Shown: piece by piece, positions 1 through 64,000 of the stretch
Layout of the letters: every line of letters begins with the position of its first letter
How positions within the stretch are numbered: position 1 is the stretch's first letter
DNA from: Akebia trifoliata
Lineage: Eukaryota; Streptophyta; Magnoliopsida; Ranunculales; Lardizabalaceae
Direction of reading: 5' to 3'
Length of the DNA: 64,000 nt
NCBI GenBank assembly: GCA_017979445.1
Contig: CM030706.1
Span: 8,356,967-8,420,966 of the forward strand
Notes under the pieces: generated by a model
What the model was told of the DNA's origin: nothing
Database searches by the model: none
What the model saw: the letters and a program-made list of their open reading frames with translations, nothing else
Translations under genes and position numbers: made by a program

Positions 1-290
1 TGGAAGAGAATGACATGAGATTTTGAGAGAAAAGAGATGGAATTTGAGGTTAGTAAAGGTTAAAGATAAAAGGGAGTAGATAGATCTCTTTTTGACCCAT
101 TTCAATTGGTATGGTCCAAATGGGTTGGGTTTTGGAACCCATATATTGGTTGAGTGCAAGTCAAGTAAAGAGATGGTAGGGTGGTTGATTGGAAGAATGG
201 CTTAGGTAATAACGTTATGTGATTAATTTTTGGGAGGGTGAGTGTGGTGACGACATGCAACAAAAGAGTATGGATGTGTGTATTAGGTAA

Positions 291-1383
291 GGTGCTGTTT
301 GTTAAACTGAAAAAAATAAGTGCTGAATAGCATTAAGCGCTGAAACTTATAAGCGCTGAATTTAAGTGCTAAAAAAGTTGTTTGTTTAGATGCTGAATCA
401 TGTTTGTTACACATTGCTGAAACTGATAAATTGTCTTTGTTATCCTTACAATCATATTATACATTGTTTGCATGTTTTAAATGCTTATTTATTATCAAAC
501 ACAATAAAATATATTATTTCTTATAAAATTAAAATACAATTTATTTTTAAATAATAAATAATACTCAAATCTTCAATTTATAAATAATAATTTCTATTTA
601 TAAAAGCCACAAATTTCAAATTAAAAATAATAATGTCATACAAGTCATCAAAATTTGAAATCAACTTTAAAAATAACTTAATTTTTTATGAATAATTTTC
701 GATGGAAATGAAGGATGTGTAATTATAAAAGCACCCTATGAATTAATAAGGGCAACCCACACTATAGCCATTTTTTGTTTTGTTTTATATGGATTAAAAT
801 TTTTGGAATGACCAAATTTTTAGTGAGGATAATTTATATGGTCTAGAGATCATCCTCACCAAAAATCAGTTTATTTTGAAACTTCTAACTCGTTAAAAAT
901 AGTTTTCAAAAAAAAAAAATGGACAATTTACGATTCTTGAACTTGTTTTAATAGGGTTAAAAGTTTCAAGATGTGCTGATTTTTTGTGAGAATGATCTCC
1001 TCATTGTAGAGATCATCATCACCAAAAATCAACTCATTCCAAAATTTTTAACCCATATAAGACAAAATAATTTAGCTATGGTGTGGGTTTATTAATTTGT
1101 GGGGTGTCTATATACTTATCCATGGGATATAATAGGTAATATCCTTTTAAGAATAAGGGCATAGTTGTCCATGCTCAAAAAAACAAAGGGCATACTTGTC
1201 CGTGTTGAAAAAGCGAAGTGCTTACCGCTTCAGCACTTTTTTTCAGCATCAAAATAGTGCTGAATTTTTTTCACTTATTTTCAGCAATAAGCACGAGTAA
1301 ACAAACGCGCTATTTTGACAAAAGTGCTGAATTTAATTTTTTTCAGCAATAAGCACTGAAAAATAGCGCAAACAAACACCACC
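291..1383. mobile_element. TIR DNA transposon (Harbinger/Tourist-like non-autonomous)
   Basis: The ends are imperfect terminal inverted repeats: GGTGCTGTTTGTT at 291-303 and AACAAACACCACC at 1371-1383. TAA flanks each side (288-290 and 1384-1386), which fits the 3-bp TAA/TTA target duplication of PIF/Harbinger elements. Both subterminal regions carry many copies of GTGCTGAA or AAGCGCTGAA and their complements, as expected for transposase-binding repeats. No transposase frame is present, so the element is non-autonomous. A hAT assignment is possible but fits the 3-bp duplication less well. Confidence 0.65.
754..1088. mobile_element. Nested foldback MITE
   Basis: ACCCACACTATAGCCA at 754-769 pairs with TAGCTATGGTGTGGGT at about 1073-1088. 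The inverted homology continues inward: GGATTAAAATTTTTGGAATG on the left against CATTCCAAAATTTTTAACCC on the right, then GAGATCATCCTCACCAAAAA-type repeats. It lies wholly inside the 291-1383 element, so it is either a later insertion or that element's own palindromic core. Confidence 0.6.
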
Positions 1384-2114
1384 TAAGTTGATTAAGAGAA
1401 TGAGGAGTGGTATAGTATGAGGGTAACTTGTGATGGGATTTTGGATTAGGTAGGGTTACGACATGTGGTGTGGGAGATGGGGTATGGTGTGTGTAGTTTT
1501 TAAGGGTAATGATGAGGTTGGTGAGAACGGATTTAGGAGGTTAATTGTAGTGATGATGTGTGTTCATTTTGTGACAATGAGCTTTTCTTGTCTTATTGGA
1601 CCTTGACTTGAGTCAATGGACCATGATTGGGGGGTTTGGATAATGTTGGATTTGGACTTTAAGAATGGACTTGGTATGGTTTTAGGGGTGATCTATGGGT
1701 GAGTTGGCTTAGGTTTTAAAAGAATGAGTTCTTGTAGGTTGGATTTAGAGATTGCTTTAGGTTGGAATTAGCTAGGGGTTATGTTAGAGTGACTTTAGGA
1801 ATTGGATTGAGATTAGTGGGTTGATTTAAATTGACTTTTGAGAGAAAGGATAAGGTTTATAAATAATGAGCATGGGAATAAATGTAATGAAAATGCATGG
1901 ATTCATGCGAAAGCGAATTATTTGTGAGCCCATGGTCCCAATGAAGGTCTTGGGCTATTAAATGTTGGAATCTTGAAAATTAGGCCTTTAAGTCTTTTGG
2001 TTGATAAATTGTTTTAAAATACATTTTATGAGCCTTTTTGAGTGGGGCCGTGCAAAATGGGGTGTCTAAAGATAACATATATTCACATATAGTCAAACAC
2101 TCTTTCAAAAGAAG

Positions 2115-2122
2115 ATGAGAAA

Positions 2123-2156
<34 letters not shown>

Positions 2157-2157
2157 A
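2115..2157. repeat. (GA)n microsatellite
   Basis: About 20 GA dinucleotides with one GATA interruption, in non-coding DNA. The minus-strand frame across it gives a Ser/Leu-rich peptide that is not a gene. Confidence 0.9.
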
Positions 2158-4422
2158 GGTGAATCAAGGGTAGATCGAGCTCTACACATCAAATCTAAAG
2201 TGAGTAGACAATTAAGAAGGTTTTCAATTTTCAGATCAATGAATAAAACCTTCGTCTGCAACACATCAATGGCTCAAGGTATATTGATTTAAATAAAAAT
2301 CTTTGATGTTGATAATCTCTTGAAACCCAAGATCAGATGATAAAATCAAGTAGAATAAATATTACATGTGGTATTAATAGTTTAAATATTATATGTGGCA
2401 TATTAATTTAAATGAAAATCTTTGATGTTGATATCAAATATTACATTTGATATTGATGTTGATAAATATTACTAGTTTCGTTGTATGGATATCCATCATG
2501 GATTGATACACAAAAAAACAGGCAGATTATTTTCTTCTCACTATTAATGACAATTTTTTTTTTTAAATAGATTTAATTTCATTGTAAAGCATTTCATTAC
2601 TAATTTATATACCAAAAGGTTATTGATAAAACAAATTATTTTTTGGTGTTGATTAGACCATCAAGTTATGATGCACTTAACTTGAACATAAGTCATAATG
2701 TTCTTTTATTTTTTGAAATAGAGATTTATGCAACTCATAGACTAACCAACACACTGTAACCGAAATGGATAATAAGCCTAACCAAACAGTTGACATATTA
2801 ATTAACTGCTTTTTTTTTTAACTCGATTGATCAACAATGTATCTTTGGACTATTATTTTATTTTGGTAATTTTGAACATGTTTATATTAGATTTTGACAA
2901 ACTAATAGTCTATTTGAAGTATTTCAGGACTCTTGGTTTGAGCATTAATTGAGACCTATAAAATTAGATTATTAACTCTTAAAGACCACCCATTTGTGGG
3001 GGCCTCTTGATTAGTGTTCATGTCTCAAATCATGAATCCACTTGTTTTAGACAGCGAAGCAAAATGGGAGTCTCTATTTTCTTAAAGCCGTGCACGTACA
3101 CAGAACAATATTTTGTTTACAATTCGTTGAAAACCCAGGTCAGTTCATCCCTTTTTTCAGGACAAGACATCGATGCGTTCAAATCGTCATATCTTTTCAC
3201 CCGTCTATCAAATTTAATCTTAACCTCACTCAATCGTCAGTATCGAAAATAACTAGATCTCAGATTTATAGGATCTGAACCGATTTTCTCCATAAAACAT
3301 TTGGAACAAAAAAAATTTGATAGGTATTTGGAACAAAATTAAATCGATCTAAAATAAGAAAAAACTCACTGGACATGGTGGCCTTTGATTTCACCTCTTT
3401 TCATTGCAGGAAAACGATTAGATTGACAAGAATTGACAGTGATTTTGTCATAAATCAATGAGAATAAATTATTTTGACCGTGGTGTTATCCTTGATCAAA
3501 TAATTGGTTAATTGTACAATGGTTAATGATTGGTCAGTAAATGTATGTCATTGATCAATTTGACATAGATATTGGACTAATTCGATAGTCATCAAAGTGA
3601 TCGAATTAAAAGATGTATAAATATCAAATTGTTTTATTGATTCGATGGCATATTCGGTACTGTGGTACTGAACAAAACTTTGACAAGATTTCTAAATTAT
3701 AATAGCCCTGTTCGGTACCCTTGCACCGAACTTTGCATGGTACAATCGGTACATACCATCGAGTCGATTATACTAATTTCGGTACTTATCTATCGAGTGA
3801 GTGTTTAGTTTTTTTCATTTTTCAACTAATTCGGTATGTACATACCGAATATGTTATTACATGTTCAGTTTGAACCTACCAAACGATAATGAAAAATGTT
3901 AAAAATCGATCATTATTTTTACAATTTGTTTCAAATCTTAACAACACCTTAATATAAAATAAATTTCATCTCATTGCGTTTATTGGTCAATCAATACGAG
4001 ATGTAATTATCCAAAAAGTGTAACCAACAAAGATTAATATTAAAAACCCTAATAAGTTACCTCCATTGATTCAAATCTATTAAAAACTCATCTAGAGGTA
4101 AAGATACTCAAGTGTTAATAGCTGTTATATTGTTATGAGCGAAACAAATTTGATTTTAAAAATTTCGATAGAAATATTTAGGTTTTAATCAGTGGAGTGA
4201 ATGTGTTCTTTCAATCGGTGATTTTAGGTATACATCCATAGGTACCTTCGATGGGTACAACTAGTAAAAACGCAAGGGTAAAATAGTAAATTGCATTTCT
4301 TCCTAAAAGTCACGTAAGTGGGTGCATTGAGTCATTTAGGTTTGTGCAAATAGACCCACACAATTCCAAATTTGCTAAAGGTCGTAAAAAAAACCTCCCT
4401 CTTCTGTAGCTCTGGTTCAATC
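2158..4422. other. Intergenic DNA upstream of ZNG1
   Basis: AT-rich, with no convincing gene. At about 3650-3860 there are many CGGTAC and GTACCG pieces, including a near palindrome around TTCGGTATGTACATACCGAA (3830-3850), which suggests an old foldback element without clear ends. No TATA box is obvious in the 150 bases before the ZNG1 start, so its promoter cannot be placed from sequence alone. Confidence 0.5.
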
Positions 4423-7400
4423 ATGGAGGACGACGACGAAACTCCACCTCTTGCAGTTCAAATTGACGAAACCCCCAATCTGATTTCGTCAAAACTACCT
4501 GAAAAATCCGAAAATCGAAAAGAAACCAACGAAGATTCAGTTGGAGTAACCGTGATCACTGGGTATCTCGGAGCAGGAAAATCTACTGTAAGTCCATCTC
4601 TATGAATCTCAACTCGTTCTTCTTCAGATTCTATGCGTCTTAAATGATATTTCTTTTTGTTTGTTAGTTTGTTTTGTTGTTGTTGTTGTTGTTACATTTT
4701 TCATTCGTACTTTTTGATTGAAATTTCATTTAGTTTTCTTTTGAGCAATTTTGTTAGGTTTCTTACACTTAGTACATTTAAATCTCAGCTTGTGAATTTC
4801 ATCTTAAATGCACAACATAGGAAGAGAATTGCTGTTATATTGAATGAGTTTGGTGAGGAAATTGGAGTAGAAAGGGCAATGATCAACGAGGGAGACGATG
4901 GGGCACTCGTTGAAGAATGGGTAGAGTTGGCGAATGGGTGTGTTTGTTGCACTGTGAAGCATAGTCTGGTCCAAGCTCTAGAACAACTCATTCAGAGGAA
5001 AGAGAGGTGATTCTATACTCTATGCTTCATTAACGTTCATTTATGATATATATTCTATTTAAAATTTAAAATTTAGATCTTTATTGTATAAATAAAATGA
5101 TGTTATGATTAAATATCTTCTAGTCTACCTTATTTCGTATAAGTATATATGAATAAACAATTGTAAACCGAGTTAAATGGTATATCTCGTCTGAGACTAC
5201 TTGGTATCGTCCATGAACAAGATGAGACGTCAAGCTGAGTTTTGAGACCATGATGTAGACACCTCAAAATTGTGCAACATCTTTTCAAAATACTTGGCAA
5301 AACTTCTGTTAATCGGAAATAAAAATGCAAGAAGTCTTGGAAAACTCTGAAGAAAATCCGAAAAACTAGGGAAGTCTTGGGGAATTCGTGGAAATCAAGT
5401 GAGAGCAAAATATCCTCTGAGGATAACTTTCAATGGTGCTACAAGGCATGTTAGAAAAAATTAAGAATAACGCAGATATAATGGCTGTATATCGATAACA
5501 TCCCAACCCATGATGCCATTTGTTATATTTCAAAGTCCCATTGAATGCTGGTATTTAGAACAATTTCTTTTTAAATAGAAGCTTAAATTTTTTTTTTTTT
5601 TTAATTTGAATATTATTTTAGCTTAACATTTTCGAAACGCAGCTTAAATAAAAGAAGTGGGATTTTCGAGGCTTTTGGAAATAATGGCTGTTTAACAGCT
5701 TTAAGATTGTAAAGTTCGGTGAAAAATGAAATTTCAAATTTCTATTTGAACCATTATTTCACTTCAATTTCATTTTCTTTTTCTTTATGGAAATATGTCT
5801 TTTTATTACATAACATGAATAATTGGTCTTAGCATTATAATGTAATTGTTTTAACAGCCAAGATGGTGATGTGCCCTGTTTTGCTGTTTAGTGAACCATT
5901 TTAAACCTTGATTTTTTGTGACCCTTTATGGACTAGTTCACATGGGGATTCATGGGTTCATCTTGTTGAACAGTTCCTAATGCTTAGAAATGAATTAGGA
6001 TAGAAAACACATACACACTTGTGTTATATAATTCATTATTACTTACACCTCCATTGCCAGTGTTTAAGGAAAAAGAATATAATGGAGCTAACTGTGGTGG
6101 GCTTTGGTCGTTAGTCACCATTTTGACAGTTGTTGCTGCCATTATAACAGTGGGTACTTTTGTTCTCACCTTTTTTTTAGTTTTAAATATTTAATATTTT
6201 CCCACTAAATCCTACATACCATACACTATAGTTTGAGAACAATAAAATATTGTCAAAATTAAATTAAATTGAATTTTTAGCTCTTTTGGTGTAAGTCTTT
6301 CAAGGAGTTTAGGGGGTTCATCTTTAAGGATATTTTGTTTAGATGGGACTCAATTTGTAACGAGAATAGGAATGCCATTATTTACAATATATTTTTTTAT
6401 TTTTGTAGAGTTCTTAGCAGAACTTAACATTGACTGTTTGTTTCCATGTACCACAGAATTGATCATATATTGTTAGAGACCACAGGATTGGCCAATCCGG
6501 CACCTCTTGCATCCGTTCTTTGGTTGGATGATCAATTAGAATCAGCAGTCAGACTTGATTCTATTATCACAGTTTGTTTCCTTCCACCATTATTCTGCAA
6601 TTTTAGCTTCTATTATTTTGCAATGGGCATTGAGGTTACACCATCATTTCATCTTTAATGCATACTTTAGTTTCTTGGTGATTATTATGATTATGGAGTT
6701 TATGGTCCCAAAGATTCATCAACGTTAATGCATTAACTATTTTCTGTTACCAACTCAAGTCGTCAACTACTAATGGTGAACAATATTGAAGCTCATTGGC
6801 ATGATTTTGGATTTTACTGAATATTACCAGTAAGACTTATCAAAAAATAAATAAAAATTATCAGTAAGTCTTCTACTTTAATCTAAGTAATTTTGAGTTA
6901 TGTTACATGCCAGTCAACCATACTTTTTTGGGATATGGCTTGATGAAGATGATTTGTGTTGCATGCCCAAGTGTTGTAGAATGCATGTACTTTTCATGGT
7001 TCCTTTATCACTGTGATTTTATATAATGTTTCTGCTTTCTTTTCACAATCTCGTACTACTTGTGGATTTGTGACCAAAATAGGTTGTGGATGCCAAAAAC
7101 CTCAAGCTTCAGCTTAGTCAGCATCATGACTCATCTTCTTTTCCTGAAGCATTTCTTCAAATAGCATTTGCGGTAATTCTGATTAACTTTCTGATTTCTC
7201 TATTAGTATTGTGGAAGCTTTCCATTAATTATTCAATTCTCCTGAGTCTCCTTTAATAGGTTGGATCTTAGATGGAATGATTACTACAAGTGGTGATAGG
7301 TTTTATTGTTTGTTGTAGGATGTGGTGATTCTTAATAAGGTTGATTTGGTTTCTCCTGAAGATTCTGAAACTATGACCTTGGATCTTCTAGAGGAACTCG

Positions 7401-10400
7401 AAAAGGATATTTATAGCATTAATTCCCTTGCAAATATCATTCGTTCAGTTCGATGCCAAGTTGACTTGTCTAAGATATTGGACCGCAAGGCCTATGATGC
7501 TACGGTTAGTTAATCGTATTTTCCATCTATCATCTAAGAGCTCTTTTTTTACATTTAATTGATAGTTTTCAATTTTTCTTAACAGCATTTTGCTCACTTG
7601 GAATCACTTCTGAGAGAAAGCCAGTCCATAGCTTCCAGGAATCTTCATGACAGTAGTGTGCGAACCTTGTGCATATGTGAGCAGCAGAAGGTTGATCTTG
7701 ATAAGGTAAGCACACTTTTCTTGATATCTATTACATTTAACTCCTTCCTTCATGCCACTTGAGCACAAGGCTTCATTTGTTTGAGATATTTTATCAGATT
7801 CACCTGTACTTAATAATTAATATATAATTTAAAAATTACTCTTTTATAAGGCATTGATTGACTTTTAAAATATTCAATATGATATCTTTTTAACCAGTCA
7901 AAAACTTTCTCTATTTCACTGACAGATCTCCCCCCATATCTTGATTCACTAGCTCTTTATTTTAGTTAGGCCTTCTTTTGTTGGTTAGTTCAAGGAGTCT
8001 TAACCTGCATATGTACATATCCTGTTGGAAGTACTCCAATATTTTCCAACATCTTTTGTTTGCTCTAAAAAAAATTCCTTTTAAATTAACGTTCTTCATT
8101 TGGGCTGCGACCTTTGAAAATCTCCACTGCAGACCATATCAGAGCTAGGGATATTACTTATGTGGATTTCAATTTTATGTGCAAATCCAATGGTGAGTCG
8201 GTTAGCCATTTTTTAATCGACTGTGATTCTGCAAGTAAGGTTCAGGCTCACTTCCTTTCACTTTTTGCTATATCATCGTGCCTTCCCAAATCTGTTGTTC
8301 AATTGTTCCATAGTCGGCAATCCAAGGCTGTGAGCTGGTAAAGAGAAGATTTTGTGGAGGCTAGAGAAGAATTTGAGAATAATTGTGTCAAGTCTCTTTG
8401 TGAGAGCATGGCATGAATTTATATTAATTACAAAGGTTAAATTACAGAAAAGTCCTTATAAATAAAATACTATCACTAATAAGTAATTAAGACTGGAAAG
8501 CAACTATAGCAACTAACTAAATTATTTCCAATACTCCCCTTCAAGCTGGGGAGAATATATCAACTAAACCCAGCTTGACAAGGTGAGAATTAGTGATAGA
8601 TGGACCAACAGACTTCGTAAGCATATCGGCAATCTGATCTGAAGAAGGAGCGACAACTGTCTGAAGGTCACCAGGTCGAATTTTCTCCCTAAAAAAGTGA
8701 ATATCAACCTCAATGTGCTTAGTTTTTTCATGAAGAACTGAGTCAGAAGCAAGCATAATAGCAGACTTGTTATTATATAGCATAGTAGAAGAACCAGAAA
8801 CAGGAAAACCCAACTCTGTCAAGAAAGAACGAAGCCAAATTATTTCACATGTACCAAGGGCCATAGCACGATACTTAGCTTCAACAGAAGAACGAGATAC
8901 CACATTCTGTTTCTTACTTTTCCACGAGATAAGATTATTACCATAAAAGGTACAAAAACCAGAGATAGATCTCCTATCTGTAAGAGAGCCAACATAATCA
9001 GCATCTATAAAACAAGACAAATGCGGCTGAGCAGTGAAAAAGTAGAAAAGTCCAAGTCCAGGACGTGACTTCAAGTAGCGAAGAATGCGATAAACTGCAT
9101 CAAGATGAGATACACGCAGAGTATGCATGAACTGGTTGACCACACTGATTGCAAATGACAAATCCGGTCTAGTGTGTGTTAGATAAATCAGACGGCCTAC
9201 AAGTCTCTGATAAGAAGAGGGATCTGATAAAAGATCATCAGAATCAGCTTGAAGACGATGATTCTGATTCATAGGAGAGGAAGTAGGATGACAACCAAGC
9301 ATTCCAGTGTTCTGAAGAAGATCCAATGTGTATTTTCGCTGATATAGTGATATACCACGGCTAGAGCGAGCCACTTTTATCCCCAAGAAGTACTTAAGTG
9401 GACCTAAGTCTTTAACCTCAAAGACACGACCTAATAGCGTCTTAACCTTATTAATCCATTGTGCATCATCTCCAGTCACAATGATATCATCCACATAGAC
9501 CAAAACAATTGTGTAACGACCATCCACTCCTCGACAAACAAAGCAAGTATGATCCGAGTGACATCTAGAAAATTTCATAGAAAGAATAACCTCAGAAAAA
9601 CGCTGAAACCAGGTTCGCGGGGACTGCTTCAGGCCATACAAAGACTTAAGAAGGCGACATACCTTCCCAGAATACTCCCCCTGAAGACGAAACCCTGAAG
9701 GAGGGTTCATATAAATAACCTCAGTCAAATCACTATTCAGAAATGCATTCTTCATATCAAGTTGGTGAAGTAGTCAGGAGTTACACGCAGCTAGGGAGAT
9801 AAGAAGGCGAACAGTGGAGAGTTTGGCGATAGGAGCGAACGTGGCACTAAAATCTTTTCCTGGGGTCTGTGTAAATCCCTTAGCAACTAGTCGTGCCTTA
9901 TATCGATTAAAAGTACCATCTGCGAGATATTTCACTGTGAAGACCCATTTACAATCAACAGTCCGGGCCCAGACGGAAGAGGAACAAGTTCTCAGGTATT
10001 ATTGGTTTGCAAAGCATCCATTTCAGCAGTCATAACTTTTGTCCATTGAGGATCTCGTAATGCCTTTGAGACAGACCGAGGAATTCGAATAGAATCAATT
10101 GCGGCAAGGTAGGCCTGATAAGAAGAAGAAAGACCCTGATAGGAAAGAAACTGGGCAATAGGATGATCAGTAACACACCCCAGCTTACCTTTGCGCAGGG
10201 CAATAGGTAAGTGAGAGTCAAAAATAGATGGAATAAGAACGGGTATATGTGTGGAGGTAGAAGAGGGTATACCTGAATCCAAGGAAGAGGTTGGTTGGGG
10301 TGAGTGCGACGAGTGTAGACCTGAAGCGGTGGCGGAGATGGAGGAAAAACTGGAGAAGGTAGCACGATAGGGGACGAGTCCTGCAAAGTAGGAGAATCCT

Positions 10401-13400
10401 ACAAAGTAGATGTAGCATGATAGTATGAAACATTTTAAAAAAAGGTAACATCAAGAGTGTGGATGACACGGTGAGAAACTGGATCATAACACCTATAGCC
10501 CTTGGACATAGAGAAGTAACACAAAAAAATGTATCGAATAGCTTTATCATCCAATTTCGTATGATTGGGGGTCTTATCTTGAACGAAACACGTGCATCCA
10601 AAGACACGAGGTGTAATAGGGAAGAAAATGCTATCAGGTTGAAGGACATGAAGGGGCACTTGCCCTTCTAGGGTGTGACTTGGAACCCGATTAAGAAGAA
10701 AAGCTGCAGTATGGACATTCATATTCCAAAATGCCTTTGGAACATGCATTCCGCGAAGAAGACAAGGGATAATGTTCATGAGGTGGCGGTTCTTGCGTTC
10801 TGCCACCCCGTTCTGTTCATGAGTATAAGGACACGTCAACTGGTGAAGCATACCCTTCTCATGAAGATGGGTGTGAATACCATCAAATATATATTCCCCC
10901 CCATTATCAGACCTAAGGGATTTAACAGTAATATTGTACTGAGTCTGAATCATTTAAAGAAAATTAACAAAAATTGGAAGCACCTCAGAACACGAATGCA
11001 TCAAATAAACCCAAGTGCAACGGGAGTAATCATCTATAAATGTAACATAATAACGATGACCATTAAAGGCAGTAACAGAGGAAGGCCCCCACACATCAGA
11101 ATGAACTAAATCAAATATCGCATTAAACTTATGCATATGAGGAATATAAGAAGTACGGTGTGTTTAGAAAGTTCGCACACAGAGCATTGAAATTTATGTC
11201 CTCTACAAGCAGTTTTTAAAACAGGAAATAAAGAACACAAGTGTTGAAAATTGGCATGTCCTAAGCGAGCATGCCATAAATCTAAAGTCTGAGAGGTAAA
11301 AGTGTGACTGCCAGATGATGGAAGCACGAAATCTGGAGCAGCAGTAGGCTGAGATCCAAACACGTACAGCCCATCCTTCTCATACTTCTTGCCAAAAATC
11401 CTTTTCGAAGTCGGATCTTGAAAAATGCAGTGAGTAGGAAAAAAGGTAACTGAGCAATTATGAGACTTAGTAATACTGCTAACAGACAAAAGATTGAGAG
11501 ATAGGTGAGGGACATGAAACACATAATCTAGAGAAATCCTAGAGTTAAAGGGATGATACTCTTGCTGTGGACAGGTGTAAGAGATCCATCAGCAAGGTGA
11601 ACCTCCCTATGGGTGGTGGAAGAAAAAGAAGTAAAGTGGCTAGACTCACCGGTCATGTGATCAGAGGCACCATAATCAATAACCCATGTCAGAGGAGTAG
11701 AGTTAGATTGAGTGACATTGAATGCAGAGGATGTACTTGGAGGCGTAATACCTGAGGCCGCAGTCGATGAAGTTTTAGTGTGAGCTTTAATCTGATCCCA
11801 GATAATAGTGGCATCTGAGTCTGTAGATGTTGTAAGTCAATCGTGCCAACTGAAGGAGGATCAGTAGATGAGGACTTTACTGTAATAGCACGAGGAGCAG
11901 AATGTCCCAAAGATGAAGTGGAAGAAGATCGTGGTATCAGATGAGGATAGAGCTAAAAGCAGCGAGCCTTCTCATGACTAGTCTTCCCACAATGACTGCA
12001 AGTAAGGCCACTCCCTTTACCACTACCATGGCTACCACGGCCACGACTCCCTGATCTAGTAGTATGGAGGTCGGAAAAACTCGAGTTGGCAGCTAAGGCC
12101 TTCTAATCTGTAGCTGGAGCAGAAAGAATGCCAGGGACCTAATGTTGAGGAGGAGGAATATGGCAACGATGCTCATCACTATCGATGGTCGCAAATATCT
12201 CAAATAAAGAAGGTAAAGGAATGGTGTTGAGGATCTGTGTTTGGAGTGCCTCAAATTCTGGATGTAGACCCTTAAGAAACTGGTAGGTTTGATGTCGAGC
12301 AATCCACTTGACAACATAATCGGCTGCCTCTGAAGACAATTCAGCCATAGACTCATAGTGAGAAAATTCTTTCCAACGTGACTGAAGGTATCCAAAGTAA
12401 TTGGCTACACTCTGAGTCCCTTGGGTAGCCTGGGCAATGTCCCGATAAAGTTCATAAATCCTCGAGTCATTCCTGGAATGTGCGTATGTTCGAGTAAGTG
12501 CTGACCATAAAGATGGAACTGTCTCATGGTACATGAACATGGTATAAATGTGCTGCTCCATGGAGTTAAATAGTCACCCAATGATAGTGCAGTTGTCGAT
12601 TTCTCATGATTCAAATTTAGGATCAGTTAAAGGTGGTTTAGTAACAGTCCCAGAGAGCCATCCAGATTTTCCTCTACTTCCTAGAAAGAGACGCACAGAT
12701 CAGGACCATGACTGAAAGTTCCGACCATCGAGAAGAGCAGTAGTAATACGTTGAGCTGAGGAGTTAGATCCAAGAACTGCAGTAGAAGTTGTAATTCCTT
12801 GTTCCGAAGACATTACTTTGGTTTGAAGGGAGATCTAAAGGAGAAATTGTTTAAAATTTCTTAAAGACAAATCCAAAACTTGCTGTTGTACGCGCAAGAC
12901 TGAAAGAAGGGTCATAACAACCTGCTGCGGTAATAATAGGACTTAAAGAAGGATCCTATGCTTGCGGCTATAATCGCAAAACTAAACAAATAAGATATCC
13001 ACTGCTGGCACCAGGTTCCAGTGACGACGCAGGGTCCAACACTGTTGCAGGAGAAATTTGAAGCTATTCAGACTGATGCAAGACCAAAAACGAAGGTCTA
13101 GAGATGTCGAGACCTATCGTAGGACCAAAGCAAGACAGCCACTACTGTCGCCTGATCAAACCGAAGGGAAAAATCTCTTGCAATAAAGTCGCTTGACCAA
13201 GCCAAGGCCCAAAACTTCTTGCAGTGACGTCGTAGAACTAAATCGAAACCCAAATCACTATCGCTTGACCAAACCGAAACCCAAATCACTGTCGTAGGAC
13301 CAAAATGAAACCCAAAGCATTGTCGATTGACCAAAACGAAACCCAAATCACTGTCGTAGGACCAAAATGAAACCCAAATCACTATCGCCTGACCAAAATG

Positions 13401-16400
13401 TAACCAAAACCACTTGCAGTGGAGTCGTAGGACCAAAACGAAGCTAGAAAACCAGTCGCTTGGTTGCAGTGAGGTCGTAGAGATCTATCGCAGGGTCAAT
13501 TAGAGGTCCTATGTTAGTCGCAGGAGTTGTAGGACCAAAAAACAGCCACTATTTGCTATTGCTCACATAAAAAAATGGCTATTACGAATGAATAAACCCT
13601 AGCATAGGGTATAAGCATAGCGCATTATTGCAGCATGTGAGGAGAAATAAGAAAAAGAAAAAAAAAATTGAACTACCCCCGAAGGGGAGAAGATTGAATG
13701 AGATTGACTCTAGGTTAGGGTTTAGTGAGTGAAGGGAAGAAAGAGAGAAAGAAGAAAAATTCCTTGGCTCTGATACCAAGAAGAATTTGAGAATAATTGT
13801 GTCAAGTCTCTTTGTGAGAGCTTGGTAGGAATTTATATTAATTACAAAGGTTAAATTACAGAAAAGTCCTTATAAATAAAATACCATCACTAATAAGTAA
13901 TTAAGACTGGAAAGCAACTAACTAAATTATTTCCAATAGCTCATTCCCTTTGTTATGTGTTGGGGTCTAAGGAAGGAGAAGAACTGGTGGGTTTTTGAAG
14001 GAAAATAACATTTTCTTCAAAAGGTTGTTGGTGTATTGGTTCTGTTGTATTTTTTTGTGAATTATTCCCTGATTTTACTTGTCTTTTTTGAGGACTTTCT
14101 CTTTAGATGGGTCTTGATTTATTAGTTGAGTAGTTTAGTGTATCTCATCCTCCTCTCTAATAAGTGTAATGATTTTCTGACGTTCCCTCTGACACACGCA
14201 TACGACCCCTGATGTGGCATGTGCTAGAACCATAAATTCTTGTCACCAGGATACACAACTGTAATTTATGGGGCTGTACAGCAGTTTATCCTGAGGGAAA
14301 AGAATCTATGGTTCTAGCACATGCCACATCAGGGGGCGTGTGTCAGACGGGGCGTCAGAAAATCACGACTCTTCCAATAAAGTTCTTTTTATATGTCAAA
14401 AAAATAAAAATTGAATTTTTATGAGAGCATACATTATCCTAAATGGAAATCCACCTCATTAAGAACTCATTGAAATTTGGTACCATTAGAGGCCACTTGA
14501 AGGGCTTTACTTTGGTATTTCAGTTTTCTGGACTGTATTAATAAGTTATCTAAACTATGGGGTAGCAACTCTAGTACATTTAACATTGTAGTTGTAAGTG
14601 AAGACTTCTTTCCTTTCCTTTGCTTTCATTTCCTTTTCACTTCCTTAACAAAGGTTAACATCTCTCGATTGAATGCTTGATGTACTGTATTGTAACCAAT
14701 ATACATTTTTTCTAACTTTAGTATCTTTTTCCAGGTTCGGATATGGCTTGAGGAGATTCTTTGGGAGAAGAAATACGACATGGATGTCTATCGTTGCAAA
14801 GGGGTTTTAAATGTACAAGGCTCGGATCATCTTCATACGATACAGGTTAAGTTTCATCATATATACCCTCAAATTGCTTTTCTATAAATATATCCTTAAT
14901 AGGTCACCAAGTCACTTGAAAGATAGGTGTTTTGTCATGCTTTGATTCTCAGCTTTGGTCCTCGCTATTGTCTTTTTGGTGGAACGTAGCTTAGATTTTC
15001 CTTAGACGGCCAGACTACTTATGCTCGTGCATCAGTTCTCTTTTTCCTCCATGTTCTACACACATCTTCACTTCATCCTTTTCGAGTTAGAATCATAGTG
15101 AAAAAGTCGGGATTCAGAAAAATTCAGCAAGGAAAAAATCAATGAAAGTGGAAAAAAGTCGGAGAAAAAACGGGAAAATAAAAATATACTATCACTTGTA
15201 TTATATATGTTCTGATAATAGGGACTAAATATCTAATTTATTATGCTTTCTTGGTTTATTTGTTATTTTCTTTATTAGAAGGAGTAGTTTGTAATTTCCA
15301 AAAAAATTATTATAAAAGGGATGAGGACATGAGACAAGATATCTCATTTTTTCTCTTTTCATCTTTTCTACTCTTCTCTCTTCTCTTCCTCTTTCCTCTC
15401 CTAAGAAATCCTAGAAAAAGTCAAATTGGTATCAGAGCCTCTCGTAAAGGATTCCGAAATGCGAAGATGAATTTTCCTCCTCGAATAATGGCCATATGGC
15501 TTGTATAGGGAATCGTGTGGCCTATGAATCCTTCAAGTTTGTGTCTTTCCTTCTTGTAAGTTGTTAGAGGATGTTTTATTGAAATTATTTTGTTAGTTAT
15601 TGGCAAGGCTTTGAGGGTGGATTAGGAGATTTTTCTGAAAAATAGTTGTCAAATCCATTTTTTGGTGTTTCTTTTCATAAAAAAAACATCGAGTAGATCA
15701 GCCGCAATTCTATTTTTTCTTTTGGGTGATTTTTTGCGGCTTGTGTGTATCTTGCGTTGTCTTGGTTGCCTTTTGAGTGTAAATGGTTTCTTCGGGCTCC
15801 TCCAAAGTCACTTCACATGGGAATTCTCAAGTTTAGAGTTACGATGATTACCCTTCTCTTCAAATTACTATAGTTAAGTTGGATGACTCCAATTGTTTAT
15901 AGTGGTCTCAATCGATTAAGAGGTACATTCATCGTCGTGGAAAGGTGGGATACATAAATGGGAAGCTTCCTCTGCTCGATTTAGAGGATGTGTTGTTGAG
16001 AAATGGGATTGCGAAAACTCCTTGGTGATTTCTTGGCACTTAAATTCTATGCATCCATCCATTAGTCGAGGCCTTCTGTTTTTGAATACGGCTAAGGATG
16101 TATGAGATACCATGGCTCAGACCTACTCGCAACTCCAGAACATTGCTCACATGTATCAGCTTCGCCAAGAGATTGGTAATCTTCGTCAGGGGGAGAAGAC
16201 ATTAGCTACCTTCTTTTCTTCCCTACGTGTTAAGTGAGAAGAATTAGACTATTATCGAGTTGTTTAGTGGGAATTTCCTAAAGAGTTGTTTAGTGGGAAT
16301 CTCCCAAAGATGGTCAAGTTTATAGGCGATTACTGGAGGAGGACCATGTGTTTGAATCCTTGGCGGGTCTCAACCCAGAATATGAGATGGTGCGGGTGCA

Positions 16401-19400
16401 AATCTTGAGTAAGGGTGAATTTTCCCTCTCTGACTGCGGTGTATTCTATTGTTTAGAGTGAGGAAAGCCGCCATATTGCTATGCTTCCTCCACCTATAGG
16501 GGATCGTTTTGCTCTTGTATCATAGTTTTCCCTTCCTCCAAAGGGAAATCCGAGTGGACCTCGCAAGCCTTCTTCTATTAGTGATGGGAAGAAGATTTAG
16601 AAATGTGATTATTGTGGGAAGACTGGCATTCCAAAGAGCATTGTTGGGATCTACATGGAAAACCTCCTATGAAGCCTGTTAAAGGAGGTGCCCACCTAAT
16701 GACTATTTCTACTCCTATGCCATCTAGTTCGGTTGATGCGTCTTTTATGTCTCATGAGGAGATTGAGAAACTCAGGGGCCTTCTAGCTTGTCTTGATTAG
16801 GGATCTTCTTCTGCATCTTCAGCTTTTGCTCACACAGGTACTTTGACATCTGTCAATTCTACATCTGTTTCTTCTTCCTCCTGGATCATTGATTCAGGTG
16901 CATTTGATCATATGACTGAGGAGATTGAGAAACTCAGGGGCCTTCTAGCTTGTCTTGATTAGGGATCTTCTTCTGCATCTTCAGCTTTTGCTCACATAGG
17001 TACTTTGACATCTGTCAATTCTACATCTGTTTCTTCTTCCTCCTGGATCATTGATTCAGAAGCATTTGATCATATGACTGTTATGTCATCACTTTGGCCA
17101 CCTGTGAGGTGCTCACTTAGACCACCTGTCTTTTTGGTCTTTACATGTTTTGTTTCCGAAGTTGTTTGCATTTGTTTCTTTTCAAAGTTTATAGTGGGAA
17201 GTTTGTCAGTTGTTTAAACATTGTAGAACCTCTTTTTATCCTAGTGATATAAGAAGTTTGTTTGCTTTTCATATTGTTCTTATTGATGTATGGGGGCCTT
17301 GTCCTACTGTCTCTTTGAATGGTTATCGATATTTTATTACATTTGTGGATGATTTTCACGTGCTACGTGGTTGTATTTACTGAGGTCTCATGATGAAGCT
17401 CCAAATCTTATCAAGAACTTCCATAAAATGGTGTTGAATCAAAATGACACTAATATTAAGATCTTCATGTCTGACAATGTTGATGAATACTTTTAGGGGG
17501 AGTTTGAGCATTATCTATTTGAGTTTGGTATTATTCATCAGAGCACTTATCCCCATACTCCCTAGCAAAATGGCGTAGTTGACCGCAAGAATCACCATTT
17601 ACTAGAAGTTGCACGTGGACTCATGAATGCCACCATGCTTAAGAGATATTGAGGAGATGCTGTTCTTATCGTTGTTTACTTGATTAATAGCATGCCATCC
17701 TGAGTTATTGGGCAGATATTTCTTATGTTGTGAGTGTGATCAGCCAATACATGCATTCTCCTAGAACTCATCACCTTGCAGTAGTCGAATGGGTTTTGTG
17801 TTATCTAAAATCTTGTTCAGGGAAGGGAATTATATTTGCTAATCTTGGTCACCTCAAGTTGGAAACTTTCTCAGCTGTCAATTGGGTTGGATCAGTGGAT
17901 GACAGACGATCCACATCTGGGTATTATGTCTTTCTTGGAGGTAATATTGTGTTGTGGAGGAGTAAGAAGATTGTTGCCAGATCGAGCGTTGAAACCAAGT
18001 ATAGGGCCATGGCTCATAGTGTAGCAGAGCTCCTATGGTTGAGATCTCTCCTACATGATCTTGGAGTTGTGGCTCCCCATCTTATGAATTTGTACTTTGA
18101 TAACAAAGTTTCCATAATCATTGCTCATAATCTAGTTCAAAATGATCTCACCAAGCACATTGAGGTTGACAGACATTTTGTTTGTGAGCGAGTTGCTAGT
18201 TCTTTACAAAAGGCTTAGCTTCAAGTACATTCCGTACCATTCTTGACAAGTTGGGTATGTCCGACATCCAAGTCCTGCTTGAGAGGGAGTGTTGTAATTA
18301 TATGGACTAGATAACTAATTTATTATGCTTTTTGGGTTTATTTGTTATTCCTTTATTAGGAGTAGTTTGTAATTTTCAAAAAATTTATTATAAAAGGGAT
18401 GAGGATATGAGACAAGATATCTATTTTTCCTCATTTTTACTCTCCTTTCCTCTCTCTTCTCTTCCTCTTCCCTCTCTTAAGAAACCCTTGAACAAAGTCA
18501 ACTATACATTATAAAATTACATTTTAAATATAATATAAACAATATTCTTTAAAGCTTTGTGAATAACCCAGAGTTAAATTGCCGATTGAAAGAATTGTGA
18601 GTTAATCATTTTTTTTTAAAATCGGAGAATTTTGTCACTGTGGTTGGAATAGCTGACATTATAGTCTCGTTCTTTTAAGTTCTTCGAGTAGTACTTGATT
18701 GAACTCTCATGTAGTAATGACTAAGTAGTTGGTCAAGTTTTCTTGAGTTCTCTATGAAAACCAAGACTGCCCTCATAACTTGATAGAAGTCTTCGTCACC
18801 CTAAAGTAACTCATTTTCAAGTTTTTGGTTGATTATTCCTTTTCCTCTTATTTCCACTTTGCCCATGCTATTGACAGTAATCTTCTTCTACAGATCATCA
18901 TCTAAGCCTCATCCCAAAGATTTGGGCCGGCTAAAAGAATCTTGTGTTAGGAAAAAAAAGTCTAAAATTTGACTTTGAGCAAACAGTCACAGGAATAATA
19001 TATTGGGCAGATTTCTCATGTTTATTTTTCTTATATCCAGCAAAATTATCAATCAACAAAACTAGCTATCACAGATGCAGTAGATCAAGAATCTGTAAAA
19101 TAAACTTGAGAGCGGTAAATTTAGAACTTATCAGTTAGTGCTTGCAGATCGAGGGATGAGCTAGTCTTGATATCCTAAAGCTAAATATGAGATTTTCCCT
19201 CTACTACTCAGAGTTTATGTTGTTGGATCATAGTGATCATCCCTCATGATCCAATTAGATCTCCTCCCCTTCAAACTCAATGATGAATTGTAGGAAGGAA
19301 GAAAACCAAAGACAATAACATCACAATTTGAAATAGAAATTAAACTCTACCATTGAAAGAGTATTTTCATATCCACTTTGACCACCTCAATTCACATTCT

Positions 19401-20860
19401 TTTGTTTCCTCCTCTTGTTCCTTTAGAACTTCAAACTTGTATATTCGATCTAACTGGAGCTGTAACTGGCCTTCGTGAATGTACCCAAACCATCTCAATT
19501 GATTTTCTTAGTTTATCACCTATTGGAGCTGCTACATTTTGTGTTCATGTCCAGTTTTACCTTCTGGATTTTTTTGCACTCATCCATCACTGCAGTCTTG
19601 TCTTTTCTATATTCAATCCATTAACATGATGCTTTTTGACCACCCAACATTCAGCTCCATAAAGCATAGCTGGTCTTACTGCTGTACCTTATAAAATTTT
19701 CCTTATTATTTGATTGGTTTGCGTTGGTCACATAGCACTCTAGAAGCACACCTCCACTTTAACTATCAAGTTCAAATTTTATTGTTAATATTTTCCTCAA
19801 TCTCTCGATCCTTATGTATAATAGACCTGAGATAACGGGAATGGTCACTTCTTCTATAGGTAAAGACATAGTCACCAAATTCTCCAACTTATTGAATAAG
19901 TCGTGATTAAATTGTAACTTTTTTCCTTCACCAGTTCACTCACAATTTAATTGTCACTTTTTCAATAAGACACTACTTTTATTTATTTTGTGATTAAATC
20001 TGAAAAAACGAAATATGAGCTTGATGCACTAGTAAGAGGATATGGCCAGTAGTAAGAGGAACCTAGGTGAAGATAATGTTGACCATCATACTGCTATCAA
20101 AAGGAAAAAAATGTTGACCATTTTACGAATTAAGCATAAGATGACGACCATGGAAATGAGGATGACATTGATTTTGATATTTTGACCAGTACAATATAAA
20201 CTTTGAATATGTTGTAGATCTGTGGTTATTTGTTGTGGATGGAGGTATGATATCAATATGGGGTTCAATGATTTATTATTGTAGTTTAATATGGGATTTG
20301 ATAATATAATATGATAACACCAACTATTAAGAATAATAACACAGTCCTAACCTATCTCAATTTTTTTTTTCTCGTTTTTATCAAATTTTCCAAGATTTTC
20401 CCTTTCTGACTTATTCCTGAACCCCGACTTGGTGACCATGGATAGAGTCCAGAAATTTCCACTAAATGCAAAGCACTTCACATTAAACGGGTTTAACTGA
20501 CTTTTTCTGATACCAATTGCTTAATTGTTTATTTTTTTATTTTTTTATTTTTTATTCTTTTCATTTGCCTCAACAGAAATTTTGATGTCTTGGAATGTTT
20601 TGACAGGCCGTGAGGGAGATATATGAGATTCTTCCAGCTCGCAGATGGCAGCAAGGAGAGAATCGGATGGATAAGATAGTGTTTATAGGTAAAGCTCCAG
20701 ACTTGGATAATCTTTCTTTTGCTTCTTAGATTCCTATAACAAATTATGTAGACCCCTTTTATGATATATATATTATTTTTTTCAATGGGTTGCAGGTCGA
20801 AATCTGGATGAGGACATTCTCAGGGATTCTTTCAAAGCATGCACTTTGCCAACATGGTAA
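4423..20860 (+). CDS. ZNG1: CobW/ZNG1-type zinc-regulated GTPase metalloprotein chaperone
   Basis: A COG0523 (CobW_C) G3E GTPase. ZNG1 proteins use GTP to deliver zinc to client enzymes, notably methionine aminopeptidase. Nine exons with GT-AG introns join in frame to 383 aa: 4423-4587, 4789-5006, 6457-6571, 7083-7172, 7319-7504, 7586-7705, 14735-14845, 20607-20688 and 20796-20860. Visible motifs are a Walker A (GYLGAGKST, residues 47-55), the family zinc motif CVCC (106-109), [10 protein letters not shown] downstream, and NKVD (202-205) for guanine specificity. The CobW C-terminal domain spans exons 7-9. The start chosen is the ATG followed by an acidic MEDDDE leader; an upstream in-frame ATG at 4372 would add a basic stretch with no family counterpart. 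The length is near that of human and plant homologues. No signal peptide is seen, so it is probably cytosolic. Introns 6 (7.0 kb) and 7 (5.8 kb) are swollen by transposons, yet no exon is damaged. Confidence 0.93.
5254..5400 (+). repeat. Possible LTR fragment in ZNG1 intron 2
   Basis: The motif TGTAGACACCTCAAAATTG starts at 5254 and resembles the ends at 44215, 37210 and 2070 (minus strand). The following A-rich DNA repeats AAGTCTTGG twice (about 5332 and 5371). No partner end or target duplication was found, so this is only a likely remnant. Confidence 0.3.
8365..8533 (-). repeat. 3' LTR of the intron 6 copia element
   Basis: Matches 13779-13938 apart from about four substitutions and a 9-bp segment (around CTATAGCAA) missing from the other copy. 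Its inner edge follows a purine-rich GAAGGGGAG tract on the minus strand. Confidence 0.88.
8541..9755 (-). pseudogene. Copia reverse transcriptase-RNase H, 404-codon open remnant
   Basis: This frame encodes the C-terminal two thirds of copia RT and the RNase H domain. It shows the sequence [10 protein letters not shown], the [13 protein letters not shown] motif, the catalytic YVDD box ([13 protein letters not shown]), then [17 protein letters not shown] and the RNase H signatures [20 protein letters not shown] and [11 protein letters not shown]. It ends just inside the 3' LTR side, as expected for the pol C-terminus. A TGA (minus strand, 9774-9776) stands where copia RTs have a Trp shortly before [10 protein letters not shown], and more frameshifts lie upstream, so no intact polyprotein can be made. 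The RT core itself is well preserved. Confidence 0.88.
9780..11522 (-). pseudogene. Copia integrase and RT N-terminus, broken
   Basis: On the minus strand the pieces read, in order: a GAG-pre-integrase zinc region ([18 protein letters not shown], then CSVCELSKH) within 11106-11522; the integrase core start ([10 protein letters not shown], then [14 protein letters not shown]) at 10954-11136; the remaining core (SDNGGEY and [16 protein letters not shown]) within 10435-10953; and the RT N-terminal lead-in ([20 protein letters not shown]) at 9992-10282. Frames change between pieces and stops interrupt them. These pieces belong to the 8365-13938 element. Confidence 0.82.
11959..12561 (-). pseudogene. 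Copia gag with CCHC zinc knuckle, broken
   Basis: The frame at 12139-12561 has the UBN2-type gag pattern ([55 protein letters not shown]). After a frame change, a zinc knuckle [14 protein letters not shown] is encoded at 11959-12000, next to a Gly/Arg-rich stretch. The start is lost: the ATG at 12561 falls inside the gag homology. No function is expected. Confidence 0.8.
13200..13425. repeat. Minisatellite of about 30 bp in the copia 5' leader
   Basis: About six or seven diverged copies of a unit near ACCAAAACGAAACCCAAATC followed by ACTGTCGTAGG. It lies between the 5' LTR and gag of the intron 6 copia element. The minus-strand frame through it (13098-13436) is only a translation of the repeat, not a protein gene. 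Confidence 0.75.
13767..13778 (-). promoter_or_regulatory. Primer-binding site, initiator Met-tRNA
   Basis: The minus strand reads TGGTATCAGAGC, complementary to the 3' end of plant initiator Met-tRNA. It adjoins the inner edge of the 5' LTR and marks the start of minus-strand DNA synthesis. Confidence 0.9.
13779..13938 (-). repeat. 5' LTR of the intron 6 copia element
   Basis: The partner of 8365-8533. Shared sequence starts at AGAAGAATTTGAG and ends at TTATTTCCAATA on the plus strand. Confidence 0.88.
14170..14365. mobile_element. Foldback MITE in the LINE 3' UTR
   Basis: A near-perfect inverted repeat: TGATTTTCTGACG and GATGTGGCATGTGCTAGAAC on the left, against GTTCTAGCACATGCCACATC and CGTCAGAAAATCA on the right, with a loop of about 65 bases. 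The arms are about 65 bases long. It has no coding capacity. Its terminal TGATTTT is shared with the MITE at 23828. Confidence 0.85.
15208..15423 (+). repeat. 5' LTR of the intron 7 copia element
   Basis: Begins TGTTCTGATAATAGGG and ends AAAAAGTCA. A pyrimidine-rich stretch (15347-15395) is shared with the 3' copy at 18290-18500. Confidence 0.85.
15427..15438 (+). promoter_or_regulatory. Primer-binding site, initiator Met-tRNA
   Basis: TGGTATCAGAGC lies three bases after the 5' LTR of the intron 7 copia element. Confidence 0.9.
15790..17700 (+). pseudogene. Degenerate copia gag-protease-integrase
   Basis: Short stretches are recognisable among many stops. There is a gag lead ([13 protein letters not shown] near 15785), the protease motif [13 protein letters not shown] near 16880-16917, and integrase core pieces ([17 protein letters not shown] from about 17287, and YPHTP followed by [20 protein letters not shown] at about 17545-17630). 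A 162-bp tandem duplication (16756-17079) includes the protease motif. Confidence 0.75.
16756..17079 (+). repeat. 162-bp direct tandem duplication
   Basis: Copy 1 at 16756-16917 is followed directly by copy 2 at 16918-17079. They differ at only about three bases (CACACAGG against CACATAGG, and CAGGTG against CAGAAG). It lies in the gag-protease junction of the intron 7 copia element and keeps the frame (54 codons). Confidence 0.93.
17730..18218 (+). pseudogene. Copia RNase H remnant
   Basis: A 162-codon open frame with the end of RT and the RNase H domain: [58 protein letters not shown] and [12 protein letters not shown]. It is cut off from the rest of RT by the internal deletion and ends before the usual pol C-terminus. 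Confidence 0.85.
18290..18500 (+). repeat. 3' LTR of the intron 7 copia element
   Basis: Begins TGTTGTAATTATATGGACTA just after the polypurine tract and ends ACAAAGTCA. Pairs with 15208-15423. Confidence 0.85.
18893..19760 (-). mobile_element. L1 LINE 3' fragment, antisense in ZNG1 intron 7
   Basis: On the minus strand, 19360-19690 reads [16 protein letters not shown], then [20 protein letters not shown] and RPVTAPVRS, with stops. This is a common plant LINE RT C-terminal pattern. The plus-strand motif ATCTAAGCCTCATCCCAAAG near 18902 is the complement of the 3' end often seen in this LINE type. It is old, truncated and non-coding. Confidence 0.65.
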
Positions 20861-21880
20861 TATTTATTTCGGTTAAAAACTTGGAATTATTATTTTTACC
20901 ACTTTTTGCTAATCAAACAATTGATGTTTAATCAAGCATTGCTTGGTAGGGCTTGAGCTCGAGTTATATATATATTTTACTCGATCAATGTTTTATACTG
21001 TCGTAGCTGGCCAAGTCTTCCATGAGTATTTTCTCTGTGCGTACGTCTAAAAAAATTGTTCTTAAGAAAATTTTTGCTTCTCTAGCATTATTCTTTTTTC
21101 CAAAATTTGAGCTATTCCTTTGTTATTTTTCCATAGAAATTTAATGGACACGCCAGGATTGGGTGTCTCATGGAAAAACAAAATCCAGCTGTTAGGATTG
21201 ACACGTATTCCCATAATACACCATTATGATAAATTTTGACTGTCAGATTTCCATAGTTTTATAATTCCAAGTATATCTGTGTCAAACTTGTAATTCCTTG
21301 AGACTTCATTTCCAAGGGTCGGATTGTATTTGGATTATATGATATGGATTACAGATTCGGATTCAAAACTATGATATGAAATCTGAAGGGGTCCAACACA
21401 TTGCTTGCATAAATATAGATTGTCAATGGTTTTGTTATAATAAGAATTATAATTTCTTGAAAGCTCTTGCTATCTTCTTCTCTTAAGGTTATTCCATTGT
21501 GATGCAGATGATTTTGGGACCCACCTCCTACTGCCGATGCAACGAGGACCTTTGGATTGGTCGAAATCCCTCAATCTGAGGCCCATCTCTAAGGATGCTA
21601 ATCCTTGATCATGCTCATCACTGGACTTGGTATCCTCATAGAAAACTTCCAAAGGTGGAGTAGTCTCTAACGACACTCTTTCTTTAGTGATATACTCGTG
21701 GAATCATAGAACATAAATCACACTACTTGCATCTACAAGAAACACCAAATGTTCAAACAGTTTTACAAATTTTTCTCACTAGTGTTTATTTAATTGAAGG
21801 GTACAAATCTTACTGTAATTTCGATCTATCATTATTAGTCTGATTTTGGTGGTCATGATTCCGTTATTGGATGAGATCTA
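20861..21880. other. Intergenic DNA between ZNG1 and the UGT pseudogene
   Basis: No gene is firmly supported. A 68-codon minus-strand frame at 21470-21676 has protein-like composition (VFYEDTKSSDEHDQGLASLE, then GPRCIGSRRWVPKSSASQ). I do not recognise it. It could be a stray exon of a transposon or gene. The rest is AT-rich. Confidence 0.4.
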
Positions 21881-24700
21881 TCATTTTCCCTCAATAACTT
21901 CGATGAAAATGTTGAAATTCTTGGTAGAAGACCACCCTTAACTTACACTCTTCTTTGCTATTTCCTTCATCTCTAAAACTCTTAATCTCATTTTCTCATC
22001 GCTAAGCAAATCTTTAACCTTCTTATTAGTTTCTTCCGTTGGGATAATTCAGTTCTCTTTTGGTTGCAACTTCAATCCAACTTTCCAAACATCAGATATG
22101 TAACTTTGGTTATGGAATTGGTCACCAAAGTAAGGCCAACAGAGGAATGGAACTCCCATGCTTAATCCTTCCATTGTTGAATTCCTACCACAATGAGTCA
22201 AGAAGCAAGAAATGGAAGGATGGCTCAACACCTGCTGTTGTGGTGCCCACCCCACCACTTTTCCATTTGAACCTAATCTTGCTTGAAAACCATCTGGGTA
22301 TGTTTCGGTTGGACCGTCGGTGAGATTGGGTTGCATGACCCACAAGAAAGGCTGACAAGTAAGCTCGAGCCCGAGTGCTAGCTCATGGAACTGGTCCTGG
22401 TTAAAAGACCATGAAGCTTCCAAAGGCAACATGGATGACAGAACAGGAAGTCTGTTTATCTAGCCAGTGCAGGCAAGTCGAGTCTTCCGGCAAAAAGTTT
22501 CCATGAATCTAGTCTAGGTGGCAACACTTAAGCAATGGGCCGATTGGGAGGAGGTTTGGATTCAATTGAAAAGTTGGTTTTTTGATCTCGTAGAATGAGT
22601 TGCATGGAACCAAATCAACGTCTTTGATTGCTTCCTTGTTTGTTAATATGTATCGAAATAATGTTTGGTCCACCGAAGGGTCACCGATGCGGTTCCATGG
22701 ATAATGGGTTCTGTTCATGGGAGGCATGGTAGGAGATAGGCGGACCATTTTTCGATTTATGGGGCTCCTGTAAGTTTGATTAACCAATTTTGTCTTTAGT
22801 AAAATCTTTGAAAATGACGTAAACTTTTAATTGAAATTTTAATAAAATTAGGGAAGGGACACTGCTGCTTAGCTAAATACTCGAAATCGTGGGTTTTTAT
22901 CGTCGCACATTTTGTTATTTATCGAGAGATTTTTCTTTTTAAAGATTTATCTTTAATTATTTTACATAAATCATTTAATATTAAATAACTAAAGGTCTTT
23001 TTGTAATTTAAAAAATTAAATTGTAGGGTTATAAGTCAATGTAACTCACCTTTCTCACAATATTACAGTAAAGAATAAAGATAAAGGTGTCAATGGATTG
23101 GCCTGACTACAGGTCCAATCCACAATGGATTGGTCTATAATTAGGTTTATAGTCCCAATTCTTATTCATCTTAGATGGGATGAAGCCCATTAAATTAGAG
23201 GGCTGGGCTTCTATATCGATTTGGGTTTAGCCTGATAATTCAACTTATCTCAACAAGCCCAACCTTTAATTTACTCCAAATCGACGTTCCAGCTGAAGCC
23301 TAGCCGTCTACCCTCAAATTAGTCTAAGTGTTGTCCTGCCGGGGCAAAGTTGGGTTGGGTCACGAATAAGATTGATTTAGTCATGGAAAAACGCGTGATG
23401 CCTATCTGTCGAGACTATTACCAATCCCAATAGTACATATTTCGATAATAAAACCAGAAAATACATATCCCTATGATAGAATTTTATTGGATTTCTTGTT
23501 TTAATGGTCGTTATTCAAAAGAATTCAATGGCCTAGTTTGGTCCATAATGCAGTGGCAGTGGGTAGACTTCTAAAGGGATTTTTTTTTTTTAATAGGAAA
23601 ACAAGCCCCTCAAACTAGGTTAATTTGAAGACATCCATCAAATAAATGGTTGAGAAGGGGAGAACAATCCTAGGGATTCACAAATAATGTATCCTAGATA
23701 ATATTAGTCTATATATATTTTGAGTAGCAATAGCTGTAGATTTGATATAAGGACTCAGTATCAATTACTCTACATGTGATCCACATCATCATATAGAGTT
23801 GACATATACCTTCTTTAAAAGAATGCTGATTTTGTAACTCCACCTGACAGAGAACTCAAAAACTCACTGACACGTGGCAGTTACAAGAATTGTAGATTTT
23901 TCAAAACATGTGTAGTTGTGTATCCCAAGGGAAAAATCTACTGTTCTTGCAGGGTACACGTCAGTTGAGTTTTTGAGTCACTTGTCAGGTTGAGTTACAA
24001 AATCATTGCAGTTTTTGAAAACCGTACGACAGTTCAACTAGGTCTGACCAAAATTTTAAAATATATCGGTCCAATTCACTTTGAACCAGTATTTTACATA
24101 GAATCGACGATTTCTTCAAAATTGATAGTTCAACTGTCATTTTAAAGAAAGAAAGAAAGTTGAAAAATCTCATTAAATTTAAAGAAAATAGAAAAGTTTC
24201 AAGAAAATCTTTAATTTTAAGCCCTGGTCCGACCATTTGAAAAAAAATTCGGTCTGATTTTTAAAACATTGGTTGAAAAAAAAAAAAAAATTACAAAGAA
24301 ATAAGTGACCTCAAGATTGTACCTTGTATCGCACATCTTGGTGGGAAAGTGTGTCTGAACCATAGATGCTTTTCACACTTTCGCGTCAGGATGTGTGATA
24401 TGAGGCTCAAACTTGTGGTCACTTCAGCTTTATTCAAGCAATAATTCTTACCGTTGGTGTCAATCATTTCCTCTTCTATCAGCTTTGGAATGTGTTGGTT
24501 CAAGAAACTTAGCGTTGCCAAAGCCGGCCAAAAGGCTAACAAGTGATTCCCATCTTCTTAGCAACTTTTGCAGCCAATCCCATAACTTCATTAACAATGA
24601 TACAAGTGATCTTATCATCATTGGATTCATTGATTTTTTCTATCAATTCCTCAAGATGATGCGGCATTGATCTCAATAATTCATCCAACTTACTTTTATA
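21881..24700 (-). pseudogene. UDP-glycosyltransferase (UGT83A-type) pseudogene
   Basis: A close relative of the intact UGT at 33408-35716, with the same two-exon structure. The exon 1 remnant (24452 to about 24700) keeps only residues from about 85 on (MPHHLEELIEKINES) and has a frameshift after KKMGI; the donor site is conserved. Exon 2 (21881-22767) keeps the PSPG box but is disabled by several changes: a lost base at the exon junction, a stop after KCCHLD, an extra T after GSFMVF, Trp to Arg in the PSPG HCGWNS motif, and a stop at PKEN. The N-terminal 85 residues with the catalytic His are missing. The intron holds a MITE (23828-24005). It is probably the decayed half of a tandem gene duplication. 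Confidence 0.9.
23828..24005. mobile_element. Foldback MITE
   Basis: Inverted arms: TGATTTTGTAACTCCACCTG with AGAACTCAAAAACTCACTGA on the left, against TCAGTTGAGTTTTTGAGTCA and CAGGTTGAGTTACAAAATCA on the right. About 178 bp, non-coding, inside the intron of the UGT pseudogene. The terminal TGATTTT resembles the MITE at 14170. Confidence 0.82.
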
Positions 24701-24894
24701 CTAGAATTCTTCCATCTTTTTAATATAAACTTCTCATTTGTTTAGCACGTTAATTGCATAAAATTATGGTAGAATGTGTAATCTAAGGCTAACCTAATAC
24801 AAGTTAGATGCTTAAGGCGAAAACTTTAAATGAGATAAAGGAAGTGAATACTATGATAGATTTAATGAATCGAGCCAGAATCCTGGCTCTTCTG

Positions 24895-26882
24895 CCAAAC
24901 TCTTAGAAAAATTAAGTATTTGTGTATAGTATACAATGCGTAGGACGCCTCAACAGAATGATGTAGTTGAAAGACATAATCGTATACTCATGAACATAGT
25001 TAGGAGTATGTTGAGTGATTCAATAGTTTTATAATTTTAGTGGGGAGAAGCATTAAAAATCGTAATATACATCTTAAATAGGATTCCTAGTAAGACAGTA
25101 CCTAAGACTCCATTCGAGTTGTGGATTGATAGAAAACCTAGTTTAAGACACTTACATGTTTGGAGCTATTTAGCGGAAGCAAATATTTACAACTCACAGG
25201 AAAGGAAATTGGATCCCAAGACCATTTCTAAATATTTCATTGGTTATTTAGAAAAATATAAAGGATACAAATTCTATTGCCTTAACTATAATATGAGATT
25301 ATTTGAAATCGGTAATGCTAGATTCTTAGAAAATTGTGAGATTAGTACGAATGTGGAACAACGTAAAATAACTCTTAAAGAAATAAGAGTGAATATCCTA
25401 CCATCTCTTAATCTTCAAGAAACTGTTGATTATCAAGATGTTCGACAATTTGGGGAGAATGAAAAATAGTTAGAACAAGTTGATTCACTACTCCATCAAG
25501 ACTTAATCATTGTAATTGAAGATTCACCACTGGTAACTTTGAGAAGATTTCTTAAAATAAGAAGACCTGCAATTTCAAATGATTACGTGGTCTATCTATA
25601 AGAATCTGATTTTGATATTGAGATAAATAAAGATTCGATTACGTTTTCACAAATAATGAAAAGTAATAATTTTATCAAGTAAATGAATGTCATGAAAGAA
25701 AAGTTAAAATCTATGGACCAGAATCGTGATTGGGATCTTGTCGAATTATTTCCTAAAAGTAAGAAAGTCGATTGTAAATGAGTCTTCAAGACCAAACGTG
25801 ACACAAAATGTAATGTTTAACAATTTAAAATCAGGCTTGTGGCCTAAGATTTTATTAAAAAAGAAGGTATTGTTATACTGAAACTTTCTCTTTAGAGACT
25901 CACTAAGAATTGTTATGATATTGGTGTCTTATTATGATTCTGAGTTACACAAGATGGATGTGAAAACGACTTTCTTAAATAGGAGTTTGGATGAAAAAAT
26001 CTACATGGAGCAACCTAAAAGATTCACAAAAAAAGGAAATGAAAAGTTAGCCTGTGGACTTAAGAAATCCATTTACGGACTTAAACAAACTTCAAGGCAA
26101 TGGTACATAAAGTTTAATGATACCATTTACTTATTTGGATTTAAGGAAAACACTGTTGACTAGTGCATCCATCTAAAGATTAGTGGGAACAAGTTTATTA
26201 TGTTGATTTTGTTTGTGGATGATATTCTGTTAGTTAGTAGTGATCTTGGTTTGCTGCACAAAACTAAAAATTATCTCATTGAGATCTTTAAAATGATTGA
26301 TATGAGTGAGACAACATATGTCATTAGCATAAAAATCCATAGAAATTGATCTTAAAGATTATTATTATTGTTTAAAAAATGTTATATCAATAGAGTCTTA
26401 GAGAGATATAATATGTAATCTTGTTCTATTAGTGACGTCCTATCAAGAAAAGAGACAAGTTCAACTTGATGCAATGTCTGTAAAATGATTTAGAAATGAA
26501 GTAGATAAAGGACATTCCATACACTTCAACTATTGGGAGTTTGATGTACGCTCAGATATGTATTAGACTGGATATCAGTTTTGTAGTTAAAATGTTAGAC
26601 AGATATCAAAAGTAACACAGGAATAAATTATTGGAAAATTATAAAGAAGGTTATGAGGTATTTACAAGGAATGAATGATTATATGTTCATTGATAGAGGA
26701 TCAGATCATCTAGAAGTGATCGGGTACTCTAATTCAAATTTTGTCAGATGCTTTAATAACAGAAAATCTTCATTGAGTTCTGTTTTTTTGCTAGCAAGAG
26801 GAGTTATCTTGTGGAGCAAAATAGTACTACTTCATCTATTATGAAGGCAGAATTCGTGGTATGCTTTTAGGCCATGAGTCAT
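24895..26882 (+). pseudogene. Decayed copia pol, first part (split by CACTA)
   Basis: Integrase end (RRTPQQNDVVERHNRILMNI at about 24935), then [19 protein letters not shown] (25119-25469), RT (LHKMDVKTTFLNRSLDEKIY, LKKSIYGLKQTSRQWYIKF, LFVDDILLVSSD) and RNase H (VMRYLQGMNDYMF, VIGYSNSNF). Many stops. It is closely related in motif order and spacing to the copia element at 42984-53820. The frame is cut at 26882 by a CACTA element and resumes at 30935. Confidence 0.85.
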
Positions 26883-27635
26883 CACTACGTCATATTTCAC
26901 AAAAAACGACGGACCAAAGTCGTCGTTTTTTTAGAATAATGACGGCCCCCGCCGTTGCAAGGACAGTTGTAAATAACGATGTCGTTTTTAGTGAACGACG
27001 GTTGACACGTGTCAATAAAGTGTTGTAAAAAACGACGGTCATGGTCTGTCAAAATAAAACGACGGCCCAAACCCGTCATTTTTTAGTCGAATTTAAATTT
27101 AATTAATACATTTTTGACACTTTTTTTTTTTAAATTTAACCACTATTGTTTGTCATTTTTAATATTTTTCACCTGAAAAGAAAATGACAATTTTCATTGA
27201 ACAAAAAATTGAAATCTAAAAAAATAAATAAATAAATACACCAAAAAAACAAAAATTTACATTTTTCAAATGGAAACCATTTTCCTTCAAATTTTACATG
27301 TGCAATCATAGTCCAACATGCCCCATTTTCATGGTGTCGATTTTAATCCACATCCCAACGTTTAAAGTAGTTTTTCAAAAAATTTCTACCAACTTCACTT
27401 GACTTGACTTATAGAAATCAAAACCAACGTCTGTCTTGCGACATATTGCCGAAATCTGTGATTGAAAAATTAAAAAACATTGTCAGATATATAGTAGTGA
27501 CACCGACTACCTAAAGCAATCCAAGTAATTATGCAAGAAAGATGAATATATCAAATTACAAAATAAAAGTACCTCTACCATATAATTTTTTATGTTTAGT
27601 GTCTATCTACCATATAAAGCAAGAAAAGTCCTCTC

Positions 27636-27856
27636 TTCAGTAAAACTTTATTCGAAATTTGGGCCAATCAATAATATCACCGCATGTCAAATCAGCGAAT
27701 GTTCCTTCTCCACTCTGTAGAATCACATTCCCATCAAGGACTTCATCTATAAGAATATCGTAACTATCTGAATCTGCATTAGATGCACCTATCACTCTTC
27801 CTTCAGCAACACAATCATGTGGTCGTTGTAAGCGATTAACCTTACAAGGACCTGTC
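27636..27856 (-). pseudogene. Possible CACTA-encoded C-terminal domain (Tnp1/DUF8039-like)
   Basis: An open minus-strand frame reads CKVNRLQRPHDCVAEGRVIG, then DILIDEVLDGNVILQSGEG and TFADLTCGDIIDWPKFRIKF, and ends with TGA at 27636-27638. The pattern 'VAEG.V...' followed by 'I.WP...' resembles C-terminal domains in plant En/Spm-associated proteins. A possible acceptor (GACAG) precedes it. The family assignment is from memory of the pattern and uncertain. It is the only candidate for the element's own coding DNA. Confidence 0.45.
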
Positions 27857-28097
27857 TATATGCTTGATGAACTGTAATAATTGATAATTGACTATAAGCA
27901 TCGTTTGAGGAGGGTGAGGAGATCATCTAGATAGAGTGAATATAATATATTTGGAAAGTAGTTCCTATAACATACAAGAAATATGATAAAAATGTCTTCT
28001 TAGAGATAAGTTTTTATAGGTAACTAGTTTTCAACACTTAGTCAAAACGAGCTTTCGACTTTTTGTGATTGTAAGAAGTCGACGTGCTTTTTATTAC

Positions 28098-28190
28098 CAG
28101 AATATGTTCTTTGGTCTGTGGCATGGGCCCATCAGGGGCAGATACAACCAGAATGCCCCCGTCCATTTAGGCAGCCCCAGTTATCATGTT
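28098..28190 (-). pseudogene. Captured exon of organellar elongation factor Tu
   Basis: Thirty-one codons read NMITGAA, a TAA stop, then [20 protein letters not shown] and HIL. This is the EF-Tu G-domain segment between the DCPGH and NKxD motifs; the [12 protein letters not shown] wording fits the mitochondrial type. The exon keeps an acceptor (CACAG) and a donor (GTAATA), so it was copied from genomic DNA with its flanking introns. The stop replaces a Gln (CAA to TAA, 28167-28169). Neighbouring EF-Tu exons were not found inside the CACTA element, so no product is expected. Confidence 0.88.
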
Positions 28191-29807
28191 CTGTGATTCA
28201 AGCAAACTCATAAGGCAGGGCACAAGGTAATGAAGAAATTCTCCCATCAAGCAAATATGATAGCTTGGACGTGAATACAAGAGACAGAAATCAATTTAAT
28301 CACTTCAACAACAATGGTGGAACCAACTGCTAATCTAAGGGAAAAACAACTAATTGAACTTCAAGGCATAATTAAATGATGTGATGTTCAGACTATTATG
28401 TTGTATGACAGTCAACAGAACAGTAATTTTTTTTCTTTTTTGGCTCCAACCAAACATTATTAATTAACTTAATGAATAAATAATAAGTACAACTTTTAAA
28501 ACAATAGCATTCAAAATGAGAACATTAGAGATGAACACAAACACTCTTTGCTAGCAAGCTTTAAATCGGCAAAAACAAAGGGGCAATAGATGTGAACCTT
28601 GACCACCATTCACTGTTTTACCATTACGATGGTGGGTACCTTTTCTAACAATAACTATTTAGCAACAGTTATTTTCAAGTTAAATCAAAGGAACATCCCA
28701 TGAACAACAAATTTAAGACTCCAGATTTATAGCATAACTACTTATTAGAAGGACAATCAGAGGCTACACCATTTTACTATATGGTATAAGACTCAGATCA
28801 TGCTTTAAAATTATAACTGAAAAGGATGCTTCATTTCCATCAAAACAGCTATAGTTGTGAGCACATACTACAAGATAAAATATGTAAACAAAGCTGTGAA
28901 GAATATCTTTGTCCGTTTGAGCATTGAGAATGTAAGGGAATCGAGATTCTTGTAATAAACAAGTAGGCTCAGCAATTTTGGGCTCAACTAATGGTAAAAG
29001 CATTAAATGTTATTTTAAGAAGTAGAAGGATATCCTTTTACTTCTTTTAATTTTGGGCTCATCCTGACATCAGACCTGTCACTTGTTTCTCAGAATTATT
29101 GAGAAGAAAAGTTGTGTATCTCAAGACTATATAATATATATCATTTAGATTGTCTACAAGCCCTTTCCCCTCTAGATTTTATGGCTGGGGTGATGTTAAA
29201 TCCAAATAGAAATCCACAGCAGGCTGACTTACAGTTTTTCCTGTATTTGAGCCCCATTGGCAAATGAGTCGGGCTGGGGTGACACAAAGGGAGACACAAA
29301 GATGACAAAAAAAATTCGTGGTGTCATGGACATTACCAAATCAGCCAATATGCATGGCTGGTGGACTGCCTACAGTATGAACCAAATTCCTTGCTTCTGC
29401 CCCTGTACATGATTAAATTAATTTGGTAACTAGCTGTGCTGTCCTCTAGCATGTGAGATTGGTTAAGTTTTGGTTGGATCTGAATATTGTTCATTGGAGT
29501 AGGTATGAACACACTTGCAATACCAATAGACATGGGTTTATACACAGATTTGGGCCTTAATTCTCAATCAATAAACAAAATAACTAAACTATACCTAGTT
29601 ATGAAGCTAACTCACCGAGATTTCTAACATTGCTACAAACTGACCACAAAAATCAACCTAGTGCCTACTAGGTGTTGTTCTCATATTACATGATCAAATA
29701 TCAAGTTAAATTACAATAATTAATCACCATATATTAAATTACAAGTAACCACATGTCTATATAACACAATCAAGGTTTGTATTCTTCTAAATATAAAAAG
29801 ATTACAC

Positions 29808-30164
29808 TCATGAGTGCAAGTTAAGATTTATTAACCGATCAAAATTAATCTCATCTTCATTTGCATCCTCATTACGTGATACTTCATTGGTCAAATGATC
29901 ACTACCATCTTTATCAAAATTAATCTCATCTTCATTTGCATCCTCATTTGCATCCTTATTTCTTATAAAATAAATTAAAACTTTGTCATGCCATTTACAT
30001 ACAAATTCTGAACTTCTTATAAAATTATAAATCCAAATCACAATTAATTGAGGTGAACCTTCATAAAGAGGACCAGCTGTTATTGACAAATAACATAGAG
30101 AAGCCTTCAACAAAACAAGCCAAAACACAGGGAAAGGAGTAGAAGAAACACAAAATACCAACAA
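29808..30164 (-). other. 118-codon frame with an internal acidic repeat, unknown
   Basis: A minus-strand frame inside the CACTA element. It has a hydrophobic first half (VFCVSSTPFPVFWLVLLKAS) and an acidic C-terminus in which NEDANEDEINFD-type sequence occurs twice. The DNA repeat is about 33 bases. No family is recognised. It may be a chance frame or a piece of the element's own gene. Confidence 0.22.
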
Positions 30165-30349
30165 ATCAACAATCGCAGAGATAGATCCCTCTTGAGAATC
30201 AAAACTAATCGGGTTTCTGAAATTATTAAATTGTTTAATACTTCTAAAATTATTCTTAATGTCAGTCGTCTCGACTTGAAACAGATCTTATTAGATCAGA
30301 TTTACTTGAAAAAAATTCCATATACAGTGGAATCCCAACCAGCCCCATC

Positions 30350-30640
30350 ATCTCTTCCTCTTCTTAGGGTTACAAATACAACAACATGGAGAGAGAGAAC
30401 TACCTGGAAAGCTTGTGCCAGAGAAGATGGTGTCGAACTTTGCCTGATTTCGTAATCACTTTGGATTGCTGAAGACTCTCTGTTAGGATCGAGAGAGAAA
30501 CGATTGTAAATCCGAAACGCTAAATCGCGAAAGAGGATACTGTGAGAGGAGATCGAAAATCAAAAAACCTAGAATCGTGAGAGAAGAAATCGAATCGAGT
30601 CTGAGATTTGAATTCTAGGGTTTTTTTTTTAAGAAGATCA
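30350..30640 (-). other. Plant 5'-leader-like segment inside the CACTA element
   Basis: The minus strand reads AAAACCCTAG, then pyrimidine-rich TTTCTTCTCTCACG and GATTTTCGATCTCCTCTC, a composition common in plant 5' UTRs. A possible donor (TTCCAG then GTAGTTC) lies near 30403. It could be a captured host leader or the element's own promoter. The gene is not identified. Confidence 0.3.
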
Positions 30641-30934
30641 TTCGAATCGGCTGTTGTTAAGGTTTTGAATCTGAATTTTAATCGATATAAATAATACTGC
30701 CAGCATAATTTTTTTTAATGCCACGCTATTTGGTATAGCATTAGTAAAAATAGGTGCGGCAATAGTAACTCGCTTAGTTATTTAATGACGGATTAAGTTA
30801 GTTGTTAATAATCGACAATTATAGACGTCATTAATGGTTAAACAACTAACAAAACCCGTCGTATATAAACAACTGCTTTCGTCCGTCGTTTTTTCCACCT
30901 TTTTTAGTCGTTTTTTCTTATTTGTGACGTAGTG

Positions 30935-32090
30935 CATGTTCTATGATTGTGAAATTTTATCCCAAGACTTTGAGTTATCGACTCTATAGTTAAGTCGTTA
31001 AAGATATATTATGATAATTCTATAACTGTGTTTTTCTCTAAGAATGGAAAGCACTCAAACGGTGCAAAACACATGAGTCTAGAAATAATTAATGTCACTA
31101 GAGAACAGTCGTACCACTCAAGTGATTGCTAATCCATTGACAAATGGACTATTATCAAAAGCTTACAAATAACATGTTATCAAGATGGGTATTTTGAAAA
31201 AATCTTTTATGTATTTGGAATAAATTATGTTAAAGTGGTTATGTAATTGACATTAACATTAATACTAAATAAAATTTATTTATGTTTATTTCTTTTTCTA
31301 TTTATATTATGTATATTTTATTTGAATTTAAGTAATGCAAAAAATATCTTGACAAGAAAAATGACATAAGCAAAATTAAAAATTATATAAGAAAATGTAT
31401 TGATGACGTGGTATATGAAAGGAAATGTGGTATAGATGACATACAACCGTCATGACTTACATTAATATTTAATCGAAATATGACATTATACAATCTAATT
31501 GTAATATTGGAAATATTGACAATTTTTAAAATTCGTAATCACGTATAAAATATTTTATTTATAGAATCCTAAATTGAGTTTTTTCAAAATATTTTGAAAA
31601 TTCACTTTAGCACAATCAGTCTAATGGACCAAGTGGGAGAATGTTAGAATAAATCGTATGGCCCATTGACCTCACGTTTGGTATTTTAATTGCATTAAAG
31701 ATTTTATAAAGATAATAAATATAAATATTGAAAGAATCTCAATATCGTTGGAATTATATAGTATTCTTTTAAGGTTAATAGGAAACTTTGATGGAGAGGA
31801 ATCTTACTAAAAGAAGAACTCTAAGTCCTCAACCTCCATCTATAAAAGAGGATTGACAACCCCATATTGGTAATGTGGAAAACGCACATAAGGTAGAGAG
31901 TTTTAAAATAGTGACACCCATCAATTACTAGAATCTTAGCCGTTCCATATAGAGAACATGGACAAGGTGAGTCTAGAATGTAAATGATTAATTTGATTGG
32001 GATTTGAACACTTCGACAAACACGTGGATTGCAAAGGCACACTGCCAACGATTATTGAATCAACATTTTATTATGGCACAAGGTAAATAT
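30935..32090 (+). pseudogene. Decayed copia pol, second part, and 3' LTR
   Basis: The RNase H frame resumes after the CACTA element (AMSH joined to VL, then NFIPRL) and ends near 31190 with NPLTNGLLSKAYK-like sequence. This parallels WLRNFIMELG and DPLTKGLPPKVFKEH of the copia element at 42984-53820. A polypurine tract (AAGTGGGAGAA) precedes the probable LTR start TGTTAGAATAAATCG at 31642. That LTR has TATAAAAG at about 31842. Its end near 32090 is a guess because no 5' LTR was found. Confidence 0.7.
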
Positions 32091-32199
32091 CCTAACTCAA
32101 TATAATTTACATGAATAATATTCTTGAAATATGTAATAGATTCCGATCTTATTGGGAACCATAGTTTATGAAAGTTATGTTAAAGATTTGAATGTGTGA

Positions 32200-32480
32200 C
32201 ATCTAACAAAAGTAAAAAATTGATGATCTAAATATACTTTGGAACAACAATTTCCGTGATCTTAAATATATTAAAAGTGAGAATGGAAAGATTGAAGAAG
32301 ATGTTACCCACTGAATCAAATTTGGATGGTTAAAGTAGAGGTGCACTTCTGAAGTACTGTGTATACCAATCAAAATAAGGGAATTTTTTATTATTAGACA
32401 ACATTAAGACCAGCTATACTTTATGGAACTGAATGTTGGGCAATCAAGAAACATCATGATTAAGCTTTTTTAACTATTTA
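32200..32480 (+). mobile_element. L1 LINE fragment
   Basis: Plus-strand pieces read NGKIEEDVTH, then IKFGWLK and TLRPAILYGTECWAIKKHHD. This is the same RT C-terminal LINE type as the antisense piece at 18893-19760. It is truncated at both ends, with stops and frame changes. Confidence 0.65.
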
Positions 32481-33407
32481 TTGGAGACATATGTGAATGG
32501 ATGGAATGGGGTTGACCCAAAGTCCAACTTAAGTTGGACTTTTAGTGGGTTTGTATCTTAACACCATTATCAATAAAAATTATTATTTTCTAAACACTCT
32601 ATCTCTCATAGTCCTAATGGAGATGAATTATTTTATGTTTTTTTTTCATCTTTTGAATTTCTTCTCTTAAGAAGGCTTGAATCCACTAGTGGAAATCATG
32701 GACCTACAAACTTGAATGGTTCTAGAGTTAGAATCATGCAAGGAGACCCATTCTTGAACAGAAACGTCAAGATCTTCAAGATTGATGCTTTCAAATTTTC
32801 CTTTTTTGGTCAAATTCCTTCATTAAGACCATTTTTCAGCAAATTTGCCAATTTAGGAAAATTTCTGTTTTGATTATAACTTTACTTATAGAAGTCAGAA
32901 TCATGCACTGGCAGTTTCACCATACTTGTAGGGTTTACTACTACCTATTTCTAAGCTTAGTTAGTTAGTTTTTTCTTCTATTGTTAGCATTTTTTTTTTC
33001 TTTCTAATTTTTGTTATTTTTGTGTTACTAGGAATAATTTTTTTTTCTTCCATAAATAGACTGCAACTACAATGTAGAGCCATCTTCAATTTAATAAAAT
33101 TTCTCTTTGAGAGCTCTCTTTTCTTATGGATTCCAAATTTTCTTTTTCTTTCATTGTTTTACCCTATATTAGATGCAATCATTTTTCATGCTTTTTAATT
33201 GATTAGACATCATCATTATATATAGATAATAGAACATACATCACACTTGCATTTGAAAAGAAATACCAAATATTCAAAGAGTTTTGCCAAATTTTCTCCC
33301 AAGTATCTATTTTATTTTAAGAATACAAATTTTGTTGCTCCATCAGATTGTTTGTCTAATTTTTGTCATCAGCATCCCCTTAATATTGGTTCAAATCCAT
33401 ATCACTT
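32481..33407. other. Intergenic DNA downstream of the UGT gene
   Basis: No gene was found. The part from about 32480 to 33120 (GACCCAAAGTCCAACTTAAG at its start, CAATTTAATAAAATTTCTCT near its end) has the look of an LTR or LINE 3' end, but no boundaries were found. 33121-33407 should hold the UGT 3' UTR on the minus strand. Confidence 0.35.
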
Positions 33408-35716
33408 TCATTTTCCCTTCATAACTTCAATAAACATGTTGAAATTCTTGGTAGAAGACCCATCTTTACTAACACTCTTTCTTGCCATTTCCTTTATCTC
33501 TAAAGCTCTTCCTCTTATCTTCTCATCACCAAGCAAATCTTTAACATTTTTATTAATTTCTTCCTTTGGGATAATTCCATTCTCTTTTGGGTTCAACTTT
33601 AATCCAACCTTCCAAACATCAGAAATGAAATTTTGGATATGGAATTGGTCTGCAAAGTAAGGCCAACAAAGGAATGGAACTCCCATGCTTAATCCTTCCA
33701 TAGTTGAATTCCAACCACAATGAGTCAAAAAACAAGCAATGGAAGGATGGCTCAGTACCTGTTGTTGTGGGGCCCATCCCACCATTTGTCCACGTGAACC
33801 TACTCTTTCTTGAAAACAATTTGGGTATGTTGCGGTCGGACCATCAGTGAGATCCGGCCGCACGACCCACAAGAAAGGTTGACAAGTAAGCTCGAGCCCC
33901 AGTGCCAACTCATGGAATTGGCGCTGATTAAAGACAGTGAAGCTTCCGAAAGCTACATAGATGACAGAACAAGGAGCTTGTTTATCAAGCCAGTGTAGGC
34001 ATGTTGAGTCTTCGGGCCAAAAATTTCCATGAATTCGGTATGGGTGGCTACTTGCAAGTAATGGGCCGATTGGGAGGAAGTTGGGATACAATTGGAAAGC
34101 TGGTTGTTCAATATCGTAGAATGAGTTGCATAGAACCCAATCAACATCTCTAACTGCTTCAGTGTATGCGAATATGTATCGAAACATGGTTTGCTGTACC
34201 ATTGGGTCACCAATGCAACTCCATACAAAATGGGCCGTGTTCATGGGAGGCATGGTAGGTGATAGGTGGATCATTTGGTGATTTATGGGAGTACCTGCAT
34301 GATGTAAATTTGATGAATCACTTATGTCCTATTGCTATTGGACTTAATCAAGGAGTATGACATCATTCTTTTATAAAATCTTTGAAAATGACTAATTTAA
34401 ATTTAAATTCTTGGCATGTTGTTGGAATCTATTTTATATTTAAATAGACATGGTACAAGACAAAATCATAAATCTAGATTTAATGATTTGATCCTTTAAA
34501 TCTAGATTTGATTTGATATACATGTCCTATGTGAAGTACCCATGTCATTATGTATAGTTGGAAAAAAGAAGATAGATTCTATTGGCACACCAATTTTTAC
34601 TTAAGACAAATCAATCCGTTTTGAACCAACTAGTGTTAGAAGTAGTGGTCAGGGTTTCCCTCCAAAAGACAGAGGTCTTGAGTTCAAGTCCCTTAGTTGG
34701 CTACTAATAGGGATTTATCCCGACTTACCTAATATGTGTGATTTATAGGGTATTGCATGTACGCGGGTATTAGGGTGAGATATGCTACTTTAAGAGGTCA
34801 ATTGGCTCACTTCATACTACTAATTGGGCATATTAAGACTTAAAATAAGATGAATTTTATCCAAAATTCAAGTGATCTGAATATTAATTTAGCAGATTTG
34901 GTTCCTTTAAGTATATCCAAATTAAAACATGGGTCGGATATGGGTTGATGACCCTTAATTAGAGTCGGATCTAGGTCGGATACGGATATATCTTACTTTG
35001 CAAGTTATATTTTCATATTTTTCAAGATATTTTTCATCAACCAATAATAATTGGCCGGCATACGGTCCGGACATCCCGTCACAAAAATAGACAAAAAGAA
35101 AAAAGAAAAAAGAAAAAAGAAAAAAAAAAAAGTAATTTGAAATTAAATGCCTGTATATATATAGATTCATGTGTTATAAGTAAAAGTTGGTGTGTTACTA
35201 GAAGCTCTAAAAATTGCAATAATTCTTACCATTTGTATCAATTATTCCCTCTTCAATCAGCTTTGGAATGTGTAGGTTCAAGACTCTTGACGCTGCCGCA
35301 GCAGGCCAGAAGGCTGCACAACGGATTCCCATCTTCTTGGCAACTTTTACCGCCCAACCCATGATTTCATCAACAATGATGCACGTGATCTTATCATCGT
35401 CGGATTCATTCATCTTTTCTATCAATTCCTCGAGATAACGTGGCATGTATCTCAAGATAGAATCAGATAAGTTCCCCAGTTGATTTCGGTCTTCTTCAGG
35501 TCCCATTCCATCAGGGATTGAGATTAGATGGATCTGATTCTGTTTGATGTAGTTCTCCTCCCCACCTAAGGAGGAGATGACACGTGTGTGATTGAACTCT
35601 GTGTTAACGAAGGTGATCTTGAACCCATGTTCGGCTAAGCGGTGTGATAACTCCAGGAGGGGTATTACATGGCCTTGAGCTGGATATGATATAACCAGAG
35701 CGTGTGGTTTGCCCAT
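33408..35716 (-). CDS. UDP-glycosyltransferase, UGT83A-type (family 1)
   Basis: A cytosolic GT1 enzyme that transfers a sugar from a UDP-sugar to small acceptors. Two exons (35230-35716 and 33408-34294) with GT-AG borders join to 457 aa. The N-terminus MGKPHALVISYPAQGH carries the catalytic His16, and Asp116 (CIIVDEIMGWA) is its likely partner. The 44-residue PSPG box spans residues 336-379, from WAPQQQVLSHP through HCGWNSTMEG to ADQ. The final Gln is typical of UDP-glucose users. No signal peptide or membrane segment is present. The intron position and overall sequence match UGT83A1 of Arabidopsis (464 aa), whose acceptors are hydroxy-aromatic compounds. The acceptor here cannot be read from sequence. 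A TATA box lies at 35780-35787. A disabled copy lies downstream at 21881-24700. Confidence 0.93.
34631..34793 (+). mobile_element. tRNA-derived SINE in the UGT intron
   Basis: The order is TAGAAGTAGTGGTCAGGG (A-box-like), then GAGTTCAAGTCC at 34680-34691 (B-box-like), then GGGATTTATCCCGACTTACC and a GGGTATTGCATGTACGCGGG-type body. This is the architecture of widespread plant SINEs. It is sense with respect to the plus strand and opposite to the UGT gene. The ends are approximate. Confidence 0.6.
35092..35132. repeat. (A5-6G)n simple repeat
   Basis: AAAAAGAAAAAAGAAAAAAG and a poly-A stretch in the UGT intron, about 100 bases from the exon 1 donor. On the transcribed strand it is a T/C-rich tract. 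Confidence 0.85.
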
Positions 35717-35779
35717 GTTTTCTTGTTTCTATAACTCGTCCATCCACAACCACAGCCACAGCCACAACCACAACCAATT

Positions 35780-35787
35780 CTTATATA
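35780..35787 (-). promoter_or_regulatory. TATA box of the UGT gene
   Basis: TATATAAG on the minus strand, about 64 bases before the start codon. It is followed by a degenerate repeat of TGTGGT and TGTGGC units (about 35735-35775) in the presumed 5' leader. Confidence 0.7.
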
Positions 35788-35799
35788 TTTGGCGTTTGC

Positions 35800-38178
35800 A
35801 ACTTGCAACAGTATCTATGCAATTATTGCATAAAATAGTGTCACAAGATGCGATCTAAAAATCACTGAGTCTACTTGAAAATTACTTGATTTGACTCGAT
35901 GTAATCAGTTCCAAGGTGACTCGGCTTTAAAACTTGTTTGAACCAACTCACTGAGTCAAATTGGCAATGTGGCCAAGTCGAATGGGTAAAACTTGAAAAC
36001 ACACTGAAGCTCATGTATTCACACAATCCTGATCGTGTAAAGGCAAAATCAAACTGTTGGGTTTATCTTAACTTAGAGGTCCCTTTGTGTATTGGGGATA
36101 TGTCTTTTATATATCCCAAGTATTGTTGATTTAATTGCATTTATTTGATCGGGATTTATTTATTTATTTTTGTAACGAGGTGATGATTCCTGTAGTAGCG
36201 CGAGCATTTGTTCCATTGGGCTTTTGCCTGACCCAAAAGGATTAATTCTTGGGTTGCGCACACCATCCCACCTGTCACATGAAGTCATTTAATAGTCAAC
36301 TTTTGATGGAGGGGGCATATAGAGATTTGAAGTCACGGCTTGGGGAGCACACCCAGTTGTTTCTTACCATCTCAACTAACCCCCGGTGACATATATGTTC
36401 GGAATTGTGTGTGAACATCCAACCTTTTACGTGAGGAAACATATCCCGTTCCATATGTTTTATTTTTCAGAACAAATTATCCTAATAAATGATAAAATTA
36501 CTTTTAAATATACTTACAGGCTTTAACACATCTTTTATTGATTTCCTAAATTGGCTCATGATTCATCAAGTTGACTCTACTCAATGCACATCCTAGTCGA
36601 ATCAAGTTTTAATATATTGCCCAAACCATCCTAACAAGAAGGGTTTTTAATTTGCTTCTAGTTGTTTGGTGGTGAAACCAAAGGCCCAATTATTTCTAAT
36701 TTGTACTTTGTCCGTAATGTTCACGTAGTTAAAGACATATATAAGATACATCCATCTATAATAATAGCAACCTTTTTATTAAAATAAAGCTGGCAAAAAC
36801 AAAATTTCCATCAAGGTTGAAAACAACCCAAGGAAGATGATAAGTATTGCCAATAATGGGTTCAAAGAAAAATACCTGTACTTCAATAAACAATGCAAAA
36901 CAGATTCAATACATATAGAGGCAATTCCTTTGACCTTTAGGTGATCAAATCGATGGGAACTTCATAATCTCTTGGGGTAGAAGACGGCCTCCACATTCCT
37001 TTATAGCTTTGTCCTTCCCATTCATCACCATCACCAATTTGGAAAGAACTCTAATTGTAATGGGAAGCCAAGACAGTTCCATGGTCTAGATGCATCTAAC
37101 CCAAGCCAACCTTATGAATACTATAATTGTATTCCCAGGCCAAACCTTTATCTCCATTGCATATGCACAAAAGTATATCATGGTATACAGTAACAATAAC
37201 CATAATGATTGTAGATACCCAAATTTGAATTGGCCCTCTGTGCAAAGTGCCCAAAAATAATTAAAATTAGAATGAGCTCCAAGGCCTAAACCTTAAAAAA
37301 ACTTGTCTATTTTTCAAGTACATAACCTAGAGTCCCTTTTGCTTGGCACATAGGCTAAAAATCTTTCTCATTCTCTCACCATCATAACCTTACCTCTCAA
37401 ACCCAACTCTAACCAAAGTAAACCCAACCCAATCCTATACATACCCTAACCCAATCAATCTCAACCTAACACCTAAGCCCATTAGATCCAAAGCCGAACC
37501 CAAAAGCCCTTATCCTAAGTCTCAACTCAAGTCCAATAATCACCACCAATCATCACAATGATCCAATGATCATCACTTATTACAATTCGTTAGAATGTTG
37601 AAAATTTTGGAATAATTCACCTCTTGGTGAACATAGACTCTAAGATAATATGAAATATTATTTTTCACCATGTTCTTAGGACTCACAATTGGACGGGTTA
37701 GCTCACTAACTTAGCTTGCCCAACCTTAAAAAATAAGTGTTAATGCCTTAAACTTGATTAGGGTTGGCTAATATATATATATATAATATATTATATATAT
37801 ATTTTCACTTCCTTTTGTTATTCTTATTGAAAATTTTGATAAGGCTATTACCAATATTATCAATTGAGTTGACTACTACAGTTTGCCCCCCCTGGAAGAA
37901 AATCCTGGCTCCACCCCTTGAGTTGAGGACCTGAAATCTTTTATCCGCCATGAGTTACAAGATATCATTCATCGTCTTTGGCTTGCTCACTCGGGAGGTT
38001 ACTCTAGAATTTAGGTCCAATTTGACTCGAACCTAGCTTTCAATGTCTTGAAAGATAAATAGAATGCCCCTGGGGGCGTGCTTCACCTTGTTTTGTTAAT
38101 CAAGAGGGCTCTTGGGAAACTTTCATGAAGTCAGGATTTTGCATGTTTTTAGGAAAACTAACAAGGTTGTTGACATCC
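35800..38178. other. Intergenic DNA with an LTR-like fragment
   Basis: No gene was found. At 37210 TGTAGATACCCAAATTTG starts a C/A-rich stretch to about 37560 (repeated CCCAACC and CCTAACCC pieces). It mirrors the composition of 1-2070 on its minus strand and is probably a relative of the LTR at 44215. An (AT)n tract lies at about 37771-37803. The remainder is AT-rich and unassigned. Confidence 0.4.
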
Positions 38179-38230
38179 TTTTTTTTTTTGATCGGTAAGT
38201 TGAGGCTATAAAGGGCCCCACCCTGATTTA

Positions 38231-38860
38231 TTAAAAGTTACTAACACCGAAAAAACAGACATTGAGGTCCTCCATGAGGATGTGATACAAATCCATGGGA
38301 ACATTAAAAAAATAAAAAATAAAAAATTGTGTATTTCGAGCTCCTTTACTAGCAAGCCAATCAGTTGCTTTATTTGATTCACGCCAACTAAACTCTAGTA
38401 TAGCTGAATTAAATCCCCGCATCTCCCTTCTAATGTCTCTAACAAGGCTAGTTAACTTCCAAGGCGTAGTCCACTCATTTTTAATACATTTAACAGTCAC
38501 TAACGAATCTGAAGACACAATTATATCCGAAACTCCTTTCATTTTAAGATGTTGAATTCCTTGAAGAATCGCTTCCATTTCAATCGGTACAATTTCTGTA
38601 TGATTCAATCTCCTCATACCAACAGTGACCAATTCTCCATTATTATTTCTTGCAATAAATCCGATTCCAGCCCCTATTTCTGATAAAGACCCATCATTAT
38701 TTAACTTGATAATCCCCATTGGAGGAACAAGCCAACGAACAACAGAGCTATCCTTATTTTTAAGAGTTCCATTGCAGCCCCAAACCTGAATCAGATTCAG
38801 CACCTCATTATTTGTTGTCTTCAAGCCGTCTACTCTACCACATACATCTGCCATGATCAT
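38231..38860 (-). pseudogene. LINE RNase H domain
   Basis: A 209-codon frame with a plant-type RNase H fold: IKLNNDGSLSEIGAGIGFIA (first Asp), VPIEMEAILQGIQHL (Glu), VSSDSLVTVKCI (second Asp) and FSWRESNKATDWLAS (late carboxylate region, Asn-Lys in place of the usual Asn-x-x-Ala-Asp). It forms the C-terminus of LINE ORF2, separated from RT by frame changes at about 38880-39290. Confidence 0.85.
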
Positions 38861-39037
38861 CTGACTTAGCTACTGCCCACTCAGCTCTGTTTCATTAAAG
38901 ATACGTCGATTATGTTCACGTCATATATGATACACAGTAGCACATAGCATCAGACTAAGAATAATTGAAATGGATTGACTACCAATATACTCAATTTCCT
39001 CTTCTAAAGTACCGACTGAATCTCTCTCAATCTTAGC

Positions 39038-41440
39038 CTAGTTCAATACATTCTTCCAATAGTCCATGCTATGTCTACACTTAAAAAACAAGTGTTCATT
39101 CTCTTCCCCATCATTCCGGCACAGCACACATCTAGAAGCGAGCACTAACCTTCTCTTCCTTAAGTTTTCAACTGTAAGCAGCCTACGATTCATCGCAAGC
39201 CAAGCTATGAACGAATGATGTGGAATTCTCAGCTTATTCCAAATAGTTTGTACCACATAACCTCTGTATCCTGATTTCGAATCACATTTCATGCTGATTT
39301 AAGAGTAAACTTCCCATTCGCATTCTCTGTCTACACAATTTTATCTTTTTCATTTGGCCACAGAGGATGATGCGCTTCAACTAAATCAGAGACCATTGCA
39401 TATAAATTTCTATTCATACGATGAATAGCCTTTCTACCAAATTGATCCACTAACGCCCCCTGCCAACCAAGGGTAATTCCAAAATGACATCGTCGAACCA
39501 TCACCCACTAAGAACCGAATGCGATTCTTAGTGAGATCACGAACTTTCATAATGCCTCTCCAAGCCCAAGATGCATTGTTTGGAGGATTACATCTCCAAA
39601 TAGTACCCTTAGCAACATATCTTCTTCTCATCCATGCACTCCAAAGACTCTTGTTTTTAATTATTTTCCAGAACAGCTTCATAAGACCAATGGTATTCCA
39701 ATATTTAATTCTTCTTAATCCAAGACCCCCTTCTTTAAAAGGTCGACAAACTTTGGACCAACTAACAACATGAAAGGATTTACTAGACACCGTCCCACTC
39801 CAAAGGAAATTTTTCAACAAGGATTCAATCTTAATAATGACCCCTTTAGGAAGAGAGAAACAAGACGACCAGTAGATTTGAAAAGAAGAAAGAACCGATT
39901 TGATAAGCTCAAGTCTACCAGTAAAGGATAAAAATCTAGATTTCCATCCCTCAATTCGTTTTTGAATTTTTTCAATCAAAGGGTAGCACATCGATAACGT
40001 CAATTGAGTAGAAAACAAGGGGAGACCTAAATACCGAATTGGGAGGTTACCTTCTTTGAATGACAATGTTTGAATGATAAGATCTTTGTTTGAACACGAT
40101 TGACTAAAAAATAAATTACTCTTCTCAACGTTAGTTAGGAGGCCAGAAATATTGAAAAAGTCATCAAGAAGATTTTTGGTGTTGCTTGTAGAGTGAACAT
40201 TATCTTTAGAAAACAAAACAATATCATCTGCAAACATAAGATGATATATTTGTGGAAGATTACTATTGGTAGGGACAGAAATAAGATTATTCTCAATTCT
40301 ATTTTCAAGAATGCACGAGAAGGCTTCCGTAACAATCGTAAAAATATAAGGCGAGATAGGATCTCCTTGTCTTAACCCACAGTTACTAGGAAAATAGCCA
40401 TACGAGGATCCATTAAGAACAATAGAAAATCTAGGAGTTGTAATATATTCCCTAATCCAAGAAATCCAAGTCTGGTCACACCCCATTTGATTGAGAATAT
40501 TAAAAATGAAATCCCATCTGACCTTATCATAGGCTTTCTTCAAATTTACTTTGACAGAAAAAAAAGGAGAACTCGAAGTAAGATGGGAGTTTCGAAAAAG
40601 TTCATGGGCTAGCAAAATGTTATCCGAAATATTTCTCTCTTTAATGAACGTCGATTGGTTTAAGCTAATGATAGAAGGTAAAATTTGCGATAAATGATTA
40701 GCCAAAATTTTCGTAATCACTTTGTAAACAAAATTACAAAGAGAGATATGTCTGAATCTATCCAACCGGTTCGCCTCTTTATCTTTAGGAATAAGGACTA
40801 AAAGAGTAGAATTCAGTTCCTTAAGTAATTTCCCACGAGAAAAGAAGTTTAAAATAGCCCGAACAAAATCCTCTTCCACAATATCCCAAAAAGAAATAAA
40901 GAATTTCGTACAAAACCCATCAGGCCCAGGAACCTTATTAAGAGGGGATTGGAAGACAACAGATCGAATTTCCTCTCTAGTCACCGGTCTAGACAAGCTA
41001 TTAGATTGTTCCAAAGACAGTCTGTTTTTAAAAGGAATATAAGGACAAGGAGTAATAGAAGAAGATGAGAATACCTCTTGGAAGTAATTAATAGCAAAGT
41101 CCCCAATATTCTCTTCACCTCTGATAGGATGCCCCGAGTTATCAAGAATCTCGTAAATCCCGTTTCTAGCAACGTTAGGGGCCATCGAAGCATAGAAAAA
41201 CTTGGTATTCGTATCCCATTCTTTCAACCACTGAACCCGAGATTTTTGCCTAATCATCGACTCCTCTGCCGTAATCTCTTTAATCAGCTCATTACTCACT
41301 GTCCTCACTTGATTAGCCAGCTCAGAATTAAGAGGATGAACTTGAATTTGTTGCTGAATATTTTTAAGCTTTGTTTCAGCCACTTCTTTCCTACTTGTAA
41401 CATTCCCATACTTCTGACTATTCCAACTTTTAATGGCCAT
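39038..41440 (-). pseudogene. LINE reverse transcriptase and zf-RVT region
   Basis: The frame 39434-41440 (668 codons) is the RT core. It has NKVPGPDGFCTKFFISFWDI, LIPKDKEANRLDRFRHISLC, then NLKKAYDKVRWDFI, GLRQGDPISPYIF and the catalytic box FADDIVLFSKDN. The thumb region follows (YLGLPLFSTQLTLSMCYPLI). After a frame break, 39038-39292 carries the zf-RVT domain (VVQTIWNKLRIPHHSFIAWL, CVLCRNDGEENEHLFFKC). RT itself is surprisingly intact. Changes such as KVNLKKAYDK (usually D-x-K-KAYD) suggest loss of activity. Confidence 0.9.
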
Positions 41441-41455
41441 CTTAATCCTTCGAAG

Positions 41456-42270
41456 CTAAAATAAAAGAAAGATTCCAATCAATACTGTTTCCCAAGCCTC
41501 CATCACAATATCTTGAAACCCATCTTGACCAATCCACGACGTAAAAAATTTAAAGCTGCTCTTACTCATTCTAATTTGATCTACCAAGTTGAATTTAATA
41601 GGAGCATGATCGGAGATACCTGGATGCATATAATTCAAACGCACATTAGGCCATTTTTGAACCCATTAAACATTTACTAAAGCTCTGTCTAGTCTACTCA
41701 TTATACACCTAGTGTCTGTCGCCTTATTGCTCCAAGACAGACAATGATCTGTCATATTCATGTCTTGTAACCCACAAGTATTAATAAAATCATTAAACTC
41801 TCCAAATTCCTACGAGGAGCCAGATTTCCTCCTACCTTTTCGTTTCTGAATCGGATCGTATTAAAATCACCCATGACCACCCAAGGAATCTCAATGCTGG
41901 CTGCCAATTCTGTCAACGATCTCCAAAGTTCTACCCTCTTCGAGTGGAAATTTGCTGTATAAATACATGTAAACAAAAATATTGCATTATCGTTAAGGTG
42001 ATGCACTTTACAATGAATAAATTGACCCGTCTCTAATATTTTATCCACTCTAAATTTAATTGGATTCCAACTTACCCAAATTCTCCCTGAATCATCTGAT
42101 TCATAATTATCTATATAACTCCATCTCTTTTGAATGCTTCTACGGAATCCCACTGATCTAAATTGCTCTACTTTAGTCTCATTTAAGACTAACAAATCAA
42201 GATTTTCTGAACATAGAAGGTCCTTCACTGCTCTCCTCTTGCTGATGTGATTCATACCCTTGATGTTCTA
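41456..42270 (-). pseudogene. LINE APE-type endonuclease, broken
   Basis: The frame 41758-42255 reads MNHISKRRAVKDLLCSENLD, LLVLNETKVEQF (catalytic Glu), IWVSWNP and IPWVVMGDFNTIRF (Asp-Asn pair). Just upstream, a TAG (42268-42270) stands where LINE endonucleases have the Trp of C-W-N. Near 41800 the frame shifts (correct reading GLQDMNMTDHCLSWSN). The C-terminal part at 41456-41644 keeps the GISDHAPIKFNL motif (Ser-Asp-His). Confidence 0.88.
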
Positions 42271-42287
42271 ACATCCAGCGTTCATAA

Positions 42288-42978
42288 TCACTTTTCAGAA
42301 ATCGTGCCTTCCACAGTAGGCACACCCTTCGAACGTGTCCTGATTGCTGAAATCTGCTTCGATTTAGTCTTCTTGTTAACCTTTTTCGACTTCCCATTCG
42401 ATCCTTTTTTCTTTTTCTTATTGTTAACTTGATTTGATTTCCTGGCAAAATCCGCAATGGAGCTTCTCTCTGTGGAATCTGACTGATAGTTGTCCAAGTC
42501 TGAATCATGATTTCCATCAGAGCTATTTGCTAGAATTGAGAATTGATTCTTAATCTCCTGGGTTACATGATCTGTACCCTTCTCAGACCATGAAAGATCT
42601 GCACTAGTGGATATTTCCACTAAATCTGAACTTTCCTTGTGAAGCACAATAGCTGGAGAAGGATATTCCAACGCCCTGGTTAGAGAACTTTCCTTTTTCT
42701 ACCTGAATTATTCAAATTATAAACTTCAACTAATTGGTTCTGCATCAAAGGAGAAGTTTCTATAGCTGGACTATCACAAACGACAATACCACCTTCCTCA
42801 ATATTATATTCCTTTCCTGACTCACTTGCCATCTTATCGTCCTTGTCATCTTCCTTGCCATTAACGCTGTCAGGAATTATAGCAAGTTCCATATTCTTAT
42901 GAATCACGTGGATTTCTGATTGAATAGGAGCTTTAACACTCCAATCCGAAATCTCTTTAGGCTGATTTTTTGGATGTT
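42288..42978 (-). pseudogene. LINE ORF1, C-terminal part
   Basis: Two overlapping frames (42680-42907 and 42288-42671) encode acidic, Ser-rich sequence (SVNGKEDDKDDKMASESGKE), then a Lys-rich tail (NNKKKKKGSNGKSKKVNKKT) typical of the low-complexity C-terminus of plant LINE ORF1. It continues directly from the piece at 53826-54526 beyond the copia insertion. Confidence 0.75.
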
Positions 42979-42983
42979 GTTTC
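42979..42983. repeat. Target-site duplication GTTTC (left)
   Basis: The same five bases follow the right LTR at 53821-53825. This pair proves insertion of the 42984-53820 copia element into the LINE. Confidence 0.92.
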
Positions 42984-43490
42984 TATTAGAATTTTAATCA
43001 AAATTACTTGCTTATTTTGGATTTTCTTTGAATTAAAATATCCTTTTATGGTCCAATTAAATACTGATTTTGAAAGGGATTGAATTGCTATTGGCTAAGA
43101 ACATTGGGGACCAAGTTGGAAATAATTTTTGCAATCTAAGAAATTTCCATCGATTGGGGATCTTGTGGTTTCCTAAATAAATCAGAATTCTTTTCTTCCT
43201 AGAGTTTCTTCTAATTTTGGTGATGGGTTGGAATTGGAAAGAAAAACTCATTAAAGAGGGAAGTGGTGGCCGTCACTTAATGTGTATGATCGCAAGAGAA
43301 TCCCATCCATTTCGTCATACAAAATTAAAGGGTAAAGCACCATTATCTTAACTTGAAGAACACCAGAGCCTGATATTGGATTTCATTCTTGCTGATTTGT
43401 TGTTCAAGCTTCGCAAAAGGTACGCGACTTAAACCCATTCAGATTTCAAATCATTTTGATTAAGTGTTAGAGAGAAGATCCTATCCAACA
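42984..43490 (+). repeat. 5' LTR of the large copia element
   Basis: Runs from TATTAGAATTTTAATC to GATCCTATCCAACA. Pairs with 53313-53820. Confidence 0.93.
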
Positions 43491-43493
43491 AAT

Positions 43494-43505
43494 TGGTATC
43501 AGAGC
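43494..43505 (+). promoter_or_regulatory. Primer-binding site, initiator Met-tRNA
   Basis: TGGTATCAGAGC, three bases after the 5' LTR of the large copia element. Confidence 0.9.
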
Positions 43506-44769
43506 TTGGTTGTATCTCTTGCACTTAATTATTTGGTTCAGTTTTTTAACATAAAAGATCGATTGTAGTTTGCCATTAAAAGGTTCTAAGAAACCCCCTT
43601 TTTGATTTTATTTTTTATTTTGTAAATCCAAGGGGATTTTCGGTTTTGCACTCCATTGAAGTCGGAGATGACATCGTCCATGGATTTCCATCTTGATGGC
43701 TGAATGTTGAACCCACAATGACTTCTTATGGAGTCAACTTCATCTTCTTCTTAAAAGTTACAGTAAGGTATTTTGGAGAAGATGAAGTTTTATTTTAGAC
43801 TTTGGTCAAATCTGATTGACCATATGATTTGTTTGTTTCTTTTAAAAAATCATTCACTTGAGGTATAGGGTCGGACTCGACCCATGGGTTAGGCCACATA
43901 CCGACTTGACCCGCTGACCCGTTTGACCTCGGTCACATTATTCTGACTCAACATATTAGCTGAGTTGACTCAGTTGTGTTGATTATCTCATTTATGTCAC
44001 TATTCACAACATGTATTATATTCATGTTAAATGTTTGTTTGTTCAAATACATGATAATTGATTTTTGATTCAATTTTTTTTTCTGATTTTTCCCAAGGGA
44101 CTATTTGTTTAAAGAATGCATTAATTTATATTAAGGGATCGTTTGATAAAACATCATAGAATCTATTTATTTATTTTGATTCATATAAAATACTTATTTA
44201 TACCTGTAGACACCCCATTTTTGCATCTGCCTAATTCGACAATTCGTGACCCCGATTACCGTAAATTCCTAATGATGATCGCAAAGAACTCAAAGGCTTG
44301 TGAGTACTGTCCCTGATTCCCTTCGTTTCCACTCTTTTCATCTCCCCCACTCGTTGCGACTCGACATAGAAATTTACGCACGCTTAGGATCGCCATACGT
44401 CACACCCGATTTAGCAAGTACACACGCTTAGGCTCGCCACACAGTTCGATAACCTAGAGACCTCGCCACGCTAGGAAAATACGACTTTGAAACATAGAAA
44501 TAATCACATTGGGACTAAAAGAAACCTCACGTCAGAATTCGTAAAAATCCGCAAAAATCGACAAAATGACGAAAATACCCCTCATAAATTTTGGACCTTC
44601 GAAAGACCTTGAAAGTGCCTCCATTGCACTCAGAACATGATTTCGAGTCTAACGGGACCCAAATTGATGAAAACAGATAAACTTAGAAAAAATCATTAAA
44701 ATGACCGAAATGCCCCTCAACCTTCAAATTCAACTTAGAGATTCCGATCCTTAGGAAAATGTAACAAGA

Positions 44770-45240
44770 ATCAAACCTAATTAAAAGTTCAATTTAAACT
44801 AAAAAAAAAAAAAATTCAAGTAAAAAAAAAAAAAATAAACAATTCAAATAAAACAATTCCAAACAATTCAAACTCAAATTTAAAATTGAACAATTAAAAC
44901 TTAAAATTTAATTCAAAATTAAACAATTAAAACCTAATTCAAAATTAAACAATTAAAACTTAAAATTTAATTCAAAATTAAATAATTAAAATTTAATTCA
45001 AAATTAAAAATTAAACAATCAAAATCTAATTCAAAACCCAAACAATCGAATAATTAAAAATCAAACAATCCAACAATTAAACAATAAAAATCAAAGAATC
45101 CAACAATTAAACAATTAAAATTTAATCATTAAACAAATAAAACTTAAATTAAAAATTAAACTATTAAACAATTAAAATTAAATAACTAAACATTTCAAAT
45201 TAAAATCGAACAACTAATCAAATCAAAATCAAAACACAAC
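44770..45240. repeat. A/T-rich tandem-like tract
   Basis: Irregular repeats built from AACAATTAAAACTTAAAATT and TAATTCAAAATTAAAC units plus poly-A runs, with almost no G. Part of the presumed U3 of the 44215-48102 unit. It could be expanded by slippage. Confidence 0.8.
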
Positions 45241-45496
45241 CAACAAATCGAAGCAAAATTAAATCAACCAAAATAAAAATCCCATCGACAAAGTCAAAGC
45301 AAACCAATCAAATAAAAAAATAACAAAATTTTTTTCCAATCAAACATTAAAAAATCTAATGGATTATAGGAGAACCACCGTGCTACGAGTAGCGTGGAAT
45401 CCCCACCTACATTCTCCTAAAAAAAATGAGCCAAAGAAGAGAAAAACGTGTGAAACTATAAAAAAGAAGAAACAAAATTTTTAGGAAGTTGTCTCC

Positions 45497-45504
45497 TATA
45501 AATA
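45497..45504 (+). promoter_or_regulatory. TATA box of the 3.9-kb LTR
   Basis: TATAAATA in a CTCCTATAAATAGAGAG context, about 1.28 kb from the LTR start. It probably drives transcription from about 45530. Confidence 0.65.
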
Positions 45505-48500
45505 GAGAGTGACGTCTCTCTCTAGGAAGAAGGAAAGAGGGTAAAACCGTATGAGAAGAAAAATAAAAAAAGAAGAAGAAGAAATTAGAAAGGTTTTGGG
45601 TATAAAAAAAAAAGAGAAGGACGTCTCCTTCTGGTGGCTGAAAGAAAGGGTCTTCTTCTTCGGTCCTCCTCTCTTTGGCGATCATCTTCTCCGTGGGCTG
45701 AACAACGGGACACCTGCAACTCATCATCTTCACCTCTCTCTCACGTTTTACTAACCTCCCTACCCTCTTCTTCTTCATCTATCCACTGCAACCCAGCCCT
45801 CACTACAAAAAACGTGGCTGCTGCAGCCACTTCTTTCAGCCCTCTTCTCTCAGACCATCTTCTTCTCCAACGTTCTTTGGTCTCCCTCTCTGCCTGCAAC
45901 TGCTCTCCCCAGCCCTCATTCACGTTCTACCCTTCAATAGCCCATTCGTCTTCATCTTCTTTGGCTGAACCTACCACGTAGCCCACTGCTACAGCACTCA
46001 TAACGCCCAGCCTCTGTTCTACTCGTGGCTGCCATACCAGCGCCCCCAGCCATTCATCCTGTGCTCTACAGCACTCATAACTCTCAGCCCTCCTCTCTCT
46101 CTATTGGTGGCTGTACCAATACCCAGCCATTAATCTTATATTCCATAGCACCCCCAACACTCTGCAACGTCTTCTTTGCTGGTTGCTGTACCAGCACTCT
46201 TCCACAACCATCTTCAACACCCTCTCAACCTCTAAAACGACATCTCCTTCAGCTTGCACTATCTCCAACGTCCGTTGCTACCCCATCTCTATTACAAGTA
46301 CCCACAGCACCCTCTCTCCAGCATTCCTCCTTTCCATCATAACAGCCGCGACAAGGACTCACAAGCCTTCGCTTGTACCTGAAGGAATTAAGCCACTATT
46401 CTCGGACTAATAGGTGAGTTTTTTGTTATTTTATATTTATCTATTTGTATATTTTTTGTATATATGTATTCTTCGTTTTTTTTACGTTACTATTCATATA
46501 TATCTTTTCCTTTTTTTTCTCTTCTTTATGTTTTTATTTATTTTCATATTTTCATCAATAGGATTAGGAAGATATTTATTTTATGTATTTTTAGGTTTTT
46601 TTTTATATTTTTTATATAGGTAGGATTATGAAGGTATTTTTTTTTATATATCAATAGGGTTCGTCGAATACTCATTGTGTATATTTTCTTAGTTTTTATT
46701 TTTACTTTTTGTATTATTTTTTATAGGTTAGGAAAATATTTTTAGGTCTCATCTTGCTTATTTTACTTGTTAGTCTTTATTTTATTTTATTTTTATGTTC
46801 GCATGTTAATAGGATTAGAAGATTATTTTTAGTTATTTATTTATTTTTGCATCTTTTTATGAATTTGTGGTGACATAATCCTTGTATTTGAGCATGATGG
46901 TTCTATATGTTTTCTACGATGAATTTGTGATAAAGACTCTTCCACGTGATGATATATTTTTGCATGACGAGTATGTAAGTCGTTGAATGATAATTATCGC
47001 TGAAAAATTGGGAGGCATATCGTTGCATGATAGTTGCTTTGAAAAAATTGAAGGTCATGTATGCTTGCCCATTTGGGTCGATTTAAGAGTCATTCGAAAT
47101 TGAAAATTTTGTATACATTGGTGTTTGTCAATCTCTAATTTGGTAAGCATGACGATGTGGAACTTTTCCTTGCTATTTTGTTGATTTCCAATTTGGTAAT
47201 TTGTTACAAATTCACAATTTTCTAATTCGGAAACTCTTATTCATGGTTTTGTTTGGAAAATTCATATTTGGAAACCTTCTAATAGGAGGTTGCATAATTT
47301 TCTATTTTGGGAAAGACACATACTTGTAAATTTCCATTTTAGGAATTTCACATTTTATCAATTTCCTAATTTAGAAGATTCTGCATCCTTATATTTAGAA
47401 GGTTCACATTCATGGAAAGTTGGGAATTTCTAATTCGGAAGTTTACATTTTCGAAACTTTTTATTTTGAAAAATGTATCTGTTGAAATTTCTAATTTGGG
47501 AATTTATCATATATCTCTTGAATTCTGATTTAGGAAATTTTATGTTCCTAATTTGGAAATGTTTTAAGTCCCAATTTGACAGGTTTCTATTTGTGATCTT
47601 CCTATTTAGAATATTCTCATGATTTTCTATTTTGGATCGTTTAAGGAATACTTGCAGGTGGAGTTTCTTAATTTATTTCAGGTCATTGAGCTAATTAGGA
47701 TTTTTTCAAACCCTTCCATATTTTGTGAAATTCGAAGAAGGACCATGTGATGATTGGGATAATTTTTTGCCATAGGATTTGGTTGGAAAGCCCAACATAA
47801 ATTGATGATGATGATTGGACTGTGACCTCGACTGTAATCTTTGTATGTTGACCATAGGATGTTTTTGGATTGTAGTAAAGACCGATTGTATTGATCGGGC
47901 GGGTTCGGTGCCTAACACCTTCCGAAACCCGTAATCTGACCCCTTACCCATATCTTTGATCCGTGGATCGATCCATATCCATTTGGAGTTATTTATGGTT
48001 CCTAGACCTAAACTAGGTGGCGACTCCCTTCTTTTAAGGTCCCCAATTTAATAAATTAGACCCCTATCCACTATTGAGTGAAAACGGGTCGAGGCGATTT
48101 CAATACCCTTGGATTATAATTGAAGTCCGTTTGAATCCCATGAGTAGTTGATTCGAAGATCTTTTTGAAACCCATTGTTCTAAATGTGTTTCAAACTCAT
48201 TAGAACATAATTAGTTGTTGATTTTCCTGAAATAACTAGAATTATGTGTTTTGGTATATATACTTACATTTTTTATTATCAATGAACTAAGTGTTAATAA
48301 TTGAAGAAAAAACCTTAAGAAATATTGAATGTAGGTAAATACGCCATATCTTTAAAGTATCAAGAACCTAAACACGTGTCTAGTCCAAACTGGTTGTTAG
48401 GTCTAACCTATAGGGGTTTGGGAAGATCGGTAAAGTGGTTGTTCGAGGGTTCATTGCTGAAGTAGAATCGCGTTCTGCCTAAAGGTGTTCGACTTACAAA

Positions 48501-48699
48501 AGTTATGTTTTCTTTGAATTTTGGGATTCAATTCTCATTAAAACCTCAAATTAACAGTGATTTGCATAAGACTACTAATTCTGCCAAAAGGTGATTTAGG
48601 TTAGTTTTGTGTAACTCGAGTGAATAGAATAGTCACACGTGTAATAGGGAAATAAAGATAACCCTCTTGCCTAAAGGTAGTGGAAGTGTCTAAGTCAAA

Positions 48700-49295
48700 C
48701 TTAAACATAAGTGAAAGCACATTATGTAAAGTGGGAAAAGGCCAACAGGATGGCCATGATGATTATACGTGCATCCATTTCAGAACCTCTATGTGGGGGT
48801 ATTGAAGTCACTAAGATAGCTCGAGAGTTATTGGTTGTCATCTAGAAACAGTTCGTTGCCAACAAGATGTCCCTACAATACAGTTATTTTGCCAGATTGA
48901 TGGCCTTGAAGTATGATGGTTCTGAAAGTGTTAGGGAGCACATATTGAGGATGTCACATCTGGCAATTAACCTTCGAGAAACTGGTATTAATTTTGATGA
49001 TGCTATGCTAGTGCATATGGTAGTTCTGTCACTACCTAAGTCTTTTGAGACATTTAGGGTGAACTACAATGCACAAGAGGCCAAGTGGGATCTCCATCAG
49101 TTGACCACCTTGTGTGTGACAGAGGAGGAGCGTCTTAAGGGATCTAGAGCAGAGTCAGCTCATCTAGCTATATCTTCTGAAAGCAAGAGGCCCTTCAAGA
49201 AAAGAGTTTTCAAGAAGGGAGGAAAGAAGGATTAGAATTCAGGAAGCAAAGAAAAGTTTGAGAAAGCATCAGGAAAAATGTCTGGGAAAGTTGAG
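48700..49295 (+). pseudogene. Copia gag of the large element
   Basis: The reading runs from KAHYVKWEKANRM (about 48716), through an in-frame stop before KQFVANKMSLQYSYFARL, to 48867-49235, which has the UBN2 gag pattern (REHILRMSHLAINLRETGIN, VLSLPKSFETFRVNYNAQEA). A TAG after GGKKD separates it from the zinc knuckle frame. The N-terminus is not recognisable, so it is truncated or has diverged. Confidence 0.82.
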
Positions 49296-50945
49296 AACGT
49301 AGATTGTTGGTTTTGCAAGAAACAAGGCCATGTGAAGAAGGATTGCTACAAATATAAGGAATGGATAAAGAAGAACAAAGGTATTAATATGAGTTTAGTA
49401 TGTTTTGAATCTAATCTGATAGATGTTCCAGTAAATTCTTGGTGGATTGACTTAGGTGCATCTGTGCACATCACCCATTCTTTGCAGGGGTTCAACAGTC
49501 GGAGAAACCCCAGACTCGAGGATAGGTTGTTCTTTGGGAACTCAGAGGCGTTGGAGGTCGAAGCCATTGGAACTTGCAGCTTGATTTTGGATTCTGGTTT
49601 CAATTTGATTTTAGAGGATGTTTTTTATATACCAACATTTAGACGAAACTTAATTTTTATTTCTAGACTTGATGCTTGCGATTTTGGATTTTTGTTTAAG
49701 AATGCTAGCTTATCTATTTATTCTAGTATGGATATTATTGGTCCTGGTGTTTTGCTGAATGGATTATAACAGATATCATTAGATAGTTCTTTTGCTTCAT
49801 CTCTAGTATGTGTTTCTTCTGGTTCTTCTATGTTCAAGCGTTCACGTTCAATAGAGAATTCTTCCATGTTGTGGCATAAAAGGTTGAGTCATATCTCAAG
49901 AAGAAGGTTAGATCTGTTGGTCAAAGAAGGCATTCTTCCCTCCCTGGATTTTTCAGATTTTTCCACATGTGTGGATTGCATTAAGGGTAAAATGCCCAAG
50001 AAGAGAAAGTTCGAGGCCACCAGAGCCTTTGGGCTGTTAGATCTAATTCATACAGACATTTGTGTGTTTCCTACCCTTGCTCGTGATGGTCAACGGTACT
50101 TCATCAGCTTTATAGATGATTTCTCTAGATATGCGTATGTTTATTTGATTCATCATAAATCAGAAGCTCTAGATGTTTTCAAGGTATATCAATTAGAAGT
50201 TGAGAAACAATTGGATCAAAAAATCAAAGCAGTTCGATCAGATAGAGGAGGAGAGTATTATGGAAAGATGGATCAAGACGGTATCAATCATGGACCATTC
50301 GCAGAGTATTTGAAAGAACATGGGATCGTTCCTCAATACACTACTCCAAGAACACCAGAACAGAACGGTGTTGCCGAACGAAGGAATCGCATCTATCTAG
50401 ATGCAGTTCGGAGCATGATGAGCCATTCAGATTTGTCGGAGTCCTTCTGGGGTGAAGCATTGAAATTTGCAATATATATTCTGAATCGAGTTCTGTGTAA
50501 AGTTGTACCAGAAACTCCGTTCAAGATTTGGACTGGAAGGAAGCCTTCACTTCATCATATCCATGTTTGGGGATGTCCTGCAGAGGCTAAGTTGTATAAT
50601 CCAGAGATCAAGAAACTTGACCCTAGGACCACTTCATGTATCTTCATTGGTTATCCTGAGAGATCCAAAGGCTCCAGGTTTTACTGTCCATCTAGACCAA
50701 TGGAGATTGTCGAAACCAGCCATGCCAAGTTCCTTGAGGATGTCCAGAACAGTGGGAGTTTGAAACATCATAAAAGTATTTTTCCTAAGTCTAAGAAGAG
50801 TACTCCTTTATTTACTCTACCTGTGGGTTTTCCTATATCTTCAAACTCTACTTTTCCTCCTCATAGAGTTGAAGATGAGAGCACTGCACTTCAGGATACA
50901 GTTCATCCACTAGTTGTTCCCATTACAGAACCAGTTCATTCATAG
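49278..50945 (+). pseudogene. Copia zinc knuckle, protease and integrase
   Basis: Frame 49278-49769 holds the zinc knuckle CWFCKKQGHVKKDC and the protease active-site region WWIDLGASVHIT, where the usual Asp-Ser-Gly reads Asp-Leu-Gly. After a stop, 49830-50945 holds the integrase: zinc site (MLWHKRLSHISRRRLDLL, CVDCIKGKM), the core with DLIHTDICVF, SDRGGEYYG and [13 protein letters not shown] (the Asp-Asp-Glu triad), and the linker (PSLHHIHVWGCPAEAKLYNP). Integrase is nearly intact over 371 codons. Confidence 0.9.
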
Positions 50946-52652
50946 GCAACCTCTCATATTTCAGAACCTATCCCTTTGCGGAGATCCTCTAGAGAGCGCA
51001 AGTCCGTAATTGCAGCTGATTATGAAGTATATTTATAAGAAGATGAATTGAGAAATCTAGATATGGATGATCCCTTGTCATTTGCAGAAGCCGTGAAAAG
51101 CAATGAATCTCAATACTGGCAAGAGGCCACGAGGGAAGAGTTGCAATCTATGAAAAGAAATCATGTATGGGAACTGGCAGTTCTTCCAAAGAATCGTAAA
51201 GTTATTGACTGAAAGTGGGTTTTCAAGACAAAGAGAGACTCAGAAGGAAAGGTTGAAAGATTCAAGGCAAGGTTAGTTGCAAAAGGTTTTAAGCAAAAAC
51301 CAGATATTGATTTCTCAGAGACTTTCTCTCCCATATCATCTAAGGATTCTCTGAGAATTATTCTGGCCATAGTCACCCATTATGATCTAGAACTACATCA
51401 GATGAATGTAAAGACAGCTTTCCTTAATGGTGACCTTGAGGAGGACATCTATATGGCTCAGCCTGACGGATTTGCAATCCAAGGCAAGGAGCACATGGTG
51501 TGTAGTTTGAAGAAATCCATATATGGACTAAAGCAAGCCTCTAGACAGTGGTATCTAAAATTTGATCAAGTTGTTACCAGGCATGGATTCAAAGAAAATG
51601 TGGTGGATAAATGCATTTACCTCAAGGTCAGTGGGAGCAGATTTGTGATTCTTGTTCTTTATGTGGACGATATCCTACTTGCCTGCAACGATATTCACCT
51701 ACTTCATGATACGAAACATTTTCTTTCATCGAATTTTGACATGAAGAACATGAGGAATGCTGAGTATGTCCTAGGGATCAAAATTCATAGAGATCATTCT
51801 ACTGGGTTACTGGGTTTGTCTCAGAAAGCTTATGTTGAGAAAGTTCCCAAGAGATTTCACATCCAGTCTTGTGCACCTGGTGAGACCCCAATAGTCAAAG
51901 GTGACAATGTTAGTGAGAAACAGTGTCCCAAGAATCAAATCGAAAGAGATCAGGTGGATTCAAAAGTATATGCTTCAGCGGTTGGAAGTCTTATGTATGC
52001 AATGATTTGCATCTGACCGGATATCAATTATATTGTTGGCATGCTTGGCAGATATCAGAAAAATCCTAGGATCGATCATTGGAAAGCAGTGAAGAAAGTA
52101 TTCAGGTACCTAAAGAGGACAAAAGATTTTATGTTGGTTTTCAAGAGGTCAAGCGAGCTTAAAGTAGTTGGTTATTCAGACTCAGATTTTGCTGGATGTT
52201 CCGACACTCGGAAGTCCACTTCTGGATATATTTTTACACTCATTTGTGGGGTAATTTCTTGGAGAAGCTCTAAACAGTCAATTATTGCGGATTCCACCAT
52301 GTATGCTGAGTATATCAATTGTTATAAGGCTACTCAACATGCTATGTGGCTGAGGAACTTCATCATGGAATTAGGCATTGTGGATTCTATCCACAGGCCT
52401 TTGGTCATTTTTTGCGACAATGAAGCTGTGACCAAGTTTGTGAAGAACGAAAGAACTACTAAAAGCAACAAGCACATAGACATCAAGTATCGTCTAGTGT
52501 GTGAGAAAGTTCGAGAGGGCATTATTGAAGTACTACATGTGTCTACAGACCAAATGATTGTAGACCCTCTCACTAAAGGGCTCCCGCCTAAAGTATTCAA
52601 GGAGCATGTTTGTCGTATGGGAGTTTTGGAGTCTTTTGACTCTGTAGCCTAA
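50946..52652 (+). pseudogene. Copia reverse transcriptase-RNase H of the large element
   Basis: From a stop at the integrase end, pieces read DDPLSFAEAVKSNESQYWQE and WVFKTKRDSEGKVERFKARL. Frame 51402-52016 then has MNVKTAFLNGDLEEDIYMAQ, SLKKSIYGLKQASRQWY and LYVDDILLACND. A CGA to TGA change (52014-52016) stops it. Frame 52041-52652 carries RNase H (GYSDSDFAGCSDTRKSTSGY, then FCDNEAVTKF and KHIDIKYRLVCEKV) to the natural pol end. The YVDD box and RNase H acidic residues are present. Confidence 0.9.
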
Positions 52653-53312
52653 ATGGTTTGTCTTGTCTTTATTGATGTTTTATTTGAGACTATTATTGTC
52701 AGTTCAGTTATTAATAATAAAATTTTATTTAGTGCTCCTCACTAATGACATTATTGTTGAACCATGGTATATATATATATACTTGTATCTTGTGGATTAT
52801 GTAATGAGGATAAACGGTTTGGCCTTGGAACACGGTTAAAGTGTTCATGAGGATAGCTTGGGCTAGATGCATTTGGGCAATGTATTGTTAAAGCCTTCTT
52901 TCTGATAGGGTGGTGATGGTTTTCACATGGCGGTTGCTGTAACATATCAGAGTGACACATTCAATATGCGAAGCTTGACGAATTTAGAGAATGTACATAA
53001 GTGATTGTATGAGGAGTGTACATTATCTCTCGATACTCTACAAAACTACTATGATGATAAACTCTCAATTCCTTGATAATCCTATCTTGTGACCATGGAA
53101 TTGTCTTGGTGCCAACTCTAAGGAGCGCCAAAACATTCATGATCCACTATTGGCATTGTCGTTGAAATTGGGTGAAAGTTAAAGTGGTAACCAATTGTCT
53201 TAGCCAAAGATTTTCTAAAACTAAGAGTGGCCACTCGATCTTGAAGTAAAAACTTTTCAATCCCCAAGTATTTTCCACAAAACAAAATTATTTATTGGAC
53301 TAAGTAAGAGAT

Positions 53313-53820
53313 TGTTAGAATTTTAATCAAAACTACTTGTTTATTTTGGGTTTTCTTTGAATTAAAATATCCTTTTGTGGTCCAATTAAATATTGATTTT
53401 TTAAAGGGATTGAATTGCTATTGGCTAAGAACATTGGGGACCAAGTTGCAAATAATTTTTGCAATCTAAGAAATTTCCATCGATTGGGGATCTTGTGGTT
53501 TCATAAATAAATCAGAATTCTTTTCTTCATAGAGTTTCTTCTAATTTTGGTGATGGGTTGGAATTGGAAAGAAAAACTCATTAAAGAGGGAAGTGGTGGC
53601 CGTCCCCTAATGTATATGATCGCAAGAGAATCCCATCCATTTCGTCATACAAAATTAAAGGGTAGAGCACCATCGTCTTAACTTGAAGAACACCAAAGCC
53701 TGATATTGGATTTCATTCTTGCTGATTTGTTGTTCAAGCTTCGCAAAAGGTATGTGACTTAAACCCATTCAGATTTCAAATCATTTTGATTAAGTGTTAG
53801 AGAGAAGATCCTATCCAACA
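53313..53820 (+). repeat. 3' LTR of the large copia element
   Basis: Starts TGTTAGAATTTTAATC after a weak purine tract (AAGTAAGAG) and ends ATCCTATCCAACA, followed by the GTTTC duplication at 53821-53825. Confidence 0.93.
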
Positions 53821-53825
53821 GTTTC

Positions 53826-54526
53826 TGTTTGATTTTCGGATAACATTCATTGGAGTAATCAAACGATCTACATGCAGCACAACACTTAGGCTTCCATTCA
53901 TACTGAATCGGCTGTAGCACCTCTGCTCCTGCCTCTCTATTAAGAACAATTGATTCAGGAAAATAACAGTCTAGTTCAATCTCTACACATATCCTAGCAT
54001 AAGATAGTCGAGATCTATTGGCTGTTGGCTCATCCATGTGCAAAGGTATTCCGAAAGTGCTTCCAATATATCCCAAACAATCAGGACCCCAAAATTGCAA
54101 AGGGAGTTTAGGCAATCATATCCAAACTGGGATAGAATTGAGCATCTCTCTTGTCATAGATAGACAATCCGGTTTGCCATCTTTTAAGGATCAATGGACG
54201 CCCTCAAGAATATTCGCGCAGTCTTCTCATAAGCTGAACTTGAATAGAAAGAAACCATCGTCCATTGAGATAATCTCCACCGAGCCTTTAATCTTCCAGA
54301 GTTTATTGATCGCAACCTTTAAACCCAGAAAATAAGGTCTCTTCCCCAACACATAACCAACGAGAGTGTTCTCCCATCGAAGAATCTCTTTTTGGACTTC
54401 CTCCTCTGGGATTGAGATCACCCTTTTCCCTTTTAAATCTAGTTTTGGTTCAAGGGATCTATCCAAGGAGGTATCTCCTCCTCTAAAGAGGTTTCTCCAA
54501 GAAAACCCACTAGATGATTCACCCAT
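53826..54526 (-). pseudogene. LINE ORF1, N-terminal part (DUF4283 and zinc knuckle)
   Basis: Starts at the ATG at 54526 (MGESSSGFSWRNLFRGGD). The DUF4283-type pattern follows (WENTLVGYVLGKRPYFLGLK, SMDDGFFLFKFSL), then, after stops and a frame change, LPKLPLQFWGPDCLGYIGST and a zinc knuckle in which the His is Tyr (CAACRSFDYSNEC). The frame reaches the copia insertion point and resumes at 42978. Confidence 0.83.
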
Positions 54527-54640
54527 TCTAATAAAGAAATATACGATTTACGCACATAAATTTGCAGATTGTTCTTGTATCAATCCACAGATTGAATCGA
54601 ACTCTCTCAAAAATTTCTTTTGATAAATCACTAATCTTTT

Positions 54641-55441
54641 AAAAGAAGGAAAAAAAATCGCCAGAGCTCTTAGCTTTTTAGCTTCTTCTTTGGGCTTGAG
54701 AGTTGGTAGCTTCTATTTTGGATACACACTCATGTTTTGTCTTGGGCTAGGAACCCTCTATGGATACATCCTTGCTGCCTCCCTTTCTATTGTGGGATGG
54801 TTGGAGATTGATTGTGGCTCCATACCCTCCCTAGTTTCTCTTCTTTCTCAAGATTCTAGAGGTCTACTCTCCCTATGGTTGTAGCTAGTCTGGGTTTGCC
54901 TTAACCCTATTGACCTTTAAAAAGAATCATTCTACACCACATAAGAGAAAGTGGACACAAATCAATCTATTTGAAGTCTATTTCAAATTCATCTGATAGA
55001 TATTTTTATTGCAATTTAGTTGGTCAAATATCATACTAGTGAAAATTAAGTCCATAGATTCAAAGCGTATTGGCAACTCAAAAAAGTAATTTTGGCGAGT
55101 ATTTTGCATAATCCTTTTTCAAGTAAGAGAACACTTGTTTTATTATTGATAATAATCCTCCTATTTGCTGAAAATACATATTGTAATCCATGAATTGCTT
55201 TCTCTTGATGTATTGGCATCCTTAACATTATTTACTACGGAATTTTAGTAACCACATAATGTATATAATGGAAGTTTCTTGACTAAATTAGATTCCGTGT
55301 TTTTCTTTTCACATTAAGATGTGTTTGATTGCATGGAAAATCAAAATCCATGAAAAAATGACTAGGATAGAAAACATGAATCTATTTTTTAATATTACTT
55401 TGGAAAAATAAGAGGGAAAAAAAAGAAAAAAGAAAAGAAGA
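54641..55441. other. Intergenic DNA between the LINE and the gene-fragment region
   Basis: No gene is supported. A 64-codon plus-strand frame at 54690-54884 (LMFCLGLGTLYGYILAASLS) is hydrophobic and matches nothing I know. The rest is AT-rich, ending in an A/G-rich stretch. Confidence 0.35.
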
Positions 55442-56082
55442 CACTACAAAAAAAGACACGATTAAAATGCCCTAAAATAGAATCCTTTACCAGCGTTTTA
55501 TAGAAAAACGCCCCTAAACCCACCCATCTTTTTGCTTTTTCTCTCTAAATATATTAGACGGTTTTCTATCTAAATATATTGGACGGAATCTTAATGGCGT
55601 TTTCTCAAAATTGCCGCAAAATACAAGAGCTTGGAGGGGCTCTTCAAAAAATTGCCTGAAATTTCAGATTTTTGTGGCGTTTTTTGTGACGATTCTTAAA
55701 ACCGTCAAAATAGGGGATGAAGATAGGGTTTCGAAGCGTTATGATTGGATATCAATGGGTGGCTGTTCCGTTGAAATCGCCTTTGAAGATGGAGATGGAA
55801 CTAGCTAGTGAACCTAGCTGATACGAGTTTTGTGGCGAAAATCCATGGCAATGTTGCCCTAAATCGAGGTGTTCCAAAGAAATTTCTTCAAATACGCCAT
55901 TAAAGAGATGAAGAATTGAGGCATTTTTGTTGTTGAACCCATCTATAATTGATCAACAAATTTCGCCTCTTCACGTTCTTCAATTTGACGGTATTTTTTT
56001 TTATTTCTTTACTCCTCTCTCCCTCTCTCCCATTCCCACTATATATATTCGTTCCATTCCCCAACCATCCCACTCTATTTCG

Positions 56083-58020
56083 ATTTCTCAAGGTTGAAAA
56101 AGAATAAGAAGAAGAAGAAAGTAATTTTTAGTAAACGCCTAATCTTTCAAATGTTGGAAACAAGTCAGTGTGAAATTTTAAGAAGGAATTTGTGTTTTAT
56201 TTTTAATTTTTTTTCTCTGTATCAATTGGTTTTGAATGATTTATTTATTTTTAATGTTTAAAATACAATGCTAATTCGAATGTTAATTTATTTTTTTGTC
56301 AAAAAATTTGACTTACAGCATTTGGTCGATCCCTAAGAACCAAATCACCTAAACTTTTGTTCTACTGCTCTCTATCTCGATTTTTCAAGTTTGAAGAAGA
56401 AGAAGAAGAAAAGAGGATTTTAAGAAGGTAATTTGTTTTGATCAATTGGTTTTGAATGATCTAATTATTTATTTATTTATTTTTATCTTTAGGATACAAT
56501 GTTGATTCGAATGTTTTAAATGTGCCAAATAAAATGTTAAAAGCATTTGTTGAATTAAAAACATGATCCGATGCCACGGGTTGTAGAGTACGAAATTCTA
56601 AGAATTTTGATAAACAAAAGAAAAAAAAGTTAATTTTCATCTATAAATTTTAATTTTAAGTCTTGGAAACTCGGTAGGCATCCATTTTCAAAACCTTGGA
56701 TTTAGTTGAAAATAAATTATTTTTGACTTTTTATTTGTCTAGATTAAATTTTTTTTTATGAAACTTGATGGCTATGGTGTAGGATTTCTGATTTTATTTT
56801 TATGGATTACTAATAATTAAATTTCTCCATTAAAAAATCTCCTATTTAGACTTGTTTGAGTGGGTTTGGACATACTTTCTACTGAAAGGTATAAATTCCA
56901 GATTGCTGAATTTTCCCTAAACTGACTTTGTAAACAAAATTGGAGGTGTTTCCGTTAGAAACTCCATTGAAGAAGGAAGAAACGAGATCTTTTGGAGGCG
57001 TTTCCGATGGCCATTTTATGAACCGCCATTAGAAACCCCAAATCGAGGCTCCACCATTACAAAGATGAAGAATCGAGACGTCTTCAATATGGCGCCTTCG
57101 CAGTCTCCAATTTGACGGTAATTTTTTCGTTTCCTCTTCTCCTCCCTCCCTCTCTTCCACTCCTACACTATATCTCCATCCCATTCTTTAACGAACCCAT
57201 TCTCTAACAATTTTCAAGGTTGAAGAAGAAGAAAAATGAGAAAAAGAAAAAGAAAAAGAAGAAGAAATGATGGTTTTTGTTCAAAACCCAAATCTATTGA
57301 GAGTTGGAATAGGTAATTTTTATTTTTTTTCCCTTTTCTCTGTATCAATTGGTTTTGAATGATTTTTTATTTTTATTTATCATTAGGGAACAACGCTGAT
57401 TCAAATTTATTTTCAGAAAATTTGATTTATAGAATTTTGTTGATCCGAGAGAACCAAATTTCAATCTCTAACTATTTCTCAAGGTTGAAGAAGAAGAACA
57501 AGAAGAAAGGAGGGTTTTTGTTCAAAATCCAAATATGTCGAGAGTTGGAACAGGTAATTTTTATTTTCTTCTGACATTTTCTAATTTTTGTTTTGTTTTG
57601 TTTTATTTTTTTCTGACTTTTTCTCCATATCAATTGGTTTTGAATGATTTTTTATTTTTATTTATCATTAGGGTACAATGCTGATTCGAATTTATTATTT
57701 TTCAGAAAATTTGATCTACAGTATTTTGTTGAACCAAATCTCCTAAACTTTCGTTGTATTGCTCGCTCTCTATATATCATGTAAGTAGTCACCCCCCTCT
57801 TCTCAAACCCTTTCTTGTTCTATTTTTCATTTTTATTTTTTTTATATAATTATTTTTATTTGCTTCTGTTTGATCGTCTATATTGAAAATGTATGAATTT
57901 TTGAGTTCTGATTTTCCCTTTTCGTGTTGTTCTTGGCATAATTTGAGTTCTGATTTACAGTATTTTGTTGAACTAAACCTCCTAAACTTTCGTTGTATAG
58001 CTCGCTCTCTATGTATCATG
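56083..58020 (+). repeat. Diverged repeats of about 270 bp
   Basis: A composite unit occurs at about 56090-56330, 56380-56520, 57215-57440 and 57480-57740, with a partial copy at 57950-58020. Its parts, in order, are CTCAAGGTTGAAGAAGAAGA, GGTAATTTTTATTTT, ATCAATTGGTTTTGAATGAT, TAGGGTACAATGCTGATTCG and ATCTACAGTATTTTGTTGAA. A 40-base block around CTAAACTTTCGTTGTATTGC and CATGTAAGTAGTC is repeated at 57740 and 57980. No coding function is seen; the units may be leader or intron-like segments multiplied within the element. Confidence 0.8.
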
Positions 58021-58684
58021 TAAGTAGTCCCTTTTCCTTCTTTGCACAGCTTCTTTGCTTCTTAGTATGAGTAATGATAGGACTAACAAGACCACCACAA
58101 GTAAGCCAAAGTTTGAGGGAGATCCATAAGACTTGGTTCTGATCTGGGTTGGGATCAGGCATTGGAGTGTTGTGCTTTCTAGTGTTAGAGTAAATTACCT
58201 ATGATACGTAGGTTTTAACTTGAAAACAGGGCTTTAATTTGAGTCATTAGGATTCTTCAGAATGCATTAGTAATTTGGTCTATTTGATTGATTTTATTGG
58301 GTTAATTTGATATGAAGATGCGTGCCTTAAACATTGGATTTGTAGCTCTAGATGGGATTGAATGTTATAAGAAATTTTGAAAAATGATGATGATTATGGT
58401 TAACTTGAATGTAGAAAAATTTATTGCTTATTTAATTGTAGAATTATTTTAATTGCTTAATTCAATTAAATGTTGTGCCAACAGAGTTATTATGAAGTTT
58501 TTGTTTCATTCTCCCTGAAATAGGATTGACTGGTGACATAGCGTTCATGTTGTTGCCGCCTATAGTTGGGATAAGGTTTTGTGAAAATAATGATGATTGT
58601 GGTTATAACTTGAATGTAATTATACGTATTGCTTCTTTTTGTTGGAATTATTATTCTTGTATTAACGACGAAAAAAAAATTCAG

Positions 58685-60061
58685 GTGAAGAAGGTAACTG
58701 TTGACATTGTTTGGGACTTAACAAGTTCTAAGGATGGCTTGCTATTACTTGCCCGCTACCCGGAGATTTTGTTACCTTCACTGTCCCGTCTCTTAGGAGA
58801 AAATAAGGTGTGTTTTAAACTTTTGAAAAATATTTATTTTTATCATCTTGAGAGGAATCTAATTGACATCATGAAACATAACATTCTGAATGGAATATGA
58901 ACAAGTATGTGGAAGAACGCCACAAACTTGTAAAATATAAAACTAATGAGTTAAACTAAGTCACCATAATTGAGCCATATTGGGCAATGAAAACTTGTTC
59001 TAACTTGACATTTGGGCTTGTATTTTTAGCATAATATTGTTTTTGATATAGCCACACCATGTGATTCTATGAGGTTCATGCCCATCAACAAGAATGGCTC
59101 AACTACCATATCACCTCTAGAGCATGCCAAGCTCTCCCCACCCAAACCATAATTTTTGTGGATTGAATGAGCTCAACCATCCAATCTAGTCGTACTTATG
59201 GATGGTTCCATGATTAATGGAAGAAAGACCAAAATTTGGGCTGATTGGATCCACTATTGTAGATTAAACTCATTTAATTGACCTTTTAGGAGGTTTCAGA
59301 ACCTGCAGCTGAAGCTCTTGTAAATCTTTCACAAAATTCAGAACTATCAGCAAAGATGGTCGCCCTTGGAATAATTAAAACAGCCATGGAGATGCTATAT
59401 AAGAAGGACTCTAGCATTACCCGGTTGTTGGTTATGCTCCTAGTTAATCTAACACAATTGGATGCAGGCATCACTTCCCTACTTCAGGTATTGCCTTTGA
59501 TATAAGAGAAGCTTGGGATTGAGTATGCTTTTGTTCTATCATTAGTAGGGTTGTTCTCATTCTGATTAGGAATAGTTTGGATTGTGATTTTTCATTCTAT
59601 AGAATGGAGATGAGAAGATGCAAGGATTGTATGTTATAAAGCTTGTGAGATCATTTTGGGATTGAGTATGCTTTTGTTCTATCATTGGTAGGGTTGTTCC
59701 TTGTCCCTAGTGGACTTTGTCATATTATATTGGTATGGTATGATAGCACAAAAGTTATTATCGTGGATTTGGTAAAGCAAGCCAGCCAGGCTAGTCATAG
59801 AAAGCAAGGGTGGTTGAATGGGATCAGACTATATATGATTCATTTTCCCTTGTTTCATTCAAACAATATTCTTCCTACATTTAATGCGTCCATTGTGATT
59901 TCTCTTGATCTCTGGTGAGTTGTGCTCGGATTTACAGTGAGCAGGACACATTGAAAATGCTACTTGAGCTTGGAAGTGCACTCTCAATCAAACGGGAAGC
60001 CGTAAATGATCCAGAAATTCGTGTCCAAGTGTTAGAAGCTATTTACTTGATTTCATTGCAG
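58685..60061 (+). pseudogene. HGH1: HGH1-like ARM-repeat protein, internally deleted fragment
   Basis: HGH1 proteins are cytosolic ARM-repeat chaperones that help fold elongation factor 2. Four exon pieces match: 58685-58807 (VKKVTVDIVWDLTSSKDGLL), 59290-59487 (SEPAAEALVNLSQNSELSAK, RLLVMLLVNLTQLDAGITSL), 59603-59654 (NGDEKMQGLYVIKLVRSF, cut off in mid-exon), and about 59925-60061 (SEQDTLKMLLELGSALSIKR, DPEIRVQVLEAIYLISLQ). Splice sites of the first two pieces are intact. The first exon, roughly 100 central codons and the C-terminal exons are missing. A direct repeat (about 59511-59556 and 59655-59700) lies at the deletion junction. It is not a working gene. Confidence 0.88.
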
Positions 60062-61167
60062 GTCAAATTAGTAGCATTAACACTAACCGTAATTGTTATT
60101 TTACACTTAGATGTAATATGTTGTTAAATCCATGACAACAATTTTATCTTTGGATTAAAAAATGACTCATCTATTTCTTTTTTTCAAGTAACAATATTCT
60201 ATTATCTTAATAAGAGAGAATTATGATATTTTGCTTTGTTACAGAAGTATCACACCGGCCTCACTTCCCTTATACATAGATACGAGTCTTTTATTTTGTC
60301 TGCATATGTGTACTCATTCTTGGCCCCCATACAATGAATTTGCTGGCATTGTTTAAGGAGATTCAAGATGGATCACCCTGATCAAATGAAAATCAAAGCA
60401 ACACGACACATGGTGAAACAATTTTATCTTTTCTCTAGTCTCTTTTCTTTATTTTGGAAAAATAGGATTACTGTATTGTTGTTGTTATCATCATCCTACT
60501 AAAAGACAGGTTTAGAGGCACACACATAGACTAGGTTGCAGCCCACTTTATTTTTGCACACTTTCGGAAAAACACATACCCAATGTGTCTCCCTTCACAA
60601 TGGGTGGTTGGCCTTTAAATGGGCATAATAACAAAATCAAGCGGAGTGCTTTGTTAGAGACTTGTTACCTAGACAATTAATGGCTCAACATGAGCTTAAA
60701 TCTGTACACACTAGGAGATGCGCTTATGGCTACAACTACTCAATCATTCTGCCTTTCCCAAGTATGCACACTAGCAGTATTTCATATGCCCATCACATTA
60801 GGTGACACATCCAACACTTGTGCTTGCTCACTAAGTGTTTACCATGCGAAGGCTAAGTTCTCGATGATATTCATCTTAAACTGATTCAATTAGAGTTTCG
60901 ATGTGATTTTGAAGGATTCCAAGGGATTGGTATTGATTATATTTCTTGAGCATTTACGTAACAATTGTTAAAATTTTCTAATTACTCATCTCGCTTGAGT
61001 GGCAAAGAGTAATGATTTTCATGTTGTTGTAATTAAGACTGGAATATCAAATCATCCATCTTTAAAATTTCCTCAAATTTATGATTATGCATTTTTCTAC
61101 TTCTCTTATTTACTATGATGACACTTGTATGTTCTCTTCTTTGCCTATATGGTCTGCTCTTGCCCAG

Positions 61168-61259
61168 GTCATTTGATGGAAAAGATAGAAGCTGAAAATT
61201 TGCTACACAAAGCGTTTAGTGTTTTTCTGTTCAACCCCAAATACGAGTTGCTTCTTTAG
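61168..61259 (+). pseudogene. IDI: Isopentenyl-diphosphate delta-isomerase exon fragment
   Basis: A single exon reads HLMEKIEAENLLHKAFSVFL and FNPKYELLL, then TAG, the start of the Nudix-type core of IDI. IDI interconverts IPP and DMAPP in isoprenoid synthesis. Acceptor (CCCAG) and donor (GTATGT) are kept. The last codon is TAG (61257-61259) where the family has Gln (LLLQQRS), a CAG to TAG change. The next exon with the catalytic Cys (TNTCCSHP) was not found. Isolated fragment, no product expected. Confidence 0.88.
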
Positions 61260-62087
61260 GTATGTTAGTACTTACATCAATTTCTCTTTGGAATGTTTTG
61301 ATACTTGGAAATGAGGTTGTGTTACACTTAATCATCCAATTAGTGAATAGGGAAATGAGGTTCTGTTAAACTTTTTGAAGGTCCAAGGCCCTGATAATTC
61401 CTCTCAAACCATTTATGAGTCATGGATTGGTTCAAGTGATTTCCCCATAGTAAGTAGTATTTAAAAGTGCGACTACATTTGAGTGATTTAAGTAAAACTG
61501 TAATTCACTCATAGTTACAAAAAATGGTCTTTTCCCCCTGAAAAAGTTGGGTCTAAAATAAGTTTTTTGTCTCTTGCAATTAAAATGAGCTTTTAGGATT
61601 TAGTGATTCATTAATGTAGTTTAGTGTGGATTTACTAAGACTGTCTTGATATTATGGTTGTTAATTTTTCAATTGTGTGTTATTTTGTTCGAAAGATAGT
61701 TGATTATAATTTTTGATTAAATGAAAGATTGTCATTAGTTCATAGAAAAATCATTGTGGTCTAGACCTTCACACTTATTTTGATTAAATGTTTAGTTGAT
61801 TCAACGTATGTTGCATGTAAAAGAAAGATAAACCATTTATGTCTATTGGAAGCTAACTGAGAATGGTTGTGTGAAGTATACTTATGTTAGGAGGCTACTC
61901 TGTCTTCAGTTATTGCTAGTTCTGTACCTTTGTTCTTATGGTGTTGGTCACATCATGTTTCCATTCTATCGGTCTGCATTGCATAAATCTTTGGATCACC
62001 TTGATTATAAATCTAAAGTAAAACTAGTAATTAATTGTGCTCCTATCCATGTTTCGATATATTCTAAATCTACTAGATTGTTTATTA

Positions 62088-62808
62088 GAACAATTGGTGA
62101 AAAGCTTATTGGACTAGTGACTTCAAGAGATGAGATTCTTGATCTGCTTAAGGTGGGTAATGTCATCAAGGAATTCAGGAATGTGTGCTTGGAATTATTC
62201 ATAACACATTGATGTTTAACTCAATATATGTTTTGCTCCAGCTTGATGATGTGATAGATCTTGTGATTCCAAGAGGCAGTAACAAACTTGTTTCGCAAAT
62301 CAAGGAATCAACAAAAATTCCCGTTCTTGGTCATTTTGGTAAGCTAAAATATGTTCGGAATTCTATTTATCATTATGTTGTCTGCACAAGCTTCGATTTT
62401 GTTATATGATACATTTTCTATGAGAGTTATAATTTGTAATGTCTACTGTGTAGATGGTATTTGCCATGTTTATGTTGATAAGTTAGCTAACATTGATATG
62501 GCCAAACGCATTGTTTTGGATGCAAAGATAGACTATCCTGCCGCCTGTAATGCAATGGTAATTCCTTTATACATTCTTTTTACTGATATGTTAGATGATA
62601 TTGTGATGAACAGGATTTTACATATTGCAGATCTGGCTTTTTATTTATGACTAATATATGCTATTAGTAATTACTCTCCACTTTTTGTGAGATAATAACA
62701 CTTGGTGTTGTTCACCTTGGTATTGTCAGGAAACACTTCTTGTACACAAAGATTTGGTGAAGATTGGCGGGCTTAATGAGCCCATTGTAGGTCTCCGCAG
62801 TGAATTGG
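62088..62808 (+). pseudogene. P5CS: P5CS (gamma-glutamyl phosphate reductase domain) gene fragment
   Basis: P5CS makes glutamate semialdehyde for proline synthesis. Four exons of its C-terminal reductase domain are present with introns: about 62088-62152 (GEKLIGLVTSRDEILDLLK), 62242-62338 ([20 protein letters not shown]), 62454-62557 ([20 protein letters not shown], then DYPAACNAM with the catalytic Cys) and 62730-62808 (ETLLVHKDLVKIGGLNEPIV). All junctions are GT-AG and in phase. The 5' glutamate kinase exons and the 3' exons were not found. The coding parts hold no stop, so it is younger or less decayed than its neighbours. It could be transcribed as part of a chimera. Confidence 0.9.
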
Positions 62809-63637
62809 GTATGGCTTCTGTATAAGCATGTTCACAATCCTCTATGTTTTAATCATATAAACTATTGGTTCAATAATTGCATCCCCTATTTGATCTTATT
62901 AAGGTTGAGACCATTGACACTTTCTTACTTTGAAGAAGAATTAGTTTAGAGTCTTCCATACTTATTCAGGTTGATATCATTAGCTTTTTCTCATTTTGAA
63001 GAAGATTTTGTTGAGTCCTACATAATTTTGTAAATGGTATAATCTGCTATTAAATGTCCAATAGGTACACAACCTATCAATATAGATCTACTGACATGTC
63101 ATCTTTTGGATGGACCATAGCATTTGAGTCACCATTTGGAGGTTTCTTATTGTTTGACAGAAGAACCATCTAGAATCAAGTGGTATCATCCCATTAACGT
63201 GATGTTGGTCCTTAGAAGAGTGGTTTTTCAATTGGATGCTTTTGATTTAACAATTTATGTAATGCTATGGTGCTTTGTGGAACCGTTCAAGTTTTTAAAC
63301 CCATCTTTATGATTTACACAGTCAATGAAAATAATTTTACATCTCTAGCATTCAAGTCTTAAGTGGTTCTGGTTTTGCAATTGACTAAGAACCACCTTAT
63401 TTTAATTAATTTAGACTTCTAGGTGAACATTCAAACTTGGATAAATGTAGTCTTCTGTAATCTTTCTAGGATGCAAAGATCCATTATTGTTGTGTGTTTA
63501 GTTTATCATTTTAATTATAAAGCTTTTCCAAAAGTTGGTTGAACTCCTTTCACCACCTACTCTTCAAGAAGCAACATAATTCAATTATTCTTTTATTTGT
63601 CGGTATTTATTATTTTGCACAATTTTTCCCTTTCTAG

Positions 63638-63764
63638 GTACCCAATTCCACCGTTCGATTTTTCTATTGAAGGAGTAACATTGATATCAGTTGATGTACA
63701 TAAGTATGGGTTGCCTCCAAAGGGAACTAGTATAGTTCTATATAAGAATCACACCATTAGAAAG
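63638..63764 (+). pseudogene. Sphingosine-1-phosphate lyase exon fragment
   Basis: One exon reads [20 protein letters not shown] and [20 protein letters not shown], ending RK at a GTAGTG donor; the acceptor is TTTCTAG. This is the PLP-binding region of sphingosine-1-phosphate lyase, an ER enzyme (DPL1/SPL family). The Schiff-base Lys lies in VDVHKYG. The exon is open and carries no obvious damage. The next exon (usually starting HQFVAVTEWTGG) was not seen before the window ends, and upstream exons were not found between 62810 and 63637. More of the gene may lie beyond 64000. Confidence 0.88.
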
Positions 63765-64000
63765 GTAGTGTTGTCTATCGATCAATGTTTGAGATACTTA
63801 TTTTGTTTATAATTCATAGAGTTGCCTCTTATTTTATAGTGAAAATATTCGTGAATATGTACTTTGTTTTTGGATTTCGTAGATGTATGTTTGGTACATT
63901 GTAGTTTATGTAGCATAGACCTCCATACAATACATTTACAGGTTGTGGCATCTTTTTATAAACATGTGATAAGTGAAATGTGGGGTGCCAATAACAGTTC

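Follow-up and report, generated by a model that had tools for sequence, protein, structure and literature searches.

Pieces of five host genes in a CACTA transposon of Akebia trifoliata, very probably acquired stepwise

The window, a stretch of 64,000 nucleotides from contig C3 (CM030706.1) of Akebia trifoliata, contains at its right edge a CACTA element of 9,091 bp at C3:8412408-8421498, which extends from AGA-CACTACAAAA at position 55442 to the right end TTTTGTAGTG followed by AGA. No right CACTA end is present inside the 64-kb window; it is located 532 bp beyond position 64000, at L009:523-532 in the downstream extension. The preliminary description of this DNA had read a left terminus, CACTACAAAAAAA, at 55442 and predicted a right end with AGA past 64000; both are present, the right end being one T shorter than predicted. 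The inverted terminal repeats begin with CACTA (CACTACAAAA and its complement TTTTGTAGTG), and no extra CACTACAAAA or TTGTAGTG was found between the two ends. Taken alone, the left terminus is no rarer than chance predicts (CACTACAAAAA with at most one mismatch occurs three times in the window vs. 3.17 expected), and the target duplication AGA (left copy 55439..55441, unstranded; right copy L009:533-535, that is, C3:8421499-8421501) is by itself weak evidence, its flanks being a GAA-rich tract. A second CACTACAAAAA match lies at 45801. The 3-bp flanks match in four of the five elements that were read at both ends: AGA for the window element, AAA for C3:35981034-35989674, TAG for C10:21891905-21901481, and CCA for C15:9670086-9676883, the exception being an element on C1 with flanks AAT/AGA. 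The longest listed stop-to-stop frame in 55442-64000 has only 134 aa, and thus the element is non-autonomous; elsewhere in the genome, the region near C16:19956739 has a Transpos_assoc domain. The element almost certainly belongs to the Pack-CACTA kind of CACTA (En/Spm) transposons.

The left part of the element (55442..58284, plus strand) comprises the CACTACAAAA terminus, GGCG/AAACGCC motifs, and duplicated exon-like modules. In a genome comparison whose query started at 56939, the segment 56939-58285 was also found in elements without HGH1; by this comparison, 55442-58284 is transposon backbone, at least from 56939. There are 12 copies of GGCG/CGCC in 55442-57120, where stretches of equal length have 1.8 on average, and 14 in the 500-bp bin at 64001, at the right end. 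Short subterminal repeats are present in both orientations at both ends, with somewhat different motifs. The three occurrences of GGCGTTTT in the 64 kb all fall within 55505-55683, a number reached in 8 of 100 shuffles. Both cargo boundaries are sharp: nine backbone rows of the comparison end exactly at 58285 and five HGH1 rows start at 58284, and on the other side 14 rows start exactly at 63775, where the right backbone (63775..64000, plus strand, continuing to TTTTGTAGTG) begins. An exon-like stretch from 63942 (VVASFYKHV...) was considered as an extra host-gene donor and rejected (no match in PDB and no protein candidate); it is probably an exon of the transposon itself, because it lies inside the backbone common to the 14 other rows. 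Rfam gave no match in the window. Elsewhere in the window, a UGT exon at 33408-34328 has its best identity, 66%, to Macleaya and Tetracentron.

The cargo consists of pieces of HGH1, IDI, glutamate carboxypeptidase 2 (AMP1-like), P5CS, and SPL genes, together with small unannotated pieces. All of these except the carboxypeptidase had been named in the preliminary description, and the four named pieces are indeed found on the plus strand in 58685-63764 (5,080 bp), with AG/GT at intact exon edges. Its count of four donors was too low, the cargo representing five genes and about seven sources.

The captured HGH1 piece (58284..60322, plus strand) is derived from C9:25410058-25413935, where a near-complete HGH1 gene is found. 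Four exon pieces make up this rearranged segment (plus strand, 58685-58807, 59290-59487, 59603-59656, which is cut, and about 59915-60061, with its start cut), which has breaks at 59501, 59656-59699, and 59829, a 44-bp backward copy, and jumps forward inside the one gene. The protein matches cover 58682-58807, 59290-59487, 59594/59606-59656, and 59915-60061; matches in Pfam are weak and under the curated cut-offs, the best being DUF383 (E 0.00047).

Two small pieces follow on the plus strand: a short unannotated one (60313..60428), 91-92% like three loci on C11, and another (60419..61101), 92%/80% like C6:27588269-27587323. The IDI piece (61130..61277, plus strand) is one exon, 61168-61259, with intron edges (TIGR02150, E 4.7e-5; PDB, E 1e-4); its donor is C8:36145397-36145250 (93%), on a contig with a near-complete IDI gene. 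The last three bases of the exon are TAG, in place of CAG in the donor gene. Next are an 84-bp repeat (61272..61355, plus strand), with eight genomic matches listed, including one next to the C3:25426 mosaic, and the piece of the fifth gene, the glutamate carboxypeptidase missed by the first reading (61371..62107, plus strand; exon 61381-61449 and intron DNA), which is collinear with C12:2205072-2206523. Its start is set at 61371, since 61272-61355 is a repeat without a C12 match among the matches listed.

The P5CS piece (62090..62817, plus strand) has four exons, 62090-62152, 62242-62338, 62454-62557, and 62730-62808, which match PDB P5CS chains at E 1.5e-51 and TIGR01092 at E 7.3e-58. The last segment (62818..63774, plus strand) bears the SPL exon 63638-63764, with S1P lyase as its best PDB match (E 7e-12); in NCBIfam this exon matches only other decarboxylases (best 5.7e-6). 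Pfam gave no match for the IDI, P5CS, or SPL pieces. The donor loci proposed earlier could thus be assigned in part: those of HGH1, IDI, and the carboxypeptidase were found, and no parent gene was located for the P5CS or the SPL piece. A P5CS locus at C3:25441258 was rejected as the parent gene, as no next P5CS exon was seen by eye among the following frames. It looks like another mosaic; some of its frames may resemble an alkenal reductase, and Pfam gave no match for these frames.

The preliminary description attributed all pieces to a single transposon, probably of the CACTA type, a claim now supported by both ends, the AGA duplication, and a further copy with the same gene set, which it had proposed to look for. 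This second five-gene copy, C3:35981034-35989674, is flanked by an AAA duplication of its own, 27.6 Mb from the window element on contig C3, and the two are 97.5% identical over 4,311 aligned bases. Filler DNA at repaired breaks can likewise include small fragments of several chromosomes, and the block could on that ground be an accidental accumulation of filler and pseudogene fragments that the CACTA element did not move. That another CACTA element, with both of its ends and at a different site, encloses the same five genes largely refutes this explanation, which we regard as highly improbable. Collection of the pieces by a Helitron is extremely unlikely. Maize Helitrons likewise gained several gene pieces in sequential steps (PMC3288121), and the identified gene pieces here are all on one strand, but maize Helitrons are bounded by TC...CTRR, have a hairpin, and integrate between A and T (PMC3288121), whereas this block has CACTA ends and a 3-bp duplication, and the sister CACTA elements show other duplications.

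The second five-gene copy lacks 58284-58781 and 60128-61032, and its left end differs from that of the window element; therefore, the two did not arise as plain copies of a single unit. The SPL exon is present in at least 15 loci, and the other four genes were found together in two. The C1 element (2,737 bp) consists of the left backbone, the SPL exon, and the right end, without HGH1, IDI, or P5CS. A second CACTA family (family B), whose ends differ, also carries HGH1 and P5CS pieces that are broken internally at the same points. The HGH1 piece in family A, that of the window element, starts 38 bp inside that of family B, and the family A rearrangement of HGH1 is also seen in a family B element on C16. 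A 42-bp deletion in P5CS is common to family A and the family B element on C10, and the C15 element lacks the P5CS-bearing insert present in the C10 element. The series found in the genome thus includes the backbone with SPL, family B with HGH1, family B with HGH1 and P5CS, and two five-gene copies. Comparison of these related copies within the genome suggests that the pieces were added in steps. Very probably, the locus is a non-autonomous Pack-CACTA element of 9,091 bp with an interior filled stepwise by five host-gene pieces and small unannotated pieces. Of the five genes, SPL would have been captured first, and HGH1, IDI, the carboxypeptidase, and P5CS thereafter.

The captured exons might also constitute a novel chimeric gene that is functional and under selection. 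They are open except IDI, and in a comparison of 11 exons between the two five-gene copies, all ten readable acceptors are AG and all ten readable donors are GT; this comparison left out the cut HGH1 exon 4, and the acceptors HGH1 59938 and P5CS 62089 are cryptic. However, HGH1 exons and non-coding parts have diverged from the C9 donor gene alike (95.8 and 94.5% identity, respectively), and the IDI exon has a stop in both five-gene copies (94.6% identity to the donor over the 92-bp exon and 91.1% over the 56 bp of edges); no protein function is therefore indicated. The P5CS identity figures for the C3 locus compare two mosaic copies and are excluded from this neutrality argument. Furthermore, the captured piece departs from 4 of 58 strongly conserved HGH1 columns, whereas the 120 intact proteins from which these columns were defined have 0.42 changes on average and never more than 3; in overall protein identity the HGH1 piece is no outlier (14 of the 120 score lower). 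Spliced captured exons, the carboxypeptidase exon left out, yield at most 151 open residues, and no chimera was seen among the 120 protein matches listed of 4,888. A selected chimeric gene is thus very unlikely. Transcription from the left part of the element could still splice captured exons into chimeric, probably non-coding, RNAs.

At nine junctions read by eye, the exact shared tracts are 2, 5, 4, 3, 0, 3, 0, 7, and 5 bases (mean 3.2, leaning upward because the longest shared run was chosen; two junctions have no overlap). Random joins of genome DNA have a mean of 0.77, and none of 20,000 sets of nine reaches the observed sum. Four jumps inside HGH1, also read by eye and kept outside the random-join test, share only 1-2 bases. 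The excess over random joins favors template switching, which we consider, by a modest balance of probability, the main capture route: pieces would be copied in during repair of excision breaks, templated by ectopic loci and by further CACTA copies, and transposase supplied in trans would move the element. Another scenario is capture only by tandem insertion, in which two nearby CACTA copies with complementary end deletions form a hybrid that takes the DNA between them, repeatedly for each gene. This has been proposed for Arabidopsis Pack-CACTA (PMC13317346), and copies in the Akebia genome do have mixed left and right ends. However, five contigs supplied the HGH1, C11-like, C6-like, IDI, and carboxypeptidase pieces, and neighboring pieces overlap or are at most 28 bp apart (the 84-bp repeat aside), leaving little room for CACTA ends between them, and tandem insertion does not readily account for the backward copy and forward jumps in HGH1. 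We consider this scenario rather doubtful.

Template switching may also have acted between families. Tentatively, and with a probability somewhat short of even, the two CACTA families, whose termini differ, trade both captured host-gene DNA and ends through microhomology-guided template switching in excision repair, so that the cargo would be a shared genome-wide pool and not gathered element by element. HGH1 would then have been captured in family B and passed to family A, and the P5CS piece passed between family A and the C10 element.

A direct precedent is provided by the soybean CACTA element Tgm-Express1, in which five unrelated host gene fragments with exons and introns kept occupy 5.7 kb and are incorporated by splicing into transcripts of the host gene as additional exons (PMC1947982). 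The preliminary description had expected a rich case; with its five fragments, Tgm-Express1 is a precedent for that richness. The Akebia element differs in its genes, plant, and size (9.1 kb), is known from DNA alone, and, unlike Tgm-Express1 as described there, is accompanied by a second five-gene copy, cargo-subset elements, and cargo common to a second CACTA family. Non-autonomous En/Spm elements of the Tpn1 family in Ipomoea nil likewise keep their ends and have an interior replaced by host genic DNA, with chimeric transcripts reported (PMC5105172); the available text of that account does not include cargo common to families with different ends. Compared with the Pack-CACTA of Arabidopsis and maize, as presented in the accessible part of PMC8903248, the donors, rearrangements, and likely acquisition order are readable here. 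A literature search for the gene set found no publication combining three of the five terms.

In summary, gene pick-up by such transposons is already known, and a series as readable as this one is useful for learning its mechanism. A 2026 review allows for a capture mechanism, still undiscovered, in addition to the tandem-insertion model (PMC13317346). The series comes with donor genes and base-level junctions, and therefore the differing predictions of competing models can be checked at each junction; it bears on the question of how fragments of genes that are not linked come together in DNA transposons.

A bounded CACTA element is present in the window and continues beyond it. Its left end consists of AGA followed by CACTACAAAAAAA at 55442. 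The right CACTA end with AGA, which the preliminary description had predicted past 64000, is found in the directly following DNA (L009), where TTTTGTAGTG, with its last base at L009:532, immediately precedes AGA. The element bounded by both ends is 9,091 bp long (C3:8412408-8421498; C3 is contig CM030706.1). The left motif alone is no rarer than chance and the flanks around the AGA duplication are GAA-rich; therefore, CACTA is supported by the two ends taken together, by the high density of GGCG/CGCC at each of them (12 in 55442-57120 vs. a mean of 1.8, and 14 in one 500-bp bin, at 64001), and by the sister elements. In the genome searched (652.5 Mb in 878 contigs, with the window at C3:8356967-8420966), CACTACAAAAAAA occurs 435 times, vs. 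133 for the reversed control. In the left part (55959-58029), a GAA-rich, exon-like module with a TATA-like sequence has undergone nested direct duplication, with identities from 69% to 94%; GTAAGT closes two of the copies.

Several other features surround the element. Direct repeats of about 380 bp (42986-43367 and 53315-53697; 91-96%), whose starts are not TG, flank Copia-type frames, and by eye both sit inside an apparent split LINE on the minus strand. A UDP-glycosyltransferase 83A1-like gene is located at 33408-35728, with a second fragment at 22049-22459; a further UGT-like stretch was recognized by eye downstream of the element (L009:4600-8000, minus strand).

The captured DNA is delimited by sharp breaks in genome searches. 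Of the 29 rows found with 58030-60100 as the query, nine that belong to other loci stop precisely at 58285, and position 58284 is the exact start of five HGH1 rows, including that of the HGH1 gene. With 63031-64000, at least 14 of the 42 listed rows begin exactly at 63775, eleven bases past the exon of sphingosine-1-phosphate lyase (SPL); 40 of 136 candidates were scored here, and the counts are lower bounds. Thus, the cargo extends from 58284 to 63774. The four gene pieces reported initially, HGH1, IDI, P5CS, and SPL, are all present on the plus strand within 58685-63764, with AG/GT at intact exon edges. The protein matches point to a flowering plant, and among those listed none is near-identical.

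In the HGH1 donor (C9:25410426-25414114), seven ordered stretches without stops match residues 8-322 of a relative 336 residues long, leaving its terminal residues unmatched. The captured piece corresponds to C9:25410058-25411519, after which 44 bp of intron 3 appear a second time and two forward jumps follow; at 59501 the piece has lost about 85 bp, which all six other loci in the comparison retain. The IDI piece (61130-61277) is 93% identical to a C8 locus with ordered IDI exons, which we take to be the IDI gene, its exons having been judged by eye against plant IDI. The stretch 61371-62107 is not part of P5CS; it is collinear with a carboxypeptidase locus (C12:2205072-2206523), where frames around and after the collinear part match glutamate carboxypeptidases III and II (PDB E-values 4.6e-16 and 7.5e-13) and the TFR_dimer domain. 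Judging from this collinearity and the plant AMP1 sequence, 61381-61449 is presumably an exon of an AMP1-like glutamate carboxypeptidase 2. Two short pieces match C11 loci (60313-60428) and a C6 locus with only reading frames listed (60419-61101), and an 84-bp repeat (61272-61355) lies between the IDI and carboxypeptidase pieces. The cargo represents five genes and about seven sources, 62818-63405 not being among the assigned pieces; donor loci were traced for HGH1, IDI, and the carboxypeptidase. Of the other P5CS loci seen, the best one (C3:25441258) appears to be mosaic as well. The surrounding C3:25426251-25448600 is probably another mosaic, in which the carboxypeptidase and P5CS pieces have the same join as those of the window element; its P5CS has 42 bp more, and exon-like frames of no named gene follow.

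A search for another copy with the same gene set, suggested in the preliminary description, yields C3:35981034-35989674, flanked by its own AAA duplication. It carries all five genes and matches 58782-60127 and 61033-64532 (97.5% identity over 4,311 aligned bases), and lacks 58284-58781 and 60128-61032; its HGH1 is interrupted by a 1.7-kb insertion, and its left end differs. A small C1 element (C1:30553038-30555774) consists of the left backbone, the SPL exon, and the right end, without HGH1, IDI, or P5CS. At least 15 of the listed loci, the window among them, contain the entire SPL exon (the full query is covered by 10 rows, and the exon by five more), vs. two loci found for HGH1 together with IDI and P5CS. 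Thus, SPL was likely captured earliest in this family.

Part of the cargo is also present in a second CACTA family with different ends, CACTACAACATTTTT. In this family HGH1 is found in C10:21891905-21901481 and C15:9670086-9676883, with TAG and CCA duplications, respectively. The 3-bp flanks match in four of the five elements with both ends read, window AGA included; the exception is the C1 element (AAT and AGA). In HGH1-bearing relatives on C16 and C14, just one CACTACAACATTTTT-type end each was found, in C14 a variant. The C10 element holds a 1.4-kb P5CS-bearing insert, absent from C15, and its P5CS piece has the same 42-bp deletion as the window copy. Pfam matches on its frames also identify ankyrin, RRM, and RCC1 pieces, and similar frames occur in C15. 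The window HGH1 piece starts 38 bp inside that of the second family, and its rearranged part is common to C16. Near the C16 element, a frame at C16:19956739 contains a Transpos_assoc domain (PF13963, E-value 1.2e-9) and is possibly a remnant or source of CACTA transposase.

The pieces could have been acquired if breaks left by excision were repaired by copying from other CACTA elements and from loci elsewhere, template switches falling at short shared sequences. At nine junctions, some of them jumps within one source, the longest exact tracts common to both sources were read by eye as 2, 5, 4, 3, 0, 3, 0, 7, and 5 bases (mean 3.2, a reading that leans upward by taking the longest shared run). 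Random joins of fetched DNA gave a mean of 0.77, and none of 20,000 sets of nine reached the observed sum. Against template switching, two of the nine junctions have bases without an assigned source and no overlap, and four jumps inside HGH1, left out of the random-join test, share just 1-2 bases. Insertion of CACTA copies close together would fit the mixed ends of the elements, but the pieces come from five contigs and there is little room for CACTA ends between neighbours, so that tandem insertion alone does not explain the capture.

Compared with the donor, HGH1 exon pieces are 95.8% identical (499 bases) and non-coding parts 94.5% (1,495 bases), with 49 donor-C>T/G>A differences vs. 23 reverse, the direction being read without outgroup polarisation. 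This divergence pattern fits methylated, unconstrained DNA. The piece differs at four of the 58 HGH1 columns that are strongly conserved, vs. a mean of 0.42 and a maximum of 3 in 120 intact proteins, the same ones that defined the columns; mean identity is below that of the piece in 14 of the 120. The IDI exon ends with TAG in both five-gene copies and CAG in the donor gene. Splicing the captured exons in silico, the carboxypeptidase exon left out, gives at most 151 open residues, and no chimeric protein is found among 120 listed of 4,888 hits, candidates being limited to proteins between 0.55- and 1.75-fold the length of the query. Because the splice sites readable in both five-gene copies are retained, a chimeric RNA is possible, as in soybean Tgm-Express1.

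Multi-gene capture by CACTA elements is already established (PMC1947982, PMC8903248, PMC4290129, PMC5105172). Examples are provided by Tgm-Express1, with five fragments spliced in as extra exons (PMC1947982); maize Pack-CACTA, with the most loci (PMC8903248); 140 capture events on wheat 3B (PMC4290129); and Tpn1 of morning glory (PMC5105172). Cargo sharing between differently ended CACTA families was not met in the passages covered, nor in a literature listing on this theme, which does not prove its absence. What is less usual about the window element is that the order of captures can be read and that two families with different ends have cargo in common.
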